Source: Limnochorda pilosa (lineage in GTDB: Bacteria; Bacillota; Limnochordia; Limnochordales; Limnochordaceae). Taken from it: a stretch of DNA of 64,000 nucleotides. The notes beneath the pieces were generated by a model, which was not told the origin of the DNA, searched no databases, and saw only the letters and a program-made list of their open reading frames with translations. A program made the position numbers and the translations under genes. Every line of letters begins with the position of its first letter. Positions within the stretch are counted from its first letter, which is position 1. This document shows positions 1-64,000 of the stretch, piece after piece. The DNA lies in contig NZ_AP014924.1 in NCBI RefSeq assembly GCF_001544015.1, positions 1,798,001 to 1,862,000 of the forward strand, in the 5' to 3' direction.

Positions 1-49
1 CCACCTGGAGATCCACCCCGACGGGCAGGTCTCCCAGAAGCAGGCATGA
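1..49 (+). CDS. C-terminal end of an upstream gene (partial)
   Basis: An open frame enters from the left edge and ends with TGA at 47-49. It encodes only about 15 residues, ending HPDGQVSQKQA. Too little remains to name the protein. It lies about 110 bases before the spoIIM start, so it could be the preceding gene of the same run. Confidence 0.5.
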   Translation, partial: HLEIHPDGQVSQKQA

Positions 50-162
50 CCGCTTCCTCCCCGGCGTAGACCTACCCACGGGCGGGCGTGCCAGCGCCCG
101 CCCACGTGCCCCGGCCGGTGCGGATCAGCCCCAATGCCGCCGGGCGCCGGGGAGGGGTGGGG

Positions 163-771
163 ATGCGGCGGTCGGTGCCACGGCCGGCGCCCGGGCGTTA
201 CCGGCTCTGGATCCTCTTTGCGGCCGGCGTCCTCCTCTCCGCGCTGGTGGCCGGGATTCTGGGGGCCGCCGCGCTGCCCGAGGCGGTCCGCCGGCAGGTG
301 GAGAGCAGCCTGGTCCTCCCCGAGGGCCCGCCCCCGGCAGGACCCGGCCTCCTTCCGGCCGCGCTCCGCCGGAACCTGGTGGAGAGCGCGGGCCTCGCCT
401 GGCTCCTGGGCCTCTCCCTGGCCGGGCTGCCGCTGATCTGGGTGGTCCTCTTCTGGCGCGGGTTCGAGCTCGGCTTCGCGGCGGCTTTCGTCTGGGGGTG
501 GGCGGGGAACGGGCGGTGGACCGCGCTCCTGGCCCTGGTGCCCCACAACCTCCTGGCCCTGCCGGCGCTCTGCCTGCTGGCGGTGGCCACGGCACGCTTC
601 TCCGCCGCCCTGTTGCGAAGCCTCCTCCAGGGAAGGCCGCCGCCCCGGGCGCGCCTCCTGGCCGACGGGCTCACCGCAATCGCGGCGACCCTCGTCCTCA
701 CCGGAGCAAGCTATGTGGAAGCCTATGTCACACCCCAGGTCGTGGCCCTCTCCCTGCGCCTGCTCCCTTGA
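163..771 (+). CDS. spoIIM: stage II sporulation protein M
   Basis: SpoIIM is a membrane protein of the mother-cell DMP complex (SpoIID-SpoIIM-SpoIIP), which remodels septal peptidoglycan during engulfment. The 202-residue product has several hydrophobic segments and a C-terminal GASYVEAYVTP block that matches the conserved end of the SpoIIM/DUF95 family. The family's usual length is about 200-215 residues. I chose the ATG at 163 because a GGAGGGG Shine-Dalgarno lies about 7 bases upstream and the protein then starts just before the first membrane segment. An in-frame start at 88 would add 25 unconserved residues. It stands 57 bases before deoB, the gene order seen in many spore formers. Confidence 0.85.
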   Translation: MRRSVPRPAPGRYRLWILFAAGVLLSALVAGILGAAALPEAVRRQVESSLVLPEGPPPAGPGLLPAALRRNLVESAGLAWLLGLSLAGLPLIWVVLFWRGFELGFAAAFVWGWAGNGRWTALLALVPHNLLALPALCLLAVATARFSAALLRSLLQGRPPPRARLLADGLTAIAATLVLTGASYVEAYVTPQVVALSLRLLP

Positions 772-828
772 CGGAAGGAGGCGCGGAGCGGGCGACGAAT
801 GCAGGCGACCGAGGAGGCGCAACCATCG

Positions 829-2049
829 ATGGAGCGCATGGCCTGGAAGCGGGCGGTGGTGCTGGTGCTGGACAGCGTCGGCATCGGCGCGCTGCCCGAC
901 GCGTCCCGATACGGCGACGAGGGATCGAACACGGTGGGCAACACCGCCCGGGCGGTGGGGGGGCTGAAGGTGCCCCACCTGAACGGGCTGGGGCTGGGCC
1001 GGCTGGTGGCGGGCCCAGGGCTCGAGGCCGTCCCCGAGCCCCTGGCTTCCTACGGCCGCATGGCCGAGCGCGCGCCGGGGAAGGACACCACCACCGGTCA
1101 CTGGGAGATGATGGGCTGCACCCTGGACCGCCCGCTCCCCACCTATCCCGACGGCTTCCCGCCCGAGGTGATCGAGCCCTTCGAGCAGGCCATCGGGCGC
1201 AAGGTCCTGGGCAACCGGGCCGCCTCGGGAACGGAGATCATCCAGGAGCTGGGCGATGAGCACGTCCGCACGGGGCGCCCCATCGTCTACACCTCCGCGG
1301 ACAGCGTCTTCCAGGTGGCGGCCCACGAGGACGTGATCCCCCCGGGGGAGCTCTACCGCATCTGCGCGGTGGCCCGGGAACAGCTCCGGGGCGAGCACGC
1401 CGTGGGGCGCGTCATCGCCCGGCCCTTCCTCGGGCCTTTCGACGAAGAAGGCCCCGGCGGGCGCCGCCGCGTCTTCCGCCGTACCGACAACCGCCGCGAC
1501 TTCAGCCTGGCCCCGCCCCGGCCGACGCTGCTCGACCGCCTGAGCGAGCAGGGGCTGGCCGTGCGGGCCGTGGGGAAGATCAGCGACATCTTCGCGGGCC
1601 GGGGGATCACCCGCTCGGTCCACGCGCACGGCAACCAGGCGGTACTCGAGACCACCCTCGATCTGCTCCTCCACGCGCAGGAGCCGGGCCTCATCTTCGC
1701 GAACTGCGTCGACTTCGACATGCTCTGGGGGCACCGGAACGACGCCCGGGGGTACGCAGGGGGGCTGGAAGAGGTGGACCGCTTCCTGCCCCGCCTCCTG
1801 GACGCCCTGGCGCCCGACGACCGGCTGATCCTCACCGCAGACCACGGTTGCGATCCCACGACGCCTTCCACCGATCACTCCCGGGAGTACGTGCCGCTGC
1901 TCTGGCACGCCCCAGGGCGCCCCGGACTCGCGCTGGGCACCCGGCAGACCTTCGCCGACCTGGGGGCCACCCTCGCGGACGGCTTCGGCCTCGGGCCGTC
2001 GGACGAGGGCACCAGCTTCCTTCCTGAGCTGCCCGGAGAGGAGCGCTGA
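829..2049 (+). CDS. deoB: phosphopentomutase
   Basis: Interconverts ribose-1-phosphate and ribose-5-phosphate (and the deoxy forms), linking nucleoside phosphorolysis to the pentose phosphate pathway in the cytoplasm. It belongs to the alkaline phosphatase superfamily. Visible motifs are the N-terminal LDSVGIG metal site, the DTTTGHWE loop with the phosphorylatable threonine, and the C-terminal metal sites DHGCDPT and TDHSREY. The length of 406 residues fits the family (about 390). The ATG at 829 follows GAGGAGG; an in-frame ATG at 799 has a poorly spaced ribosome site. It is followed 2 bases later by pdp, so the two are probably co-translated. Confidence 0.93.
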
Positions 2050-2051
2050 GC

Positions 2052-3377
2052 GTGCGGCCGTACGAGCTGATCTTGAAGAAGCGCGAAGGCGGCGAGCTCT
2101 CGGAGGACGAGATTGCCGGCTGGATCCGCGGCGTCACCGACGGCAGCGTGAGCGACGCCCAGAGCGCGGCGCTGCTCATGGCCATCCTCTTCCGGGGCAT
2201 GACCGAGAGCGAGACCACCGCCCTCACCCTGGCCATGGCGAACTCGGGCCGCCAGCTGGACCTCTCGCTCCTGCCCGGGGTGAAGGTGGACAAGCACTCG
2301 AGCGGTGGGGTGGGGGACAAGACCACCCTCATCCTGGCCCCCCTCGCGGCCGCAGGCGGCGTGACGGTGGCCAAGCTGTCGGGCCGCGCCCTGGGTCACA
2401 CGGGGGGGACCCTCGACAAGCTCGAGTCGATCCCGGGCCTGCGGGTGGAGATGGATCTCGCCGCCTTCCTGGACGTGGTGGAGCGGGTGGGGGTGGCCGT
2501 GGCCAGCGCCGGGGTGGACCTGGCACCGGCCGACAAGAAGCTCTACGCCCTGCGCGACGCCACGGCCACCGTGGAGAGCGTGCCCCTCATCACCGCGTCG
2601 ATCATGAGCAAGAAGCTGGCCGGCGGGGCCGACGCGCTGGTGCTGGACGTGAAGGTGGGGAACGGGGCCTTCCTGCCCGACGAGCGGCAGGCGACGGAGC
2701 TCGCCCGGACCTGCGTGTCCGTGGCCCGCCGGGCGGGGCGGAAGGCGGTCGCCTACCTCACCTCCATGGACCAGCCCCTGGGAAGGACGGTGGGCAACGC
2801 GCTGGAGGTGCGGGAGGCCATCGAGACCCTGAAGGGCGGCGGGCCTCGTGACCTGCGGGAGCTGGTCCTGGTCCTGGGCGCGGAGATGCTCCGCCTGGGC
2901 CGGGTGGAGGAGGATCCGGCCGCGGCCAGGGCCCACCTGGAGCGGCTGCTGGCCTCGGGGGAGGCTGCCGAGCGCTTCCAGCGGATGATCGAGGCTCAGG
3001 GCGGCGACCCGCGGGTGGTGGACGACCCCCGGCGCCTGCCCCAGGCGGAGGTGCGGGTGCCGGTGGAGGCGCCGGCGTTCGGATTCGTGGGCGCCATCGC
3101 CACCCGGGATCTGGGTCTGGCCTCCATGGCCCTGGGGGCTGGGCGGGACCGCCCGGGCGCCCCCGTGGACCTGGCCGTGGGGCTCGAGGTCGCGTGCGCG
3201 GTCGGCGACGCGGTGGAGGCCGGAGAGCCGCTGGCCTGGATCCACGCCCACACCCCGGATCAGGCCCAGGCGGTCCGAACCAGGGTGCGGGACGCCTTCC
3301 GCCTGAGCCAGGAGCGACCGGCGCCCCCCGCCCTGGTCCGTGGGAGGCTCGCCGAGGAGGCGATGGACGAGACATAG
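2052..3377 (+). CDS. pdp: pyrimidine-nucleoside phosphorylase
   Basis: Cleaves uridine, thymidine and related nucleosides with phosphate, giving the free base and (deoxy)ribose-1-phosphate, the substrate of the adjacent DeoB. The 441-residue protein starts MRPYELILKKREGG and has the phosphate-binding signature KVDKHSSGGVGDKT near residue 80 and the GRALGHTGGTLDKLE block near residue 115, both typical of thymidine/pyrimidine phosphorylases. It starts with GTG 2 bases after the deoB stop. The pair sits between spoIIM and the dacF-spoIIA genes, an arrangement also known in Bacillus-type sporulation loci. Confidence 0.93.
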   Translation: MRPYELILKKREGGELSEDEIAGWIRGVTDGSVSDAQSAALLMAILFRGMTESETTALTLAMANSGRQLDLSLLPGVKVDKHSSGGVGDKTTLILAPLAAAGGVTVAKLSGRALGHTGGTLDKLESIPGLRVEMDLAAFLDVVERVGVAVASAGVDLAPADKKLYALRDATATVESVPLITASIMSKKLAGGADALVLDVKVGNGAFLPDERQATELARTCVSVARRAGRKAVAYLTSMDQPLGRTVGNALEVREAIETLKGGGPRDLRELVLVLGAEMLRLGRVEEDPAAARAHLERLLASGEAAERFQRMIEAQGGDPRVVDDPRRLPQAEVRVPVEAPAFGFVGAIATRDLGLASMALGAGRDRPGAPVDLAVGLEVACAVGDAVEAGEPLAWIHAHTPDQAQAVRTRVRDAFRLSQERPAPPALVRGRLAEEAMDET

Positions 3378-3393
3378 GCCCCGGCCCGCCGGG

Positions 3394-3402
3394 CATAGGG
3401 TA
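3394..3402 (+). promoter_or_regulatory. possible sporulation -10 element before dacF
   Basis: CATAGGGTA lies about 40 bases upstream of the dacF GTG. It fits the CATA-N3-TA form of sigma-E/sigma-K -10 elements, and an almost identical CATAGGATA precedes spoVK at 36600. No convincing -35 element was identified. In Bacillus dacF is under sigma-F, so the assignment is tentative. Confidence 0.25.
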
Positions 3403-3440
3403 AAGCGGGTTCCGGGAGCGCATGACCGTGCTCGGAGCCC

Positions 3441-4634
3441 GTGGAGGTGGAGCCGTTGGGCCGTACCTGGCGGGCTTCGCTGGCGGTGCTGGTGGCTGTG
3501 GTGGTCCTGCGTGCCGGGGCCGTTGGGGCGCAGGAGCTGGAGATCCGCTCCAAGGCGGCCGTCCTCATGGACGCTCAGAGCGGTGACGTCTTCTACCGGA
3601 AGAACGAGCACGAGCCGCTCCCCCCCGCGAGCGTCACCAAGGTGATGACCATGGTCCTGGCCCTGGAGGCGCTCCGCGACGGGCGGGTGGGCTGGGACGA
3701 CCTGGTCTCCACCAGCGAATACGCCGCGTCCATGGGGGGCACCCAGATCTGGCTGGAGCCCGGGGAGCAGATGTCCTTCCGCGACCTCTTGTACGCGGTG
3801 GCCGTCGGCTCGGCCAACGACGCCGCGGTGGCGCTGGCCGAGTACCTGGCCGGGAGCGAGCCGGCCTTCGTCGACCAGATGAACGCCAAGGCTCAGGAGC
3901 TCGGCATGAAGGACACCCGCTTCACCAACCCCAGCGGGCTGCCGCCTGAGGTCCTGGGCAAGAGCGGCCCGCACGTGACCAGCGCCTACGACCTCGCCTT
4001 GCTCTCCCGCTACGCGGTGACCCTTCCCCACTTCCTGGAGATGGTCGCCACCTACGGGCCCTACACCGTGCGCCAGGGAACCGAGGCCGCGGTGGAGCTC
4101 TACAGCTTCAACGACCTCCTTCGAATGTATCAGGGCATGGACGGGATCAAGACGGGTCACACCAACGCGGCGGGGTACTGCCTCGCGGCCACGGCCCAGC
4201 GGGACGGCTTGCGCCTCATCGCGGTCACTCTGGCCGCCTCGACCCGCGCGGAGCGCCAGGCGGACATCACCCGGCTCTTGAACTACGGGTTCAGCCAGTA
4301 CCGGGCCGTGGCGGCGGTGAAGCAGGGGGAGGTCCTCGGCCGCGTCCCCGTGGACCGCGGCGTCCTGGAGACGGTGGAGGCGGTGGCCGCCCGGGACCTC
4401 TTCGTCACCGTACCCCGGGGGACCGCGGCGACCCCCGAGCGGCAGGTGCGCATGGACCCGCGCCCCGCACCGCTCGAAGCCGGCGCACCCGTGGGGGAGG
4501 TCCGGGTCAGCCTGGAGGGGCGGGAGGTGGGCCGTGTCCCCGTGGTGGCCGCCGAGGCGGTGGAGCGGGCGGGGCTGGGGCGCCTGGTCTGGCGGGTGAC
4601 CGAGAAGGCCGTCAACGCCCTTTTCGGCCATTGA
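3441..4634 (+). CDS. dacF: D-alanyl-D-alanine carboxypeptidase (DacF-type)
   Basis: A low-molecular-weight penicillin-binding protein of the S11 family that trims the terminal D-Ala from peptidoglycan stem peptides outside the membrane. The 397 residues begin with a signal peptide (about 1-30, ending AVGA). The serine peptidase motifs follow in order: SVTK at residues 64-67, SAND in the middle, and KTGHT in GIKTGHTNAAGY. A C-terminal beta-rich domain and a short amphipathic tail complete the usual PBP5/DacF architecture. The GTG start lies about 60 bases after pdp. It directly precedes spoIIAA-spoIIAB-sigF, the classic position of dacF in spore formers. Confidence 0.9.
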   Translation: MEVEPLGRTWRASLAVLVAVVVLRAGAVGAQELEIRSKAAVLMDAQSGDVFYRKNEHEPLPPASVTKVMTMVLALEALRDGRVGWDDLVSTSEYAASMGGTQIWLEPGEQMSFRDLLYAVAVGSANDAAVALAEYLAGSEPAFVDQMNAKAQELGMKDTRFTNPSGLPPEVLGKSGPHVTSAYDLALLSRYAVTLPHFLEMVATYGPYTVRQGTEAAVELYSFNDLLRMYQGMDGIKTGHTNAAGYCLAATAQRDGLRLIAVTLAASTRAERQADITRLLNYGFSQYRAVAAVKQGEVLGRVPVDRGVLETVEAVAARDLFVTVPRGTAATPERQVRMDPRPAPLEAGAPVGEVRVSLEGREVGRVPVVAAEAVERAGLGRLVWRVTEKAVNALFGH

Positions 4635-4691
4635 CCGGCAGGAGAAGCGCGGGGAGGCTCCGAATCCCCTGGCTTACCAGGAGGCCAGGGG

Positions 4692-5099
4692 GTGGCGGGC
4701 ATACCGAGCGAAGCCTCATCGCGGCTGGAGGTGCACCGGTACGGCCGGGGAAGCTGCGACGTGCTCAGGCTCGAGGGCGAGCTGGACCTCTCCAGCGTCG
4801 CAAAGGTGCGGGCCGCCCTGCCCGGGGAGGGGCCCGCCCGGGCCGGCCGGCGGCACCTGGTGCTGGACCTCCGCCGGCTCCGCTTCATGGACAGCTCGGG
4901 CCTGGGCGTCTTCTTCGAGCTGTACCGGATCATCGCGGCCCGGGGCGGGCAGACCCGGGTGGCGGGCCCCCAGCCCCCGGTGGAGCGGGTGCTGCGCCTG
5001 GCCGGCTTCCTCAGGCTGGCGGGCCGGGCCGATTCAGTGCACGAGGCGCTACGGTCGCTGGAGGGGGATGGGCCATGGACACCGGGACGCCCGGAGTGA
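4692..5099 (+). CDS. spoIIAA: anti-sigma-F factor antagonist
   Basis: A STAS-domain anti-anti-sigma factor. Unphosphorylated SpoIIAA binds SpoIIAB and frees sigma-F in the forespore; SpoIIAB inactivates it by phosphorylation. The 135 residues show LEGELDLSS near the N terminus and the FMDSSGLGV loop (residues 65-73), which contains the phosphorylated serine. The GTG at 4692 follows an AGGAGG about 8 bases upstream. The coding region overlaps the start of spoIIAB by 25 bases, implying translational coupling. Confidence 0.9.
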   Translation: MAGIPSEASSRLEVHRYGRGSCDVLRLEGELDLSSVAKVRAALPGEGPARAGRRHLVLDLRRLRFMDSSGLGVFFELYRIIAARGGQTRVAGPQPPVERVLRLAGFLRLAGRADSVHEALRSLEGDGPWTPGRPE

Positions 5100-5533
5100 A
5101 GAACAGCGTGCACATGGAGTTCCCGAGCCTGCCCGAGAACGTGGGCTTCGCCCGGGCGTCGGTGGCCTTCTTCGCGTCCCAGCTCGACTTCACCCTGGAC
5201 GAGTTGGACGAGATCAAGGTCGCGGTCTCGGAGGCGGTGAGCAACGCGGTGGTCCACGGCTACCCGCAGGGTCCTGGCCCCGTCGTCGTCGACGTCTCGG
5301 CCACCGAAGCGGGGGAGCTGGTCGTCCAGGTCGCGGACCGGGGCACGGGCATCGAGGACGTGGAGCAGGCCTGCCAAACCAGCTTCACCACCCGGCCCGG
5401 CGAGCGGCTGGGGCTGGGGCTCACCTTCATCAAGGAGTACGCCGACCGGCTCGAGGTGACGTCCCGGCCGGGGGAGGGCACGGTGGTCACTTTCCGCAAG
5501 CGACCGCAGCCGGCGGCGGTCAGCCAGGGATGA
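5075..5533 (+). CDS. spoIIAB: anti-sigma-F factor / SpoIIAA kinase
   Basis: A GHKL-fold serine kinase that holds sigma-F inactive and phosphorylates SpoIIAA. The 152-residue protein shows the N-box EAVSNAVVHGY, the G1 box DRGTGI and the G2 box GLGLTF. The length is close to the usual 146. The ATG at 5075 starts MDTGTPGVKNSVHMEF, leading into the conserved MEFPSLPENVGFAR segment. It overlaps spoIIAA at its start, and its stop overlaps the sigF start in an ATGA arrangement. Confidence 0.92.
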   Translation: MDTGTPGVKNSVHMEFPSLPENVGFARASVAFFASQLDFTLDELDEIKVAVSEAVSNAVVHGYPQGPGPVVVDVSATEAGELVVQVADRGTGIEDVEQACQTSFTTRPGERLGLGLTFIKEYADRLEVTSRPGEGTVVTFRKRPQPAAVSQG

Positions 5534-6273
5534 ACCCCCCCGCGCCGGGATCCGGCGCCGTGGAGCCGGAGGAGCAGGCGCTCTACCGGCGCGCCCGGGA
5601 GGGCGACCCGGAGGCCCGCCAGGAGCTGGCGGTCCGTCACCTGCCCCTGGTGCGCGAGGTGGCCTCCCGCTTCCGGCGGGGTGCCTTCGAGCAGGAGGAG
5701 CTGGTACAGGCTGCCACCGTAGGGCTCCTCAAGGCCCTCCACGGCTTCGACCCCGATCGCGGCTTCCGCTTCTCGACCTATGCGGTACCGGTCATCGCCG
5801 GCGAGGTACGGGCCCTCATCCGCCAGAACCAGGGCCTGCGCGCCGGCCGCCGCCTGGAGGAGCTGGGACGCCGGCTCCGTGCGGAACGGAGCCGCCTCAC
5901 CCAGCTTCTGGAGCGCTCGCCCACCCTGGCCGAGCTGGCCGAGGCGGCGGGGGTGGAGACTGACGAGGCCTTTCAGGCGCTGGAGGCCCTCCGGGAACCC
6001 CTCTCCCTGGAGCAGCCGCTCGCGCCCGAGGATGAGCGGAGGCTCGAGGAACGCCTGGCCGCGAGCACCAGCGAGGAGGAGTGGGCCGAGCGCCTGGCGG
6101 TGGCCGAGGCGCTGGAGCGCCTGGACCCCCGGGAGCGGATCATCGTCCGCTTTCGCTTCTGGGAAGGCCAGAGCCAGAAGGAAGTGGCCGCCCACCTGGG
6201 GCTCTCTCAACCCCAGGTCTCGCGCCTGGAGCGCCGCGCGCTGGAGAGGTTGCGGGCCGAATGGCACGTCTAG
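5530..6273 (+). CDS. sigF: RNA polymerase sporulation sigma factor SigF
   Basis: Forespore-specific sigma factor of early sporulation. The 247-residue protein carries region 2 (LVREVASRF, then DRGFRFSTYAVPVIAGEV), region 3 (SPTLAELAEAAGV) and region 4 with a helix-turn-helix (SQKEVAAHLGLSQPQVSRLE). The ATG is fused to the spoIIAB stop as ATGA. Third in a spoIIAA-spoIIAB-sigF operon, it should be controlled by the two proteins encoded upstream. Confidence 0.93.
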   Translation: MNPPAPGSGAVEPEEQALYRRAREGDPEARQELAVRHLPLVREVASRFRRGAFEQEELVQAATVGLLKALHGFDPDRGFRFSTYAVPVIAGEVRALIRQNQGLRAGRRLEELGRRLRAERSRLTQLLERSPTLAELAEAAGVETDEAFQALEALREPLSLEQPLAPEDERRLEERLAASTSEEEWAERLAVAEALERLDPRERIIVRFRFWEGQSQKEVAAHLGLSQPQVSRLERRALERLRAEWHV

Positions 6274-6284
6274 GGGGCGACCGG

Positions 6285-7139
6285 ATGGACCCGGCCGGGC
6301 TGCAGGACGCGCTGCTGGCCGACCTGCACGTGCACTCCAACGCCTCCGACGGGCGCCGGGAGCCCGCCCAGGTGGTGGAGGAGGCCCGCGCCTCAGGGCT
6401 CCGGGTGGTCGCCCTCACCGACCACGACACCGTGGCCGGCATCGCCGCGGCCCAGGAGGCGGGCCGGCGCATGGGGGTGGAGGTGATCCCGGGGCTGGAG
6501 GTCTCCGCCGCCTGGGCCGGGCACGAGGTTCACCTGCTGGGCTACTTCGTGGACGTGCACTCGCCGGCCCTCGCGCGGCACGTTGCCCTCTTCCAGCGCC
6601 AGCGGCGGCGCCGGGCGCGGCTCATGGTCAGCCGGCTCGCGGCCCTGGGATACCCGGTGGAGTGGGCCCGGGTGCGGGAGCTGGCGGGCTCGGGAAGCGT
6701 CGGGCGCCCCCACGTGGCCAGGGCGCTGCTGGAGAAAGGGTACGTGGGCCGCTTGAACCAGGCTTTCGACCAGTTCCTGGCCGAGGGGCGGCCGGCGTAC
6801 GTCCCCCACGCGCGCCTCTCGGTGCGCGAAGGCATCCGCCTCATCGGCGCCGCCGGTGGGGTGGCCGTCCTGGCCCACCCCTACCTGGCCCAGGTGGACG
6901 GCCTGATCCCGCTCATGCGGGGGCAGGGCCTGGTGGGGCTCGAGGTCGCCCACCCGTCCCACGGGCCCTCGGAGCAGGAGCGCTACCTCCGCCTCGCCCG
7001 CCACCTGGGGCTCCTGCCCACGGGCGGCTCGGACGCCCACGGCAGCGCCGGCCCCCACGACCAGCCCGGACGGGTGCGCATTCCTCTGAGCTGGGTCGAG
7101 GACCTCCGGGCCAGGGCGGCCCCGTCGCCGCACGCCTGA
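6285..7139 (+). CDS. PHP-domain phosphoesterase (YciV/RNase AM-like)
   Basis: A PHP metal-dependent phosphoesterase of the family that includes 3',5'-nucleotide phosphatase/5'-3' exoribonuclease YciV. Metal ligands are visible as DLHVHSNASDG at the N terminus, LTDHDTV, the AHPYL segment and GSDAHG near the C terminus. The length of 284 residues fits. The ATG at 6285 follows a G-rich ribosome site; an in-frame ATG at 6261 would overlap sigF. It begins 11 bases after sigF and may be its last operon partner. The substrate is not evident from sequence. Confidence 0.8.
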   Translation: MDPAGLQDALLADLHVHSNASDGRREPAQVVEEARASGLRVVALTDHDTVAGIAAAQEAGRRMGVEVIPGLEVSAAWAGHEVHLLGYFVDVHSPALARHVALFQRQRRRRARLMVSRLAALGYPVEWARVRELAGSGSVGRPHVARALLEKGYVGRLNQAFDQFLAEGRPAYVPHARLSVREGIRLIGAAGGVAVLAHPYLAQVDGLIPLMRGQGLVGLEVAHPSHGPSEQERYLRLARHLGLLPTGGSDAHGSAGPHDQPGRVRIPLSWVEDLRARAAPSPHA

Positions 7140-7320
7140 GCGTGCCGACACCCGGCTCCCACGTCTAACACCCATTGCCAGAAGGGTTGCCGGGCTCCGC
7201 CCGGAACTCTCAGGGGACGACAGCCACCTGACCGAGGGGGGCCCGGCGGGCCCCGTCTCCCAGCTGCAGCCGTCGACGCACCACTCAACGCAGCCTTCGT
7301 CGCAGAAAGGGTGGCTCAAC
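7140..7320 (+). other. structured leader before the acetyltransferase gene
   Basis: This 181-base gap contains a CCGGGC-TCC-GCCCGG hairpin followed by AACTCTCAGG and then a GACAG. Upstream of the hairpin is GCCAGAAGGGTTGCC. This order is reminiscent of the core of a glycine riboswitch aptamer, but a matching 5' P1 strand was not found. A second, longer hairpin follows (7238-7254). No coding sequence was identified here. Confidence 0.3.
7238..7254 (+). terminator. GC-rich perfect hairpin (terminator-like)
   Basis: GGGGCCC-GGC-GGGCCCC forms a 7-bp stem with a 3-base loop, 66 bases before the acetyltransferase start. There is no following T run. It could be a factor-assisted terminator of the sigF/PHP unit or the expression platform of the leader. 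Confidence 0.4.
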
Positions 7321-7860
7321 ATGACCGACCGCGGGCAACGGGTCCGCTTGCGCCCCCTGCAACCCCAGGACCTGGACCACATCGTTCGCTGGACCAACGA
7401 CCCCGAGATCCGCGAGCTCCTGGAGGGCGAGTACCCGGAGGAGCCCGACGAGGGCCGCCTGTGGTACCAGCGTGCATGCAGCGACCGCCGCAGCCGCCAG
7501 TTCATCATCGAGGCCCAGGATGGCACGGCCATCGGCGACATCGCCCTGGGCGAGATCAGCTGGCGGGCCAGGGAAGGGGAGCTCCGCATCCGCATCGGCG
7601 AGAAAGCCTACTGGGACCAGGGCTACGGCACCGAGGCCGTACGGGCGCTCCTGGCCTACGCCTTCGAGGAGCTCGGATTCCGCCGGGTTTACCTGCGCGT
7701 CTTCACCTCCAACCGCCGCGCGATCCGGTGTTACGTCAAGAGCGGCTTCCTCCCCGAGGGGCGCTTGGTCCGCAAGGCTTCCGACGGGATGCCGAAGGAG
7801 ATCCTGCTGATGACGGCTCGCCCCGATTCCCGAGGGCACCGCCTGCCGCAGACGTCCTGA
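7321..7860 (+). CDS. GNAT-family N-acetyltransferase (RimJ/RimL-like)
   Basis: Transfers an acetyl group from acetyl-CoA to an amine, often a protein N terminus or a small amine. The 179-residue protein has the GNAT core: an N-terminal RLRPLQPQDLDHI segment, the acetyl-CoA motif A in the region GYGTEAVRALLAYAFEELGF (residues about 101-120), and the SNRRAIRCYVKSGF motif B. The ATG follows an AAAGGGTGG ribosome site. Its last 125 bases overlap a convergent spore-protein gene on the other strand. The substrate cannot be told from sequence. Confidence 0.85.
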   Translation: MTDRGQRVRLRPLQPQDLDHIVRWTNDPEIRELLEGEYPEEPDEGRLWYQRACSDRRSRQFIIEAQDGTAIGDIALGEISWRAREGELRIRIGEKAYWDQGYGTEAVRALLAYAFEELGFRRVYLRVFTSNRRAIRCYVKSGFLPEGRLVRKASDGMPKEILLMTARPDSRGHRLPQTS

Positions 7861-8080
7861 CGCTCCGGGCCAGGCCCAGCCGCAGCCTGCCACGGAGCTT
7901 CCCTCCGATCCGGCCCGCGTCGCGGGCGGGAAGCGAGCCCCAGCCCGCCGCCTCCACGCGGGCATCGAGGCCCAGCGATCGGGCGACCTCCCACTTGGCC
8001 CGCTCCACCGCCGCCGCCCAAGGCGACGGCTCTTTCCCGGAGCGGGCCACGACCTTCCGCGTCTCCTTCGCCCGGGTCAC
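7736..8080 (-). CDS. alpha/beta-type small acid-soluble spore protein (candidate)
   Basis: SASPs coat and protect DNA in the dormant spore. The 114-residue frame starts with GTG behind a GAGGGGGGAG ribosome site. Residues about 28-65 read KWEVARSLGLD, then GWGSLPARDAGRIGGKL, the two conserved blocks of alpha/beta SASPs (K-x-E-x-A-x-x-L-G plus the G-x-L-x-A-R-x-x-G-x-IGG segment). After about residue 72 the frame runs antisense into the acetyltransferase gene and shows no family similarity, so the true protein may be unusually long or the frame may have lost its stop. No clear sigma-G promoter was recognised. Confidence 0.65.
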   Translation of the reverse strand: MTRAKETRKVVARSGKEPSPWAAAVERAKWEVARSLGLDARVEAAGWGSLPARDAGRIGGKLRGRLRLGLARSVRTSAAGGALGNRGEPSSAGSPSASRRKPCGPSAPRGGSRS

Positions 8081-8168
8081 GGGACTCCCCCCTCGAGGCG
8101 TCCGCCGCGGTTCCCCGCGATTGGACCGGTCTCATCCCTCTCTTTCTCCCATTTCCGCCCACGGGCTG

Positions 8169-8185
8169 CCGCCAACAATTGGCGG
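8169..8185. repeat. short inverted repeat
   Basis: CCGCCAA-CAA-TTGGCGG is a perfect 7-bp inverted repeat in the gap between the divergently transcribed spore-protein and exbB genes. It could be an operator for either promoter. No further function can be assigned. Confidence 0.35.
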
Positions 8186-8274
8186 ATCTAGAAAGGAGTG
8201 GCTCGGCGCGCCGTCGAAGTACCCGGCTGGCTGAGGTGCCGAAGCGGAAGCCCAGGTGGAGGGCAGGCCTGCAT

Positions 8275-8299
8275 CGTCCTCACGCGTGCGGGTGAACCG
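8275..8299 (+). repeat. solitary CRISPR-like repeat unit (type I-E style), copy 1
   Basis: CGTCCTCACGCGTGCGGGTG followed by AACCG lies 29 bases before exbB. It shares ACGCGTG(C/G)GGGTGAACCG with the unit at 40129-40159 and resembles type I-E CRISPR repeats, which have a short palindrome and end GTGAACCG-like. No second unit follows within 60-70 bases, so it is not an array. An alternative reading is a 5'-UTR hairpin, since ACGCG pairs with CGCGT just downstream. Confidence 0.4.
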
Positions 8300-8328
8300 C
8301 GTGGTCCCGGGAAAGGCGGTTGTGTGCG

Positions 8329-8943
8329 ATGGTGGACATCTTCATCCAGGGCGGACCGGTCATGATCCCTCTCGGGCTGCTTTCCCTCATCGGGTTTGCG
8401 GTCTTCCTCGAGCGCATCTGGTACCTCCGCCGGAACCGCGCCAACACCGACGAGCTTGTCGAGGAGGTCCACGTCGCGCTGGAACAGGAGCGGCTCCTGG
8501 AGGCGGTCCAGATCGCCAAGCGCCATCGGGGTCCGGTGGCGGCGGTCCTGTCGGTGGCCGTGGCCAACTTCGACCGCCCCTCGCGCGAGCTCAGGGAGCG
8601 CATCGAGCAGGCCGGGCAAGATGAGGTGTACAAGATGGAGCGACGGCTGGTCTGGCTCGAGACCATCGCGGCCATCGCCCCGCTGCTTGGGCTCCTGGGG
8701 ACCGTCCTCGGCATCATCGACAGCTTTCAGATCCTGTCGGCGGCCCAGGGCGTGGGCGACCCGGCGGCCATCAGCTCCGGCATCGCGCAGGCCCTCATCA
8801 CCACCGCAGCCGGGCTGATCATCGCGATCCCGACTCTCTTCGCCCACAACTGGTTGAGCAGCATCGTGGACCGCCGGGTGCAGGACATGAACCGGGCGGC
8901 GTCGGAGGTCGTCGAGATCCACAACCTCCGGGGGGTGGCCTGA
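8329..8943 (+). CDS. exbB: ExbB/TolQ/MotA-family proton channel subunit
   Basis: Inner-membrane proton channel component that, with ExbD, energises TonB. The 204 residues show an N-terminal membrane helix (MIPLGLLSLIGFAVFLERIW), a cytoplasmic loop, and two C-terminal helices including the IAPLLGLLGTVLGII segment conserved in the MotA/TolQ/ExbB family. The ATG at 8329 was chosen; an in-frame TTG 9 bases earlier is also possible. It is followed directly by exbD and tonB, so the assignment as the TonB energiser is firm. In a Firmicute this system implies an outer membrane. Confidence 0.9.
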   Translation: MVDIFIQGGPVMIPLGLLSLIGFAVFLERIWYLRRNRANTDELVEEVHVALEQERLLEAVQIAKRHRGPVAAVLSVAVANFDRPSRELRERIEQAGQDEVYKMERRLVWLETIAAIAPLLGLLGTVLGIIDSFQILSAAQGVGDPAAISSGIAQALITTAAGLIIAIPTLFAHNWLSSIVDRRVQDMNRAASEVVEIHNLRGVA

Positions 8944-9345
8944 TTGATCACGCGGCGGCGCCGCCCCCGCACGGCGGTCAACATCGTCCCGTTGATCGAC
9001 GTGATGTTCTTCCTGGTGGTCTTCTTCATGCTTTTCACCACCTTCCGCACCGAACCGGCGGGGCTGGACGTCCAGCTGCCGAGGGCGGCCACGGCGCGCC
9101 AGAACGTACCCTCGGAGCTGGTGGTGACCGTTCGCGAGGACGGCCGCTTCTACCTGGGCGGCCGCGCCGTCACCTCCGCCGAGCTCCAGCAGGAGATCCG
9201 CCGCGCCCTGGCGGACCGGCCCGATCTGCTGGTGATCATCCGGGGTGACCGCCGGGCCCGGTACGAGCAGGTGGTGCGTGCCATCGACGACGTCCGCTCG
9301 GTGGGCGGCTACCGCCTCGCGCTGGCCGTTCGCACCGACACGTAG
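8944..9345 (+). CDS. exbD: ExbD/TolR-family biopolymer transport protein
   Basis: Partner of ExbB in the proton channel. The 133-residue protein has one N-terminal membrane helix (VNIVPLIDVMFFLVVFFM) with the conserved aspartate that carries protons (D in PLIDV, about residue 19), followed by a periplasmic domain. It uses a TTG start placed immediately after the exbB TGA, so translation is coupled. The length fits the family. Confidence 0.9.
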   Translation: MITRRRRPRTAVNIVPLIDVMFFLVVFFMLFTTFRTEPAGLDVQLPRAATARQNVPSELVVTVREDGRFYLGGRAVTSAELQQEIRRALADRPDLLVIIRGDRRARYEQVVRAIDDVRSVGGYRLALAVRTDT

Positions 9346-9424
9346 GACAGGCTGGCCGGTTCCCGGAAGACAGGGCGCCGCCGGCTGCACGGGCACGGCT
9401 CGGCAGGGCAGGGGGGAGACGACC

Positions 9425-10333
9425 GTGGGACGTGAACCGGACAGCTCGCCGATGGGCACCTTCCTGCTCATCTCCGCGTTGCTCCACGTGGTGGTGCTCC
9501 TCTTCGCGCCCCAGTGGGCCAACCGGGCGGGCGCCCAGCTCCCGTCGCTGCTGAGCGGGGGCGTGGTCCAGGTGGTACGTGTGGACGAGCCCACGGCCGC
9601 GCAGCGGACCACGCCGCAGCCCGTCCAGCCCGAGCGGAAGCCCCCGCCTGCGCCCCCGAAGCCGGAACCGAAGCCCGCCACCGCGCCGGAACCGAAGCCG
9701 ACGCCGGCCGACCGTGCCGAACAGGAGGCGCCCCCGGAGCCAGCCATCCAGGCTCCGGCCCAGGCCAGGCCAGCCGACCGGCCGCTCACCAGCACGCAGG
9801 GCCAGGAGCCCGCGCCCGAGGCGCGCAAGCCGCAGCCCGCCCCCAAGCCGGAGCCGAAACCGGCCCCCCAGCCCTCGCCCAAGGAGCCGCCGGCGGACCA
9901 GGCCGCCCCCGAGCAGGACGGCGCGGCGGCCAGTACGGAGCCGGCCTCGGAGCCGGTCCCCGAGGATCCGGGACCCCCGCGCCTGCCGCCGCTGGGCGAG
10001 CCCGGATCGCTCCTCACCCTGGGCGGCACCGCCCTGGGCTACCCGAAGAACGCGGAGAACCAGGGCCTGGAGGGAGAGGTGCAGCTCCGCCTCGAGCTGG
10101 ACGCCAACGGCCAGGTCCAGCGGGTGGTATTGCTCGAGCCCTCTGGCCACAAGGTTCTGGATGACTACGCAGTACGAGGGGTGGAGTACCGGGTGCGGAC
10201 CGGCCAGCTTCACGCCACGCGCCAGGCGGCGCCGTACGCCGTTCGTATCCGGGTTTCCTTCCGCCGAGACGGCGGCGCGTTCGTGGGCCAGTTGGAACCC
10301 GTAGGATCCGCGGAGTACCTCCAGGAGAGATGA
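9425..10333 (+). CDS. tonB: TonB-like energy transducer
   Basis: Spans the periplasm to couple the ExbBD proton channel to outer-membrane receptors. The 302 residues show an N-terminal membrane anchor (residues about 12-30), a long proline/lysine/glutamate-rich rod (about 60-180, many KPEPKP repeats), and a C-terminal TonB domain. That domain includes GEVQLRLELDANGQV and a final YRVRTGQLHA...PYAVRIRVSF region. The GTG at 9425 follows a GGGGGGAG site. Its TGA overlaps the next gene's ATG. No TonB-dependent receptor is encoded in the window. Confidence 0.85.
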   Translation: MGREPDSSPMGTFLLISALLHVVVLLFAPQWANRAGAQLPSLLSGGVVQVVRVDEPTAAQRTTPQPVQPERKPPPAPPKPEPKPATAPEPKPTPADRAEQEAPPEPAIQAPAQARPADRPLTSTQGQEPAPEARKPQPAPKPEPKPAPQPSPKEPPADQAAPEQDGAAASTEPASEPVPEDPGPPRLPPLGEPGSLLTLGGTALGYPKNAENQGLEGEVQLRLELDANGQVQRVVLLEPSGHKVLDDYAVRGVEYRVRTGQLHATRQAAPYAVRIRVSFRRDGGAFVGQLEPVGSAEYLQER

Positions 10334-12441
10334 TGCTGATGCAGCGCCGATCGCAGACCCGCCTCCTCGCGGCGCCGCTGGTGCTGGCCCTGAGCCTGTG
10401 CCTGGCGGCGGCGCCTGCCGCCCTCGGCCAGGAGAAGGCCGCCGGGGGCGGCAGCTCCGAGCTGGTCACCGTGGCCAACGAGTACGTGGAGATCCTGGTG
10501 AACGCGGGCCGCAACGACACGGGCCGCTTCGCCGTCTACACGACCGGCGGCGACCCCGACCGCCCCGAGGACGATCAGAAGCCGCTCATCTACGGGACGC
10601 GGGACCCGGGTCCCTGGACCAGCTACACCACGGTTCAGATCGACGGGGTGAGTTGGGTCTTCGGGGGGCCCGCCCAGCGGCGGGCCGGCCGGAGCGCCAA
10701 CTACGGCACCGCGGTCCGCCTGCCCGAGCGAGAGGGCGACGCGGTGGTGGCCGCCTGGAACCTGGGACCCCTGGAGGTGACCCAGACCCTCAGCTTCGCC
10801 CGGAGCCTCACCACGGGCCTGATGGACACGGTGCGGATCGCCTACCACGTCGAGAACACCGACAGCCGCCCGCACCGAGTGGGCCTCAGGATCATGCTGG
10901 ACACCATGCTGGGCGAGAACGACGGGGCGCCCTTCCGGGTGGCCGAGCGGGCCATCACCACCGACACCCCTCTGGTGGGCGCCGAGATCCCCGAGTTCTG
11001 GCAAGCCTTCGACGACCTGGGCAACCCGCAGGTGATGGCCCAGGGCACCCTCCGACACCCGGGGGAGGCGCCGCCCGAGCGCGTCTACATGAGCAACTGG
11101 GGAAGCCTGGCCGACGGGGCGTGGAGCTTCGACTTCCAAGCGGGTCGTGACTTCACCCGCAAGGGCGAGTTCGACCTGGACTCGGCCATCGCCCTCTTCT
11201 GGGACCCGAAGGAGCTGGCCGCGGGCGAGGGCCGTGACTACGTGACCTACTACGGGCTGGGTGGCATCGACATCGCGCCCGGGCAGCTCTCGCTGGGCCT
11301 GACCTCGGCCAAGGAGATCGAGGGGTCCCAGGATCAGCCCCGGCCGTTCACGGTGGTCGCTTACGTTCAGAACACGGGCGCGGGCGACGCGCTCAACGTC
11401 GTCGCGGAGTTGATCCCGCCCAGGGAGTTCCAGGTGGTGGGGGGCGAGGCCGAGGCCCGCCGCAGCCTGGGGAACCTCCCATCGGGCGGCACCGGGCAGG
11501 TCCGGTGGGAACTGGAGGTGCCGCCGGGCACCGTGGGGACCTTTACGTACCGGGTTCGGGTGAGCGCCACCAACGCCGAGTCCAACGAGGGGAGCCGCGG
11601 GGTGGAGGTGCTTGCCCCGGCTCGCCTGCAGGTGCAGGTGGACGCCCTCCAGCGGCTCGGGCAGGCCGACGGCGGGGGCTACGACCCCGGACGGTTCCAG
11701 GTGAAGGTGACGCTCCACAATGCGGGCGGCTCCTCGGCCGAGTGGGTGCTGGCGCGCCTCGCCCCCGCGGTGCAGGGCCAGCTCCGCCTGGTACCCGGCG
11801 ACGCCGAACAGAGGCTCCTGCGGCGTCTGGGGCCGGGGGAGAGCCAGGAGCTCGTATGGGAGCTCCGGCCCACCGGCCAGTATGACGGCAACTTCTACTA
11901 CAACGTCGCGGTGGGGGCGAGCAACACCGGAGAGCCCCAGCGGATTTCCCGGTCCATCCAGGTGCCGAGGCTGCAGGCGCGCCTCTGGCTGGAACCCGAG
12001 GCTCCTTCAGACGCGGAGCGGCCCTTCCGCGATGGGAACCTGGATGTCTACGTCCGTGCCATGAATCTGAGGAGCTTCTGGGGCGGCTCCGTGGTGATTC
12101 GGTACGATCCTGAGCGCCTACGGCTCCTGCGCGTCGAACCTGGGCGACTCTTGATCGAGGGGAGCGTGGGTCACTGGGGTGAGCCGGACATCTCGCAACC
12201 CGGCCGAGTGATCATCTCCGGAGACAGGGCCGGATGGTCCCCTCTGATTCTCGCCACGGATACCTTCGCCAGGCTTGAGTTCAAAGTCGTCGGGAGCGGG
12301 CCCACCACGCTAGCCCTCGAGAGCGTGGCGCTCTCGGCCGAGGCGGGCCAGCCCCCCCAGAGGGTGACCCCGTCCGCGGGCCTGGCGGTGCAAGAGGACG
12401 TGCAGGTGTGGTTGGCGGAACCGAAGACCGAAGAGCCCTGA
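10330..12441 (+). CDS. large secreted protein with Ig-like repeats and a C-terminal cohesin-like domain
   Basis: A 703-residue exported protein with a signal peptide (about 1-35, ending ALGQ). It has an N-terminal beta-rich domain of unknown type (about 45-320). Two CARDB/DUF11-like Ig modules follow, each with phrases such as VVAYVQNTGAGDALNV and VKVTLHNAGGSSAEW. The C-terminal module (about 560-700) contains GGSVVIRYDPERLRLL and PGRVIISG, a cohesin-like pattern. Its ATG overlaps the tonB stop, so it is expressed with the ExbBD-TonB system. The function is unknown; a periplasmic or surface scaffold role is inference. Confidence 0.6.
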   Translation: MMLMQRRSQTRLLAAPLVLALSLCLAAAPAALGQEKAAGGGSSELVTVANEYVEILVNAGRNDTGRFAVYTTGGDPDRPEDDQKPLIYGTRDPGPWTSYTTVQIDGVSWVFGGPAQRRAGRSANYGTAVRLPEREGDAVVAAWNLGPLEVTQTLSFARSLTTGLMDTVRIAYHVENTDSRPHRVGLRIMLDTMLGENDGAPFRVAERAITTDTPLVGAEIPEFWQAFDDLGNPQVMAQGTLRHPGEAPPERVYMSNWGSLADGAWSFDFQAGRDFTRKGEFDLDSAIALFWDPKELAAGEGRDYVTYYGLGGIDIAPGQLSLGLTSAKEIEGSQDQPRPFTVVAYVQNTGAGDALNVVAELIPPREFQVVGGEAEARRSLGNLPSGGTGQVRWELEVPPGTVGTFTYRVRVSATNAESNEGSRGVEVLAPARLQVQVDALQRLGQADGGGYDPGRFQVKVTLHNAGGSSAEWVLARLAPAVQGQLRLVPGDAEQRLLRRLGPGESQELVWELRPTGQYDGNFYYNVAVGASNTGEPQRISRSIQVPRLQARLWLEPEAPSDAERPFRDGNLDVYVRAMNLRSFWGGSVVIRYDPERLRLLRVEPGRLLIEGSVGHWGEPDISQPGRVIISGDRAGWSPLILATDTFARLEFKVVGSGPTTLALESVALSAEAGQPPQRVTPSAGLAVQEDVQVWLAEPKTEEP

Positions 12442-12475
12442 GTTGGCTTTTTGCTTGCGAAAGGAAGTGGACACG

Positions 12476-13525
12476 GTGCAGCAGCATTCGCTCCATGGCC
12501 GGACCCGGGTCCGGGGCTGGGCCCGCAGGGCCGTTGCCTTGGCTCTCACCCTCCTGGTCCTGGCGCCCGCTCCCCTCTGGGCCCAGGAACAGACGATCCG
12601 CGATGTTCCCAGCGGGCACTGGGCGTACGAGGCCGTACGCCGCCTCATCGACGAGGGGTACCTCACCCTCTACGATGACCGGACCTTCCGGGGGGACCAG
12701 CCCGTCGACCGCTACACCTTCGCGGCCGCCATCGCGCGGATCCTGGATCAGGTCGGCTCCGGGGCCGCCACACCCTCCTCTTCGGACGTTCAGGTCCTCA
12801 AGGACCTGGCCACCGAGTTCCGCCAGGAGCTCCGGGACTGGTACCAGTCCGAGGAGACCCTGACCCAACGGATCCAGGCGGCCGAGAAGTCCGTGGCGGC
12901 CCTGGACGGCACCGTCGGGTCGGTCCTGGCCAAGGTGGACTCCCTGGAGCAGGCGGCGGCCCAACGGGACGCGAACCTGAAGGGGCTGGCCGACCAGGCC
13001 GGGCAGATCTCCCAGGACCTGGCCAAGCTCCGGGAGGACCTGGGTCTCCAGACGGGCACCCTGGACCAGCGTTTGGCCGAGTTCCAGAACCAGATCGAGG
13101 GCGACCTGGGGGTTCAGGGCATCAACCTGGGCCAGAACCTGGCGGACCTGTCGAGCCGGCTCAAGCAGACCTCCGAACGCCTCGCCCAGCAGGCCGACGT
13201 GGCCACCCAGCTCCAGGGCCAGGTGGACGAGCTCCAGAAGAGCCTGCAGCAGCAGCGTCAGGAGATGACGGGGGCGGACCGCCAGCTCCTCGCCGAGATC
13301 CGGGACCTGGCCAACCGCCTGGACGTGCTCCAGAGCACGCCGGGGACGGTGGCGGGCGTCCAGACCCGGCAGCTCCAGCTCGAGCGCCAGCTTGCCACCC
13401 TCCAGCGCGACTTCGACGCCTACCGCAGCAAGGCGGAGGAGGAGACCCGCACGCTGCGCACCACCAGCGTCGTGGGGGTGGCGGCGGCGCTGGTGGCGGT
13501 GGTGGCGGCCCTGGTCATCAAGTAG
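12476..13525 (+). CDS. SLH-coiled-coil-membrane-anchor protein (Omp-alpha-like spacer)
   Basis: A 349-residue exported protein: signal peptide (ending PLWAQEQ), one S-layer-homology domain directly after it (IRDVPSGHWAYEAVRRLIDE, then GDQPVDRYTFAAAIARIL), about 230 residues of heptad-rich coiled coil, and a hydrophobic C-terminal helix (VVGVAAALVAVVAALVIK). This order matches Omp-alpha of Thermotoga, a rod that holds the outer membrane at a fixed distance from peptidoglycan. SLH domains bind wall polysaccharide and the end helix would sit in the outer membrane. The GTG at 12476 has an AAAGGA site. It closes the exbB-exbD-tonB cluster. Confidence 0.7.
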   Translation: MQQHSLHGRTRVRGWARRAVALALTLLVLAPAPLWAQEQTIRDVPSGHWAYEAVRRLIDEGYLTLYDDRTFRGDQPVDRYTFAAAIARILDQVGSGAATPSSSDVQVLKDLATEFRQELRDWYQSEETLTQRIQAAEKSVAALDGTVGSVLAKVDSLEQAAAQRDANLKGLADQAGQISQDLAKLREDLGLQTGTLDQRLAEFQNQIEGDLGVQGINLGQNLADLSSRLKQTSERLAQQADVATQLQGQVDELQKSLQQQRQEMTGADRQLLAEIRDLANRLDVLQSTPGTVAGVQTRQLQLERQLATLQRDFDAYRSKAEEETRTLRTTSVVGVAAALVAVVAALVIK

Positions 13526-13567
13526 CCTACCTGGGCAGCCTAGCATGGAGCAGGGGAGGCGGGAGCG

Positions 13568-14722
13568 GTGCGAGCCTACCTGGACCACAGCGCCACGACG
13601 CCCCCGGACCCTGAGGTGATCGGGGCCATGGTGGAAGCCATGAGCCCCGAGGGGTTCGGGAATCCGTCGTCGCTGCACCGCCTGGGCGTGGAGGCCGAAC
13701 GGAAGGTACGGAGGGCCCGGGAGCAGGTCGCCGCGCTGCTCGAGGCCGCGCCCGACGAGATCGTCTTCACCTCGGGCGGGACGGAGGCGAACAACCTGGC
13801 CGCCCAGGGCGGCGCCCGGGCTCGGGCCCGGCGCGGCCGCCACGTGCTCGTGAGCGCGGTGGAGCACCCCTCGGTGAGGGAGGCGGCTGGCCGCCTGGCC
13901 GACGAGGGCTTCCGGGTGGAGGAGGTCCCGGTGGACCGCGAGGGGAGGGTGCTGCCGGACCGGCTCGCCGAGCGGCTGCGGGACGACACCGTCCTGGTGA
14001 GCGTCATGCGCGTGAACAACGAGCTGGGCACCGTGCAACCGGTGGAGGAGCTGGTGCGGGTCGTCAAGGAGCGCTGCCCCGAGGCGCTCTTCCACGTGGA
14101 CGCCATCCAGGCGGCCGGGCTCACCCGGGTCACCCCCCGCGCGTGGGGCTGCGACCTCCTCAGCGTCAGCGCCCACAAGCTGCACGGCCCCAAGGGGGTG
14201 GGGGCCCTCTGGATCCGCCCGGGGGTCCGCCTGATCCCCCTGGTACGGGGAGGGGGACAGGAACGGGATCTCCGGCCCGGTACCGAGAACGTTCCCGGGA
14301 TCGTCGGCTTCGGCAGGGCCGCCGAGCTGGCCCTCTCCCGGCGGGGGGAGGCCCCCCGGGTGGCCCAGAGGCGGCGACGCCTGGAAGAAGGGATCCGCTC
14401 GCGCGTCCCCGGCGTCCGCCGGCTGGGTCCCGAGGAGGAGCATGCAGCCCCCCACATCCTCAACCTGGCCTTTGCGGGGCTCCGGGGCGAGGTCCTGGTC
14501 CATGGGCTGGAGGCAGAGGAAGTCTACGTCTCCACGGGCTCGGCCTGCTCGTCCCGCCACACCGGGCCGAGCCACGTGCTTGCGGCCCTGGGCGAGCCGC
14601 AGGAGGCGATCGAGGGAGCGATCCGCTTCAGCCTGTCGCCCCTGACCACCGAGGCCGAGGTGGACCAGGCCATCGACGCGGTGGCACGCACCGTCGCCGA
14701 GCTCCGGGCGATGATCGGGTGA
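13568..14722 (+). CDS. cysteine desulfurase (IscS/NifS family)
   Basis: PLP enzyme that takes sulfur from L-cysteine as an enzyme-bound persulfide. The 384 residues start MRAYLDHSATTPPDPEV, show the SGGTEANNLA block, the PLP lysine in SVSAHKLHGPKGVG and the catalytic cysteine loop STGSACSSRHTGPSHVL. It starts with GTG. The thiI gene follows 31 bases later, so this enzyme most likely supplies persulfide for 4-thiouridine in tRNA and possibly thiamine. It also resembles IscS used for Fe-S clusters. Confidence 0.92.
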   Translation: MRAYLDHSATTPPDPEVIGAMVEAMSPEGFGNPSSLHRLGVEAERKVRRAREQVAALLEAAPDEIVFTSGGTEANNLAAQGGARARARRGRHVLVSAVEHPSVREAAGRLADEGFRVEEVPVDREGRVLPDRLAERLRDDTVLVSVMRVNNELGTVQPVEELVRVVKERCPEALFHVDAIQAAGLTRVTPRAWGCDLLSVSAHKLHGPKGVGALWIRPGVRLIPLVRGGGQERDLRPGTENVPGIVGFGRAAELALSRRGEAPRVAQRRRRLEEGIRSRVPGVRRLGPEEEHAAPHILNLAFAGLRGEVLVHGLEAEEVYVSTGSACSSRHTGPSHVLAALGEPQEAIEGAIRFSLSPLTTEAEVDQAIDAVARTVAELRAMIG

Positions 14723-14753
14723 CGCCTCCGCCGGCCGTCCGAGGGGGAGCAGG

Positions 14754-15941
14754 GTGCGCGAGCTGATCCTGGTGCGCTACGGAGAGATCGGCCTGAAGGG
14801 GGAGAACCGCCCCCACTTCGAGCACCGGCTGGCCGCCAACCTGAGACGCGCGCTCGAGGATCTTCCGGACGCCCGGGTGGAGCGGGGCTACGGCCGGCTC
14901 TTCGTGGACCCTGCCTGCCGGACCGACGAGGCCCTGGCCCGGCTTCGACGGGTCTTCGGCGTGGTGGGGCTCCACCCTTCGGTGGAGACCCCCCTGGAGA
15001 CGGAGGCCATCCTCGATGCCGCCCTCCGCCTGGTGCGCGGCGAACGGCGCCCGGCCCGCTTCAAGGTAGAGGCCCGCCGCTCCAACAAGGCCTTTCCGCT
15101 GGATTCCATCGAGCTCAATCGGAAGGTGGGCGCGCACCTGCTCGAACACCTGGACGGGCTGAGCGTGGACCTGCGCCACCCCGAGGTCCGCCTGCGGCTG
15201 GAGATTCGGGAGAGGCACGCCTACCTCTACGTCCGCGACGTTCCAGGGCCCGGTGGACTCCCGGTGGGGGTGGCCTCGCCGGCGCTCCTGCTCCTCTCGG
15301 GCGGCATCGACAGCCCTGTGGCGGGATGGTACACGATGAAGCGGGGCGTGCCCCTGTCGGCCGTCCACTTCCAGAGTCCTCCCTTCACCAGCCCCCGGGC
15401 GCTCCAGAAGGTACAGGATCTCTGCGACGTGCTGGCCGCCTGGGGCGGCCCGGTGAGGCTCCACACGGTGCCCTTCACCCGGATTCAGACCGCCATCCGC
15501 AAGCACGTTCCCCCGGAGCTGGGCATCACCGTCATGCGGCGCATGATGTTCCGCATCGCCGAGCGGCTCGCGGCCCGCGACGGGCTGGCCGCGCTGGTGA
15601 CGGGGGAGAGCCTGGGACAGGTGGCCTCCCAGACCCTCGAAAGCCTGGCCGCGATCAACGACGTGGTGCGCCTCCCCGTTCTCCGGCCGTTGATCGGTCT
15701 GGACAAGTCCGAGATCATCGACCGCGCCCAGGCCATCGGAACCTATGCCATCTCGATCCGCCCCTACGAGGACTGCTGCACCCTCTTCGTCCCGGCCCAC
15801 CCGGCCACCCATCCCGATCGCCTCCAGGCGGAGGCCGCCGAGGCCGCTCTCGCGGTCCAAGCGCTGGTGGGCGAAGCGGTGGCGGGCACCGAGGTGGAGG
15901 AGCGTCGCGCTCCCGGCGACGCCCGGCTGCCTTCCCGCTGA
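14754..15941 (+). CDS. thiI: tRNA 4-thiouridine synthase
   Basis: Adenylates U8 of tRNA and transfers sulfur delivered by a cysteine desulfurase. The 395-residue protein shows an N-terminal ferredoxin-like/THUMP region (YGEIGLKGENRPHFE and LRHPEVRLRLEIRERHAYLY) and the PP-loop ATPase motif LLLLSGGIDSPVAGW near residue 180. The GTG start is preceded by GAGGGGGA. The length matches ThiI without the C-terminal rhodanese domain, as in Firmicutes. It is paired with the upstream desulfurase gene. Confidence 0.92.
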   Translation: MRELILVRYGEIGLKGENRPHFEHRLAANLRRALEDLPDARVERGYGRLFVDPACRTDEALARLRRVFGVVGLHPSVETPLETEAILDAALRLVRGERRPARFKVEARRSNKAFPLDSIELNRKVGAHLLEHLDGLSVDLRHPEVRLRLEIRERHAYLYVRDVPGPGGLPVGVASPALLLLSGGIDSPVAGWYTMKRGVPLSAVHFQSPPFTSPRALQKVQDLCDVLAAWGGPVRLHTVPFTRIQTAIRKHVPPELGITVMRRMMFRIAERLAARDGLAALVTGESLGQVASQTLESLAAINDVVRLPVLRPLIGLDKSEIIDRAQAIGTYAISIRPYEDCCTLFVPAHPATHPDRLQAEAAEAALAVQALVGEAVAGTEVEERRAPGDARLPSR

Positions 15942-16025
15942 GCCTTCCTCATCCGGGAGCGCCTCCCTGCCCTTGGGCCGGGGCCCCGGTTCCGCCCATC
16001 TCCCCCGCAAGATGCCAAGGGAGCC

Positions 16026-16053
16026 TTGACAGAATGCCCCACGGTGGTAAACT
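16026..16053 (+). promoter_or_regulatory. sigma-A-type promoter of the P1B-4 ATPase gene
   Basis: TTGACA at 16026-16031 and TAAACT at 16048-16053 are separated by 16 bases. The segment up to the ATG at 16124 is relatively AT-rich and includes GATAGCTTATCCATAGATAG, where a metal-responsive repressor might bind. The promoter match is seen directly; the operator idea is inference. Confidence 0.6.
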
Positions 16054-16123
16054 GACCTCGTAGCCAGGATTGATTCTTTGTAGCGATAGCTTATCCATAG
16101 ATAGGACCCGCGGAGGTGCCGGC

Positions 16124-18103
16124 ATGATCCCCGATTCGGTCCGGGAGGAACGCCTGCAGGGGGAATGGAGTCCCACGTCCCGCCCGATTCGGGCGAGCCA
16201 CCGGGTGCTCGCGCTGTGGCGCCGGTACCGCCTCTTCGCCGAGCCGGGGCTCACCCTGCTCCTGGCGCTCGCGGCCTGGGGGATTCCGGCAGAGTGGACC
16301 GGAGCCCGCGTCGCCCTCTACGCCGCGGCCTACCTGGCGGGCGGCCTGCGCAGTACCTGGCAGGCCGTGGACGCCCTGCGCCAGCGGGTGATCGACGTGG
16401 ACCTGCTCATGGTCCTGGCCGCGCTGGGGGCGGCGGCCATCGGCCAGCAGGCCGAGGGGGCGAGCCTTCTCTTCCTTTTCTCCCTCAGCAACGCCCTGCA
16501 GGAGCACGCCGTGGATCGGACCCGGCGGGCCGTCGAGTCGCTGATGCGCCTCCGCCCGGAGAAGGCTAGCGTGGTGGACGAGCGCGGCACCGAGCGCGAG
16601 GTTCCCGTGGAGCACGTGCTCCCGGGCCAGTGGGTGGTCGTCCGTCCAGGCGAGCAGGTGCCCGTGGACGGTGAGGTGGTGGAGGGGCGTTCCAGCGTGG
16701 ACCAGTCGACCATCACCGGCGAGTCGATCCCGGTGGAGAAGGGTCCGGGCGACGAGGTCTTCGCCTCCACCCTGAACCAGATGGGCACGCTCCGGGTGCG
16801 GGTGACCCGGCGCGCCTCGGAGACGGCCCTGGCCCGCATCGTCCGGCTGGTGGCCCGGGCTCAGGCCCAGAAGGCGCAAACCCAGCGCCGCATGGAACGC
16901 CTGGAGCAGCGCTACGCGTGGGCGGTGCTGGGGGTCACCGCCGTCGCCGCGGGCCTCCCCCTCGCGCTGGGCGTCCCCTTCCACGAGGCCTTCTACCGGG
17001 CCATGGTGCTGATGGTGGTCGCCTCACCCTGTGCGGTGGTGATGGCCTCGCCGCCGGCCTTCCTCTCCGCCATCGCCCGGGGGGCCCGCCTGGGCTTCCT
17101 GTTCAAGGGCGGGGTCTCGGTGGAGCGTGCCAGCGACGTGGAGATCGTGGCCTTCGACAAGACCGGCACCCTCACCACCGGCAAGCCCCGGGTAACGGAC
17201 GTGGTTCCCACGGGGCCGGTGGATCGCCGGGAGCTCCTAGGTCTCGCCGCGGCGGTGGAGCGGAGCTCCGAGCACCCTCTGGCCGAGCCGCTGGTCCGGG
17301 CGGCCCGCGATCAGGGCCTTGAGCCCACGGCCCAGGAGGTCGAGGCCCTGCCCGGCCTGGGGGTCCGGGGTCGGGTGGGGGACCTTTGGGTGTGGGTCGG
17401 CTCGCCCAGGCTCTTCGAGCGGCTGGGGGCACCCCTCCAGGGCAGGCCCCTGGAAGAGCTCTCCGGGTTGGAGGGGCAGGGGAAGACGGTGATGGCCGTG
17501 GGGCGCGCGCCGGATATGGCCGCGTCGAGCGTGGACATCCTGGGCTTGCTGGCCGTCGTGGACGAGGTGAGGCCCGAGGCGGCCGAGGCGGTCCGGCGCC
17601 TGAGAGAGGCCGGCGTCCGGCAGGTGGTCATGCTCACGGGCGACAACCGGCGGGTGGCGGAGGCCATCGGGGCCCAGGTGGGCGTGGATGAGGTGCGGGC
17701 CGAGCTCTTGCCCGAGCAGAAGCAGCAGGTGATCGCGGCCCTCAAGGACCGGGGGCGGACGGCCATGGTGGGTGACGGCGTCAACGATGCGCCTGCGCTG
17801 GCCTCGGCCGACCTGGGCATCGCCATGGGCGCGGCCGGCACCGACGTGGCCCTGGAGTCGGCGGACCTGGTCCTCATGGGCGACCGGCTCCTCCACCTGC
17901 CCGAGGCCCTCCGGCTGAGCCGCTTCACCCTCGCCCGGGTGCGTCAGAACCTCTTCATCGCCTTTGGGGTCATCGGGGGGCTGGTGCTCCTCACCCTCAG
18001 CGCCGGCCTGCCGTTGGCCCTGGGCGTGCTGGGACACGAGGGGAGCACGGTGCTGGTGGCGCTGAACGGTCTGCGCCTCCTGGCCTGGCGGAGCCCGGCC
18101 TGA
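16124..18103 (+). CDS. P1B-4-type heavy-metal-exporting ATPase (CoaT/PfeT-like)
   Basis: Pumps a transition metal out of the cytoplasm at the expense of ATP. The 659-residue protein has the phosphorylation motif DKTGT at residues 345-349, the TGES actuator loop (TITGESIPVEKG) and GDGVND in the hinge. The membrane metal site is SPC at 301-303 with HEGST at 638-642; this SPC/HEG(S)T pair defines P1B-4 pumps for Co, Fe(II) or Zn rather than copper. There is no N-terminal CxxC metal-binding domain. It faces a convergent two-component set that may share the metal theme. Confidence 0.85.
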   Translation: MIPDSVREERLQGEWSPTSRPIRASHRVLALWRRYRLFAEPGLTLLLALAAWGIPAEWTGARVALYAAAYLAGGLRSTWQAVDALRQRVIDVDLLMVLAALGAAAIGQQAEGASLLFLFSLSNALQEHAVDRTRRAVESLMRLRPEKASVVDERGTEREVPVEHVLPGQWVVVRPGEQVPVDGEVVEGRSSVDQSTITGESIPVEKGPGDEVFASTLNQMGTLRVRVTRRASETALARIVRLVARAQAQKAQTQRRMERLEQRYAWAVLGVTAVAAGLPLALGVPFHEAFYRAMVLMVVASPCAVVMASPPAFLSAIARGARLGFLFKGGVSVERASDVEIVAFDKTGTLTTGKPRVTDVVPTGPVDRRELLGLAAAVERSSEHPLAEPLVRAARDQGLEPTAQEVEALPGLGVRGRVGDLWVWVGSPRLFERLGAPLQGRPLEELSGLEGQGKTVMAVGRAPDMAASSVDILGLLAVVDEVRPEAAEAVRRLREAGVRQVVMLTGDNRRVAEAIGAQVGVDEVRAELLPEQKQQVIAALKDRGRTAMVGDGVNDAPALASADLGIAMGAAGTDVALESADLVLMGDRLLHLPEALRLSRFTLARVRQNLFIAFGVIGGLVLLTLSAGLPLALGVLGHEGSTVLVALNGLRLLAWRSPA

Positions 18104-18121
18104 CCGCTGGCACCGCCCCGC

Positions 18122-18144
18122 CCGGGCCCCGCGGTGGGGCCCGG
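18122..18144. terminator. bidirectional terminator-like hairpin
   Basis: CCGGGCCCC-GCGGT-GGGGCCCGG forms a 9-bp perfect stem with a 5-base loop. It lies exactly between the convergent ATPase and histidine kinase genes, where a shared terminator is expected. No T run follows on either strand. Confidence 0.55.
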
Positions 18145-18154
18145 ACGGCGTCCC

Positions 18155-19648
18155 TCAACCGGGTGGGGATCCGCCCTGGGGACCGATTCCGGTGACGGGC
18201 CCGCTCCGCCCGGCCTCGGGCAGCGGCCGGATGGGCGGGGAGAAGCGGCGGGGCAGGCGGAGCCGGAAGCGGCTGCCCTGGCCCGGGGTGCTCTCGAGCT
18301 CGATCCGCCCGCCGTGGGCGGCCACCAGCTGGCGCGCGATGGCCAGCCCCAGGCCTGTCCCGGTCGATCCTTCCTCGGCGCCCCGTCCCCGGAAGAAGCG
18401 CTCGAAGACGAAGGGTTGCTCGTCGGGTTCGATACCGGGACCGGTGTCGACCACGTCCAGCCAGACCCAGGAGGCATCGCCTCCGCCCCGGAGGGTCACC
18501 CGGCCGCCCCCGGGCGTGTAGCGCAAGGCGTTCTCGAGCAGGTTCCCGGCGGCCTCGGAAACGGCTTCAGGGTCCGCCTCCACCAGACCCGAGGGCCGTG
18601 CGTCCACCTCCAGGTGGATCCCCGCCCGGGCCGCGGCCGGTGCCCACGCCCGGCCGAGATCGGCCACGAACGGTTCCCACGCGACCTGGCCGGGCGTGAG
18701 CCCCATCTCCATCCGGTCCGCCCGGCTGAGGCGGGAGAGCTCCTCGGCCAGGCGGTCGAGGCGGGAGACGGCGCGCTCCATCTCCTCCACGGCCTGATCC
18801 GGGGCCATCACCCGATCCCGCACCGCCTCCAGGTAGCCCCGGAGGATGGCCAGCGGGGTACGAAGCTGGTGGGCGACCTCGCCCTGGCCCTTGCGGCGCA
18901 GGTGCTCCAGCAGGTGGAGGCGCCGGCTCATGGCGTTGATCCCCCGGGCCAGCTCCCGTACCTCCCTGGGACCCGCTTCGGGGACGGGCTCGGGCAGCAG
19001 GTCCGGCAGGGCGTGGACCGCGGCACCCATGCGCTCGATGGGGCGCCCGACCACCCGTGCCCCCAGCAGGGCCGCCAGCGACGCCAGGGCCAGGCTGGCC
19101 ACGGCCGCGGTCAGGATCGACCGATCCAACTCCTCCTTGAAGGCCACGTCCTGGGGCTGGAGCACGCCCCGAATCCCCACCGGGCGGACCTCCACTCGCC
19201 CGAGGCCGCCCGGCAACGCGCGGGCCACGGCGGCGCCTTCCACCGGTTCCAGGGGGAGCCCACGGGACCAGGGCCACCCGGCCCGCCCGGACCGGCCCAT
19301 GCCCATGCCCATGCCGCCCCGCATGCCCATCTCGCCCACGGTCGCCCCCGTGTCGAGCCGCACGCGGCCCGCCGCATCCAGCCAGCGGATGCGGGTAGAG
19401 GTGACCCCGGCCAGATGCAGGAGGCTCATCTCGGAGGCGCCGCCTTGCTCGCGCGTGAGGAGGGCGACGACGGCATCGGCCGTAGCCTGGGCCTGCCCTT
19501 CCACCGCCTGGCTGCGGTAGCTCTGGAAGGCGCGCTCGAAGGCCACCCGGCTGCCGCCCCACACGAGCCCCAGGGCCAGGACGACGATCACGATGGAATA
19601 GAGGAGGAGCTGGCCGCGCAGGCCAGCCCTCCCCGAGAAGCGGTGCAT
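18155..19648 (-). CDS. sensor histidine kinase with Gly/Met-rich extracytoplasmic loop
   Basis: Membrane sensor of a two-component system; partner of the OmpR-type regulator encoded upstream. The 497 residues show membrane segments at about 13-31 and 179-200 enclosing an external sensor region. That region includes GEMGMRGGMGMGMGRSG (about 105-121), whose methionines could bind soft metals. A HAMP domain follows. The HisKA box is GEVAHQLRTPLAILRGYLEA with His260. The ATPase boxes are NLLENALRYTPGGG, DTGPGI and GTGLGLAIARQLV. It lies 39 bases after the DUF2680-like gene, so the three genes probably form one transcript. Confidence 0.85.
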   Translation of the reverse strand: MHRFSGRAGLRGQLLLYSIVIVVLALGLVWGGSRVAFERAFQSYRSQAVEGQAQATADAVVALLTREQGGASEMSLLHLAGVTSTRIRWLDAAGRVRLDTGATVGEMGMRGGMGMGMGRSGRAGWPWSRGLPLEPVEGAAVARALPGGLGRVEVRPVGIRGVLQPQDVAFKEELDRSILTAAVASLALASLAALLGARVVGRPIERMGAAVHALPDLLPEPVPEAGPREVRELARGINAMSRRLHLLEHLRRKGQGEVAHQLRTPLAILRGYLEAVRDRVMAPDQAVEEMERAVSRLDRLAEELSRLSRADRMEMGLTPGQVAWEPFVADLGRAWAPAAARAGIHLEVDARPSGLVEADPEAVSEAAGNLLENALRYTPGGGRVTLRGGGDASWVWLDVVDTGPGIEPDEQPFVFERFFRGRGAEEGSTGTGLGLAIARQLVAAHGGRIELESTPGQGSRFRLRLPRRFSPPIRPLPEAGRSGPVTGIGPQGGSPPG

Positions 19649-19687
19649 GGGATCACCCCACCGGGGCGTGCTCTACGGAGCCCGGAC

Positions 19688-20146
19688 CTACCACGCCGGA
19701 CCCATCATACCCCAGCCGCCCATGCCCGGTCCACGGCCCGCCCCGTAGGAGCGGCCGCGGGCACCGAAGCCGCGGGCTCCCTGAGGGCCGTAGCCGGGGC
19801 AGCCGTAGGCGGCTCCGGGACCGGGGCCGGCCGGCGCCTGCTTCAACCACTCGATCCGCTGCTTCTGGTATTCCACGACCCGCGGGTCCACGAGCCCGAG
19901 CTCGGCCTGCTTCTCCAGGAGCTGGAGTTGGGCGTCCAGGATCTGGTTCCGGGCATTCTGGAGCTCAGCCTTCTGCTCGTCGTTCAGGCTGTTCCAGCGA
20001 TCCCAGGCGTAGGGCGCCGGGAAGGCGGGCGACTGCTGAGTCTGCGGCGTTTCCGCCTGCTGGGCGTTCAGGGTCTGGGCGGCGCCGATGGCGAGACCCA
20101 GCACCAGTAGGAGCGCGCCGCCGATGGCGACGAGACGACGGGACAT
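19688..20146 (-). CDS. secreted DUF2680-like protein with Gly/Met-rich tail
   Basis: A 152-residue exported protein with a signal peptide (1-28, ending TLNAQQ). A helical domain follows (about 50-102), with NDEQKAELQNARNQILDAQL and GLVDPRVVEYQKQRIEWL, resembling DUF2680/Spy-like helical proteins. The tail (about 105-152) is rich in Gly, Tyr, Arg and Met and ends GMGGWGMMGPAW. It sits between the regulator and kinase genes, as accessory periplasmic proteins of envelope-stress or metal-sensing systems often do. Its role is unknown; binding metal or modulating the kinase is inference. Confidence 0.6.
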   Translation of the reverse strand: MSRRLVAIGGALLLVLGLAIGAAQTLNAQQAETPQTQQSPAFPAPYAWDRWNSLNDEQKAELQNARNQILDAQLQLLEKQAELGLVDPRVVEYQKQRIEWLKQAPAGPGPGAAYGCPGYGPQGARGFGARGRSYGAGRGPGMGGWGMMGPAW

Positions 20147-20231
20147 CGGTCTACCCCTCCTCGGTGAATGGTGGCGTTCGAGTCGCCCCGTTCGGGGGCG
20201 TCTGGAGGCGGGCGTCCGCCCGCTCTCCTCG

Positions 20232-20271
20232 CCTTCAGCATACCGGGGGCGAGCTTAAGGAAAGCTGAAGG
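20232..20271 (-). promoter_or_regulatory. candidate response-regulator operator
   Basis: Upstream of the DUF2680-like gene, CCTTCAGC (20232-20239) and GCTGAAGG (20264-20271) form an 8-bp inverted pair. GCTTAAGG (20252-20259) is a near-direct repeat of GCTGAAGG 12 bases earlier. Direct repeats at about 11-12 bp are typical OmpR/PhoB-class binding sites. This region could let the regulator control its own kinase and accessory gene. Confidence 0.4.
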
Positions 20272-20315
20272 TCGGCTGGAAGGGTATGGAAGGGCTGCCG
20301 GCGGGTGGTGGGCCC

Positions 20316-20990
20316 TCAGGGATCCAGCCGATAGCCGGTGCCGTGGACCGTCTTCAGGTACCGGGGGTGGGCGGGGTCCGGTTCGATCTTCTGGCGCAGG
20401 TGGCGCACGTGGACGTAGAGCGCGCTCGCGTCCGCCCAGCCGCTGAAGAGCGCCTGCTCCAACGATCGCCGGCCCACCGCCTCGCCCGCGTGCTCCAGCA
20501 GGACTTGCAGCAGTCGAAACTCGGTGGGGGTGAGCTCCAGCTCCCGCCCATCCACCCAGGCCCGGCGGGCGGCGGGATCCAAGCGGAAGGCGCCGATCTC
20601 CGGGGAGCGGGGCGGCGCCAGCCAGTCGCGGCGGGCCCGGCGGAGGAGCGCCTCCACCCGGGCCACCAGCTCCCGGGGCAAGAAGGGCTTGACCACGTAA
20701 TCGTCGACGCCCAGCCGGAAGCCCTCCACCCGATCCTCCTCGCTCTCCTTCGCGGTGAGCATGAGGATGGGCACCTCGGACGCCTCGCGGATCCGGCGGC
20801 AGACCTCCTCGCCGCTGACGCGCGGCAGCATCCGGTCCAGCACGACCAGGTCGGGCTGCTCGCTCTTCCATAGGGCCAGCGCCTCGTCGCCCGCGAGCGC
20901 GGAAATCACCGTGTGCCCCGCCCGGACCAGGTAGGCCTCCACCAGACGCGCCAGGGGCCGGTCGTCCTCGACCAGCAGGATCTTGGCCAT
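20316..20990 (-). CDS. OmpR-family response regulator
   Basis: Two-component DNA-binding regulator of 224 residues. The receiver domain shows LLVEDD (residues 5-10), the phosphoacceptor D52 in VVLDRMLP, and the lysine in DYVVKPF. The C-terminal winged-helix domain includes LTPTEFRLLQVLLEHAGE and VHVRHLRQKIE, ending TVHGTGYRLDP. It is the first gene of a minus-strand set with the DUF2680-like protein and the histidine kinase. A metal or envelope stress signal is suggested by the neighbours. Confidence 0.9.
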   Translation of the reverse strand: MAKILLVEDDRPLARLVEAYLVRAGHTVISALAGDEALALWKSEQPDLVVLDRMLPRVSGEEVCRRIREASEVPILMLTAKESEEDRVEGFRLGVDDYVVKPFLPRELVARVEALLRRARRDWLAPPRSPEIGAFRLDPAARRAWVDGRELELTPTEFRLLQVLLEHAGEAVGRRSLEQALFSGWADASALYVHVRHLRQKIEPDPAHPRYLKTVHGTGYRLDP

Positions 20991-21186
20991 CCGTCACCGC
21001 CTCAGCACCTGGAAGGGAATGGCGTTCCATCCAGCGAAGTACCGTGCCAAGCCGCCGGGGGCATCGGTCGCTCGGCGGCCCGCTCCGGTACCAGGGTAGC
21101 CCATGAGAGGGCACGGGGGCAAGCCGGGTGCCGGACCGTCCGTGGATTCAGGGTACGAACCTCATCACGGGAAAGGAGCGAACGCG

Positions 21187-22734
21187 ATGCACCGACCCCG
21201 CACGCTGGGCGCCCTGCTCGCCCTCGTCCTCCTCTTCGGCGCCGCGGCGGGTGCACAGCAGCCGCTGGTGCTGGGCACCACCGACAACCCGCCCACCCTG
21301 GAGCCCACCGAGTCCTACGACTTTCCGGGCTGGTGGATCATCGCCCACACCCACGACGGCCTTCTGCAGTTGAACCCCCATACCGAAGCGCTGGAGCCGG
21401 CGCTGGCCACCTCGTGGGAGATCTCGGACGACGGCCTGGTCTACACCTTCCACCTGCGCGAGGGCGTCACCTTCACCGACGGGACCCCCTTCAACGCGGA
21501 GGCGGTCAAGTTCTCCTTCGAGCGGGCGCTGAAGCTGAACGGTGACCCCGTCTTCCTCATCGGCGACATCCAGAAGGTCGAGGCCTTGGATGAAACCACC
21601 GCCCGCATCACCCTGGGGCATCCGGACGCCACCTTCCTGGGCAAGCTCGCCTTCGACGCGCCGGCCTTCATCGTGAGTCCCACCTCCTACACGGCCGAGA
21701 CGGTGGATGAGACCGAGAAGGTGACGGCAGTCCAGGGGACCATCGGCACCGGTCCCTACCGGCTCGCCCAGTACCGGCCCGACGAGATCGCGGTCCTGGA
21801 GGCCTACGAAGGGTACTGGGGCCCGAAGCCGCCCATCCAGCAGGTGATCGTCCAGTACTTCCCCGACGCCTCCAGCCTGGCCCTGGCCATGCGGTCGGGC
21901 TCGTTGGACGTGGCGTGGCGGAGCCTCAACGCCGAGGACCTCACCGCCTTCCGGCGCGACCCCAGGGTCCAGGTGATCGAGGGTGAGGGCGGCCTGAGCC
22001 TGCGCTACATCGTCTTCGACGTCACCTTCAAACCCTTCGACGACGCTCGCGTGCGGCAGGCCATCGCGCACGCGGTCGATCGCGATGCCATCATCCAGCA
22101 GGCCTTCGGCGGTTTCAACCGGCCCGCCTACTCGATGGTGCCTATCGGGCTTCCCTTCCGGCTGGAGACCTATCCCCACCGGAACCTGGAGGAGGCCCGC
22201 ACGCTGCTGGCCCAGGCTGGCTACACTCAGGCCGAGCCGCTCTCCATCAACCTGTGGTTCGACGCGTCGGGACACTACACCGACCGCGAGGCCGACGTGG
22301 CCGCGGTGCTCAAGGCGAGCCTGGAGGAGACAGGCGTGATCCAGGTCCAGCTCCAGCCGCTGGAGTGGGGGACCATGGTGGACAAGTTCACCTCGGGCGA
22401 GCTGGGCTTCTTCCTCCTGGGCTGGTATCCGGACTACCTGGACCCCGACAACTACATCGACCCCTGGTACTCCACTGCGGGCGGCAAGAGCCTAGGGACC
22501 TTCTACAGCAACGAGGAGGTGGACCGGCTCCTGGTCCTGGGTCGCTCTTTCGTGGACGACGCCCGCCGCGGCCAGATCTACCGGCAGCTGCAGCGGATCC
22601 AGTTCCGGGACGCGGCGACCATCCCGCTCTGGTACAACACCCTGGAGCACTTCGCCGTGGCCAAGCCGAACGTGAAGAACCTGCTCCTTCCGGCCGACAT
22701 GCGGCTTCCGCTCTGGCTGGTGGAGAAGGAGTGA
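21187..22734 (+). CDS. ABC transporter substrate-binding protein, family 5 (peptide type)
   Basis: Captures oligopeptides or related solutes for import. The 515 residues have a signal peptide ending AAAGAQQ and the SBP-family-5 pattern: NPPTLEPTESYDF, LEPALATSWEISDDGLVYTF, LREGVTFTDGTPFNAEAVKFSF. A long C-terminal lobe ends near WYNTLEHFAVAKPNVKNL. No lipobox cysteine is present, unlike the lipoprotein binding proteins of single-membrane Firmicutes; this fits a free periplasmic protein in a two-membrane cell. The ATG at 21187 has an AAAGGAG site. Two permease genes follow. Confidence 0.88.
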   Translation: MHRPRTLGALLALVLLFGAAAGAQQPLVLGTTDNPPTLEPTESYDFPGWWIIAHTHDGLLQLNPHTEALEPALATSWEISDDGLVYTFHLREGVTFTDGTPFNAEAVKFSFERALKLNGDPVFLIGDIQKVEALDETTARITLGHPDATFLGKLAFDAPAFIVSPTSYTAETVDETEKVTAVQGTIGTGPYRLAQYRPDEIAVLEAYEGYWGPKPPIQQVIVQYFPDASSLALAMRSGSLDVAWRSLNAEDLTAFRRDPRVQVIEGEGGLSLRYIVFDVTFKPFDDARVRQAIAHAVDRDAIIQQAFGGFNRPAYSMVPIGLPFRLETYPHRNLEEARTLLAQAGYTQAEPLSINLWFDASGHYTDREADVAAVLKASLEETGVIQVQLQPLEWGTMVDKFTSGELGFFLLGWYPDYLDPDNYIDPWYSTAGGKSLGTFYSNEEVDRLLVLGRSFVDDARRGQIYRQLQRIQFRDAATIPLWYNTLEHFAVAKPNVKNLLLPADMRLPLWLVEKE

Positions 22735-22818
22735 TCTGAAGGACCCCCCGGATCCGGCTGCGCCCGCTCGCCCTTGGGCGGGCGCGGCGCCGCCTCACGG
22801 GTGGGTCCGGTGCGACCG

Positions 22819-22854
22819 GCACCGGGCGGCGGGACACCTCGCGCCGCCCGGTGC
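22819..22854 (+). repeat. strong intercistronic stem-loop between binding protein and permease
   Basis: A perfect 13-bp inverted repeat, GCACCGGGCGGCG and its complement, encloses a 10-base loop, 13 bases before the permease start. Such structures commonly protect the abundant binding-protein mRNA from 3' decay or partially terminate transcription, lowering permease expression. Confidence 0.6.
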
Positions 22855-22866
22855 CGCCCGAAAGGG

Positions 22867-23895
22867 GTGGGGAGACTGAGCGGTCTGGGCCGGTACGCGG
22901 TCAGCCGTCTGGTGGTGACGGTGCCGATGCTCCTGGTGTTGCTCACGGTGGTCTTCCTGGTGCTGCGGGTGATGCCCGGCGACCCGGCCCAGGCGATCCT
23001 GGGCGGCCGCAACGTCCCCCCCGAGACCGCGGCGGCCCTGCGGGCGAGGCTGGGGCTCGACGAGCCGCTCCCGCTCCAGTACGTCCACTACCTGGGGAGC
23101 GTGGCCCGGGGGGACCTGGGCGTCTCGGCCCGAACGGGCAACGAGGTGTGGGAGGACATCCTGGGGAAAATCCCTGCCACGCTGGAGCTGGCCGTCTTCG
23201 CGATGCTGGTGGCGGTCCCCATCGGCCTCTGGAGCGGCATCCACGCCTCCACCCACCACGACCAGCCCCGCGACCATGCCCTTCGGGTCCTGAACGTGGC
23301 CTCCTTCGCCATCTTCATCCCGTGGTTCGGCATGGTGCTGCAGCTGGTCTTCAGCGTCTTCCTCAAGTGGCTGCCCGTGGGCGGGCGCCTGGAGGTGCTC
23401 CACCTCTACACCTTCCGGGGAGCGACCGGGCTGTACGTGCTCGACGCGCTCCTGGCCGGCAACGGGGCCGTGCTGGCCGACGCCCTGCGGCACCTGGTGC
23501 TTCCCGCCCTCACCCTGGGCCTGCTCCTTTCGGGCCTGGTTGGGCGCATGAGCCGTTCCAGCATGCTGGAGGTGCTGGACCAGGAGTACATCAACGCCGC
23601 CCGGGCCAAGGGGCTCTCGGAGCGGCGGGTCGTCTACGGGCACGCGCTGCGGAACGCGCTGATCCCCATCGTCACCGTGGTGGGGCTCCAGTTCGCCCTC
23701 CTGATGGCGGGGGCGATCCTCACCGAGGTGACCTTCGCCTGGCCCGGCCTCGCCCGGTACCTGCTGGATTCCATCACCGCCCGGGACTTCAACGCGATCC
23801 AGGGGAGCGTGGTCTTCATCGCCCTCTTCGTGACCACCATCAACCTGCTGGTGGACCTGGCCTACGGCATCCTGGACCCGAGGGTGCGGTACTGA
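22867..23895 (+). CDS. peptide ABC transporter permease (DppB-like)
   Basis: Inner-membrane permease of 342 residues with about six helices. The N terminus (YAVSRLVVTVPMLLVLL, then RVMPGDPA) is the standard DppB/OppB start, and the EAA loop is visible as EYINAARAKGLSERRVV before the last helices. The start is uncertain: a GTG at 22867 is used here, but CTG codons at 22876 and 22885 are better placed relative to the GGGGTGGGGA sequence. It overlaps the next permease by TGATG. Confidence 0.87.
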   Translation: MGRLSGLGRYAVSRLVVTVPMLLVLLTVVFLVLRVMPGDPAQAILGGRNVPPETAAALRARLGLDEPLPLQYVHYLGSVARGDLGVSARTGNEVWEDILGKIPATLELAVFAMLVAVPIGLWSGIHASTHHDQPRDHALRVLNVASFAIFIPWFGMVLQLVFSVFLKWLPVGGRLEVLHLYTFRGATGLYVLDALLAGNGAVLADALRHLVLPALTLGLLLSGLVGRMSRSSMLEVLDQEYINAARAKGLSERRVVYGHALRNALIPIVTVVGLQFALLMAGAILTEVTFAWPGLARYLLDSITARDFNAIQGSVVFIALFVTTINLLVDLAYGILDPRVRY

Positions 23896-24767
23896 TGGGC
23901 GCCTCCGATGCGGCCGCCGGTCCCGTCGTCTCGGTCCGCAGGCTCACCGCGCGCCTGCGCTTCCGGCGCCGCCCTCTGCTCTGGATCGGCGCGGGCGTGG
24001 TCGTCTTCTTCCTCCTGGTCAGCCTCCTGGCCCCATGGCTCGCGCCGTACCACCCCACCGAGTACCGGGGCGGCGGCCGCCTCCAGCCCCCCAGCGCCGA
24101 GCACTGGCTGGGCACGGACCAGCTCGGGCGCGACGTGCTCTCACGGCTGATCTACGGTGGGCGCATCCCGCTCGAGGTCTCCGTCGTCTCCGCAGCCTTC
24201 GCGCTGGCGGTGGGCACCTTCCTGGGCTGGATCTCGGGTTTCGTGGGCCGCTACCCCGACCGGCTGCTCTCGCTGGCGATGGATTCCATCTACTCCTTCC
24301 CGTCGTTGGTGCTGGCCATCATCATCGCCGCCATGCTGGGGCCGGGGCTTCCCAACATGATCCTGGCCGTTTCGGTGGTCTACGTGCCCACCTACTTCCG
24401 GGTGGCCCGGGCGCAGGTCCTCCAGATCAAGGAACGGGAGCACGTGGAGGCGGCCCGGGCCATCGGCGCCTCCTCGGCGGCGGTCCTCTTCCGGCACGTG
24501 GCCCCCAACACCCTCAACGCGGTGCTGGCCATCACCTCCTTCAACGTGGCCGACGCCATCCTCACCGCCGCGGGCCTCTCCTTCCTGGGCCTGGGCATCG
24601 CCCCCCCGACCCCCGACTGGGGCTGGGACCTCCAGAGCGGGCGCGCCTTCCTCCCCTCGGGCATCTGGTGGCCGGTCACCTTCCCGGGGCTCCTGGTGGT
24701 GCTCCTCGCCCTGGGCTTCGGCATGCTGGGCGAGGGGATCAGCGACTGGCTCAACCCCCGGCGGTGA
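23895..24767 (+). CDS. peptide ABC transporter permease (DppC-like)
   Basis: Second inner-membrane permease, 290 residues. It has an N-terminal helix (LLWIGAGVVVFFLLVSLLAP), the SAEHWLGTDQLGRDVLSRLI motif shared by DppC/OppC proteins and an EAA loop (EHVEAARAIGASSAAVLFRH). Its ATG overlaps the stop of the first permease. The genes for the two ATPase subunits usually found next (dppD, dppF) are absent, so they must be elsewhere or shared with another transporter. Confidence 0.9.
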   Translation: MGASDAAAGPVVSVRRLTARLRFRRRPLLWIGAGVVVFFLLVSLLAPWLAPYHPTEYRGGGRLQPPSAEHWLGTDQLGRDVLSRLIYGGRIPLEVSVVSAAFALAVGTFLGWISGFVGRYPDRLLSLAMDSIYSFPSLVLAIIIAAMLGPGLPNMILAVSVVYVPTYFRVARAQVLQIKEREHVEAARAIGASSAAVLFRHVAPNTLNAVLAITSFNVADAILTAAGLSFLGLGIAPPTPDWGWDLQSGRAFLPSGIWWPVTFPGLLVVLLALGFGMLGEGISDWLNPRR

Positions 24768-24772
24768 GGGGC

Positions 24773-24812
24773 GGGCCCGCTCGACGGGCCGCGCGTCGGC
24801 CGCGAGCGGCCC
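24773..24812 (+). terminator. terminator-like hairpin after the permease genes
   Basis: GGGCC(C)GCTCG at 24773-24783 pairs with CGAGCGGCCC at 24803-24812, giving about ten pairs with one bulge. It begins 5 bases after the dppC-like stop. No T run follows. It probably separates the transporter from the acylase gene. Confidence 0.4.
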
Positions 24813-24930
24813 GTCCTTCCAGGAGATGGCCCTGCCGCGATGTGTCAGGGAGTTGGGAGGATTGGCACAGCGTCTGGAGAATCCTGGATGAAGCTGGGAT
24901 CAAACCCTGTGGCCTCGAGGGGGATCCGCG

Positions 24931-27705
24931 ATGCGCGCGCGTCTCGTTGGGTTGGGCTTGGTAGCCGTCCTCGTCCTGGGTGCGCTCCTCCTCGCCCCGG
25001 CCGGTGCGGCCGGCGTGCAGGCGTCGGTGGACGTCCGGGTGGACCGGCACGGGATCCCGCACGTGCGGGCTCAGACCAGCTTGGACCTGGCCTACGCGAC
25101 GGGTTACCTCCACGCCCGCGACCGGCTCTTCCAGATGGACGTCAACCGCCGGACCGCGGCCGGCACCCTGGCCGAGCTCCTGGGCGAGAGGGTCTTGGAG
25201 AGGGATGTCCTCTTCCGCACCGTGGGGTTGGCCCGCGCGGCCCAGGCCTCCCTGGCGGTGCTGCCCGAGGCGATGCAGGCCGAGCTCCGGGCGTACGCTC
25301 AAGGGGTCAACGACTGGATCGCGCAGGCGACCCGGGAGGGGACCTTTCCGCCGGAGTACCGGGCCCTGGAGCTGTCCCGGGTGGAGGCCTGGAAGCCCGA
25401 GGAGAGCATCGCGATCTTGAAGCTCATCGGCTTCGGCCTCTCCTTCAGCCCCGACCTGGAGACCAGCGCGGCCGCGGAAAGCTACCAGAAAGCCTTGGGA
25501 CCCCAGGCGGGCGCGGCGCTCTTCCGGGACGTGTGGCGGGTGGCGCCGGCCGATCCCACCCTCGCGATCCCGGGCTGGCTGGACGCGCACGCCCGGGCAG
25601 AGGGGGGGCCGACGGGACTCTCGCCCCTGGCGGAGATTCCCGACATCCACCGCGAGCTCGCCCTCCTGCGCTCGGCCCTTCCGAACCCCGAGATCCTGGG
25701 GAGCAACTGGATGATCATCGCCCCGTCCATCTCGGCCACGGGCCACGCCCTGCTGGCCAGCGACCCCCACCTGGGCCTGGACTCGCCGCCCATCTGGTAC
25801 CAGATGGACCAGGAGGTGACGGGCGTTTCAGAGCCGGCGTACCGGGTGGCAGGCGTCCAGTTCCCGGGCTTCCCCTACGTGATCATCGGTTTCAACCAGT
25901 CCATGGCCTGGGCGGCCACCAATAACGTCATCGATCTGACCGACACCTACCTGGAGCAGGTGGTGGAGCAGGACGGCCGGCTCTTCACCCGGTGGAAGGA
26001 CGGCCTCGAGCCGGTCCGGGTCCTGCCCCAGCGTTTCCGGGTGAACCGGACTGGGAACGGGCGGATGGACGATCTGGTGGACGTCCCGCCGGGCAGGGGG
26101 GTGCCGGCGGCGGTGCTGGAGGTGCCCCGCCACGGGCCCATCCTGACCATGGACCGCCAGGCGGGGACCGCCGTCTCCGTCCAGTGGACAGGGCTCTACG
26201 CTACCCACGACGGGCTCAACTGGCGGATCTGGAACCGGGCCCGCACCCTGGAGGAGTTCCGGGAGGGGCTCCGCTTCTTCGACTCCGCCTCCCAGAACTG
26301 GGGCTACGCGGACGTGGAGGGGAACATCGCCTACTTCACCAGCGCCGAGCTCCCCTTGCGGCAAGACCTGGAGCAGGGGACGGTGGCCGGCGGCCGGCCG
26401 CCCTTCGTGGTCCGGGACGGCACCGGCGCTCTGCCGCACGGGTGGATCCCCCAGGAAGACCGGCCCGAGCACCAGGCGCTCCCCTTCCGGATCCTGCCCG
26501 AGGATGGGATGCCGCACGTGGTCAATCCCGCCTCGGGCTTCGTGGTGACGGCCAACAACGACCCCGTGGGCACCACCCTGGACAACGACCCGCTCAACGA
26601 GCGCCAGCCGTCGGGTGGCATCCTCTACCTTGCCCAGGGCTACGCCAACGGCTTCCGGGCCGGACGGCTCACCGCCGGCATCGAGGCGGAGCTGGCCCGG
26701 GACGGCTCCATCTCCCCCGACGACCTGCAGCGCCTCCAGGCCGACGTGCGGGTGGAGCTGGCCCAGCGGCTGGTGCCCCACCTGGTCGCGGCGTGGGAAC
26801 GGGCGGGACGGCCGGGCGCGCCGGGGCCCCTGGAGGTCCTGCGCCGGGACGGCCGGATCAAGGAAGCGATGGGGTACCTGCGGGGGTGGGACGGTTGGTC
26901 CCCCACGGGCATCCGGGAAGGCTTCGACGCGGGCGACGATTCCGCCGACCTGCCCGAGCCTTCGGAGGCGGAGGGACGCGCGAGCGTGGCGGCCACCCTC
27001 TTCCACGTGTGGGCGGGCGAGCTCCTGGAGGCCACGGTGACGCAGGGCCTGAAGCGCTTCGGCGCCGGCCTGCCCCTTCCGCCCCAGGACCTGGCGGTGA
27101 ACGCCCTGGTCTACCATCTGGAGGCCTTCGACCGGACCCGGGGCCGGGGCACCTCGGGGATCCGCCTCTTCGACCACCCCCGCTACAGCCTCCCGGCTGC
27201 CGACGAGCGGGACCTGGTGCTCCTCGAGACTCTGAAGGCCGCCCTGGACCGGCTGGCTTCGGAGCCCTTCGTGAAGGCCTTGGGTTCCGCGCGGCTCTCC
27301 GACGCGCGGTGGGGCCTCCTCCACCGGGTGACCTTCCAGAGCCCGCTGGGTGGGCCCTTCTCCGTCCCGCCGGGGGCCGGGTTCGGGGACCCGGCCTTCG
27401 CGGGCGGCATCCCCACCGACGGGGGGTACCAGGTGCCCGACGCATCGGGGGTGGACCTGCGCTCGAGGACGCCTGAGTCGTACCGCTTCTCGGCCGGTCC
27501 CTCCCAGCGGCTGGTGGTGGAGCTGGACCCGGCAGGGGTGCGCGCGGTGAACGCCCTTCCCGGAGGGCAGGCAGGCTCGCCGGGCCAGGAGCACTTCGGG
27601 GACCTGCTGCCCCTCTGGCTCACCAACCGGTACCATCCGGTCCCCTTCGACGATGCGTCGGTGGAGGAGGCGACGGTGGAGCGGATGGTGCTGGAGCCGG
27701 AGTGA
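24931..27705 (+). CDS. penicillin acylase family protein (Ntn amidohydrolase)
   Basis: A secreted N-terminal-nucleophile amidohydrolase that cleaves amide bonds (beta-lactam side chains, acyl-homoserine lactones or peptides). The 924-residue precursor has a signal peptide (about 1-27, ending GAAG) and a small-subunit region with DRHGIPHVRAQTSLDLAYAT. The self-cleavage site is GSNWMI, where Ser258 becomes the nucleophile of the large subunit, followed by ISATGHALLASDPHLG. The rest is the large subunit. Being next to a peptide transporter suggests it feeds the cell with amide products. The true substrate is unknown. Confidence 0.88.
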   Translation: MRARLVGLGLVAVLVLGALLLAPAGAAGVQASVDVRVDRHGIPHVRAQTSLDLAYATGYLHARDRLFQMDVNRRTAAGTLAELLGERVLERDVLFRTVGLARAAQASLAVLPEAMQAELRAYAQGVNDWIAQATREGTFPPEYRALELSRVEAWKPEESIAILKLIGFGLSFSPDLETSAAAESYQKALGPQAGAALFRDVWRVAPADPTLAIPGWLDAHARAEGGPTGLSPLAEIPDIHRELALLRSALPNPEILGSNWMIIAPSISATGHALLASDPHLGLDSPPIWYQMDQEVTGVSEPAYRVAGVQFPGFPYVIIGFNQSMAWAATNNVIDLTDTYLEQVVEQDGRLFTRWKDGLEPVRVLPQRFRVNRTGNGRMDDLVDVPPGRGVPAAVLEVPRHGPILTMDRQAGTAVSVQWTGLYATHDGLNWRIWNRARTLEEFREGLRFFDSASQNWGYADVEGNIAYFTSAELPLRQDLEQGTVAGGRPPFVVRDGTGALPHGWIPQEDRPEHQALPFRILPEDGMPHVVNPASGFVVTANNDPVGTTLDNDPLNERQPSGGILYLAQGYANGFRAGRLTAGIEAELARDGSISPDDLQRLQADVRVELAQRLVPHLVAAWERAGRPGAPGPLEVLRRDGRIKEAMGYLRGWDGWSPTGIREGFDAGDDSADLPEPSEAEGRASVAATLFHVWAGELLEATVTQGLKRFGAGLPLPPQDLAVNALVYHLEAFDRTRGRGTSGIRLFDHPRYSLPAADERDLVLLETLKAALDRLASEPFVKALGSARLSDARWGLLHRVTFQSPLGGPFSVPPGAGFGDPAFAGGIPTDGGYQVPDASGVDLRSRTPESYRFSAGPSQRLVVELDPAGVRAVNALPGGQAGSPGQEHFGDLLPLWLTNRYHPVPFDDASVEEATVERMVLEPE

Positions 27706-27971
27706 CGGGCGCGCGCGTGGGCGCGGGGGCCCTGGGCAACCCGCTGACCATCCTGGGATTTGCGGCCCTCTCCGCCCGAGCCAAGGCGCCGGCACTCAGC
27801 CTTGGGCTGCCCCTCGGCGTCTTCACGGGGTCGACGGTGTGGGGGCTGGTGGTGTCCGGGGCGGCGGGAGTCACGGGACGGGCTTTGAGCCCCCGTGCCC
27901 TTCGGGTCACCGGGGTCGTCTCGGGCGGCATCCTTCTGGCGCTGGCGGTCTGGACCTTGACCCTGACGTAG
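27702..27971 (+). pseudogene. C-terminal half of a LysE-family exporter (truncated)
   Basis: An 89-residue frame opens with GTG overlapping the acylase stop. Its sequence, NPLTILGFAALSARA, then GVFTGSTVWGLVVSG and RVTGVVSGGILLALAVW, matches only the last three helices of the LysE/RhtB amino-acid exporter family, which is about 200 residues long. The first half is missing and the acylase gene takes its place upstream. It is probably a deletion remnant, though a short translated membrane peptide cannot be excluded. Confidence 0.55.
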
Positions 27972-28098
27972 AGCCAAGGGGAACCACGTCCAGGCCCAGC
28001 TCCTTGCCCTCCTCGATCCATCCCATCGTGAGACGACCGCGTGCCGGGGCGCCGCACCGAACGAACGACGCCACCCCTGGCTGAGATCCGATCGCCTG

Positions 28099-28107
28099 TG
28101 CTATAAT
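28099..28107 (+). promoter_or_regulatory. extended -10 promoter of miaB
   Basis: TGCTATAAT is a perfect TGn-TATAAT extended -10 element, 114 bases before the miaB start. The region 17 bases upstream (GGCTGA) is a poor -35, as expected for extended -10 promoters. It is one of very few AT-rich spots in this area and probably starts the miaB-mutS-mutL-miaA transcript. Confidence 0.6.
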
Positions 28108-28220
28108 GGCGCCAGCGTCGGTGGCGTTTCCCGTATTCTTGGGGCACGGGCCGGGCAGTACCCACGAGCGGGGGCGTCCGGTATGCCGTGGCGGGTGCGA
28201 CGTCTGCTCCTTTGGAGGTG

Positions 28221-29681
28221 ATGGGCTTGGCGGAGGCGGTGAACGGAGCGGGGAAGGGGCCGTCCGCCAACGGCTTCGGGACCCTCCCGGCCGCGACGAG
28301 CCGCGAGGCCGCGCCCGCGACCTTCCTCGGGCGCGGCCGGAAGGCCCAGGTGGTCACCTTCGGCTGCCAGATGAACGAGCGCGACTCGGAAACGATGCGG
28401 GGCCTCCTGACCCGCATGGGCTACGCCCTCACCGACGAGACGGGTGAGGCGGACCTGATCCTCTTCAACACCTGCTCGGTGCGGGAGAACCCCGAGCGCA
28501 AGGTCTACGGCCGCGTCGGCCTCCTGAGGGAGCTGAAGGCCAGGAAGCCCTGGCTCAAGATCGGCATCTGCGGCTGCATGCCCCAGCAGCGGGCCGAGCA
28601 GCGCCGTATCGAGGAGACCCTGCCCCACGTGGACCTGGTCTTCGGCACCATGAACCTCCACCGCCTGCCAGAGCTGCTGCAGCGGGTCGAGGAGACGGGC
28701 GAGCGGGTGATCGAGGTCTGGCACGAGGAGGGGGACGTGGTCGAGGGGCTGCCCGTCCAGCGCCTGAACGGCTTCAAGGCCTTCGTCACCATCATCTACG
28801 GATGCAACGAGCACTGCACCTACTGCATCGTGCCCACCACCCGGGGGCGCGAGCGGAGCCGGCGGCCCGAGGCGATCCTGGACGAGATCCAGACCCTCGC
28901 GGATCAGGGCTACCGGGAGGTCACCCTCCTGGGCCAGACGGCGGACGCCTATGGCCGGGACCTGGGGGACGTGGACCTGGCCGGCCTCCTCTACCAGGTG
29001 AACCGGATCCGGGGCATCCGCCGCATCCGTTTCACCACCTCGCACCCCAAGCACGTCACGCCCCGGCTGATCCGGGCCCTGGCCGAGAACGAGAAGGTCT
29101 GCGAGCACCTCCACCTCCCCGTGCAGGCGGGCAGCAACCGCACCCTGAAGCGGATGGGCCGGCACTACACCCGGGAGGGGTACCTGGAGCTGGTGGAGCG
29201 CATCCGGCGCGGGGTCCCGGGCATCGCCCTCACCACGGACCTGATCGTGGGCTTCCCGGGCGAGACCGAGGAGGACTTCCAGGAGACCCTCTCCCTGGTG
29301 GAAGAGGTGCGCTTCGACGGCGCCTTCACCTTCATCTACTCACCCCGCATCGGCACCGCGGCCACCCGCTTCCCCGCCGAGCAGTGGGTGCCTGCCGAGG
29401 TGGCCAAGGACCGGATCTACCGGCTCATCGACCTCCAGAACCGCATCAGCCTCGAGAAGAACCGCGAGCTGGTCGGCCAGGAGCTCGAGGTGCTGGTGGA
29501 GGGCGCCTCGGAGAAGGAGCCCGGCAAGCTCACGGGGCGCACCCGCAGCAACAGGATCGTCGTCTTCGAGGGCGACGCCTCGCTCGTCGGCCGGCTCGTC
29601 CGGGTGCGGGTGACCGGTGCCCAGACCTTCACCCTGGAAGGGGAGCCGGTGCGCCGGGGGCTCGCCACCGCCGCCGTCTAG
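28221..29681 (+). CDS. miaB: tRNA-2-methylthio-N6-dimethylallyladenosine synthase
   Basis: Radical-SAM methylthiotransferase that converts i6A37 of tRNA to ms2i6A. The 486-residue protein shows the three N-terminal Fe-S cysteines (FGCQMNERDSE, NTCSVRE, CGCMPQ), the radical-SAM CxxxCxxC in GCNEHCTYCIVP and a C-terminal TRAM domain. GGAGGTG lies directly against the ATG at 28221; a TTG two codons later (28227) has ideal spacing and may be the real start. MiaA, which makes its substrate, is encoded five genes downstream in the same run. Confidence 0.93.
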   Translation: MGLAEAVNGAGKGPSANGFGTLPAATSREAAPATFLGRGRKAQVVTFGCQMNERDSETMRGLLTRMGYALTDETGEADLILFNTCSVRENPERKVYGRVGLLRELKARKPWLKIGICGCMPQQRAEQRRIEETLPHVDLVFGTMNLHRLPELLQRVEETGERVIEVWHEEGDVVEGLPVQRLNGFKAFVTIIYGCNEHCTYCIVPTTRGRERSRRPEAILDEIQTLADQGYREVTLLGQTADAYGRDLGDVDLAGLLYQVNRIRGIRRIRFTTSHPKHVTPRLIRALAENEKVCEHLHLPVQAGSNRTLKRMGRHYTREGYLELVERIRRGVPGIALTTDLIVGFPGETEEDFQETLSLVEEVRFDGAFTFIYSPRIGTAATRFPAEQWVPAEVAKDRIYRLIDLQNRISLEKNRELVGQELEVLVEGASEKEPGKLTGRTRSNRIVVFEGDASLVGRLVRVRVTGAQTFTLEGEPVRRGLATAAV

Positions 29682-29756
29682 ACGCGGCCGGCGACCGAGG
29701 GGCAGGCCCGCGCGTCCGAGGCTGCCGCGCCCATCACCACCGGGAGGGTCGCACCC

Positions 29757-32396
29757 GTGGCCGCAGCAACGCCGCTCTTCCGCCAGTACGAGGCGATCAA
29801 GGCCGCCTACCCCGGTTGCATCCTCATGTTCCGCCTGGGCGACTTTTACGAGATGTTCGGCGAGGACGCCGAGGTGGCCTCAAGCGTCCTGGAGATCGTG
29901 CTCACCTCCCGGGAGAAGGGAGAGGGCGAGCGGATCCCCATGTGCGGCGTACCCTACCACGCCCTGGAGGGGTACCTCCAGAAGCTGGTGGAGGCGGGCC
30001 ACCGGGTGGCCGTCTGCGACCAGATCGAGGGCGACGGCGAGGCCCGGGGCGTCATGCGGCGGGAGGTCACCCGGGTGGTTACCCCCGGCACCCTGGTGGA
30101 AGGCTCCCTGGGCCGGAAGGAAAGCCACTTCCTGACGGCGATCCACCGGGAGGGCCGCGGGCGGGCCGCCCGCTTCGGGCTGGCCAGCCTGGACGTCTCC
30201 ACCGGCGACTTCCGCACCACCGAGTTGGAGGGGGAGGGGGCCGAGGCCGCGCTCCTGGAGGAGCTGGCCCGCCTGGAGCCCGCCGAGTGCCTGATCCACC
30301 CCTCCCTGGAGGGACACCCGGCTCTGGCGGTCCTCTTCGACGGCCGGCCGGGGGTCCTCTCGGTGCTGGAGGAGCGGGCCTTCCGGCCGGAGCCCGCCCG
30401 GCGCCGGCTGCTGGAGCACTTCGGCATCCCATCGCTGGACGCCTTCGGCTGCGAGGACCGGCCCGCCGCGGTGGCGGCCGCCGGGGCCGCGCTCCAGTAC
30501 GCGCAGGAGACCCAGAAGGTGGAGCTCTCCCACGTGACGGGGCTCGTCACGTATCAGGTCGGGGCGGGGTTGATCCTGGACCGGGAGAGCCGGCGCTCCC
30601 TCGAACTGGTCCACAACCTGCGGGACGGCGGCCGGCGGGGCACGCTCCTGGAGGTTCTGGACGGCACCGTGACCGCCATGGGAGGCCGGCTCCTCCGCCA
30701 GTGGCTGCTGGAGCCGCTGCGGGATCCCCAGGCCATCGAGGCCCGGCTGGCCGCGGTGGAGGCGTTGGTGGAGGCGCCCGACCTGCTCCACGACCTGCGC
30801 GCCCAGCTCGACGGCGTGCAGGACCTGGAGCGGCTGGCCGGCCGGATCGCGTACGGAACCGCCAACGGGCGGGACCTGGTGGGCCTGGCCCGTTCCCTGG
30901 AGCGTCTGCCCCGCATCTGGGACCTGGCTGCACACCTCCCCGGGCCGCCGCCTGCCGCGGCCTCCGGCGCGCCCGGTCCAGGCCCGGGCGACCGGCTCGA
31001 GGCGCTGCGGGAGGCGATCCAGGCGGAGCTGGTGGACGATCCGCCCGTCACGGTGCGGGAGGGAGGGTTGATCCGGCCCGGCTTCTCCGCCGAGGTGGAC
31101 CGCCTGCGGGAGCTGAAGGCGGGCGGGCGCCGCTTCATCCAGGACCTGGAGCAGCGCGAGCGGGAACGGACCGGGATCAAGTCCCTCAAGGTTGGCTTCA
31201 ACAAGGTCTTCGGCTACTACATCGAGGTCACCCGGGCGAACCTGGCCCAGGTGCCACCCGACTACCGGCGCCGGCAGACCCTGAGCGGCGCCGAGCGCTT
31301 CGTCACGCCCGAGCTGAAGGAGCAGGAGAGCCAGGTCCTGGGGGCCGAGGAGCGACTGGTGGAGCTGGAGTACCGGCTCTTCACCGAGCTCAGGGAGCAT
31401 GTGGCGCAGGAGGTGGCCGCCGTCCAGGCGGCTGCCCGCCGGGTGGCTTGGCTGGACGTGGTGGGCGCGCTGGCCGGCGCGGCCCGGCAGCGGGGGTACG
31501 TGCGGCCCCGCATCACCGGCGGCGGTCGCATCTGGATCGAGGCCGGGCGCCACCCGGTGGTGGAGGCGACGCCGGACCAGGAGCCCTTCGTGCCCAACGA
31601 TTGCGAGCTGGACGCGGGCCGGCGTCTCCTGATCATCACCGGCCCCAACATGGCCGGCAAATCCACGTACCTTCGCCAGGTGGCGCTCATCGTCCTCATG
31701 GCCCAAATGGGCAGCTTCGTCCCGGCCCGGTCGGCGGAGATCGGGGTGGTGGATCGCATCTTCACCCGGGTGGGCGCGTCCGACGATCTGGCGGGCGGGC
31801 GATCCACCTTCATGGTGGAGATGACCGAGGCGGCCCGCATCGCCCGGCTGGCCACCGAGCAGAGCCTGGTGGTGGTGGACGAGCTGGGCCGGGGCACCAG
31901 CACCTACGATGGGCTGGCGCTGGCCCAGGCCTTCGCCGAGTACCTGCACGACCACATCCGGTGCCGGACGCTCATGTCCACCCACTACCACGAGCTCACC
32001 CACCTGGAGGGCCGCCTTCCGGCCGCACGCAACCTGCACGTGGAGGTGCGGGAAGAGCGGGGCAACGTCATCTTCCTGCGCCAGGTGCGCCCGGGCGGCA
32101 CCGACCGCAGCTACGGCGTCAACGTAGCCCGTATGGCGGGCCTGCCGCCCGAGATCGTCCACCGGGCCCGGCAGCTCTTGCGGCACCTCTCCAGCCACGC
32201 CCCCGACACCCGGGTGGAGCAGCTGGGCTTCTTCGAGGCGGCCGCCGGCCAGGGCGGGGCAGCCGAGCTGGACGAGCACGCCCTGGCCGCCCTCCGCCGG
32301 CTGGAGGAGCTCCAGGTGGAGGCCATGACCCCGCTGGAGGCCCTCCAGGAGCTGGACCGGCTGAAGCGGCTGGCGCTCAGGGGGCGGAAGCCGTGA
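29757..32396 (+). CDS. mutS: DNA mismatch repair protein MutS
   Basis: Recognises mismatches and small loops and starts repair with MutL. The 879 residues contain the mismatch-binding N terminus (FRLGDFYEMFGEDA), the Walker A motif GPNMAGKSTYLRQ, the DDLAGGRSTFMVEM segment, the DELGRGTSTYDG Walker B/signature region and the STHYHELT switch. The length is close to other MutS1 proteins (about 850-880). It starts with GTG, 75 bases after miaB; its TGA overlaps the mutL GTG. Confidence 0.95.
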   Translation: MAAATPLFRQYEAIKAAYPGCILMFRLGDFYEMFGEDAEVASSVLEIVLTSREKGEGERIPMCGVPYHALEGYLQKLVEAGHRVAVCDQIEGDGEARGVMRREVTRVVTPGTLVEGSLGRKESHFLTAIHREGRGRAARFGLASLDVSTGDFRTTELEGEGAEAALLEELARLEPAECLIHPSLEGHPALAVLFDGRPGVLSVLEERAFRPEPARRRLLEHFGIPSLDAFGCEDRPAAVAAAGAALQYAQETQKVELSHVTGLVTYQVGAGLILDRESRRSLELVHNLRDGGRRGTLLEVLDGTVTAMGGRLLRQWLLEPLRDPQAIEARLAAVEALVEAPDLLHDLRAQLDGVQDLERLAGRIAYGTANGRDLVGLARSLERLPRIWDLAAHLPGPPPAAASGAPGPGPGDRLEALREAIQAELVDDPPVTVREGGLIRPGFSAEVDRLRELKAGGRRFIQDLEQRERERTGIKSLKVGFNKVFGYYIEVTRANLAQVPPDYRRRQTLSGAERFVTPELKEQESQVLGAEERLVELEYRLFTELREHVAQEVAAVQAAARRVAWLDVVGALAGAARQRGYVRPRITGGGRIWIEAGRHPVVEATPDQEPFVPNDCELDAGRRLLIITGPNMAGKSTYLRQVALIVLMAQMGSFVPARSAEIGVVDRIFTRVGASDDLAGGRSTFMVEMTEAARIARLATEQSLVVVDELGRGTSTYDGLALAQAFAEYLHDHIRCRTLMSTHYHELTHLEGRLPAARNLHVEVREERGNVIFLRQVRPGGTDRSYGVNVARMAGLPPEIVHRARQLLRHLSSHAPDTRVEQLGFFEAAAGQGGAAELDEHALAALRRLEELQVEAMTPLEALQELDRLKRLALRGRKP

Positions 32397-34219
32397 CGCC
32401 CGCGCCCATCCGCCGGCTGGACGATGCGCTGGTGAACCGCATCGCCGCGGGCGAGGTGGTGGAGCGCCCCGCCTCGGTGGTGAAGGAGCTGGTGGAGAAC
32501 GCCCTCGACGCCGGCGCCCGCCGGATCCGGGTGGAGCTCGCGGACGGCGGGAAGGAGCGGATCCGGGTGCTGGACGACGGTCACGGCGTCCCGCCCGAGG
32601 AGCTGCCTTTGGCCTTCGAACGGCACGCCACCAGCAAGCTCACCGGCCCCGCGGACCTGCTGGCCATCCGCAGCCTGGGGTTCCGGGGCGAGGCGCTCCC
32701 CAGCATCGCGGCCGTCGCCCGCGTGAGCTTCCGCTCGCGTACCCCGCGCGCCCCCGAAGGGGCCGTCATCCGTTTCGAAGGCGGCCGGCTGGTGGGGGTC
32801 CAGGCCGCCGGCGGTCCCGAGGGGACCGACGTGGAGGTGCGGGACCTCTTCTTCAACACCCCCGCCCGCCTCCGCTTCCTGAAGGCCAGTGCCACCGAGC
32901 GGCGCCACGCGGCCGAGGTGGTGACCCAGATGGCCCTGGCCTACCCCGAGGTGGCCTTCGAGCTCTGGAGCGAGGGACGGGAGGCGCTGCGGACCCCGGG
33001 CGACGGCGAGCCGGGTGAGGCCCTGGCCGCCGTCTTCGGCCGGGAGACGGCGCGCCGGTTCCTCGCCCTGGCCCGGGAAGGGGAAGGGGTGGCCCTCTCG
33101 GGCTTCCTGGGACCGCCCGAGACCGCCCGGATGGACCGGGGCGGGCAGCACCTCTTCATCAACCGCCGCTGGGTGCGGTCGCCCACGCTTGCCGCCGCGG
33201 TGGAGCGGGGCTACCAGGGGCTGCTGATGACCCGCCAGCACCCCTCCTTCGTGCTCCACCTGACCCTGGACCCGGCCGAGGTGGACGTCAACGTCCACCC
33301 GGCCAAGGCCGAGGTGCGCCTGCGGCGGGAACGGGAGCTCTTCGCCGCCGTCGTCCGGGCGGTGGGCGAGCGCCTCCTGGGTGCGGGGCTCGGGCGTCGG
33401 CTCACCGTCCCCGCCGGTCCCGCGAGCCGGGGGGGCCGCACCGGGTCCGGGATCGGGGGATCCTACGTGACGGGAACGCCCTTCGCGGGAGAGGTCCGGG
33501 ACCAAGCCCGCTTGAGCCCGGCAGGTGCCTCCCTCGCCCCGCCCCCGGACGTCAGCCGGCCGGAGCCGGCGATCGAACGCGGGGAGCGGGCGCCCGCGGC
33601 GGATGAGGGACCCGCAGACGAAACCGAGCGCTTCCGCGAGGCCCTGCGGGCCTGCCGGGCCCTGGCCCAGCTGGGCCGGACCTACGTGGTGGCCGAGGGG
33701 GCGGACGGCCTCTGGCTCGTGGACCAGCACGCCGCCCACGAGCGGGTGCTCTTCGACCGCCTCCGCCGCGCCCGGGAGGCCGCCCCGGCGGTGCAGGGGC
33801 TCCTGGTGCCCCTGGAGCTGGAGCTGAGCCCGGAGCGCTTCGACCTGCTCTGGGAGGGCCGGGAGGAGCTGGCCCGTCTGGGATTCGAGGTCGAGCGGTT
33901 CGGGTCCCACAGCCTGCGGGTGATGGGCATGCCCGCGGAGCTCTCGGGGCTGGGCACGGGCGGCCTCCTGGAAGCGGCGGTGGAGGAGCTGCTGGATCTC
34001 TGGCGCGAGGAGGGTCGCCGCCGGCCCGAGCGGGCCCTGGCGGTGCTGGCGTGCAAGGCGGCGGTGAAGGCGGGGGACCGGCTGGGGCCGGAGCAGATGC
34101 AGCGGCTCCTGGAGGAGCTGGCGGAGACGGAGGCGCCCTTCACCTGCCCGCACGGGCGCCCCACCACCCTTTCGCACCCCTGGAGCGACCTGGAGAGGAG
34201 GTTCGGCCGACGACGCTGA
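32393..34219 (+). CDS. mutL: DNA mismatch repair protein MutL
   Basis: GHKL ATPase and probable nicking endonuclease of mismatch repair. The 608 residues carry NRIAAGEVVERPASVVKELV, ENALDAGA, DDGHG and GFRGEALPSI in the ATPase domain. The C-terminal endonuclease-associated motifs are DQHAAHERVLFD, ACKAAVKA and CPHGRPT. In the first of these the last glutamate of the usual DQHA-x2-E-x4-E is aspartate. The GTG start overlaps the mutS stop, so the two are translationally coupled. Confidence 0.93.
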   Translation: MTPAPIRRLDDALVNRIAAGEVVERPASVVKELVENALDAGARRIRVELADGGKERIRVLDDGHGVPPEELPLAFERHATSKLTGPADLLAIRSLGFRGEALPSIAAVARVSFRSRTPRAPEGAVIRFEGGRLVGVQAAGGPEGTDVEVRDLFFNTPARLRFLKASATERRHAAEVVTQMALAYPEVAFELWSEGREALRTPGDGEPGEALAAVFGRETARRFLALAREGEGVALSGFLGPPETARMDRGGQHLFINRRWVRSPTLAAAVERGYQGLLMTRQHPSFVLHLTLDPAEVDVNVHPAKAEVRLRRERELFAAVVRAVGERLLGAGLGRRLTVPAGPASRGGRTGSGIGGSYVTGTPFAGEVRDQARLSPAGASLAPPPDVSRPEPAIERGERAPAADEGPADETERFREALRACRALAQLGRTYVVAEGADGLWLVDQHAAHERVLFDRLRRAREAAPAVQGLLVPLELELSPERFDLLWEGREELARLGFEVERFGSHSLRVMGMPAELSGLGTGGLLEAAVEELLDLWREEGRRRPERALAVLACKAAVKAGDRLGPEQMQRLLEELAETEAPFTCPHGRPTTLSHPWSDLERRFGRRR

Positions 34220-34281
34220 CCATGCCTGCAGCAGGACCGCCGCGCCCAGAGGGCACCCGAAGGACGAGCTGGCGGAGCTGT

Positions 34282-35073
34282 GTGACCACCTCCCGGCAGG
34301 CAAGGCCCGAGGACGAGGCGACGGCCCGGGAGCTCGCCGCCGCCCTGGGGGTTCCGTTCGAACCCCGGGCCCGCTCCATCGAGCGGTGGATCGCCACGGG
34401 CGCCCTCGAAGCGGTGCTGGTGGTGAACCGGGAGAACCTGGTCCTCTGGGTGGGCCGCCCGGCTGGGCGGGAGGAGCTTCGCCCCGAGCGGCTCTTTTTC
34501 CACCCCAGCACCTCGGTGCAGCGGGTCAAGGCCTTGCTGCAAGGGGGGACGGACCCCATGGTGGCCGCCATGGACCTCCGGCCGGGGATGACGGTGCTGG
34601 ACGCCACGCTGGGCATGGGCTCCGACGCCATCGTCTCCGCCTTCAGCGTGGGCCCCGAGGGGCGGGTGGTGGGTCTCGAGTCCGTCCGGGAGCTCGCGGT
34701 CCTGGTGCGCTGGGGCATGGCACGCTACCCGGGGCCCACCCGGCCCGTGGAGGAGTCCATGCGCCGGGTCCAGGTCGTCCACGCGGACCACGCTGCCTTC
34801 CTGGCCGCCACCCCCCAGGCGAGCTTCGACGTGGTCTACTTCGACCCCATGTTCAGGGAACCGGTGGCGCAGTCGTCGGCCATGGCGCCCTGGCGGCTGC
34901 TGGCGGACCCCCGCCCCGTCTCCCCGGAGGTGATCGCCCTCGCCCGGAGGGTGGCCCGCCGGCGGGTGGTGCTGAAGGAGCGGAAGGGGAGCCCCGTCTT
35001 CGGCGAGCTCGGTGCCCACCGGGTAGAGGGCCGCCGGTCCGGCCGCGTCGCGTACGGGGTGTGGGAGGCGTGA
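34282..35073 (+). CDS. class I SAM-dependent methyltransferase (DUF548/RsmJ-like)
   Basis: A 263-residue protein beginning VTTSRQARPEDEATARELA, matching the Firmicutes DUF548-type opening (TTSR...AkelA...pf.pR). It has the SAM-binding motif VLDATLGMGSDAIVSAF, an acidic strand end VVGLESV and the FDVVYFDPMF catalytic loop. RsmJ relatives methylate guanine in 16S rRNA; whether this one does is not proven. The GTG at 34282 fits both the family start and a GGAG site; an in-frame ATG at 34222 would add 20 unconserved residues. It lies between mutL and miaA, overlapping the latter by 4 bases. Confidence 0.75.
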   Translation: MTTSRQARPEDEATARELAAALGVPFEPRARSIERWIATGALEAVLVVNRENLVLWVGRPAGREELRPERLFFHPSTSVQRVKALLQGGTDPMVAAMDLRPGMTVLDATLGMGSDAIVSAFSVGPEGRVVGLESVRELAVLVRWGMARYPGPTRPVEESMRRVQVVHADHAAFLAATPQASFDVVYFDPMFREPVAQSSAMAPWRLLADPRPVSPEVIALARRVARRRVVLKERKGSPVFGELGAHRVEGRRSGRVAYGVWEA

Positions 35074-36086
35074 CCGCCCGCCCGCTCCTGGTGGTGGTGG
35101 GCCCCACCGCGGTGGGAAAGACAGCGGTGGTGCTCGAGCTCGCACCCATGGTGGGGGGCGAGGTGGTCTCGGCCGACTCGATGCAGGTCTACCGGGGACT
35201 GGACGTGGGCACGGCCAAACCCTCGCCCGAGGAGCGGCGGTGCGTGCCGCACCACCTCATCGACGTGGCCGAGCCCGGTGAGCGCTTCACCGCGGCCCGC
35301 TACCAGGTCCTGGCCCGGGAGGCCATCGCCGCCATCCACGCCCGGGGCCGGCTGCCCATCCTGAGCGGGGGCACGGGGCTGTACGTGCAGGCGGTCCTGG
35401 AGCCGCTCCTCTTCCCCGACGCGGGGGAAGACCTGGAGCTCCGGGAGCGGCTGGCCCGCGAGGCGGCGGAGCAGGGACCCCAGGCCCTCCATCGCCGCCT
35501 GGCCCGGGTGGACCCCGAGGCCGCGGCCCGCCTGGCCCCCGGCGACGTGCGCCGGGTGGTGCGGGCCCTGGAGGTGTACGAGCGGACGGGCCGGCCCATC
35601 TCCCAGATACAGGAGTCCTCCCGCCGGGAAGCGCCTCCGGCGTACCGGACGCTCAAGGTGGGCCTGACCCGCCCGCGCACCCGCCTCTACGCCCGCATCG
35701 ACGCCCGGGTGGAGGAGCAGCTGGCCCGGGGCCTGGTGGACGAGGCTCGGCGGCTCCTGGAGCTGGGGCGGGAGACAGGAGCAGGGGCCTCGGGGGCGAA
35801 GACCGCTCTTCAGGCCCTGGGCTACAAGGAGCTCTTCCCGTACCTGGAGGGACGGGAGAACCTGGCCGAGGCGACCGAGCGCCTCAAGCGGGCCACTCGG
35901 CGCTACGCCAAGCGGCAGCTCACCTGGTTCCGGCGCGACCCTGAGATCGTCTGGCTGGACCTGGAGCGCTTCCCGGACCCCCGGGCCGCGGCCGCCGCCC
36001 TCGCGGGGCTGGCACGCGACCGGCTCGGCCTCGCGGCTCACCACCACCGATCTGGAGGCGAAGCGGATGGCTTCCGAGACGCCTGA
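35070..36086 (+). CDS. miaA: tRNA dimethylallyltransferase
   Basis: Adds the isopentenyl group to A37 of tRNAs reading U-starting codons, giving the substrate for MiaB. The 338 residues show the P-loop GPTAVGKTAVV, SADSMQVYRGLDVGTAKPS, the HHLIDV block, SGGTGLYVQAV and the C-terminal RYAKRQLTWFRRD segment. It is slightly longer than average because of a C-terminal tail that overlaps the HIT gene by 20 bases. The GTG start overlaps the methyltransferase stop. Confidence 0.93.
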   Translation: MTARPLLVVVGPTAVGKTAVVLELAPMVGGEVVSADSMQVYRGLDVGTAKPSPEERRCVPHHLIDVAEPGERFTAARYQVLAREAIAAIHARGRLPILSGGTGLYVQAVLEPLLFPDAGEDLELRERLAREAAEQGPQALHRRLARVDPEAAARLAPGDVRRVVRALEVYERTGRPISQIQESSRREAPPAYRTLKVGLTRPRTRLYARIDARVEEQLARGLVDEARRLLELGRETGAGASGAKTALQALGYKELFPYLEGRENLAEATERLKRATRRYAKRQLTWFRRDPEIVWLDLERFPDPRAAAAALAGLARDRLGLAAHHHRSGGEADGFRDA

Positions 36087-36540
36087 CGCCCATGAGGCGT
36101 CCTGCATCTTCTGCCGCATCGTCCGCGGCGAGGCCCAGGCGAGCGTGGCCTACGAAGACGATCGGGCCGTGGCCTTCATGGACATCCAGCCCCTCTCTCG
36201 GGGCCACCTGCTGGTGGTGCCCCGACTGCACGCGGCGGACCTGTTCGCCCTGCCGGACCCCCTGGCGGCGCACCTCTTCGTGGTGACCCGCCGGCTGGCC
36301 CTGGCCCTACGGGAGAGCCACCACCCCGACGGCATCAACGTGGTCCAGTCCAACGGGCGGGCCGCCGGCCAGGTGGTCTTCCACCTCCACATCCACGTGA
36401 TCCCCCGCAGCCTGGAGGGTGGGGGGCCCCGCCTGGGCTGGCACCGGATGAGCCCGGCCCCCACCCGCGCCGAGCTGGAGGAGGACGCCGCCCGTATCCG
36501 AGCCGCCGCCCGGAACCTGCCCCCCAGCCGCTTCCGTTGA
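36067..36540 (+). CDS. HIT family nucleotide-binding protein
   Basis: Histidine-triad nucleotide hydrolase or transferase acting on AMP-linked substrates. The 157 residues show the zinc-type CIFCRIVRGE start, the NGRAAGQVVFHLHIHVIPR segment with the HxHxH triad and a C-terminal helix. The ATG follows a GGAGGCGAAG site within the end of miaA. The substrate is unknown; the gene resembles the Hit/HinT branch. Confidence 0.88.
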   Translation: MASETPDAHEASCIFCRIVRGEAQASVAYEDDRAVAFMDIQPLSRGHLLVVPRLHAADLFALPDPLAAHLFVVTRRLALALRESHHPDGINVVQSNGRAAGQVVFHLHIHVIPRSLEGGGPRLGWHRMSPAPTRAELEEDAARIRAAARNLPPSRFR

Positions 36541-36599
36541 CCGACCCCCGACCCTTCGGGACGGACCACAGAGGGGCAGGCTTTCCGTCCTGCCGGCCG

Positions 36600-36608
36600 C
36601 ATAGGATA
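36600..36608 (+). promoter_or_regulatory. possible sporulation -10 element before spoVK
   Basis: CATAGGATA lies 35 bases before the spoVK GTG and fits the CATA-N3-TA -10 of mother-cell sigma factors (sigma-E/sigma-K). A near copy precedes dacF at 3394. A -35 element is not clear. The position is consistent with the expected timing of spoVK, but the short match could be chance. Confidence 0.35.
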
Positions 36609-36642
36609 GACCATCCGAGACCCGACGCGCGGAGGTGTCCGT

Positions 36643-37641
36643 GTGGCCCCGTCCGGCCTCCCCGATCCCTGGGAGGAGTTGCTGGCGCGCCTCGCCCGGG
36701 GCGAGGTGGCCTCCCACCAGGTGCTGGCCTCCTGGAACCAGACGGCGCCCGAGCGCCCCTCGCCCCGGGCGGCACCCGGCAGGGGCGACGATCGGGGCGG
36801 TGACGACGCCAGCGGCGATCCCTCGCTGGTGGAGGCCTCCCTGCACGAGCTGGACCAGCTCATCGGGCTGCGCGAGGTGGGCTCGCTGGTGCGGGAGATC
36901 ACGGCCCTGGTGGAGATCCAGCGCCGGCGGGCCGCACACGGCCTGCGGGTGGAGCCCCTGGTCTTCCACATGGTCTTCAAGGGCAACCCCGGAACGGGGA
37001 AGACCACCGTGGCCCGCATCCTCGGGCGCCTTTTCAAGGGCCTGGGCGTGCTCCCCCAGGGCCATCTGGTGGAGGTGGAGCGGGCGGACCTGGTGGGGGA
37101 GTACATCGGCCACACCGCTCAGAAGACCCGGGAGCAGGTGAAGAAGGCCATGGGCGGGGTGCTCTTCGTCGACGAGGCCTACGCCCTGGCCCGGGGAGGG
37201 GAGAAGGACTTCGGCAAGGAGGCGGTCGACACCCTGGTGAAGGCCATGGAGGACCACCGGGACCAGTTCGTCCTGATCCTGGCGGGCTACCGGGTGGAGA
37301 TGGAGCTCTTCCTGCAGATGAACCCGGGCCTCCGCTCCCGCTTCCCCATCCACATGGACTTCCCCGACTACACCGGCGAGGAGCTGCTCCAGATCGCCCG
37401 TTCCATGGCCGCCCAACGCCAGTATCGCCTTTCGCCCTCGGTTCAGCGCAGGCTCGCCCGGATGCTGGGGGAACGGAGGCTCCTGCGGGGGCCCACCTTC
37501 GGAAACGCCCGCGAGGTGCGGAACCTGCTCGAGGCAGCGATCCGCCGGCAGGCGGTGCGGCTCGTCCGGCAGGAACGGACCTCCCGCGACGATCTGATGC
37601 TCCTGAGCGCCGAGGACTTCCTGGAGGGCGGCCCGGCGTGA
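36643..37641 (+). CDS. spoVK: stage V sporulation protein K (CbxX/CfqX-type AAA ATPase)
   Basis: AAA+ ATPase of the CbbX/SpoVK family needed for spore maturation. The 332-residue protein has a short variable N terminus, the ELDQLIGLREV segment, Walker A GNPGTGKTTVARILG, Walker B GVLFVDEAYAL, and sensor/arginine-finger region NPGLRSRFPIHMDFPDYT. GTG at 36643 follows GGAGGTG. It overlaps a small GTPase gene by 4 bases. Confidence 0.85.
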   Translation: MAPSGLPDPWEELLARLARGEVASHQVLASWNQTAPERPSPRAAPGRGDDRGGDDASGDPSLVEASLHELDQLIGLREVGSLVREITALVEIQRRRAAHGLRVEPLVFHMVFKGNPGTGKTTVARILGRLFKGLGVLPQGHLVEVERADLVGEYIGHTAQKTREQVKKAMGGVLFVDEAYALARGGEKDFGKEAVDTLVKAMEDHRDQFVLILAGYRVEMELFLQMNPGLRSRFPIHMDFPDYTGEELLQIARSMAAQRQYRLSPSVQRRLARMLGERRLLRGPTFGNAREVRNLLEAAIRRQAVRLVRQERTSRDDLMLLSAEDFLEGGPA

Positions 37642-38234
37642 CGAGCTGCCTGGTGCTGGGTAAGCCGAACGTGGGCAAGACCCTCTTCAGCCTCCGCTTC
37701 GCGTTCTTCCTGGGCGCCCGGGTCGTCCGTTTGGCCCGGGCCGGCGAGGAGCGCACCTGGGCCTCGGAGGAGATGGCCGCCCGGGAGCTGGTGAGCGACC
37801 AGCCCCACCAGACTCTGGCCGTCCAGCGGCTGGCCCTGGAGATCCGGGCACGCAAGGGGAGCCGTCGTTTCGACCTGGTGGACACGGGCGGGCTCACCGA
37901 CGAGATCCCCGCCTCGCAGGCGGTGCGTGAGGCCCAGGCCGAGACGCTGGGGCTCCTGCGCCAGGCCGGGGTGATCCTGCACATGGTGGACGCCTCGAGG
38001 ATTCTCTCACCGGGCGCGGTGGAGGCGGCGGGGGAGGTGGACGCCCAGCTCTTCCGATTCGGGCGCACCCGGGGAGCGTACCTGATCCTGGCCAACAAGA
38101 TGGATCTGGACGGCGCGACCGAGGGTCTGGGGGAGGTTCGCCGCCGCTTCGCAGGCGCCCCGGTGGTGCCCCTCTCGGCCCGGACGGGGTTGGGGTTCGG
38201 GGAGGTGAAGCGCCATGTCCGGCGCCATCTCTAG
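37638..38234 (+). CDS. small Era/Ras-like GTPase
   Basis: A 198-residue P-loop GTPase: G1 GKPNVGKT at the N terminus, a G3-like VDTGG motif, G4 NKMD and a G5-like LSARTG. There is no extra domain, so the partner or target is not evident. The GTG start overlaps the spoVK stop and its end overlaps the next membrane-protein gene, suggesting a co-expressed set of spoVK, GTPase and membrane protein that may act together in spore formation. That role is inference from position. Confidence 0.75.
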   Translation: MTSCLVLGKPNVGKTLFSLRFAFFLGARVVRLARAGEERTWASEEMAARELVSDQPHQTLAVQRLALEIRARKGSRRFDLVDTGGLTDEIPASQAVREAQAETLGLLRQAGVILHMVDASRILSPGAVEAAGEVDAQLFRFGRTRGAYLILANKMDLDGATEGLGEVRRRFAGAPVVPLSARTGLGFGEVKRHVRRHL

Positions 38235-38922
38235 CCGCCTGGCAGGCTCGCCCGGCTTCTGGCCGCCGGCGGCGTGGCCGTGGGGGCCCCTCGACCTCGG
38301 CACGGGATCGGTCCTGGGCTGGCTCCAGGCTGCGGCAGGACTCTTCCTGGCGGGGCTCGCCATCCGCCTGCTGGACGACGCCCTCGACCAGGGGGAGGAC
38401 CGGGAGGCGGGGGTGCCCAACCTGGCGGAGAGGCTGGGCCCCGCCACGGCCGCCTACGCCGCGGCGGCCCTGGCCCTTGCCGCCCTGGTGCTGCCCCGGC
38501 TCGCCCCGGCGACGGTGCTGGCCGCGTACGGCGTGGGCATGGCCGGCGGCCTCCTGGAGCGGCTGCCCACCAGGATGCCGGCCTGGGCTGAGGCCGCGGG
38601 CGCTCTTCTCGCGCTCTTCCTCCTGGTGCCGGCGGCGGCGGCGTGGTCCCTGCTCCTGATGGGAGCGCTCCAGGCCGCGGACCGCTGGCTGGACCGCGGG
38701 GCCTTCCGGGCGGGTCAGGGAGGGAAGGCCCCCCGGGCCGCGGGCCGGGAAGGCGGAGAATCGGCCCCGGTGGCGCGCAGCCCTGCGCCGGCCCTCCTCG
38801 CCATGGGTCTCGCCCTCCTGGCCGCCGGGCTCGCGCCGGGCCTCACCGCGGCGGGGCTGGTGGCGGCCGCCGCCCTGGAGCTCGCCTTCAAGGGAGGGGT
38901 GCGGGCGCATGCTCGTGGGTGA
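38215..38922 (+). CDS. multi-pass membrane protein with UbiA-like acidic motif
   Basis: I do not recognise this 235-residue protein with certainty. It has about six hydrophobic segments and, early on, RLLDDALDQGEDREAGVPNL, which resembles the DxxDxxxD metal-prenyl-diphosphate motif of UbiA-type prenyltransferases. The usual Asn before the first Asp is replaced by Asp, and the second UbiA motif is not clear. It overlaps the GTPase gene at its start and the next frame at its end. A membrane role linked to SpoVK is possible but unproven. Confidence 0.5.
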   Translation: MSGAISSRLAGSPGFWPPAAWPWGPLDLGTGSVLGWLQAAAGLFLAGLAIRLLDDALDQGEDREAGVPNLAERLGPATAAYAAAALALAALVLPRLAPATVLAAYGVGMAGGLLERLPTRMPAWAEAAGALLALFLLVPAAAAWSLLLMGALQAADRWLDRGAFRAGQGGKAPRAAGREGGESAPVARSPAPALLAMGLALLAAGLAPGLTAAGLVAAAALELAFKGGVRAHARG

Positions 38923-39202
38923 ACCTTGGATGGCCGGGGGCATCGTCGTCCTGAGCCTGGCCCTGGGCCTCTGGTGGGGCGAGCGGATCGGCGCCCGCGC
39001 CGGCTACCGCCTGGGGCAGGCGGCGGGCGCCCTGGAGGTCCGGAGGGAGAGCCTGAGCGCCGGGCACTGCCTCCTGTGCGGCACCCGCCCGGCCTCGACG
39101 GCCCCGGCGGGCAGTCGGGCGCCGTCCACCCCGGGGTCGCTCCGCCCTGGGGAGGAGGCGGCCTGCCGGGAGCGAATGCTAGGGACATCGGAGGCGGGGA
39201 GC
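38909..39202 (+). other. in-frame upstream extension of dapF (membrane segment plus CxxC)
   Basis: An ATG at 38909 behind GGGAGGGG opens a frame that runs without a stop into dapF. Its 98 residues hold one membrane helix (GGIVVLSLALGLWWG), a GARAGYRLGQAAGALEVRRE region and GHCLLCG. It looks like a small membrane protein in its own right but has no stop codon, so either DapF carries a membrane anchor (406 residues in all) or translation starts at both sites. Confidence 0.5.
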
Positions 39203-40129
39203 ATGGAGTTCGCCAAGCTGCACGGCCTGGGAAACAGCTACGTCTACCTGAACCTCCTGGGCGATGGGGGCCCATCTGCTCGCGGGGAAGGGGGGCAGGG
39301 GTCCGGAGGCGAACGCCCGGTGCCACCCGGCGCCCTCGACTGGGCCCATCTGGCCCGGGCCGTGAGCGACCGGGGCACGGGCATCGGCTCCGACGGGCTC
39401 ATCCTCATCCTCCCCTCGCAGGTGGCCGACGCCCGCATGCGGATCTTCAACGCTGACGGCTCCGAGGGCGAGATGTGCGGGAACGGCATCCGGGGCGTGG
39501 GCAAGGTCCTTTACGACCGGGGCCTGGTTCGGAGCCGCCACGTGCGGGTGGAGACGCTCGCGGGCATCCTCGCGCTGGAGCTCTTTCCCGAGGATGGCCG
39601 TGTGCAGAGGGCCCGGGTGCAGATGGGCCGCCCGATCCTGGAGCCGGCGCGCATCCCGGCCCGGCTGGGGGACGGCCGGGCGCCCGTTCTGGAGGTCCGC
39701 CTCGAGGGCGAGGAGGCGGTGGTGACGCCCGTCTCCATGGGCAACCCCCACGCCGTGCTCTTCGTCGACGACCTGGCGAAGGCCCCGGTTCAGGAATGGG
39801 GCCCGCGCCTCGAGCACCACCCGGCCTTTCCCAACCGGACCAACGTGGAGTTCGTGGCGGTCCGGGATGCGGCCACCCTGCAGATGCGGGTATGGGAGCG
39901 GGGGAGCGGCGAAACCCAGGCCTGCGGAACGGGCGCGTGCGCTGCGGCGGTGGCCGCGCACCTGACGGGCCGGGCCGGGCGCGAGGTGGCGGTGCACCTC
40001 CCCGGGGGCATCTTGAACGTGCGTTGGGACGACTCCGACGTGGTCTGGCTGGAGGGACCCGTCGAGGAGGTCTGCCAGGGCCGGCTCGACGTCGAGTGGC
40101 TCCGGCGGCGAGGCTTGCTTCGTCCATGA
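39203..40129 (+). CDS. dapF: diaminopimelate epimerase
   Basis: Converts LL-diaminopimelate to the meso form for lysine and peptidoglycan synthesis. From the ATG at 39203 the 308 residues start MEFAKLHGLGNSYVYLN, the normal beginning of the family. The two catalytic cysteines are in FNADGSEGEMCGNGIRG and TQACGTGACAAAVA. A GGAGGCGGGG site precedes this ATG. The frame is also open upstream to 38909 (see the extension). The adjacent dapL gene makes the LL substrate, so the two form the end of the aminotransferase variant of the DAP pathway. Confidence 0.9.
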   Translation: MEFAKLHGLGNSYVYLNLLGDGGPSARGEGGQGSGGERPVPPGALDWAHLARAVSDRGTGIGSDGLILILPSQVADARMRIFNADGSEGEMCGNGIRGVGKVLYDRGLVRSRHVRVETLAGILALELFPEDGRVQRARVQMGRPILEPARIPARLGDGRAPVLEVRLEGEEAVVTPVSMGNPHAVLFVDDLAKAPVQEWGPRLEHHPAFPNRTNVEFVAVRDAATLQMRVWERGSGETQACGTGACAAAVAAHLTGRAGREVAVHLPGGILNVRWDDSDVVWLEGPVEEVCQGRLDVEWLRRRGLLRP

Positions 40130-40159
40130 TCCTATCCCCACACGCGTGGGGGTGAACCG
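40129..40159 (+). repeat. solitary CRISPR-like repeat unit (type I-E style), copy 2
   Basis: Between dapF and dapL, a palindromic CCCCAC-ACGC-GTGGGG core is followed by GTGAACCG. It shares ACGCGTG(C/G)GGGTGAACCG with 8275-8299. The layout (short C-rich stem, end TGAACCG) is that of type I-E CRISPR repeats, but only one unit exists. It could also serve as a hairpin that influences dapL translation, since the dapL ribosome site begins at its last bases. Confidence 0.45.
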
Positions 40160-40171
40160 GAGGCGCATGCG

Positions 40172-41341
40172 GTGCACCAGGCGGAGCGGTTGAAGCAGCT
40201 TCCCCCCTACCTGTTCGCGCGGCTGGACCGGAAGGTGGCCGAGGCCCGGAAGCGGGGCGTGGACGTGATCAGCTTCGGGATCGGCGACCCGGACCGGCCC
40301 ACCCCCGAGCCTGTGGTACGGCGCCTGCAGGAGGCGGCCACCGAGCCTGCCTTCCACCGGTATCCCCCCTACGAGGGTTCGGCCCGCCTCCGGCAGGCGG
40401 CCGCCCGCTTCATGGAGCGCCGCTTCGGCGTCGGGCTCGACCCGGACCGGGAGGTTCTGGCCCTCATCGGCTCCAAGGAGGGGGTGGCCCACCTCCCCCT
40501 GGCCCTGGTGGATCCCGGCAGCGTGGTCCTGGTGCCCGAACCGGGCTATCCCGTCTATGCCGCGGGCGCCATCCTGGCCGGCGGCGAACCCTACCCCCTG
40601 CCGCTGCACGCGGAGCGGGGCTACCTTCCCGACCTGACCTCGGTCCCCCAGGAGGTGCTGGCCCGCACCCGTCTCCTCTGGCTCAACTACCCCAACAACC
40701 CCACCGGCGCCACCGCATCCCCGGCCTTCTTCGCGGAGGCGGTGGCCCTGGCACGCCGGTACGACTTCCTGGTTGCCCACGACGCCGCGTACAGCGAGGT
40801 GGCCTTCGACGGCTACCGGGCGCCCAGCATCCTGCAGGTGGAGGGCGCCCGCGACGTGGCGCTCGAGATCCACTCCCTCTCCAAGACCTTCAACATGACC
40901 GGCTGGCGCCTGGGATGGGCGTGCGGCGCTCCCCAGGCGGTGGAAGCCCTGGCCCAGCTCAAGAGCAACCTGGACTCGGGCGCCTTCCTGGCCGTCCAGG
41001 AGGCGGGGGCCGAGGCCCTGGACCGGTGGGAGGAGCTGGCCGAGCCGGTGCGTGCCGTCTACCAGGATCGGCGGGACCTGGCCTGCCGCCGCCTGCGGGA
41101 GCTGGGCTGGCCCGTGGAACCGCCCAAGGCCACCTTCTACCTCTGGATCCCGACGCCACCCGGTGTCTCCTCGGCCGCTTTCGCCGAGCGGGTGCTGGAA
41201 GAGACGGGGGTGGTGGTGACGCCGGGCTCGGGGTACGGCCCCGCCGCGGAGGGGAACGTGCGCCTCTCCCTCTGCCTGGAGGCCGGGCGGATCGACGAGG
41301 CCTTCGATCGCTGGGCCCGGGCGGGGATCCGGTTCCGCTGA
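40172..41341 (+). CDS. dapL: LL-diaminopimelate aminotransferase
   Basis: Class I/II PLP aminotransferase of 389 residues that makes LL-diaminopimelate directly from tetrahydrodipicolinate. It shows LPPYLFARLDRKVAEA and ISFGIGDPDRPTPEPVV at the N terminus, YPNNPTGATASPAFF, the PLP lysine in HSLSKTFNMTGWRLGW and the substrate arginine near RLSLCLE. This N terminus and the neighbouring dapF favour DapL over a general aspartate aminotransferase. The GTG at 40172 has a GGAGG site 8 bases upstream. Confidence 0.85.
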   Translation: MHQAERLKQLPPYLFARLDRKVAEARKRGVDVISFGIGDPDRPTPEPVVRRLQEAATEPAFHRYPPYEGSARLRQAAARFMERRFGVGLDPDREVLALIGSKEGVAHLPLALVDPGSVVLVPEPGYPVYAAGAILAGGEPYPLPLHAERGYLPDLTSVPQEVLARTRLLWLNYPNNPTGATASPAFFAEAVALARRYDFLVAHDAAYSEVAFDGYRAPSILQVEGARDVALEIHSLSKTFNMTGWRLGWACGAPQAVEALAQLKSNLDSGAFLAVQEAGAEALDRWEELAEPVRAVYQDRRDLACRRLRELGWPVEPPKATFYLWIPTPPGVSSAAFAERVLEETGVVVTPGSGYGPAAEGNVRLSLCLEAGRIDEAFDRWARAGIRFR

Positions 41342-41620
41342 TCGCGGGCAGGAATCCGGCCGCCCCCGTAGAAAGGAACCCACCAACGCCGTCCCTCGCG
41401 AAGAGCCGCGGGGGAGGCCGGGGACCCAACCCCGGCCGGAGCTCGAAACCGCCGGCGCCCCACCGGGGTGCGGCGATCGGGCCGGCGAGAGCAGAGCCTA
41501 GTGTAGCCGAGCAGAGCCAGAGCCGAGGCCGACGGACCCGCACGTCCCCTTTTCCGTGGTCTCATCCGGGCTGCAGGTTGGCCCTTCCTCTGGTCTCCGG
41601 CGCGAAGGGAGCGCCGCGAC
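41342..41620 (+). other. trp operon leader region
   Basis: This 279-base gap before trpE holds no recognised gene. Its first half is GC-rich with short inverted repeats. The central part (41489-41533) carries the regularly spaced GAG/TAG triplets described separately. The last part contains GGAC-CCGCAC-GTCC followed by CCTTTT at 41534-41553, which might be a weak attenuator hairpin. No T-box or Trp-rich leader peptide was found. Confidence 0.6.
41489..41533 (+). promoter_or_regulatory. TRAP (MtrB)-type RNA-binding site in the trp leader
   Basis: Eight perfect (G/T)AG triplets occur at 41489, 41494, 41499, 41504, 41509, 41514, 41520 and 41525, with spacers of 2, 2, 2, 2, 2, 3 and 2 bases; a ninth imperfect GAC is at 41531. 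TRAP, the tryptophan-activated 11-subunit ring of Bacillus, binds 9-11 GAG/UAG triplets spaced by 2-3 bases, usually in front of trpE. The location 90 bases before trpE fits. The mtrB gene itself is not in the window. Confidence 0.75.
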
Positions 41621-43201
41621 GTGTCCCACCCACCCCGCGCGGGCGTGCTGCCCGCGGTCTGGCCCGACCGTTCCACCTTCCGCAGCCTGGCGCTGCGGCA
41701 CAACCTGATCCCCCTCTGCCGGATGGAGCTGGCCGACACCGAGACCCCTGTCTCCACCCTTCTTCACCTGGGGGAGCACCCGCGCACCTTCCTCCTGGAA
41801 AGTGCCGAGGGGAACGAGCGGGTGGGCCGCCACTCCTTCCTGGGAGCGGGCGGCGAGGCCTGGCTCGAGGCCCGGGGGCCCGGGCTCTTCCTCTGCCGGG
41901 AGGACGGCGAGGAGATCCTGCACGAAGGGGACCCCCTGGACGGCGTGCGCGCCTGGCTCCGGCGCTTCTCGCCGGCGCCCGTGCCGGGGCTGCCCCCCTT
42001 CGCGGGGGGCCTCGTGGGCCGTTTCGCCTACGACCTGGTGCGCCGCTGGGAGCCGGTTGGGGCCCGGCGGGAGAGCGACCTCCCCGAGCTGCGGTTGCTG
42101 GTGGTCGACCGGCTCCTCGCCTTCGACCACCTCCGCCACACCCTGCAGGGCGTGGTCCACCTCCACCTGCGCCCCGGGGAGGATCCCAACGCCCGGTACC
42201 GCGACGGGGTCGACGCGCTGGAGGAGCTCTTCGCCCAGGCCAGGGGGCAGGTTCCGGCCGCGGCGGCGGGGGAGCCCCCGCATTCCGGCGCCTCCCCGCG
42301 GGCCGCCGCGGCGCCGGTCCGACCGGGCGGCCATGCTCCCGTGGCTTCGGGCCTCCCGGACGGCTGGCGGCCCAACGTCTCCCGGGGGGCCTTCGAGGAG
42401 GCGGTGCGGCAAGCCAAGGAGGCCATCGCAGCCGGCGAGGCCTTCCAGATCGTCCTGAGCCAGGCTTTCCGGCGCCCCGTCGGCGTCCCGCCCCTGGCCG
42501 TCTACCGGGTGCTCCGCCACCTGAACCCGTCACCCTACCTCTTCTACCTGCGGATGGGGGAGGAGAGCCTCTGCGGTTCCTCGCCCGAGATGATGGCCCG
42601 CCTGCAGGGCGAGCGGGCCGAGCTCCGCCCCATCGCCGGGACCCGGCCCCGGGGCGGAACCGAGGCCGAAGACCTGAGGTTCGAACGGGAGCTGCGGGCG
42701 GACGCGAAGGAGCGGGCCGAGCACGCGATGCTGGTGGACCTGGGGCGGAACGACCTGGGCCGGGTGGCCCGTTTCGGCAGCGTGCGGGTGGACCGGCTCA
42801 TGACGGTGGAGCGCTTCTCGCACGTGATGCACCTGGTCTCGTACCTCTCCGCCCGGATGCGCCCCGGCCTGGACGCGCTGGACCTGCTCCGGGCGACCTT
42901 CCCGGCGGGTACCGTCAGCGGCGCCCCCAAGGTGCGGGCCATGCAGATCATCGACGGTCTGGAGCCCGAGCCGCGGGGCGCGTACGCCGGCGCCGTGGGG
43001 TACCTGGACTTTGCCGGGAACATGGACAGCTGCATCACCATCCGCACCCTCCATGTGCGGCGGGGCCAGGCGACGGTGCAGGCAGGGGCGGGGATCGTGG
43101 CCGACTCGGACCCGGCCCGGGAGTACCAGGAGTCGGTGAACAAGGCCCGCGCCCTCTTCGAGGCGGTGGCACGGGCCGAAAGGGGAGGCGAGCTCGGATG
43201 A
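41621..43201 (+). CDS. trpE: anthranilate synthase component I
   Basis: Converts chorismate plus ammonia (from TrpG) to anthranilate. The 526 residues contain the LLES feedback motif (FLLESAEGNERVGRHSF), the catalytic blocks GEAFQIVLSQAFRR, FCGSSPE-like LCGSSPEMM, PIAGTRPRGG, LVDLGRNDLGRV and GAPKVRAMQIIDGLE. The GTG start follows GAAGGGAG. It is the first gene of a seven-gene operon, and its TGA overlaps the trpG ATG. Confidence 0.94.
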   Translation: MSHPPRAGVLPAVWPDRSTFRSLALRHNLIPLCRMELADTETPVSTLLHLGEHPRTFLLESAEGNERVGRHSFLGAGGEAWLEARGPGLFLCREDGEEILHEGDPLDGVRAWLRRFSPAPVPGLPPFAGGLVGRFAYDLVRRWEPVGARRESDLPELRLLVVDRLLAFDHLRHTLQGVVHLHLRPGEDPNARYRDGVDALEELFAQARGQVPAAAAGEPPHSGASPRAAAAPVRPGGHAPVASGLPDGWRPNVSRGAFEEAVRQAKEAIAAGEAFQIVLSQAFRRPVGVPPLAVYRVLRHLNPSPYLFYLRMGEESLCGSSPEMMARLQGERAELRPIAGTRPRGGTEAEDLRFERELRADAKERAEHAMLVDLGRNDLGRVARFGSVRVDRLMTVERFSHVMHLVSYLSARMRPGLDALDLLRATFPAGTVSGAPKVRAMQIIDGLEPEPRGAYAGAVGYLDFAGNMDSCITIRTLHVRRGQATVQAGAGIVADSDPAREYQESVNKARALFEAVARAERGGELG

Positions 43202-43851
43202 TCCTGGTCATCGACAACTACGACTCCTTCACCTACAACCTGGTGCAGCTCCTGGGAGGCATGGGGGCCGATCTGGCGGTGGTCCGGAACGACCGGATCA
43301 CGGCCGCCCAGGCGGAGGCCATGGGGCCGGCGGCGATCATCCTCTCGCCCGGCCCCGGTGGGCCTGGGGACGCCGGTGTCTCCCTGGAGACGGTGGCGCG
43401 CCTGGGCCCATCCACGCCCATCCTCGGCGTCTGCCTGGGCCACCAGGTGATCGGCGCGGCCTACGGGGCGCAGGTGGTCCGGGCGGCGGCTCTCGTGCAC
43501 GGCAAGGGTTCCCGGATCCGCCACCGCGGCGGGGGTCTCTACCGGGGCCTGCCCGATCCGCTGGAGGCGGGGCGCTACCACTCGCTGGTGGTGAGCCCCG
43601 AGGGGTTGCCGGACTCCCTGGAGGTGACGGCCTGGACCGAGGACGGGCTGATCATGGGCCTCCGGCACCGGGTGCACCCGGTGGAGGGGGTCCAGTTCCA
43701 CCCCGAGTCGATCCTGACCCGCCAGGGAAGGCGGCTGCTCCGCAACTTCCTGGAGGACGTGGGGGAGACCCGGCACCGCAGGGGGAGCGTCTCGGGCGCC
43801 GGGGTGGAGGAGGCGCATCAGGTCACGGAAGAGAGGGTGAACGCGCGATGA
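43198..43851 (+). CDS. trpG: anthranilate synthase component II (glutamine amidotransferase)
   Basis: Hydrolyses glutamine and passes ammonia to TrpE; it may also serve PabB in folate synthesis. The 217 residues start MILVIDNYDSFTYNLVQLL and contain the catalytic Cys79 in GVCLGHQ and the His-Glu pair in VQFHPESIL. A C-terminal tail of about 25 residues is not conserved. Overlaps of 4 bases with trpE and trpD indicate coupled translation. Confidence 0.92.
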   Translation: MILVIDNYDSFTYNLVQLLGGMGADLAVVRNDRITAAQAEAMGPAAIILSPGPGGPGDAGVSLETVARLGPSTPILGVCLGHQVIGAAYGAQVVRAAALVHGKGSRIRHRGGGLYRGLPDPLEAGRYHSLVVSPEGLPDSLEVTAWTEDGLIMGLRHRVHPVEGVQFHPESILTRQGRRLLRNFLEDVGETRHRRGSVSGAGVEEAHQVTEERVNAR

Positions 43852-44882
43852 TCCGGGAGGCCATCGGCCGTCTGGTGGCCGGCGAGCGGCTGGCCGAGGA
43901 CGAGGCGGCCCAGGTGATGGAGGAGATCATGACGGGCGGCGCCCAGGAAGCCCAGGTGGCAGGGTACCTCACGGCGCTCCGGCTGCGGGGCGAGACGGTG
44001 GAGGTGATCACGGGCTCCGCCCGGGCCATGCGGGAGAAGGCGGTGCGCATCCAGCCCAAGGTGGAGCCTCTGGTGGACACCTGCGGAACCGGAGGCGACG
44101 GGGCGGGGACCATCAACATCTCCACCGCGGCCGCGCTGGTGGCCGCGGGCGCGGGGGTGAAGGTGGCCAAGCACGGGAACCGGGGCGTCTCCAGCCCGTC
44201 GGGCAGCGCCGACGTCCTGGAAGCGCTGGGGGTGCGGGTGGACCTGGAGCCCGAGGAGGCCCGCCGCTGCATCGAGGAGGTGGGGATCGGCTTCCTCTTC
44301 GCCCCCCGCTACCACCCCGGCATGCGCTTCGCCGCCCCCACCCGCAAGGCCCTGGGCATCCGGACCCTCTTCAACCTGCTGGGCCCCCTGGCCAACCCGG
44401 CTGGAGCGGATCGCCAGGTGATGGGCGTCTTCGATGGGGCATGGGTCGAGCCGGTCGCCCGGGTGCTGGCCCGCCTCGGCTGCCGGGAGGCGATGGTGGT
44501 CCACGGCCTGGACGGCACCGACGAGCTCAGCATCTCGGGGCCCACCCGGGTGGCCCACCTGCGGGAGGGCGCCGTCCACGCCCACACCCTGGAGCCCGAG
44601 GATGCAGGTCTCACGCGGCACCCTCCCGCGGCCGTCCGGGGCGGCAGCCCCCAGGAGAACGCCCGGCGGATCCGCCGGGTGCTGGAGGGAAGCCGCGACG
44701 ACGAAGCCGTCCGGGACGTGGTGCTCCTCAACGCCGCGGCCGCCCTGGTGGTGGCCGGCCGGGCCGCCAGCCTGCGGGACGGGGTGGGCCAGGCGGCGGG
44801 CGCGATCGACTCCGGGGCGGCCTGGGAGCGCCTGGAGGCCCTCCGGCGGTTCACGGGCGCCCCCCCGGAGGCGGTGGCATGA
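43848..44882 (+). CDS. trpD: anthranilate phosphoribosyltransferase
   Basis: Joins anthranilate to phosphoribosyl pyrophosphate. The 344 residues show the conserved DTCGTGGDG loop, NISTAAALVAAGAGVKVAKHGNR split over the active site, and LGIRTLFNLLGPLANPA. The family length is about 340. The ATG overlaps the trpG stop and the stop overlaps the trpC start. Confidence 0.94.
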   Translation: MIREAIGRLVAGERLAEDEAAQVMEEIMTGGAQEAQVAGYLTALRLRGETVEVITGSARAMREKAVRIQPKVEPLVDTCGTGGDGAGTINISTAAALVAAGAGVKVAKHGNRGVSSPSGSADVLEALGVRVDLEPEEARRCIEEVGIGFLFAPRYHPGMRFAAPTRKALGIRTLFNLLGPLANPAGADRQVMGVFDGAWVEPVARVLARLGCREAMVVHGLDGTDELSISGPTRVAHLREGAVHAHTLEPEDAGLTRHPPAAVRGGSPQENARRIRRVLEGSRDDEAVRDVVLLNAAAALVVAGRAASLRDGVGQAAGAIDSGAAWERLEALRRFTGAPPEAVA

Positions 44883-45700
44883 GCTTCCTGGAGCAGATCC
44901 GGCGGGAGAAGGCGCAGGAGGTGGTCCGATGGCAGGCGAGGCTTCCCATGGGCCGCATGGAGGCGCTCGCCCGGCGGTCGCCCGCCCCCCGTTCGCTCGA
45001 GGGCGCCCTGCGGGCGGCGGGCGTCCCGGCGGTCATCGCCGAGCTGAAGCAGGCGTCCCCTTCGACGGGCTGGATCCGCCGCCAGGCAGACCCCGCAGCC
45101 CTGGCCCGGCGCTACCAGAGGGCCGGTGCGGCCGCGCTCTCGGTGTTGACGGACCGCCGGCATTTCCGGGGGAGCCTGGCCCGGCTCCGGGCGGTGCGCG
45201 CCGCCACGACGCTGCCCGTGCTTCGCAAGGACTTCCATCTGGAACCCTACCAGCTCGTCCAGGCCCGGGCGGCCGGGGCCGACGCGGTGCTCGTGATCGT
45301 GGCGCTCCTCTCCGATGCCGCCCTGGGCGAGCTTCTCGCCGTGACCCGCCGCCTGGGGATGGAGGCGCTGGTGGAGGTCCACCGGGAAGAGGAACTCGGC
45401 CGGGCGCTCGCGGCGGGGGCCCGGCTCCTCGGGGTGAACAACCGCGACCTGGACCGACTGGAAACCTCGCTGGAGGCAGGCGCGCGCTTGCTGCCCCAGG
45501 TCCCGGCCCCGTGCCTGGCCGTGGCCGAGAGCGGCCTCCGGACCCCCGCCGACGTGGCGGCCATGGTGCGGGCGGGCGCCCGGGCCGTTCTGGTGGGCGA
45601 GGCCCTCTCCCGCAGCGGGGAGCCCGAGAGCCTCCTGGCCGCGTTCCGGGAGGTGGGGAAGGATGCGGGTGAAGCTCTGCGGGCTCAAGCGGGCGGGTGA
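44879..45700 (+). CDS. trpC: indole-3-glycerol phosphate synthase
   Basis: Closes the indole ring from carboxyphenylamino-deoxyribulose phosphate. The 273-residue TIM barrel shows VIAELKQASPSTGWIR, LSVLTDRRHFRGS, LPVLRKDFHLEPYQL, LLGVNNRDLDRLE and AVAESGLRTPADV. These hold the catalytic lysines and glutamates. It overlaps trpD by 4 bases and trpF by 38 bases. Confidence 0.94.
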   Translation: MSFLEQIRREKAQEVVRWQARLPMGRMEALARRSPAPRSLEGALRAAGVPAVIAELKQASPSTGWIRRQADPAALARRYQRAGAAALSVLTDRRHFRGSLARLRAVRAATTLPVLRKDFHLEPYQLVQARAAGADAVLVIVALLSDAALGELLAVTRRLGMEALVEVHREEELGRALAAGARLLGVNNRDLDRLETSLEAGARLLPQVPAPCLAVAESGLRTPADVAAMVRAGARAVLVGEALSRSGEPESLLAAFREVGKDAGEALRAQAGG

Positions 45701-46322
45701 GGTCCGCCTGGCAGCCGAGCTTGGGGCCTGGGCGTGCGGCTTCGTCTTCCACCCGCCCAGTCCCCGCCACCTGTCGGTGAGGGAGGCGGCGTCGCTGAGC
45801 CGCGAGGCCGAAGGACTTGTACGGGTGGGGGTCTTTGCCCGGCAGGAGGTGGAGGCGATCCTGTGGATCGCGGACCGGGTAGGCCTGGACGCGGTGCAGC
45901 TCCACCGCCCGTGGCGGCCGGAGGAGGTCACCCGCCTCCAGCGGGCGGGCCTGCAGGTGATCGGGCTCGTCCGGCCCGGCGCCGTGCCGGGTGGGGACCC
46001 CTGGTGCCAGGGGCCGCGGCCCGACCTCTGGCTGGTGGAGCCCGAGGCGGGCGGGATGGGAGGCACAGGGGTGGCGCGGGACTGGGCCGCCCTGGCCGCG
46101 CGGATGGTGGGCACGGCGTTTCCCAGGCCCATGCTTCTGGCCGGTGGGCTGACGCCCGAGAACGTGACCGCAGCGGCGGAGGCCTTGGAGCCCGAGGGGG
46201 TCGACGTTTCCAGCGGAATCGAGAAGGCGCCGGGCCTCAAGGATCCCGGCAGGATGCGAGCCTTCATGGAGAGGGTGGCGGAGATCGATGCCCAGCGAGC
46301 TGGACGTGCCGGTGGCGGATGA
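45663..46322 (+). CDS. trpF: phosphoribosylanthranilate isomerase
   Basis: Amadori isomerase of the tryptophan pathway. The 219 residues start [17 protein letters not shown], with the catalytic cysteine in KLCGL, and contain [10 protein letters not shown] and the phosphate loop [10 protein letters not shown], then [16 protein letters not shown], ending the barrel. The ATG lies inside the end of trpC and the gene end overlaps trpB by 35 bases. Confidence 0.93.
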
Positions 46323-47574
46323 CCTGGAGGACCTCGCGCACGAGGTACGCCGGGCGCTTCGGACGGGGGAAGCCCCCGATGCCGGGGGACACTACGGTCC
46401 TTTCGGGGGGCGATTCGTTCCGGAGACGCTCATGCCGGCCCTGGAAGAGCTGGAGGAAGCCTTCCGCGCCGCCCTGGCGGACCGGGCGTTCCAGGAAGAG
46501 CTGGCGGGGCTGCTGCGCGAGTACGTGGGGCGCCCCACCCCCCTCACCGAGGCCCGCCGACTCGGCCAGGCCTCGCGCGGCGCCCGGATCTTCCTCAAGC
46601 GGGAGGACCTGAACCACACGGGCGCCCACAAGATCAACAACGCGGTCGGCCAGGCCCTTCTCGCCCGGCGGATGGGGAAGCGGCGCCTCATCGCCGAGAC
46701 GGGTGCGGGCCAGCACGGGGTAGCCACCGCCACCGCGGCGGCGCTTCTGGGCCTGGAGTGCGAGGTCTTCATGGGCGAGCGGGACATGGCCCGCCAGGCG
46801 CTGAACGTCTTCCGCATGGAGCTCCTGGGAGCGAGGGTGGTGCCCGTCAGGGGCGGTTCGGCCACCCTGAAAGAGGCGGTGAACGAGGCCATTCGCGACT
46901 GGGTGGCCCGGGTGCGGGACACGCACTACTGTATCGGATCCGTGGTGGGACCCCATCCTTATCCTTGGATGGTGCAGCGCTTCCAGGCGATCATCGGGGT
47001 GGAAGCCCGGCGCCAGGTCCTGGAGGCCGCCGGGCGGCTGCCCGACGCGGTGGTGGCCTGCGTGGGCGGTGGTTCCAACGCGATCGGCATCTTCAGCGGC
47101 TTCCTGGAGGATCCGGGCGTGGAGCTGGTGGGGGTGGAGGCAGCGGGGAGAGGGATCGCTAGTGGGGAGCACGCGGCCAGCCTCGGCGCCGGCCGGCCCG
47201 GGGTGCTCCACGGGAGCCGGAGCTACCTGCTGCAGGACGGGGACGGCCAGGTGCACGAGGCGTACTCCATCTCGGCGGGCCTCGACTACCCGGGTGTCGG
47301 CCCCGAGCACGCGCTCCTGAAGGAGGCGGGTCGCGCCCGGTATGTCTCCGCGGACGACCAGGAAGCCCTCGCGGCCTTCCACAGGCTGGCCCGTCTGGAG
47401 GGGATCGTTCCCGCCCTGGAGAGCGCCCACGCGGTCGCCTACGCCACCCGGCTCGCGGCGGCGCTGGGGCCCAACGCCGTGGTGCTGGTCAACCTGTCCG
47501 GACGGGGTGACAAGGACGTGGCTGAGGTGGCCCGCCTGCAGGGACCGACCCGGGGCGAGGGGGAGGAAGGATGA
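46288..47574 (+). CDS. trpB: tryptophan synthase beta chain
   Basis: PLP enzyme that condenses indole with serine. The 428 residues contain [16 protein letters not shown], the PLP lysine in [16 protein letters not shown] (Lys115), [20 protein letters not shown] and the phosphate-binding [10 protein letters not shown]. This is the TrpB1 type that works with TrpA, encoded directly downstream. The stop overlaps the trpA ATG. Confidence 0.95.
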
Positions 47575-48506
47575 GCCGCGAGCGGATCGAGCGTCGCTTC
47601 GAGCAGGCACGGGCGGCTGGCCGGGCCGCCTTCATGCCCTACCTGACCCTGGGGTACCCCCGGCCGGCCGCTTCGCTGGAGGTGATCAACGGGCTGCTGG
47701 CGGGCGGGGCGGACCTCCTGGAGCTGGGGATCCCCTTCTCCGATCCCCTGGCGGACGGGCCCGTCCTCCAGGCCGCAGCCCAGCAGGCCCTGGCCGCTGG
47801 CACCACGGTGGCTACGGCGCTGGACCTGGTGGCCCGGGTGCGGGACCAAGCCCCCGACGTGCCCCTGGTCCTCCTGGTCTACGCGAACACCGTGAGCGCC
47901 CGGGGCGGCGAGCGCTTCGCGCGGGAGGCGGCCGAGGCAGGGGCGGACGGTGTCATCCTGCCCGACTGGCCGCCCGACGAGGCGGGCGGGCTTCTCGCAG
48001 CCCTCCAGGCGGCGGGGCTGGCCTACGTGGGCCTGGTGAGCCCCGTCAGCTCCGAATCCCGCCTCGCGCGGGTGGCTGCGGCCTCCCAGGGGTTCCTCTA
48101 CGCGGTCTCAGTGACGGGCGTCACGGGCGAGCGGCAGGGGCTCTCGGAAGAGCTGGCCCCCCTCGCACGGCGGCTTCGCAGCGTGAGCCCCCTTCCCATC
48201 GCGGCCGGCTTCGGCATCGGCCGGCCGGAGGATGCCCGGGCGGCCGCCCGCCACTGCGACGGCGTCATCGTGGGGAGCGCCCTTGCCCGGCGGTTGAGCG
48301 AGGCAGGGGACCGGCCTCCGGGGGCCCTGGCCGAAACCTTCGCCCGCTCCTTCCGGGAGGCCCTCATACCCGAAGAAGACCCCCAGCTCCCGGAGCGACC
48401 GCCACAGCATGCGGGCGAGCCCCATCCGGAGAGGTCCGTGACGGGACCGCCAGCAGGAGTCTCAGGGGCGGCCCTTGAACCCCCAGGCGGGAGGGAGTGG
48501 GTGTGA
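47571..48506 (+). CDS. trpA: tryptophan synthase alpha chain
   Basis: Cleaves indole-3-glycerol phosphate to indole for TrpB. The TIM barrel shows [30 protein letters not shown] (the catalytic Glu and Asp) and [28 protein letters not shown]. At 311 residues it is about 45 longer than usual; the extra C terminus is proline-rich and unconserved, and overlaps the next small gene by 4 bases. It is the last trp gene. Confidence 0.93.
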
Positions 48507-48745
48507 TCGTGTCGTTTGCCCTGGAGTTCGAGAGCCGGGCCGAGATGGAGCAGGTGGTGAAGCGGCTCCAGAAGCGCCACGAGGTGAGCGGCGAGCTGGA
48601 GATGCTGCCGCTGGGTGAAGGTCGTTGGCGGCTCACGGTCTTCTCCGAGAAGCCCTTGCGGGAGAGCACCCTCGAGAGCTTGCCCGGCAAGCGGGTGAGC
48701 GCCCACTCAGCCGTTCGTCGCGAGAGCTTGCAGGGGGAGGAGTAA
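48503..48745 (+). CDS. small protein of unknown function
   Basis: Eighty residues, starting [20 protein letters not shown], with alternating strand/helix character and no membrane segment. The GTG at 48503 has a GGGAGGGA site 6 bases away; a GTG at 48497 is the alternative. It follows trpA with a small overlap and its TAA stop is directly followed, in the same frame, by the YnbB-like gene. I do not recognise the family. Confidence 0.5.
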   Translation: MIVSFALEFESRAEMEQVVKRLQKRHEVSGELEMLPLGEGRWRLTVFSEKPLRESTLESLPGKRVSAHSAVRRESLQGEE

Positions 48746-48748
48746 GCT

Positions 48749-50068
48749 ACGCCTGACCGTAAAACCGACCCGGCCCGCCTCATCGAGGAGGCCCTCGCGT
48801 TCCTGGAGCCCGTCTTCCGGGCGATCCGCGGCCGTGAGCGCGCCCACCAGCGGCGGGTGCTGGACGCGTTGCACGCGGCCGGCGTCACCGAAGCCGACCT
48901 GGCCGGAAGCACGGGCTACGGCTACGGCGATCCCGGGCGGGAGAAGCTCGAGGCGGCGTACGCTGCCCTCTTCTCCACGGAGGCGGCCGTGGTACGGCCC
49001 CAGCTCGCCTCGGGCACCCACGCGCTGGCCGCCCTCCTCTTCGGCCTCCTGCGCCCGGGTGACCGGCTTCTGCTGGCGGCGGGGCTCCCCTACGAAACGC
49101 TTCAGCGGGTCATCTGGGGCCCAGCGGCCGGCTGCCTGGCCGAGTGGGGCGTGGAGGCGCGGGTGGTGCCCCCCGGGCCCCGCGGCGTGGTGGATGCGGA
49201 CGCGGTCCTGCGGGAAGCAGGTCCCACCGCCCGGTTGCTCCTGGTGCAGCGCTCCCGCGGGTACGAGGGAGGCTCCTCGCACGGTGTGGGCGAGCTCGGC
49301 CGCTTGGCCGAGCGGTTGAAGGCGGAGGCGCCGCAGCTCCTCCTGGCCGTGGACAACTGCTACGGCGAGTTTGTCGAAGAGGTGGAGCCCACCCAGGTCG
49401 GTTTCGACCTGGCGGCCGGTTCGCTCATCAAGAACCCGGGCGGCGGCCTCGCCCCCAGCGGGGGCTACGTCGTGGGCCCGGCGGCGGCGGTGGAGCAGGT
49501 GGCCGCCCGGGTCACGGCCCCGGGGATCGGCCTGGAGGTGGGACCGACCCTGGGCCTGCTCCGCCCCTACTTCCAGGGGCTCTTCCTTGCACCTCACGTG
49601 GTGGCGGAGGCGCTCCAGGGCGCCGTCCTCGTCGCGGCGGTGATGGAGGCCCTGGGGTTTCCGGTCGCACCCCGGTGGGACGAGCCACGGCACGAGCTGG
49701 TCCAGGAGGTGACCCTGGGGGACCCCGCGGCGGTCCTCGCCTTCTGCCGGGGCATCCAGGCAGCGTCACCCGTGGACGCCATGGCCCGCCCCGAGGCTGC
49801 ACACCTCCCGGGGTATCGGGATCCCGTGGTCATGGCAGCCGGCACCTTCGTTCAAGGTTCGTCCATCGAGTTGAGCGCCGATGCCCCCATGCGGCCGCCC
49901 TATGCGGTCTATGTTCAGGGAGGACTTTCCTTGGGGCATGTGGCGCTCGGGCTGGAACGGGCCTTGTTCGAGCTCACCCTTGGGGGTATGCTGCCCGCGG
50001 AGCGCTGGCGGGCTGTCTCGGACCGTCTGGGGCGGCCAGCGCACGTGGGGACAACGGAGCGGCATTGA
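48749..50068 (+). CDS. methionine gamma-lyase family protein (YnbB-like, aluminium resistance type)
   Basis: PLP-dependent enzyme of the Cys/Met metabolism fold. Conserved features are LEPVFRAIRGRERAHQRRVL, STGYGYGDPGREKLE, VRPQLASGTHALAALL and the PLP lysine in AGSLIKNPGGGLAPSGGYV. Family similarity begins right after the preceding TAA, but no ATG, GTG or TTG exists in frame until GTG 48857, which would delete about 36 conserved residues. ACG at 48749, 9 bases after a GGGGGAGGAG site, is the best start candidate. The biochemical substrate is not established. Confidence 0.8.
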   Translation, partial: TPDRKTDPARLIEEALAFLEPVFRAIRGRERAHQRRVLDALHAAGVTEADLAGSTGYGYGDPGREKLEAAYAALFSTEAAVVRPQLASGTHALAALLFGLLRPGDRLLLAAGLPYETLQRVIWGPAAGCLAEWGVEARVVPPGPRGVVDADAVLREAGPTARLLLVQRSRGYEGGSSHGVGELGRLAERLKAEAPQLLLAVDNCYGEFVEEVEPTQVGFDLAAGSLIKNPGGGLAPSGGYVVGPAAAVEQVAARVTAPGIGLEVGPTLGLLRPYFQGLFLAPHVVAEALQGAVLVAAVMEALGFPVAPRWDEPRHELVQEVTLGDPAAVLAFCRGIQAASPVDAMARPEAAHLPGYRDPVVMAAGTFVQGSSIELSADAPMRPPYAVYVQGGLSLGHVALGLERALFELTLGGMLPAERWRAVSDRLGRPAHVGTTERH

Positions 50069-50161
50069 TCGGCCTGGATCGGCATGAGCCAGGATGGTAC
50101 GCCGTGGCCCGTCATGGGCGCCGGGGATCCATGGGTTTTCCCCCGAATACCTCTGCATTGC

Positions 50162-50189
50162 TTGACTTGGCGCGTGCCTCTGTTACAAT
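50162..50189 (+). promoter_or_regulatory. sigma-A-type promoter of speD
   Basis: TTGACT (50162-50167) and TACAAT (50184-50189) are 16 bases apart, with a TGn extension (TGTTACAAT). The predicted start of transcription is near 50196, about 36 bases before the speD ATG. This is among the clearest promoters in the window. Confidence 0.7.
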
Positions 50190-50231
50190 GCTAGGTGATT
50201 GTACACCGTCCGGAGGGGGGCAACGAACTGG

Positions 50232-50633
50232 ATGGAGCAGGCGTTGGGGCGCCACATCCTGTGCGAGGCGTACGGGTGTGACGTCCAGGTCCTCAACGAC
50301 CTGGACGCAGTCCAGCGCATCATGGTGGAAGCAGCGGTCGTGGCGGGAGCCGAAGTACGCGAGGTGGCCTTCCACCGCTTCTCGCCCCAGGGCGTCAGCG
50401 GCGTGGTGGTCATCTCCGAGTCCCACCTGGCCATCCACACCTGGCCCGAGCTCGGGTATGCGGCGATCGACGTCTTCACCTGCGGGGAGGATGTGAACCC
50501 GTGGGACGCCTGCAACTACATCGTGGATCGATTCGAGGCGCAGACGACCACGGCGAACGAAGTCCGGCGTGGGATCATCCGCCAGAATCCGGCCCAGGAG
50601 GAGGCGAGTCAACGAGTGTATGAGACCCTCTAG
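50232..50633 (+). CDS. speD: S-adenosylmethionine decarboxylase proenzyme
   Basis: Makes decarboxylated SAM, the aminopropyl donor for spermidine. The 133-residue proenzyme starts MEQALGRHILCEAYGCD, as in Bacillus SpeD, and contains the self-cleavage site VVVISESHLAIH, where Glu63-Ser64 is cut and Ser64 becomes the pyruvoyl cofactor. FTCGEDVNPWDA follows. The ATG at 50232 has a GGAGGGGGG site. No spermidine synthase gene lies nearby. Confidence 0.93.
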   Translation: MEQALGRHILCEAYGCDVQVLNDLDAVQRIMVEAAVVAGAEVREVAFHRFSPQGVSGVVVISESHLAIHTWPELGYAAIDVFTCGEDVNPWDACNYIVDRFEAQTTTANEVRRGIIRQNPAQEEASQRVYETL

Positions 50634-50734
50634 ACGCACAGCGGCGTCGAGCGCGGGCTGACGCGTCCGGGCCCGGAAGAGCGGGTTCCGGACGCTTTCG
50701 CGTGCGCCGGGTCGACCTTGCGACCTTGCCTGGA

Positions 50735-50763
50735 GCAGGAATTTGCTGGCTGACCTCGAATCC
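50735..50763 (+). promoter_or_regulatory. sigma-H-like promoter before sigH
   Basis: GCAGGAATT at 50735-50743 fully matches the sigma-H -35 (RnAGGAwWW). After 11 bases CTCGAATCC at 50755-50763 carries the GAAT core of the -10. The spacing of 11 is as in Bacillus. This suggests SigH drives its own gene; in Bacillus the gene is sigma-A dependent, so it would be a different wiring. Confidence 0.5.
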
Positions 50764-50818
50764 CATGGCTTGTGACCTTCTGCGACCTCCCAGGGGCTTC
50801 GAGGAGTGATAGTGGACC

Positions 50819-51481
50819 ATGAGCAGGTCCTCCGTACCGCTGGAGCCACCGGCGAGTCACCCGAGCGAGACCCGCCCGTCGAAACCCGACTACACGGGGA
50901 TGAGCGACGAGGACGTGGTGGCACGAGCTCAGCAGGGAGAGGACCTGGCCACCGAGTACCTCCTGCGGAAGTACGAAAAACTGGTCTATATCTGGACACG
51001 CCCCTACTTCCTCCAGGGCGCCGAGGACGACGACCTCCTCCAAGAGGGGATGATCGGCCTCTTCAAGGCGATCCGGGATTTCTCTCCGGGATCCTCTTCC
51101 TTCTGGAGCTTTGCGAAGCTCTGCATCACCCGCAACATCATCTCGGCCATCAAGGGCACCACCCGCCAGAAGCACATCCCCCTCAACTCGTACACCTCGT
51201 TGCACAAGCCCATCTACGACCTCGAGGGCGACCGGACGCTGATGGAGGTGCTCACCAGCGAGCGGGCCGACAACCCCGAAACCCTCATCATCGACCGGGA
51301 GAGGCTCGACTACACCCAACGCCACATCAAGGAAGCCCTCAGCGATTTCGAGTACCGGGTCTTCCGCCTCTACATCAACGGACTATCGTATAAGGAGATG
51401 GCGGAGAGGCTCGACACGCACACCAAGTCCATCGACAACGCCCTCTGCCGCATCAAGCACAAGATCGAGGCGCAGTTCTAA
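50819..51481 (+). CDS. sigH: RNA polymerase sigma-H factor (Spo0H)
   Basis: Transition-state sigma factor that switches on early sporulation genes. The 220 residues carry YLLRKYEKLVYIWTRPYFL, the LLQEGMIGLFKAIRDF region-2 block, CITRNIISAIKGTTRQKHIP, LNSYTSLHKPIYD and region 4 ending YKEMAERLDTHTKSIDNALC. These match Spo0H along its whole length. The ATG has a GAGGAG site at a somewhat long distance. Confidence 0.93.
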   Translation: MSRSSVPLEPPASHPSETRPSKPDYTGMSDEDVVARAQQGEDLATEYLLRKYEKLVYIWTRPYFLQGAEDDDLLQEGMIGLFKAIRDFSPGSSSFWSFAKLCITRNIISAIKGTTRQKHIPLNSYTSLHKPIYDLEGDRTLMEVLTSERADNPETLIIDRERLDYTQRHIKEALSDFEYRVFRLYINGLSYKEMAERLDTHTKSIDNALCRIKHKIEAQF

Positions 51482-51489
51482 CCAGGGCG

Positions 51490-51503
51490 GCCGGGCGCCC
51501 GGC
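51490..51503 (+). terminator. hairpin just after sigH
   Basis: GCCGGGC-GCCCGGC is a perfect palindrome starting 8 bases after the sigH stop. It can fold with flanking CCAGG/CCTGG as a longer imperfect hairpin. No T run follows, so it is terminator-like only. Confidence 0.4.
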
Positions 51504-51562
51504 GCCTGGACCTCGGGTGGATCCGCACCCCGACCCGGCGGGGGAGAGGGGGTTCGCGTACC

Positions 51563-52228
51563 GTGCTCGCGGAGTGGGAGCTCATGGTGAGGTTGGGTCT
51601 GGCCGCCGTCCTGGGTGGGCTGGTGGGACTCGAGCGGGAGAGCCACGGCCGCCCGGCCGGCTTCCGCACCCACCTGCTGGTGGCCCTGGGGTCGGCCCTG
51701 GTCATGCTGGTCTCCGTCTATCCCTTCGAGCGGTTCCGGGGCCTGGGCTTCTCGGTGGACCCCACCCGCATTGCGGCCCAGGTGGTGAGCGGCATCGGCT
51801 TCCTGGGGGCGGGTACGATCCTGCGCGAGGGAGCCAACGTGCGGGGGCTCACCACCGCGGCGAGCCTCTGGGTCGTGGCCGGCATCGGCCTCGCGGTGGG
51901 GTCCGGATACTACCTGGGCGCGCTGCTCACCACGGCCCTGGTGGTGATCGCCCTCTTCTGGCTCAACCGACTGGAGTTCCGGTTCATCCGTACCGATCAC
52001 GCGGTGGTGGCGGTCCGGATCCTCGACAGCCCCGGCCGCCTGGCGGCGGTGAGCGGGGTGATGGCCCGGCACGGCCTGAACATCCGGGGCGTCGAGATCG
52101 AGCAGGAGGATGACCAGCACGCGCGGCTCATCCTCACGGTACACAACCACGGCCGGGTGCCCCGCCTCGAGCTCCTGGAAGAGCTGCAGCGCCTGGAGGG
52201 CGTGGAGCGCACCGAGTTCCGCAGCTGA
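51563..52228 (+). CDS. MgtC/SapB family membrane protein with C-terminal ACT-like domain
   Basis: A 221-residue protein with four membrane helices. The family signature is clear: VLGGLVGLERESHGRPAGFR, THLLVALGSALVMLVS, VVSGIGFLGAGTILREG and VRGLTTAASLWVVAGIGLAVG. The C-terminal part (about 155-221, VAVRILDSPGRLAAVSGVMA and GLNIRGVEIEQ) is an ACT-like small-ligand domain. Relatives are linked to Mg limitation or acid tolerance. The GTG start is behind a weak GGGGGAGAGG site. Confidence 0.88.
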   Translation: MLAEWELMVRLGLAAVLGGLVGLERESHGRPAGFRTHLLVALGSALVMLVSVYPFERFRGLGFSVDPTRIAAQVVSGIGFLGAGTILREGANVRGLTTAASLWVVAGIGLAVGSGYYLGALLTTALVVIALFWLNRLEFRFIRTDHAVVAVRILDSPGRLAAVSGVMARHGLNIRGVEIEQEDDQHARLILTVHNHGRVPRLELLEELQRLEGVERTEFRS

Positions 52229-52284
52229 GGGGGGCGGAAGAGCGATCGAGGCAGGCAACAACGCTTGGGGTGGGAGGCAGCCGG

Positions 52285-53175
52285 GTGCGGATCCTGGTGA
52301 CCAACGACGACGGCGTCCATGCCCCGGGGCTCCGGGCCCTGGCCGGGGAGCTGGCCCGGGTGGGGGAGGTGGTGGTGGTCGCACCCGACCGGGAGCGGAG
52401 CGGGGCCGCCCACGCGATCACCGTCCACACGCCGCTCCGGGTGAGCCGGGTGGAGTGGGGGGAAGGGATCGTCGCCTACGCGGTCGACGGGACCCCCACC
52501 GACTGCGTCAAGCTGGGCATGGAAGCCCTCGTGGACGGAGGCTGTGGTGACAGAGGCTGCCAGGCGGTGGTGTCGGGGATCAACCGGGGGCCCAACCTGG
52601 GAACCGACGTCATCTACTCGGGCACCGTCTCCGGCGCGCTGGAGGGACACCTGCAGGGGGTCCCCGCCATCGCCGCCTCCCTCGACAGCTTCACCGCCCG
52701 GGAGGAGAGCTACCGGCCGGCGGCGCGGGTGGTGCGGGAGCTCCTGGGCGAGCTCCTGTCCGGCCGCTGGGAGCGCCCGCCGCTCCTTAACGTCAACGTC
52801 CCCGGCCTGCCCCCGGAGGCCATCCGGGGTGTACGGATCACCCGGTTGGGCGTCCGGCGGTACCGGAACGTCTTCCACCGCCGTGAGGATCCCCGCGGGC
52901 GGGTGTACTACTGGCTGGCGGGAGAGGCCGTCGACCTTGACGAGCGACCCGACACCGACGCCCGCAGCGTCCGCGAGGGATACGTCTCCGTCACGCCGTT
53001 GCGCTTCGATCTCACCGACGCCGCGCGGATGGCGCGGCTCCGGGGCTGGGAGGCGCGCACCTGGGAGGGCATCGCAACGGCCCCCATGGCTCCCCCGGAG
53101 CCAGGCGCGGGTGCCCCCACAGAAACTTCGGGGGCGCCGCCGGGGCCTGGAGCATTGGGGCCGGACCCCGAATAG
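52285..53175 (+). CDS. surE: 5'/3'-nucleotidase SurE
   Basis: Metal-dependent nucleoside-monophosphate phosphatase, often linked to stationary-phase survival. The 296-residue protein starts VRILVTNDDGVHAPGLRAL with the metal-binding Asp pair, then VAPDRERSGAAHAIT, YAVDGTPTDCVKLG and VSGINRGPNLGTDVIYSGTVSGA. It is about 40 residues longer than usual, owing to a C-terminal Pro/Ala/Gly-rich tail. The GTG at 52285 has a GGGAGG site 7 bases upstream. Confidence 0.93.
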   Translation: MRILVTNDDGVHAPGLRALAGELARVGEVVVVAPDRERSGAAHAITVHTPLRVSRVEWGEGIVAYAVDGTPTDCVKLGMEALVDGGCGDRGCQAVVSGINRGPNLGTDVIYSGTVSGALEGHLQGVPAIAASLDSFTAREESYRPAARVVRELLGELLSGRWERPPLLNVNVPGLPPEAIRGVRITRLGVRRYRNVFHRREDPRGRVYYWLAGEAVDLDERPDTDARSVREGYVSVTPLRFDLTDAARMARLRGWEARTWEGIATAPMAPPEPGAGAPTETSGAPPGPGALGPDPE

Positions 53176-53204
53176 GGTGAGCACCGCCTCGGGAGGTGAG
53201 GCGC

Positions 53205-53423
53205 ATGCTCCTCTGGCTGGCGGTGCTCCTGGGTTGGCTCGTCCTCGCGGCCGGCGGCATGGGACAGGCGGCCGGGCTCCGGTGCCGCGACGCGGACGGG
53301 CGATCCACCGCGGCCCGGTGGGCCCGAAGGTGGCGGCGGGTGGCGGGCTGGGCGGCCATCGGGTGGGGGCTCGCCCTGCTCTGGATCTTCCTGGATACGC
53401 TGCTCGCCGCGGTGGCACGGTAG
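53205..53423 (+). CDS. small two-helix membrane protein of unknown function
   Basis: A 72-residue protein with two hydrophobic helices (MLLWLAVLLGWLVLAAGG and WAAIGWGLALLWIFLDTLL) separated by an Arg-rich loop. The ATG at 53205 follows GGGAGG by 8 bases; a GTG at 53196 is less likely. It lies just after surE. No family was recognised. Confidence 0.5.
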   Translation: MLLWLAVLLGWLVLAAGGMGQAAGLRCRDADGRSTAARWARRWRRVAGWAAIGWGLALLWIFLDTLLAAVAR

Positions 53424-53524
53424 AACCAAGGAATTCGACGTGGTGACAGGAATCCTCGTGACCCGGGAGGAAGTAAAACCAAGGAGCCAGCCGACAACGG
53501 CTTCACAGGAAGGGGGCATGCGCC

Positions 53525-53911
53525 GTGTTCCCTAGCCGAGAGGATGTCCTGACGGGCCTGAAGCGCTTCAAGCGCCTGGCCAAGCAGGACATCCTTGCGA
53601 GCTCCCTAACCTCTCGTCCGGACTTCTGGCATCGGCAGGCCGAGGTTCGGCGAGAGGAGTACACGGCCCTGATGGCCTGGGTTGAACACGAAGGGGTAGA
53701 GGCGGCGTACCGGAGAGCTGCGGAGCGGTACGAGGCCCTGCCCCTTCGGTCGTCTTCGGAGGAACCCTCGCCGGAGGTGGGGGGACGTCAACAGGCCCTC
53801 GAGATGTTCTTCCACCTCCTGGGCCTGGACCAGGAGCAGATGGCAGCCCTGAGGGAGCCTGAGGCCAACTCCGAAACGGAGGGGCTCTCCGTCCAGCGGA
53901 TGGGGAGTTGA
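53525..53911 (+). CDS. hypothetical protein
   Basis: A 128-residue soluble, charged, mostly helical protein (start MFPSREDVLTGLKRFKRLAK; WHRQAEVRREEYTALMAWV in the middle). I do not recognise it. The GTG start is preceded by GGAAGGGGGC. The 100 bases upstream contain AACCAAGGA twice and two GTGAC words, possibly a regulatory region. Its composition is less GC-extreme than its neighbours. Confidence 0.5.
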   Translation: MFPSREDVLTGLKRFKRLAKQDILASSLTSRPDFWHRQAEVRREEYTALMAWVEHEGVEAAYRRAAERYEALPLRSSSEEPSPEVGGRQQALEMFFHLLGLDQEQMAALREPEANSETEGLSVQRMGS

Positions 53912-54236
53912 CGCCGCCGCCCTCGATCCATCGCGTCCTTGCACCGGCCGTCGCCGGGTGGGACGCTGCGGGCTGAGCAGAGCAGGCAGGTCGGTTGCAT
54001 CACGCCGGGTGCCCTTGGTGTGCGGGCATCCGGCCGTGCGCGGGCGGGCCCGCGGTCGCGCCAGCGCCGCGCGTCGGCCCTGGCGGCGGAGCCGAGCGCC
54101 ACGGGCTCGGCCGCCGGCCGAGCCGGCCGACGCGGGGGCGCCACACCAGCTGGAGCGCTCGACGATCGGGCCAGGCAGGCTTCCTTTGCACCCCCACACG
54201 CGTCCTCGTTTTCGCAGGCCCCCAGCCGCCCGCCTT
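53912..54236. other. gap between convergent genes, with inverted repeats
   Basis: This 325-base stretch between the hypothetical gene and lexA has no recognised gene. It contains GCCGAGC-GCCACGG-GCTCGGC near 54090-54110, a 7-bp inverted repeat that could terminate transcription. It also contains CACCCCCACACGCGT at 54189-54203, which read on the minus strand partly resembles the CRISPR-like units at 8275 and 40129. Confidence 0.45.
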
Positions 54237-54842
54237 TCACCCGAGCTTCCGGATCAACCCCACCACGCGCCCCAGGATCTCCACGCGGTCAGCATAGATG
54301 GGTCCCATGGCCGGGTTCTCAGGCTGCAGGCGGATACGCCCGTCTTCTCGGAAGAAGCGCTTCACCGTGGCTTCGTCCTCGATCATGGCAACGGTGATGT
54401 CGCCGTTCTCGGCGGTCGCCTGGCGGCGTACCACGACCCAGTCCCCGTCCAGGATGCCCGCCTGGATCATGCTGTCGCCCCGCACCTTGAGGACGAAGAG
54501 CTCGTCGTCGCCGAAGAGCTCCTTGGAGATGGGGACGTAGGTCTCCACGTTCTCCACGGCCAGGATCGGTGCGCCCGCGGTGACCCTCCCCACGACGGGC
54601 ACCTGCTGGTAGGGGACGCGCCGGTGCTCGGGGCTGAGGAGCTCGATGGCCCTGGGCTTGGTGGGGTCTCGCCGCAGGTACCCCTTCTGCTCCAGACGCC
54701 CCAGGTGCCCGTGCACCGTGGAGCTGGAGCTGAGGCCCACCGCCTGGCCGATCTCCCGCACCGAGGGTGGGTAGCCCTTCTCCTCGACGCACTTGCGGAT
54801 GAACTCGAGGATCTCCCGCTGCCGCTTGCTCAGGTCCCGCAC
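54237..54842 (-). CDS. lexA: SOS repressor LexA
   Basis: Represses DNA-damage genes and self-cleaves when RecA is activated. The 201-residue protein starts [15 protein letters not shown] and has the winged helix with [20 protein letters not shown]. The cleavage site is Ala89-Gly90 in RVTAGAPI, and the catalytic pair is Ser124 in GDSMIQ and Lys161 in EATVKRF. GTG at 54842 has a GGAGGGGGG site. It is divergent from the yneA-like gene, as in Bacillus, with SOS-box-like sites in between. Confidence 0.93.
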
Positions 54843-54877
54843 GCGACGTCCCCCCTCCAAAGGTATCCAGCGCCGTC

Positions 54878-54906
54878 ATTATAGCACGCACGTTTGCTGC
54901 TTGCAA
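54878..54906 (-). promoter_or_regulatory. lexA promoter
   Basis: On the minus strand a perfect TATAAT (54878-54883) is preceded by TTGCAA (54901-54906) at 17 bases. The -35 overlaps the SOS-box-like site at 54904-54917, so LexA can repress its own gene. Confidence 0.65.
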
Positions 54907-54917
54907 ACGCGAGTTCG
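54904..54917. promoter_or_regulatory. SOS box (LexA operator) 1
   Basis: CAAAC-GCGA-GTTCG differs by one base from the Firmicutes half-site pattern CGAAC-N4-GTTCG. It overlaps the lexA -35 and lies just upstream of the yneA-like -35. An additional inverted repeat, CGTTTGC-N5-GCAAACG, lies at 54891-54909. Confidence 0.6.
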
Positions 54918-54925
54918 CAAACGGG

Positions 54926-54954
54926 TTGACACGGGCGCGCCGTCGTGGTAAAGT
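54926..54954 (+). promoter_or_regulatory. promoter of the yneA-like gene
   Basis: A perfect TTGACA (54926-54931) and TAAAGT (54949-54954) are separated by 17 bases. SOS-box-like sites lie on both sides, so repression by LexA is expected. Confidence 0.65.
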
Positions 54955-54968
54955 ATGGGCGAGGGCTG

Positions 54969-54982
54969 CGAACATGTATTCG
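54969..54982. promoter_or_regulatory. SOS box (LexA operator) 2
   Basis: CGAAC-ATGT-ATTCG matches CGAAC-N4-GTTCG at all but one position. It lies just downstream of the yneA-like -10, over the expected transcription start, a normal place for LexA repression. Confidence 0.6.
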
Positions 54983-55014
54983 TGACGCTCACACGTGCGA
55001 GGGAGGCGAACGCG

Positions 55015-55533
55015 ATGGCCATCCACCCAGGAACGCGTCCCGTACCGCTTTCAGGCTCGCCACGGCGCGGCCGCGTCGCCGCCGGGCGGAGTCCCGAAGC
55101 CGGCCCGGGCCGCTCCCGGCGCAGCGGGGCCCTGCTGGCCGTCCTGATGGCAGCGGCGTCCCTGGTGGCCGTCCACGCGTTGAGCGCTGATCCGTTGCCG
55201 CAGGCCGTGGAGGCGCGCGATCCCAGCCCTTCAGCGGAGGCAGGGTTCGCGGGCGCCGTTCAGGGCCTCAGCCCTGGAGGCCGGAGCGACGTTTCTGCCC
55301 AGCCATCGGAGGACCGGGGGCCCGCGACCGCCCATACCAGCGCTCTGTCGGGCGAGGAGGCTGTATGGGTCGTCGGGCCGGGGGAGACCCTCTGGAGCAT
55401 CGCCCGAAGGGTGGCGCCGCAGGAGGATCCGCGGCGGGTGGTGGAAGCAATCCGGAGGCTCAACGGCCTTCACACCGCGGTCCTGCGCATCGGCCAGTCG
55501 CTCCGCCTGCCGCCGGGCCTGGAAGCCCGGTGA
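55015..55533 (+). CDS. LysM-domain cell division suppressor (YneA-like)
   Basis: In Bacillus YneA delays septation during the SOS response. This 172-residue protein has a basic cytoplasmic N terminus, one membrane helix (GALLAVLMAAASLVAVHAL), a linker, and a C-terminal LysM domain (VWVVGPGETLWSIARRVAP to RIGQSLRLPPG) that would bind peptidoglycan. The ATG at 55015 follows GAGGGAGG. The divergent position beside lexA and the SOS boxes support the assignment more than sequence identity does. Confidence 0.75.
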   Translation: MAIHPGTRPVPLSGSPRRGRVAAGRSPEAGPGRSRRSGALLAVLMAAASLVAVHALSADPLPQAVEARDPSPSAEAGFAGAVQGLSPGGRSDVSAQPSEDRGPATAHTSALSGEEAVWVVGPGETLWSIARRVAPQEDPRRVVEAIRRLNGLHTAVLRIGQSLRLPPGLEAR

Positions 55534-55541
55534 GCCAGGAG

Positions 55542-56513
55542 TCAGAACTCGAGCTTCCGGACCTGCTCCCGCAGGCGGCGGTTCACGACGTGGGTGTAGC
55601 GCTGGGTGGTGGCCACCGACGCATGGCCGAGGAGCTCTTGGATCGAGCGGAGGTCGGCGTCTTTCTCCAGGAGGAGCGTTGCCATGGTATGCCGCAGCTT
55701 GTGCGCCGAGAGGCCGGGGAGGCTCTCGGGCAGCGCCGCGGCCATGCGCTTGATGAGGTAGTGGACCCCGTGCCGCGTGAGCGGGCCCCCGTGCAGGTTC
55801 CTGAAGAGCCGGTCGGGGGCCGGGCTGCCCCGGGGCACCCGCCGCACCCGGAGGTACCCGCGCAGGATCCGGGCGAGGTCCGGGTGCAAGGGGACGACTC
55901 GCTCCTTGGCGCCCTTGCCGAAGAGGCGCACGCTCTCACCGGCGAAGCTGACGTCCCTGAGACGAAGCCCCGTCAACTCGCTCACCCGGCACCCCGTGTA
56001 CAACAGGGTGGCCACCATCGCGTGATCCCGCACCGGCGACGTCCCAGCCCGCCGGGCCGCCTCCAGCAGCGCCGTCGCTTCCTCCTGGCTGAGGAAAATG
56101 GGTTCGTGGCTGGGCACCCGCGGGGCGCGCAGCTCCTCGGCCGGGTTCTCCCGCACGTAGCCCTGGCGCACCAGGAAGCTGTAGAAGGTCCGAATGCAGC
56201 TGACCTTCCGGGCGCGGGCGGCCTCACCGTTTCGCCGCTCCTTCTGCAGGTAGTAGAGGAAGGAGCTCAGGACCAGCGGGTCGGCACTCGCGAAGTCCGA
56301 GCCCTCCCGGCGAAGAAACTGCTCCAGAAGGGTCAGATCGCGGGTATACCCGTCCGCCGTCCGCTCGGAGCGGCCCTCTTCGACCAGCAGGTGCTCCTGG
56401 AAGGCCTCGATCCAGGGGTGGAGGCCACTGCGCGGCCGGCGCCGCACCAGCGGGGAGCCCGGGTCGTCTCCATCGGGTGCCGGAGGGGGGGGCTGGTGGT
56501 CGGCCATGGGCAT
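55542..56513 (-). CDS. tyrosine recombinase (XerC/XerD-like)
   Basis: Site-specific recombinase, probably for chromosome dimer resolution. The 323 residues include an N-terminal SAM-like core-binding domain (FQEHLLVEEGRSERTADGY) and the catalytic set Arg176 (TGCRVSEL), Lys200 (GKGAKER), His271 and Arg274 (HKLRHTMATLL), His297 (LGHASV) and Tyr306 (RYTHV). The ATG at 56513 is behind GGGAGGCG. It converges on the yneA-like gene with only 8 bases between stops. The exact Xer type is not resolved. Confidence 0.88.
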   Translation of the reverse strand: MPMADHQPPPPAPDGDDPGSPLVRRRPRSGLHPWIEAFQEHLLVEEGRSERTADGYTRDLTLLEQFLRREGSDFASADPLVLSSFLYYLQKERRNGEAARARKVSCIRTFYSFLVRQGYVRENPAEELRAPRVPSHEPIFLSQEEATALLEAARRAGTSPVRDHAMVATLLYTGCRVSELTGLRLRDVSFAGESVRLFGKGAKERVVPLHPDLARILRGYLRVRRVPRGSPAPDRLFRNLHGGPLTRHGVHYLIKRMAAALPESLPGLSAHKLRHTMATLLLEKDADLRSIQELLGHASVATTQRYTHVVNRRLREQVRKLEF

Positions 56514-56567
56514 CGCCTCCCGGGTCTTGTCTGCCCCTGGGGTTTCACCGCGGCGCCCCCGGTTCCT

Positions 56568-56595
56568 CCTCAACAAAAGACAAATTTTGTTGAGG
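56568..56595. promoter_or_regulatory. AT-rich perfect inverted repeat upstream of the recombinase
   Basis: CCTCAACAAAA (56568-56578) and TTTTGTTGAGG (56585-56595) form an 11-bp perfect inverted repeat with a 6-base spacer. It lies 55 bases before the recombinase start and about 170 bases before the divergent YflT-domain gene. In a 70% GC genome such an AT-rich palindrome is likely an operator. It does not match the SOS box. Confidence 0.5.
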
Positions 56596-56768
56596 GACGG
56601 AAGCCTTCGCGCCGGGAGATTCCGCTCCTGGAAGCGCGTTCCGGCCGCGCTACCGCATGGGCCTGCTCCCGCACGCCCCAGACTAGCTCCGGGCGGGCCG
56701 TTCCCTGAGGCCGGCGGCTCGCCGCCGGGCCTGCTCGGGCCCGCAGGATTGACGAGGGGGGTGTTCGG

Positions 56769-57245
56769 GTGGCGGTAGCCATCGGGGTCATCCACGGTGA
56801 GGTGCGTGCCCGCAGGGTCTTCGAGCAGCTGCGCCTGGAGGGTTTCGGGCCCTCCCAGATCTCCATGCGCTTCCTCTCCCGGGAGGAGTTGCCCGGTTTC
56901 CCCGAGACGTACGATCCCGTGGGCGGTGCGCGCTTTTTCGGGACGCCAGTGGTCAGCCTGCCGGCCGCCGGGTATAATCTGGTTGGGAACAGCACGACCC
57001 TCGACACCTCCATCACCACCCTCAGCGACCTACTCTCCACGATGGCAGCCATGGAGCGCCAGCCTGCCGACCCTGATCAGCCCCAGGTCCGCCTGCTGAT
57101 CCAGGTGCGGGGCCAAGGCGCCGAGCGTGCCGCCGCGATCCTCCGGGAGGCTGGAGCGCACCCCGTCCGGCTCGAGTGGGGCGAGCCTGTCGAGGAGATC
57201 GTCCCGGGTGCTGTGGACCCGGGTGACCTGGACCAGGATTCCTGA
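56769..57245 (+). CDS. YflT-domain (general stress 17M-like) protein
   Basis: A 158-residue protein whose N terminus, VAIGVIHGEVRARRVFEQLR followed by EGFGPSQISMRFLSRE, resembles the YflT/general stress protein 17M module (IGVF...A..A...L...GF....IS). The C-terminal half, VRLLIQVRGQGAERAAAILREAGA, looks like a second similar fold. The GTG start follows GAGGGGGG. The role is unknown; a stress function is only suggested by the domain. Confidence 0.5.
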   Translation: MAVAIGVIHGEVRARRVFEQLRLEGFGPSQISMRFLSREELPGFPETYDPVGGARFFGTPVVSLPAAGYNLVGNSTTLDTSITTLSDLLSTMAAMERQPADPDQPQVRLLIQVRGQGAERAAAILREAGAHPVRLEWGEPVEEIVPGAVDPGDLDQDS

Positions 57246-57388
57246 ACGACGCTCCTGTCTCCGTCGCTTCCGCCCCTCCCGGCCGCTGCATGGCCTGGAG
57301 GTCCTGCATTCGATCGCCACCCCGACGCGTCACCCCAAGGTCGACGACGTTCCGACGGTCCCAAAACCAGACGGAGGAGGCCGATCCG

Positions 57389-58906
57389 TTGGAGCGGCAT
57401 GGGTCGTCTGTCCGTCCCGTGGTTGTCGTCCACCTTTCCTTCGAGGGCCCGGACCCCTACGCCCGGGCGGGCGGGCTGGGCACACGGGTGATGGGGCTCG
57501 ACGACGCTCTGGCGGCAGCGGGTGTTCCGGTGCACCTGCTTTTCGTGGGCGACCCCGACGCGCCGGCCCAAGAGTCTCGCGGGCCCCAGGGGAACCTCCA
57601 CCTCTACCGCTGGTGCCAGTGGATCAGCGCCCATCACCGCAACGGTGTCTACGCAGGCGAGGAGGTGAAGGTCGCCGACTACAGCCGCACGGTGCCGGAG
57701 TTCGTGGTGGAGCGCCTCGTCCGTCCAGCGCTGGCCGAGGACAAGCTCCCGGTGATCCTGGCCGAGGACTGGCAGACGGCCGAGGCGCTCTGCAACCTCT
57801 CGGACCTGCTTCACGAGCGTGGAATGCGGCGGAGCTCCATCCTCGTCTGGAACGCCAACAACACCATGGGCTTCGAGCGCATCAACTGGGGGCGGTTGGG
57901 CTACGTGGCCCACCTGGCCACGGTGAGCCACTACATGAAGCATCAGATGTGGCAGATGGGCTTCAACCCGGTGGTGATCGGCAACGGCATCGAGCCCGCC
58001 TGGCTCGACGCGCCCGATCCCGGCGGGGTCAGCGCCCTTCGGGAGGCAGTCTTGCTTTCCGGGCACACCGACCTCTTCGTCAAGGTCGCCCGCTGGGATC
58101 CCGACAAGCGGTGGGAGATGGCCATCCAGGCCATGGCCCAGCTCCGACGGGAGGGCCGGCGGCCCACGCTGGTGGTGCGCGGCGGCCTGGAACCCTACGG
58201 AGGTCAGGTGCGCAACCTGGCCGAGTCCCTGGGCATGCGCTGGAGGCGGGTCGCGACCTTCGAACCGCTTGCCCGGCACCCGGAGGCTCCATGGGCCGAA
58301 GACGTGCTGCGGGAGTCGGACGTGCTGGAGATCGACGCGGTACTGGACCGGGACCGCCTGCGGGCGCTTTACGCTGCGGCCGACGGGGTGCTGGCCAACT
58401 CCGGGATGGAGCCTTTCGGGCTCGTGGGCCTGGAGGCCATGGCCTCGGGCGGGATCGCCTACACGGGGGCCACCGGCGAGGAGTACGCCCGGCCCTTCGA
58501 GAACGCCGTGGTCCTGGAGACCGACGACCCGGCCGAGATCGTCGCCTACGCGAGGATGCTCGCCGGAGAGCCCCGGCTCGCGGCGGCCATCCGGCGATCG
58601 GCCCGCGAGACCGCACGGCGGTTCACGTGGCCTCGGACGGTCGCGCACCTCTTCCACAGGCTCGCATACCTCTCCGAGCGCGAGGGCCTCCCCTGCCCCT
58701 CCCCTGCCCCATCCCCCACGGTTCGATCGGATGTTCGTCTCCGCCGATCCCCCCGTCACCCCGCGGCCCTACGAAAGGAGGACGTGCAGAATGTCGGAGT
58801 CGGTGGTCATTTATCTGCTGCTGCATCAGCCCCGCCGGCTGCGGTTGCCGGCGCAGCCGATCCCGCGCGGCGCCTCACCCGAGGAGATCGGCCGCTCTCT
58901 CTTTGA
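57389..58906 (+). CDS. glycosyltransferase (family 4/5, glycogen-synthase-like)
   Basis: A GT-B sugar transferase of 505 residues. The N-terminal domain opens VVVVHLSFEGPDPYARAGGLGTRVMGL, with the glycine-rich loop of GT5/GT4 enzymes. The C-terminal domain has FVKVARWDPDKRWEMAIQA and GMEPFGLVGLEAMASG, the nucleotide-sugar site. TTG at 57389 follows GGAGGAGG at 8 bases. The last 60 or so residues are low-complexity and overlap the GH57 gene by 116 bases. The paired GH57 suggests alpha-glucan metabolism. Confidence 0.8.
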   Translation: MERHGSSVRPVVVVHLSFEGPDPYARAGGLGTRVMGLDDALAAAGVPVHLLFVGDPDAPAQESRGPQGNLHLYRWCQWISAHHRNGVYAGEEVKVADYSRTVPEFVVERLVRPALAEDKLPVILAEDWQTAEALCNLSDLLHERGMRRSSILVWNANNTMGFERINWGRLGYVAHLATVSHYMKHQMWQMGFNPVVIGNGIEPAWLDAPDPGGVSALREAVLLSGHTDLFVKVARWDPDKRWEMAIQAMAQLRREGRRPTLVVRGGLEPYGGQVRNLAESLGMRWRRVATFEPLARHPEAPWAEDVLRESDVLEIDAVLDRDRLRALYAAADGVLANSGMEPFGLVGLEAMASGGIAYTGATGEEYARPFENAVVLETDDPAEIVAYARMLAGEPRLAAAIRRSARETARRFTWPRTVAHLFHRLAYLSEREGLPCPSPAPSPTVRSDVRLRRSPRHPAALRKEDVQNVGVGGHLSAAASAPPAAVAGAADPARRLTRGDRPLSL

Positions 58907-60065
58907 CGAGGATCTGGACCGGTCCTACTTCGAGCGGGTCGCCGAGCGGAGTTACCGCCCCACCCTGGAGCTTTTGGACCGGCAGGTCCGGGAGGAGGGA
59001 TTCCGGCTCAGCATCGGCCTCAGCCTCTCGTGGCTGCGCCAGGCGGAGCGATGGGATCCCGGGCTGGTTGAGAGGCTGTCGGCCCTCTTCAGGCTCCCGG
59101 GTGTCGAGCTGGTGGGGTGCGAGCCGTACCACAGCCTGCTACCCTACCTGGACGTGACCCGCTTCGCCCGGAACATGCGGGCCATGCGACGGGAGCTCGC
59201 CCGGCGCTTCGGCCAGAAGGTACGGGTCACGGACACCACCGAGATGCTGGTCTCCAACGACATCTACTACGCGGTGGCCCGGGCGGGCTTCCAGGCCATG
59301 TTCATGGACGGGCGGGACTGGGTGCTGGGTGATCGGAGCCCCGGCTTCCTCTACCGCCACGGTTCCGGGAATCTGAAGCTGCTGGTGCGGCACCACGCTC
59401 TTTCCGACGACGTGGGCTACCGCTTCTCCGACCGGACCTGGCCCGGCTGGCCCCTCATGGCTGACGCCTACGCTGCCTGGGTGGCCGACACGCCTGGCCC
59501 CGTCACGGTCCTCGGCTGGGACTTCGAGACCTTCGGCGAGCACCACGCGGCCTCCACGGGGATCTTCGATTTCCTCGCCTCTCTGTCCGGGTCCTTCCGG
59601 AGCCGGGGCGTGGCGACCTGCACCCCCGGAGAGGCGCTGCGACGGCACGGCGCGGCCACCGCCGAACTGACCCTGCCGGCTCACGTCTGCACGTGGGCGG
59701 GGTCCGGAGGCATCGAGTTCTTCCTGGGCAACCAGGTCCAGCAGGCCGTCTTCCGGCTCATGCACCACGCCTACAACAAAGCCCTCCTCTCGGGCGATCC
59801 TGCCCTGGTGGACCTGGCCCTCTGGCTGATGCAGTCGGACCACCTCCACCTGCTCCAGTGGTGGGGCGCCCAGGGCGACGAAGCGCAGGTCTCGGCCTAC
59901 TTCACGCCGCACGAGTGGTGGCGCCTGGGGCCGGACCGCATTGTCATGGAGGTGCAGCGGGTCTACGAGAACTTCGTGCAGGCGCTGGACGGGGCGGTGG
60001 AACGGCGGATGATGCCCCCGACGCGCGCAGGGGCTGCCTCGGCGTTGCCGGCCGCCCAGCTCTGA
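58791..60065 (+). CDS. glycoside hydrolase family 57 (alpha-amylase type)
   Basis: A 424-residue cytoplasmic (no signal peptide) GH57 enzyme. Family motifs are LLHQPRRL (residues 11-18), GCEPYHSLLPYL, TDTTEML with the likely nucleophile Glu151, and GWDFETFGEHH with the likely acid Asp244. GH57 members act on alpha-glucans as amylases or transferases. The ATG has an AAAGGAGG site. With the adjacent glycosyltransferase it forms a two-gene unit for building or trimming alpha-1,4-glucan. Confidence 0.87.
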   Translation: MSESVVIYLLLHQPRRLRLPAQPIPRGASPEEIGRSLFDEDLDRSYFERVAERSYRPTLELLDRQVREEGFRLSIGLSLSWLRQAERWDPGLVERLSALFRLPGVELVGCEPYHSLLPYLDVTRFARNMRAMRRELARRFGQKVRVTDTTEMLVSNDIYYAVARAGFQAMFMDGRDWVLGDRSPGFLYRHGSGNLKLLVRHHALSDDVGYRFSDRTWPGWPLMADAYAAWVADTPGPVTVLGWDFETFGEHHAASTGIFDFLASLSGSFRSRGVATCTPGEALRRHGAATAELTLPAHVCTWAGSGGIEFFLGNQVQQAVFRLMHHAYNKALLSGDPALVDLALWLMQSDHLHLLQWWGAQGDEAQVSAYFTPHEWWRLGPDRIVMEVQRVYENFVQALDGAVERRMMPPTRAGAASALPAAQL

Positions 60066-61321
60066 CCCCGCCCCCGGTCCTGATCCGCCGTGCCAAGGGC
60101 GCCCGCGGTCCGGAGGATCGCCTCTCCGTAGACGGAGGCAGTCCTGCGGGCCAGATGGTCCCACCTGCGGCGGTGGAGGACCCACCCCCGAGCTCGCTCG
60201 GCCCGCCGCGCCGCCTCGTCGGGACGGGAGAGGCACTCGGCCACGGCACGCGCCAGGGCGGCGGCGTCGCCGGCGGCGAAACTCCATGCCCGCGCTGTGC
60301 CGTTGCCGCCCACGATCTCCGCCAGGCCTCCGGCCGCGCTGCTCACCAGAGGCACGCCCGCGAGCATCGCCTCCAGGGCCACCATGCCGGCCACCTCTTC
60401 CCGGGAGGGCACCACCACGGCGGCGGCCGTTCGGAGCCAGGCGGTGAGCTCGCGCTCCTGGAGGGGCGAGCGGAGCATCACCCGGAGGTTCGGAGCGGCC
60501 CGGCGCGCCGCCCGGGCCAGAGGTTCGGCCAGAGGCCCCACCCCGCCCACGATCCACTCCACCGGCCCAGGCACGAGGGCGGACAGAAGAGAGGCAGCCT
60601 GCAGGAGTTCCTCCCAGCCCTTCTCGGGCACCAGCCGCCCCCAGCTCAGCAGGCGGGTGACCCCGGCTGGGGGCTCGATACGATCGCGCGCCGCCGCGAC
60701 GGGGTACGGGCCCGCCTCCACCACGCGGATCGGAACCGGGGCCGCCCAGGCGCACGTCCGGAGGCGATGGGCCATCCACCGGCTCGGGGCGATGGCAGCC
60801 GCGAGGTCCGAGGCTCGAAACGGAGGCCGGCCCGGCGGCGGGACGCGATGGGCGGTCCACACCACGGGGACCTGGGGAAGGCCCAGGAGCCTCCGCACCT
60901 CTAGCGCCCCCGGCACCAGGCGCAGGTCGTGGACGTGGATCACGTCGGGCTCACCCGCGGGTCTGCCGCTCTCGGGGCTTTCGAGGGCGAGTCCCAACCC
61001 CGGCCCTGGCACGCCGGCTCCCGGCTCGCCTCCCGCCCTGCCGGCTTCTGGCCCCATGCCCCTCGCGGATCCCGCGGCCGAAAGGTGGACACGACCTGGA
61101 GGGTGAAACGCTGCCAGGGGCCCGTAGGGCTGGTGCCAGGGGCTCGGCCAGCGGGTCCCGCCCCGGGACGCGCTGCGCCCCTCGCCCAGAACGGTGCTCT
61201 CCACGCCGGCCGCCGCCAGAGCCGGCAACAGCATGGCCAGGTGACGCCCCACGCCGCTGACGGGGCGCCCTGGTTCGGATGCGACGTACGGCGGCTCGGG
61301 ACTGACCACCCAGACCCGCAC
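59963..61321 (-). CDS. glycosyltransferase family 4
   Basis: A 452-residue GT-B enzyme starting MRVWVVSPEPPYVASEPGRP, then GVGRHLAMLLPALAAAG. The C-terminal domain has LLSWGRLVPEKGWEELLQA and VVVPSREEVAGMVALEAMLA, the donor-binding EX7E-like region. Its last 103 bases overlap the 3' end of the GH57 gene on the other strand; the final 50 residues look unconserved. The sugar and acceptor are unknown. Confidence 0.8.
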   Translation of the reverse strand: MRVWVVSPEPPYVASEPGRPVSGVGRHLAMLLPALAAAGVESTVLGEGRSASRGGTRWPSPWHQPYGPLAAFHPPGRVHLSAAGSARGMGPEAGRAGGEPGAGVPGPGLGLALESPESGRPAGEPDVIHVHDLRLVPGALEVRRLLGLPQVPVVWTAHRVPPPGRPPFRASDLAAAIAPSRWMAHRLRTCAWAAPVPIRVVEAGPYPVAAARDRIEPPAGVTRLLSWGRLVPEKGWEELLQAASLLSALVPGPVEWIVGGVGPLAEPLARAARRAAPNLRVMLRSPLQERELTAWLRTAAAVVVPSREEVAGMVALEAMLAGVPLVSSAAGGLAEIVGGNGTARAWSFAAGDAAALARAVAECLSRPDEAARRAERARGWVLHRRRWDHLARRTASVYGEAILRTAGALGTADQDRGRGQSWAAGNAEAAPARVGGIIRRSTAPSSACTKFS

Positions 61322-61571
61322 GCCCAGCCTCCCCCTCGCCGTCGGCCGGGGGAATCCCGATTTCCACCTGCGATCCCCCGGTGTCAGCCTATGGACGGTG
61401 TCCTGTCCGCTTTCTTCGTTTGCGTGGGAAATCCTCGCGCTATTCGCGCCGGGCGGCGCGCGGGCGCCGTCCCGTGCCGGAAGGCGGCGGCACCCTGCGG
61501 GAGAGGGTCAGGAGCGGGACGCGGCTGAACTCCGCAGCTGCAGCACGTCCGATGCTTGACACCAGAGCAGC

Positions 61572-61593
61572 CCCACCTCGCGGGCGAGGTGGG
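61572..61593. repeat. perfect hairpin
   Basis: CCCACCTCGC-GG-GCGAGGTGGG gives a 10-bp stem with almost no loop, flanked by AGAG and CTCT that can extend it. The purpose is unclear; it may be a further terminator after the tRNA gene or an mRNA element. Confidence 0.45.
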
Positions 61594-61670
61594 CTCTACC
61601 TGCGGGATGCTGGCTCCGCGCCCCTATCCTCCTGCAAGGGAGGGCGCGTGACGGGGACCGCCGGACGCGC

Positions 61671-61700
61671 GGGGACCCCGAGGTCTGCCTCGGGGTCCCC
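61671..61700 (-). terminator. strong hairpin downstream of tRNA-Trp
   Basis: GGGGACCCCGAGG-TCTG-CCTCGGGGTCCCC is a 13-bp perfect stem with a 4-base loop, 17 bases after the tRNA CCA end in the direction of transcription. There is no T run, but the position fits termination of the tRNA transcript. Confidence 0.55.
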
Positions 61701-61717
61701 CGAACGCCTTTCCAGGT

Positions 61718-61793
61718 TGGCAGGGGAGACAGGACTCGAACCTGCAACCCCCGGTTTTGGAGACCGGTGCTCTGCCAGTTGAGCTACTCCCCT
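61718..61793 (-). tRNA. tRNA-Trp (CCA)
   Basis: A 76-base cloverleaf on the minus strand. The acceptor AGGGGAG pairs with CTCCCCT, then G73 and an encoded CCA. The D arm is GCTC...GAGC. The anticodon stem CCGGT/ACCGG encloses CTCCAAA with anticodon CCA at 61758-61760. The T arm has GGTTCGAGTCC. The layout is that of bacterial tRNA-Trp. Confidence 0.95.
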
Positions 61794-61890
61794 AAGGCGT
61801 ACCTAGTATACCATCGGGGCCGAGAGCGGGTCAAGGCCGGGGCCGCCTGGCTCCGCCCTTCTCTCACGGCCTCGCCCCGCGCCCCTGGCC

Positions 61891-62292
61891 TCAGCGCCCC
61901 GACCCGGCCGCGTTCCGTCCCAGGGCGCCCCCCAGGATCGCCAGGGGAACGGCCAGGATGAGCCCCCGGAGGGCGTCTCCCGCGGCGATCCCCGGGCCAT
62001 GGGGCAGCACCCAGAGCGCCGCGGCCACGTAGAGCACCCCCACCGCGAGCCCGTGCAGCCACCCCCCGCTGCGGCCCCGCCCCCCCGCCAGCCCCCCGCC
62101 GGCCAGGAGGGCGAGTCCGTGAACGGCCAGGTAGGCCCAGGGCGGGTATGAAACGGCGCTCCACAGCCCGTAGACCACGCCCATCACCGACGCCGCCGAA
62201 ACGAAGAGAACCAGCGAGAGAGCCAGCCCCACCAGGACCGCGACGGGCTCGAACCCGGCCCCACCTCCACCGCCTGCAACTCCCCTAGCCAT
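61891..62292 (-). CDS. TIGR04086/YrzE-like membrane protein
   Basis: A 133-residue protein with four hydrophobic segments. The features SVMGVVYGLWSAVSY, GGGLAGGRGRSGGWLHGLAVG and the ending LAVPLAILGGALGRN resemble the small TIGR04086 membrane family of Firmicutes. The ATG at 62292 has a GGGGGGAGCG site; an in-frame ATG further out is less likely. It lies between the EF-G-like gene and tRNA-Trp. The function is unknown. Confidence 0.6.
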   Translation of the reverse strand: MARGVAGGGGGAGFEPVAVLVGLALSLVLFVSAASVMGVVYGLWSAVSYPPWAYLAVHGLALLAGGGLAGGRGRSGGWLHGLAVGVLYVAAALWVLPHGPGIAAGDALRGLILAVPLAILGGALGRNAAGSGR

Positions 62293-62365
62293 GGCGCTCC
62301 CCCCGGAGAGACTGCGGCCTAGCTGGCCTGCCACATGGGTATGCCCGTTTCATCCAGGACATGCG

Positions 62366-62396
62366 AAGGCCCCGGACCTCGTGGGTCCAGGGCCTT
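62366..62396 (-). terminator. hairpin after the EF-G-like gene
   Basis: AAGGCCC-GGACC and GGTCC-GGGCCTT pair as a 12-bp stem with one internal mismatch and a 5-base loop, 30 bases past the stop of the EF-G-like gene. It is a likely terminator, though without a T run. Confidence 0.5.
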
Positions 62397-62425
62397 GAAC
62401 GGGCCGCGGATCTGAACGGCTTGGC

Positions 62426-64000
62426 CTAGGACGCCCGCACGCGCGACGCCTCGATGATCTTCTCGGCGATGGCGGCGGGCACTTCCTCGTAGTGATCGAA
62501 GGTCATCTCGAAGTCGCCCCGTCCCTGGGTCATGGATCGGAGGTCCGTCGCGTAGCGGAACATCTCCGCCTGGGGCACCAGCGCCTCGATCACCTGCATC
62601 CCGCCATCGGGGTTCATGCCCAGGATCTTGCCGCGCTTCTTGTTCAGGTCCGCGATGCAGTCGCCCATGAAGGTTTCGGGAACCTCCACCCGCACCCGCA
62701 TCACAGGCTCCAGGAGGACGGGGTCCGCCTGCTCGAAGGCCTTCTTGAACGCGAGGGAGGCGGCGATCTTGAACGCCATCTCCGAGGAGTCCACGGGGTG
62801 GTACGAGCCGTCGGTGAGGGTGGTCCGCACGTCGACCACGGGGTACCCGGCCAGTACGCCCTCGGCCATGGTCTCCCGGACGCCCTTCTCCACCGCCGGG
62901 ATGTACTGCTTGGGCACCGCACCGCCGAAGATCTTGTCTACGAACTCGAAGCCGCCCCCTGTGGGCAACGGTTCGAGCTCCAGGAAGACGTGACCGTACT
63001 GCCCGCGCCCGCCCGTCTGCTTCTTGTGTTTGCCCTCGGACTGGACCTTGGTCCGGATCGTCTCCTGGTAGGGCACGGTCGGGGTCCTGAGCTCCACGTT
63101 CGCCCCGAACTTCTCCTTCAGGCGGGAGACCACCACGTCCAGGTGCATCTCCCCCAAGCCCTTGAGCAGCGTCTCGCCGGTCACCGGGTCCCGCTCCACC
63201 CGGCAGGTGGGGTCCTCCTCAGCCAGGCGGCTCAAGCCGGAGAAGATCTTCTCCTCGTCTCCCCGCGCCACGGGTTCCGCCGCCAGGGCCAGCTTGGGCT
63301 CAGGGTAACGGACCGGTTCCAGGCGGACCTGAGCCGAGGCATCGCAGAGGGTATCGCCGGTCTGGGTGTGCTGGAGTTTCGCCACCGCGCCAATCTCTCC
63401 AGGGCCGAGGGCATCCACCGCCTCTTGCTCCTTGCCCCGGAGGACGTAGAGCTGGCCGATCCGCTCGTCTTTCTGGCGCACGGAGTTGCGCAGGGTCGAA
63501 TCGGAGGAGAGGACCCCTCGGTAGACCCGGAAGAGGGTGAGCCGGCCCACGTAAGGATCGGCCATGGTCTTGAAGACGTACGCCGCCGCCGGGCCCTCCC
63601 CCGGTGCGACGGCCTCCCCGCCCTCGACCAGGTTCGCCTGCGGCGCGACCTCCTGGGGCGAAGGAAGGAGCGTCCGGATGCCCTCCAGGAGCTGGTCGAG
63701 GCCGCCGCCCCCGACGGCGGACCCGCACAGGACCGGGACCACCGCGCCCTGGCGCACTGCCGCCGCCAGCCCCCGGCGCAACGCGTCGGCGCTCAGGGAC
63801 CCCTCCTCCAGGTACTTGGCGGTGAGATCGTCGTCGGTGGCGGCCACCGCCTCCTCCAGAGCTTCCCGCGCCTGGGTCACCGCCGCCGCCACCTCAGGCG
63901 GCACGTCGGCGGCCGTGGATCCATCGCCCTCCTGCAGGTAGGCGCGCCCCTCGAGGACGTCCACCACGCCCCGGAAGTCCTCGGCCTGGCCCACGGGCAC
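62426..64000 (-). CDS. elongation factor G-like protein (partial, N terminus beyond window)
   Basis: The last 524 residues of an EF-G-family GTPase. Domain II (ADPYVGRLTLFRVYRG), domain III (FSGLSRLAEEDPT, then LLKGLGEMHLDV), domain IV (QTGGRGQYGHVFLELEP) and domain V (PVMRVRVEVPETFMGD) are present; the GTP-binding domain lies outside. The wording of domain IV and the short spacing differ from standard EF-G and fit the EF-G-like paralogue found in many Firmicutes, whose role is unclear. No ribosomal-protein operon surrounds it, supporting a paralogue. Confidence 0.85.
   Translation of the reverse strand: MPVGQAEDFRGVVDVLEGRAYLQEGDGSTAADVPPEVAAAVTQAREALEEAVAATDDDLTAKYLEEGSLSADALRRGLAAAVRQGAVVPVLCGSAVGGGGLDQLLEGIRTLLPSPQEVAPQANLVEGGEAVAPGEGPAAAYVFKTMADPYVGRLTLFRVYRGVLSSDSTLRNSVRQKDERIGQLYVLRGKEQEAVDALGPGEIGAVAKLQHTQTGDTLCDASAQVRLEPVRYPEPKLALAAEPVARGDEEKIFSGLSRLAEEDPTCRVERDPVTGETLLKGLGEMHLDVVVSRLKEKFGANVELRTPTVPYQETIRTKVQSEGKHKKQTGGRGQYGHVFLELEPLPTGGGFEFVDKIFGGAVPKQYIPAVEKGVRETMAEGVLAGYPVVDVRTTLTDGSYHPVDSSEMAFKIAASLAFKKAFEQADPVLLEPVMRVRVEVPETFMGDCIADLNKKRGKILGMNPDGGMQVIEALVPQAEMFRYATDLRSMTQGRGDFEMTFDHYEEVPAAIAEKIIEASRVRAS

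Follow-up and report, generated by a model that had tools for sequence, protein, structure and literature searches.

In Escherichia coli, the Tol-Pal system manages the tether between the cell wall and the outer membrane. It has been reported so far only from Gracilicutes, and Ton systems have been seen among diderm Firmicutes only in Negativicutes (PMC12204202), while diderm Terrabacteria lack both outer-membrane lipoproteins and Pal (PMC11784454, PMC10628300). The 2009 genome paper on Halothermothrix orenii noticed ExbB, ExbD and TonB without receptors and suggested a different function for them (PMC2626281). An SLH domain, a long coiled coil and about 20 hydrophobic C-terminal residues make up OmpA1 (Omp-alpha) of Thermotoga, a layout that goes with the outer sheath (PMC3387000). 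As for Limnochordia, the citing passage of PMC11456536 credits Taib 2020 with outer-membrane markers in all genomes of the class studied there, and electron micrographs of two species are available (PMC11456536); an outer membrane in this class is already published and not new. Here we describe a five-gene cassette of Limnochorda pilosa that combines a motor of the ExbB-ExbD-TonB kind with an Omp-alpha-like protein. Beyond the remark on a receptor-less ExbBD-TonB in H. orenii, a search of open-licence articles, which did not extend to the main reviews on Terrabacteria or to the work of Taib and Witwinowski, gave no description of this operon.

Results

Five envelope genes in one cassette

The window, i.e. 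the whole stretch of 64,000 nucleotides that was analyzed, had been predicted from its sequence to contain ExbB, ExbD, TonB, a large secreted protein and an SLH protein, as well as sporulation genes. All five were found where they had been placed, on the + strand from 8329 to 13525 and in the order exbB-exbD-tonB-P703-SLHt, as were the sporulation genes, which lie directly upstream of the PHP/GNAT/cassette stretch (Table 1).

Table 1 Features of the cassette and its upstream neighbors (positions in the window)
Feature	Positions	Strand	Evidence
ExbB/TolQ-like proton channel subunit, 204 aa, ATG 8329	8329..8943	+	Pfam MotA_ExbB 6.8e-33
ExbD/TolR-like subunit, 133 aa, TTG start, LIDVMFF motif	8944..9345	+	Pfam ExbD 7.2e-30
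TonB-like force transducer, 302 aa	9425..10333	+	Pfam TonB_C 8.1e-11; NCBIfam tonB_Cterm 7e-11
P703, secreted periplasmic-type protein, 703 aa	10330..12441	+	Pfam NPCBM_assoc/CARDB, structure model
SLHt, Omp-alpha-like protein, 349 aa, GTG 12476	12476..13525	+	Pfam SLH 5.5e-7, structure model
dacF-like carboxypeptidase gene, spoIIAA, spoIIAB, sigF (outside the cassette)	3441..6273	+	NCBIfam
PHP phosphoesterase, GNAT acetyltransferase (outside the cassette)	6081..7860	+	

The LIDVMFF motif of ExbD holds the aspartate that carries the proton. The start of tonB, read from the sequence, is a GTG preceded by aggggggag; its product consists of an N-terminal membrane helix, a Pro/Lys/Glu-rich linker and a standard TonB C-terminal domain, and its stop is overlapped by the start of P703. 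By Pfam, homologues of all three components of a TonB system are present, and the operon equally holds the channel pair of TolQ/TolR type and the transducer of TolA/TonB type that a Tol-Pal operon would have, TolQ and ExbB being inseparable by score. In NCBIfam, the cassette ExbB matched tolQ best (107 bits vs 80 bits for exbB, both below the cut-offs), and the ExbB/ExbD pair scored best with tolQ/tolR; receptor-linked control copies showed the same bias, and these scores were therefore dropped as a test of Tol against Ton.

P703 is matched by no NCBIfam family. Its structure model, built from 63 sequences (mean pLDDT 88), revealed a signal peptide, a galactose-mutarotase-like super-beta-sandwich (residues 41-330), two Ig-like domains and a type II cohesin fold (548-697). 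A Foldseek search with the whole 703-aa model returned long, low-TM matches to Ig chains (integrins, ciliary proteins) and was set aside for per-domain alignment. The latter matched residues 41-330 to the N-domains of GH94 phosphorylases and to aldose epimerases (Z about 16-17, about 3 Å, 220-240 residues). This domain, the most conserved part of P703, is a sugar fold by its modeled structure, and a role as an enzyme is putative only. Residues 549-694 aligned to 3l8q (Z 15.9, 2.2 Å, 134 residues), the profile of P703 orthologues matched type II cohesins of the PDB (3l8q, 3.3e-8), and Pfam Cohesin matched 19 of the 30 orthologues; both the type II jelly-roll fold and a profile match therefore bear out the cohesin-like end of the original prediction. 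The TolB fold, a Rossmann-like N-domain followed by a six-bladed propeller, was not found in P703, whose Pfam domains are other ones and whose modeled N- and C-terminal parts are mutarotase-like and cohesin, respectively. Nor was there an obvious TonB box in P703; the first strand of the orthologues starts soon after the signal peptide, and it may resemble the TolA-binding N-terminus of TolB.

For SLHt, an SLH, coiled-coil and terminal-helix architecture like that of Omp-alpha had been proposed, and the Pfam match and the structure model agree with both parts of that proposal. From the N-terminus, the model runs through a signal helix, one SLH domain (about 43-94) and a long, twice-interrupted helix (coiled coil, 102 to about 327) to a hydrophobic helix at the very end. 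A C-terminal outer-membrane beta-barrel was absent from this all-helical model, and the tails of 65 SLHt-like proteins were helical as well; no lipobox was seen in SLHt. Its N-terminus weakly matched the SLH porin model NF033921 (6.3e-14, below the cut-off). A hydrophobic helix closes every one of the 65 complete SLHt-like proteins scored, followed by a median of 1 residue, and stalk length ranges between about 112 and 688 residues; such a design, fixed at both ends and variable in the spacer, is to be expected of a tether that joins two layers. In hydrophobicity, the tail of SLHt equals the membrane helix of TonB. Very long stalks occur in frames of 733-845 aa (L118, L119, L113) and in one of 1447 aa (L086:7936-12276), in which the hydrophobic end is kept.

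Outer-membrane genes of the host

We searched the complete genome, a single contig of 3,817,036 bases. Profile search revealed a BamA that carries POTRA repeats, genes for OmpH and LpxD adjoining bamA, and LptF/G about 20 kb from this cluster, beside SLH proteins that end in F. Proteins that form outer-membrane barrels end in this residue. Together, BamA, OmpH, LpxD, LptF/G and SLH proteins with a barrel-type F end indicate a diderm with sporulation genes, as originally predicted, and these sequence data support an outer membrane in the bearer of this genome. A lack of BamA, named beforehand as an observation that would refute the prediction, was not seen. Two other frames were noticed. One, of 694 aa, lies beside bamA at 3.253 Mb, within the cluster of outer-membrane genes (L012:17340-19421, - strand), and includes a Peptidase_S55 domain of SpoIVB type. 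The other, of 1361 aa at 2.826 Mb (L015:6494-10576, - strand), combines an acyl-transferase (AAT) domain with TPR repeats and an Omp85 domain; it may be an unusual fusion or may merely stay open by chance, the DNA being rich in GC.

No Pal was found in the genome, its sole OmpA domain being that of MotB. OmpA-domain matches across the class were at first considered as Pal candidates; for this genome the reading was rejected, the match being MotB, beside MotA and flagellar genes.

TonB-dependent receptors

The Pfam Plug domain gave no match in the complete genome at an E-value of 0.1, a profile search that would miss very divergent receptors, and only one ExbD is encoded there. In Limnochordia, Pfam detected Plug in 9 of the 72 genomes and ExbD in 68. 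Fourteen genomes of Limnochordia and Halanaerobiia bear receptors. In nine of these, exbBD lies within about 4 kb of the receptor, and in one it sits on a short separate contig; two have only a tonB nearby, and another two have neither exbBD nor tonB near the receptor. In a tree of 131 alignment columns with some long branches, 71 cassette ExbDs were split from 10 second copies by a branch with 100/99 support. The absence or rarity of receptors, the separate receptor-linked exbBD and this split indicate that the cassette is a system of its own and can do without receptors. The original idea that its TonB energizes outer-membrane receptors thus found no support, since Plug is lacking here and rare in the class, and receptors usually come with an Exb/TonB set of their own.

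Conservation and distribution of the cassette

P703 was detected in 69 of the 72 Limnochordia genomes, one match (G067) being short and weak. A scan for relatives with one genome per species yielded 186 of them, and the best 80 of these 186, which included Halanaerobacter, Fuchsiella, Orenia, Halonatronum, Natroniella and Halanaerobium from among the cultured Halanaerobiia, were used for the analysis of loci. Among these best 80, the order exbB-exbD-tonB-P703-SLHt on a single strand was kept in 59/59 loci whose flanks were long enough on either side, in 65/65 with sufficient upstream flank and in 71/72 with sufficient downstream flank, the sole exception being L125 (Candidatus Hebobacteria). 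An order constant in all 59 loci places the cassette far from chance, and judged from these sequences it is a class-wide core operon of Limnochordia, common to Halanaerobiia. At the exceptional locus, the slot of SLHt after P703 (L125:3600-4100) is taken by a 157-aa protein with a signal peptide, a coiled coil and a C-terminal helix and with no SLH domain.

In many Limnochordia (L058, L063, L073, L129 and others), the cassette stands between spoIIA-sigF and spoVAC-D-E, so that blocks of sporulation and envelope genes succeed each other on a single strand. We considered this neighborhood as a functional clue and dropped it, because the Halanaerobiia loci examined keep the cassette without an adjoining spoIIA; the neighborhood is therefore taken as inherited. 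The PHP gene precedes exbB in Halanaerobiia as in Limnochordia. In Halanaerobiia, SLHt is followed by a gene for a secreted Hydrolase_2 protein, a cell-wall hydrolase of SleB/CwlJ type (L108:8572-9189), which was also noted at the same place in L111, L114, L120, L122, L126, L128 and L132. A second short SLH protein is encoded upstream of exbB in three loci (L107:3040-3738, L112:1188-1919 and L130:2656-3369; Pfam SLH confirmed for L112), as if the tether had been duplicated.

A phylum sample of 249 genomes contained 63 with Omp85 and 55, from 27 families, with full-length P703. Each of these 55 also has Omp85, and P703 was missing from all 186 genomes of the sample that lack Omp85 (Fisher 5e-47, kinship not corrected for). 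Omp85 without P703 was seen in eight genomes: six belong to family f44, which may be Negativicutes, another belongs to f74, and the last is an incomplete genome from a family that otherwise bears P703. Some diderm Firmicutes thus do without P703. Its N-terminal half was also noticed within larger open frames of genomes that lack Omp85 (G251, G254, G225, G305, G088), which indicates that the sugar-fold domain has a second context outside the operon.

Discussion

The data establish five genes in a conserved order that are restricted to genomes with BamA and independent of receptors. What they do together is less certain: we see an even chance that they form one envelope-spanning tether system, driven by the proton motive force, that works like Tol-Pal and is built from other parts. 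ExbB-ExbD would be the inner-membrane motor, the TonB-like protein an arm across the periplasm, P703 a soluble adaptor in the place of TolB, and SLHt the wall-binding, membrane-anchored tether in the place of Pal. The SLH domain of SLHt would hold peptidoglycan or its polymer, the coiled coil would span the gap, and the terminal helix in the outer membrane would replace a lipid anchor. A pull of the arm on P703 might release or relocate SLHt and so keep the outer membrane in step with the wall, division being the most likely occasion. We infer from gene order that a Tol-Pal-like working is the most likely one, and the interactions, the presence of SLHt in the outer membrane and the role in division are proposed on the same footing. 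The prediction of a compact outer-membrane tether and energy module was a good reading, with the membrane location of SLHt putative; it did not include the conservation of the operon or its Tol-Pal-like order.

Several observations led us to favor a Tol-Pal-like tether: (i) P703 is class-wide (69/72) and occurs in Halanaerobiia, with the gene order kept in 59/59 loci; (ii) it is confined to genomes with Omp85 (55 vs 0/186); (iii) receptors are absent or rare while ExbD is found in 68/72 genomes, and the two kinds of ExbD are split at 100/99; (iv) the genome has no Pal; (v) the C-terminal helix is present in 65/65 SLHt-like proteins; (vi) the gene order equals that of tolQRAB-pal; and (vii) a cell-wall hydrolase follows the cassette in Halanaerobiia. 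Against it count the lack of a TolB fold or TonB box in P703, the likeness of the SLHt tail to the TonB helix, the mute ExbB/ExbD scores, and the eight BamA genomes without P703.

The motor might instead power transport or export, with TonB pulling on P703, whose folds would handle a glycan, glycolipid or surface protein crossing the periplasm, and with SLHt as a static spacer. The match of residues 41-330 to carbohydrate-active folds at Z 16-17, the strong conservation of this N-terminal part and the binding-type cohesin at the C-terminus would suit such a role, and tethering could be left to the separate SLH-barrel proteins; however, no gene for a substrate, enzyme or transporter is a constant partner, and SLHt is as constant a neighbor as TonB, which makes this explanation rather unlikely in our view. 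The likeness of the SLHt tail to the TonB membrane helix leads to another alternative, since the inner membrane is where a secreted protein that ends in a helix would be retained by default: SLHt would be anchored there, a MotAB-like motor would act on peptidoglycan from inside, and P703 would be a head that binds wall glycan. We regard this arrangement as improbable, given that no positive tail follows the helix (a median of 1 residue), that Thermotoga OmpA1, which is laid out alike, is associated with the outer sheath (PMC3387000) and that the cassette is restricted to genomes with BamA.

Conventional nutrient uptake, in which ExbB-ExbD-TonB drives receptors and the two downstream envelope genes are unrelated neighbors by chance, is given similarly little credence. 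It is at odds with the lack of Plug in this genome and in 63/72 of the class, with receptors that usually bring their own exbBD and with the linkage of P703 and SLHt in 59/59 loci. What speaks for it is that TonB_C is an ordinary TonB domain and that in two Halanaerobiia genomes a tonB lies close to a receptor but the cassette supplies the sole ExbD, so that the motor could be shared there.

We suggest, tentatively and with slightly less than even confidence, that Limnochordia and Halanaerobiia share an unrecognized counterpart of Tol-Pal, in which a TonB paralogue is combined with an adaptor bearing a sugar fold and a cohesin and with an SLH tether that has no lipid. If true, energized management of the outer membrane would not be confined to Gracilicutes and either arose at least twice or was ancestral in a different form, and diderm Firmicutes, which were thought to do without the job done by Tol-Pal in E. 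coli, would have a means for it. Since diderm Terrabacteria have no outer-membrane lipoproteins (PMC11784454), they cannot use Pal, and a helix-anchored SLH protein is the substitute to be expected. The operon is a testable candidate for how the outer membrane follows the wall at division in these bacteria, and culturable genera carry it (Halanaerobium, Orenia, Halanaerobacter and Natroniella). It also offers an answer to the receptor-less ExbB/ExbD/TonB of H. orenii (PMC2626281), and its tight link to BamA makes it a marker for outer membranes among these lineages, which bears on outer-membrane loss in Firmicutes.

Comparison with known systems

Residues 549-694 of P703 have the fold of cellulosomal type II cohesins, but in P703 this domain is single and belongs to a periplasmic-type protein. 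SLHt shares an SLH domain and a coiled-coil stalk with the porins OmpM and SlpA; unlike them, it has no C-terminal barrel, and the SLH-barrel-type proteins of the genome are separate and lie in the outer-membrane gene cluster. In architecture, its layout is the same as that of Thermotoga Omp-alpha; Omp-alpha has been described beside the porin Omp-beta, and SLHt stands beside a motor operon. With receptor-driving ExbB-ExbD-TonB systems, the cassette has a homologous motor and the TonB C-terminal domain in common; it differs from them in having no receptor here and in most of the class, in its fixed linkage to P703 and SLHt, and in an ExbD distinct from the receptor-linked one. As to Tol-Pal, the cassette contains no TolB fold, no OmpA-type wall domain and no lipoprotein, and lacking TolB and Pal it is not a member of that family. 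It nevertheless follows the tolQ-tolR-tolA-tolB-pal plan in its order (motor, motor, arm, soluble periplasmic beta protein, anchored wall binder) and, like Tol-Pal, is present regardless of receptors and tied to the possession of an outer membrane.

Follow-up and report, generated by a model that had tools for sequence, protein, structure and literature searches.

Does tryptophan control the trp operon of this Limnochordia genome through TRAP, the tryptophan-sensing protein of Bacillus, and, if so, would that control fall on transcription or on translation? The question is raised by the trpE leader in the 64,000-nt stretch of DNA analysed here (the window), for which an earlier note had proposed a TRAP-binding array followed by a possible attenuator hairpin. 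The window belongs to a genome (G000) of 3,817,036 bases in one contig with very high GC.

Results

A triplet array in the leader of a compact trp operon

The leader opens onto a compact cluster, trpEGDCFBA, with overlapping genes and trpE in first place (Table 1). The trpE score of 489 bits lies under the TIGR00564 family cut-off of 517.7, and the genes from trpD to trpA span 43848..48506.

Table 1. Genes and leader features of the trp region (window positions).
Feature	Position	Strand	Basis or remark
LL-diaminopimelate aminotransferase gene	40172..41341	+	NF006756, 558 bits, over cut-off; leader starts after it
TRAP-binding array (predicted)	41489..41527	+	8 GAG/UAG triplets; register kept in G001
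Stem, last triplet GAGGCC (41525-41530) with GGUCUC (41558-41563)	41525..41563	+	GAGACC/GGUCUC in G001
Proposed switch segment CCCUUCCUCUGG	41582..41593	+	kept as CCCTTyCTCTGG in G001; folding
Hairpin CGGCGC-GAAGGGA-GCGCCG, trpE Shine-Dalgarno in loop	41598..41616	+	19/19 bases identical in G001
trpE, anthranilate synthase component I	41621..43201	+	GTG start; TIGR00564 489 bits, E 1e-146
trpG	43198..43851	+	ATG and MILVIDNYDSF motif; 4-nt overlap with trpE end
trpD	43848..44882	+	ORF translation, by eye
trpC	to 45700	+	ORF translation, by eye
trpF	45663..46322	+	ORF translation, by eye
trpB	46288..47574	+	ORF translation, by eye
trpA	47571..48506	+	ORF translation, by eye

A script for KAG triplets (K = G or T) located GAG at 41489 and 41494, TAG at 41499 and 41504, and GAG at 41509, 41514, 41520, and 41525, with spacers of 2, 2, 2, 2, 2, 3, and 2 nt. 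The eight perfect triplets described in the earlier note are thus borne out, with the trpE GTG lying 93 nt downstream of the array end. The array is on the sense strand and intergenic. In 100 simulated 64-kb sequences for each of three Markov orders modelled on the window, the longest triplet chain was usually 3 and reached 4, 5, and 6 for orders 1, 2, and 3, and the chance expectation for eight-triplet chains is about 0.0002–0.0008. Across the whole 3.8-Mb genome, matches to a five-triplet pattern were confined to this array; counts from control patterns are not a clean null in such searches, because GAG is identical when read backwards. Taken with the mtrB gene and the conservation described below, we infer, with high confidence, that the array is a site for TRAP.

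Two strong GC hairpins, GGCCGGGG/CCCCGGCC and GCCGGCGCCCC/GGGGTGCGGC, stand immediately 5′ of the array at 41418–41474 and are not conserved in the same-genus relative G001. Upstream of the array, the G000 leader showed no match to the sigma-70 consensus promoter; in several relatives TTGACA/TATAAT could be recognized by eye directly before the array.

The regulator is encoded in the genome

A search of the complete genome for mtrB, the TRAP gene, found a single copy at G000:C1:1523728-1523925 (PF02081, 126.9 bits against a cut-off of 21.3, E 9.4e-37), whose product also scores 130.2 bits against the NCBIfam equivalog NF009724 (cut-off 117) and matches solved TRAP structures at E 3e-54. In our MtrB alignment the equivalents of B. 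subtilis T25, T30, K37, S53, K56, and R58 all fall in invariant columns; K37, K56, and R58 are the RNA-contact residues of Bacillus TRAP and T25, T30, and S53 those of its tryptophan pocket. Unlike the mtrAB gene pair of Bacillus, mtrB here has no such partner, and by eye its neighbours resemble pgpA and accD.

The class sample contains mtrB in 46 of 61 genomes, this one counted, and a wider sampling of the phylum in 200 of 399, including Thermincola, Moorella, Desulfotomaculum-like, and Heliorestis genomes and many Bacillales. The presence of TRAP in a deep lineage is therefore no rarity by itself, and the family is not new here: the earlier note was right that the system is present, but its surprise at the lineage was greater than these counts warrant. 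No anti-TRAP gene matched above cut-off among the 61 genomes; weak matches fall inside ORFs of about 370–420 aa, which are presumably other cysteine-rich zinc proteins such as DnaJ.

Conservation of the array and of the elements downstream

The closest relative, the same-genus G001, has the array in common register over eight triplets, with AAG at two of them, and keeps even the odd 3-nt spacer, CCA, before the seventh. Of the 18 trpE leaders in the class that lack a T-box, 15 carry at least five consecutive triplets, and up to nine; the opposite strand of class trpE leaders has two at most, and shuffled sequences give averages of about 1.3–2.1. Together with the genomic mtrB, this persistence of register and spacing supports TRAP control of the trp leader, as the earlier note had suggested.

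The particular leader type of G000 is known from two species, G000 and G001, between which no two-sided compensatory change was found. Both share GGTCTCA, CCCTTyCTCTGG, and, directly before the start codon, CGGCGCGAAGGGAGCGCCGC, while the sequence between the array and these downstream blocks diverges. Within CCCUUCCUCUGG, CCCUUC is complementary to the Shine-Dalgarno (SD) sequence GAAGGG (41604–41609) and CUCUGG to CCAGAG (41517–41522) inside the array. In folding calculations on G000, SD accessibility was 0.81 with the array free to pair and 0.17 with it held unpaired, and 1% of spacer shuffles gave as large a change (shuffle mean 0.09, sd 0.17); the G001 values were 0.85 and 0.48, equalled by 6% of shuffles, and the CCCUUC:GAAGGG pairing was not predicted there. 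The outcome depends on the assumed 5′ end of the leader RNA. When 15 nt of upstream sequence are included, G000 hides the SD even with the array free to pair (0.25 vs 0.30), with 60 or 150 nt of context the effect reappears, and with long flanks the predicted change in G001 reverses. Because of this dependence, the folding result, that an array-bound state would expose the SD-pairing segment, is suggestive only.

Other signals were also sought in the leader. The attenuator named by the earlier note, GGAC-CCGCAC-GTCC-CCTTTT (41534..41553, +), is present as a string, but we rejected it as a terminator: its stem has 4 bp at -5.1 kcal/mol, it is absent in G001, and a terminator scan did not pick it up. 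That scan found no terminator-like site in 41300–41700, and a second one, for a hairpin plus U-tract, found no intrinsic terminator between the array and trpE in G000. No short ORF with Trp codons, as leader-peptide attenuation would have, occurs between 41342 and 41640, and no T-box was found in the window or, in a genome-wide search, at the trpE leader.

Further arrays and T-box leaders

A relaxed pattern search found two further arrays in G000. One (G000:C1:1042897-1042924; L179/L187), of four GAG, a CAG, and a GAG, lies 31 nt before the start of a gene of the tryptophanase/tyrosine phenol-lyase family. Among relatives, a close homologue (83%) of this lyase occurs in G008 only, where six GAG triplets lie 29 nt before the start of the family gene (G008:C70, L188); the more distant homologues examined have three triplets at most. 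Folding of the lyase leaders gave no clear answer on the direction of control. This target is degradative, and the TRAP papers cited here do not name it as a TRAP gene of B. subtilis. The other array (G000:C1:1568383-1568420; L183/L217) precedes the gene of an ECF S component, after which comes that of an ECF ATPase. Only 2 of the 61 genomes have the S component, both with arrays; in the second (G041:C218; L218/L061) one array precedes a hairpin with a T-run and another covers the start. The array-associated ECF system is possibly a tryptophan transporter.

Nine trpE leaders in the class carry an Rfam T-box (RF00230), most of them without an array. In G021 (L051), G054 (L044), and G052 (L053), all with mtrB in the genome, a KAG array downstream of the T-box covers the trpE start region, an apparent case, judged from sequence, of dual control by tRNA-Trp and TRAP on one trpE mRNA. 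In G060 (L050) trpE has a T-box, an array covers the start of trpG, and mtrB was not found in the incomplete assembly. Class arrays also occur at the starts of trpB, trpP-like, trpG, trpD, and trpB-like genes (named by reading translations), often in genomes without a detected trpE. Those lying right over the starts of trpB and of trpP-like membrane protein genes (L058, L059, L060, L064, L069; L062, L067, L068, L070, L071) come mostly from genomes in which trpE was not found, and TRAP seems to have been kept there after loss of most of the tryptophan pathway.

Discussion

From the array, the mtrB gene, and the conserved register and downstream elements, each established directly, we infer TRAP binding, the direction of the switch, and its action on translation, as follows. 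When tryptophan is plentiful, tryptophan-loaded TRAP, the product of the genome's own mtrB, would wrap the GAG/UAG triplets of the trpEGDCFBA leader and disrupt the pairing of the array with GGUCUC and the switch segment; the released CCCUUC would then pair with the SD and block trpE translation. When tryptophan is scarce, the array would pair with both elements and the SD would remain in an open loop. We hold this account as a whole, with MtrB at the array and SD masking of trpE at high tryptophan, to be quite probable, and consider it somewhat likelier than otherwise that control is mainly translational. The earlier note had left attenuation and translational control side by side; masking of the ribosome-binding site fits better, while the attenuator it proposed is unsupported.

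Transcription attenuation is the main rival to translational masking, although we judge it unlikely. Here TRAP would block an antiterminator, and a terminator, the GGAC/GTCC hairpin with CCTTTT or another, would stop the polymerase before trpE. Seven relatives (G002, G008, G011, G013, G015, G016, G030) do have a strong hairpin and U-tract between array and trpE, 127–249 nt upstream of the conserved TrpE D-x-x-T-P codons, and, since the first four belong to the same order as G000, termination by another route is possible in G000 as well. Canonical U-tract terminators are rare, at roughly the shuffled-sequence level, over most of window positions 4001–64000; the genome may therefore depend on termination signals of another kind, and a weak terminator might suffice. 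B. subtilis TRAP can, moreover, cause termination even without the attenuator hairpin, but the site must then be followed directly by A+U-rich sequence (PMC3913778), and the G000 leader has none there. That leader also lacks a terminator-like site, and the hairpin named for the role is the short, unconserved one rejected above.

Another alternative, which we consider improbable, is that TRAP on the array mainly alters RNA stability or access by Rho, with no specific RNA switch. A GC-rich leader without a terminator and the weak fold switch of G001 would suit it, yet CCCTTyCTCTGG and the SD hairpin are strongly kept while their surroundings are not. Scarcely credible is a reading in which the GAG repeats have nothing to do with TRAP and are a low-complexity run arisen by chance or a coding repeat: although long spurious ORFs cross this GC-rich region, the chance expectation is far below one, related arrays stand before trpB, trpP-like, trpG, and trpD genes of other class members, and the strand-specific, intergenic conservation in mtrB-bearing relatives refutes this reading for practical purposes.

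Translational masking by TRAP, if correct, would be one of several output designs for a single regulator in one class, next to a terminator, direct overlap of the ribosome-binding site, and T-box plus TRAP, and the evolution of the attenuation and translation versions of a textbook switch becomes testable. An apparently working TRAP system, as protein and predicted sites, is placed in the Limnochordia, a deep and almost uncultivated class, and a Bacillus-type switch appears far outside Bacillus. We give about even chances to a broader picture, in which the lineage's TRAP reaches beyond the synthesis and uptake known from Bacillus to a tryptophan-degrading enzyme and an ECF transporter, and in which the leader of some relatives reads both free tryptophan and uncharged tRNA directly, without anti-TRAP as an intermediary. 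Less expected within it are the T-box plus TRAP leaders and the tryptophanase target; with tryptophanase and ECF genes as candidate targets, one may also ask whether TRAP ever acts as an activator.

Compared with known systems, the tandem T-box trp leaders sense uncharged tRNA; some relatives use T-boxes for trpE, and the window's leader has none. The nearest comparison is the B. subtilis trpEDCFBA operon, from which the present one differs in having trpG inside the operon, no recognisable attenuator hairpin, no anti-TRAP over cut-off, and very high GC. It also has 8 triplets against 11 in the B. subtilis trp leader, slightly fewer than the 9–11 NAG triplets (mostly GAG/UAG, with 2–3-nt spacers) usual in TRAP sites (PMC4347634). 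B. subtilis TRAP also blocks translation of trpG, trpP, and ycbK, and in relatives of G000 arrays lie over or near the starts of trpG, trpP-like, and trpB genes; in the trpE leader of G000, by contrast, 76 nt lie between the array end and the SD, which means that masking would need RNA structure rather than direct blocking. The likenesses to B. subtilis lie in the protein, of the same family and with contact residues conserved, in GAG/UAG triplets with 2–3-nt spacers at the same place in the trpE leader, and in a downstream segment that here, by complementarity, could mask the SD. Since in B. subtilis TRAP induces an SD-sequestering hairpin at trpE, downstream of its binding site (PMC11255114), the masking proposed here is a known mechanism with a different sequence.
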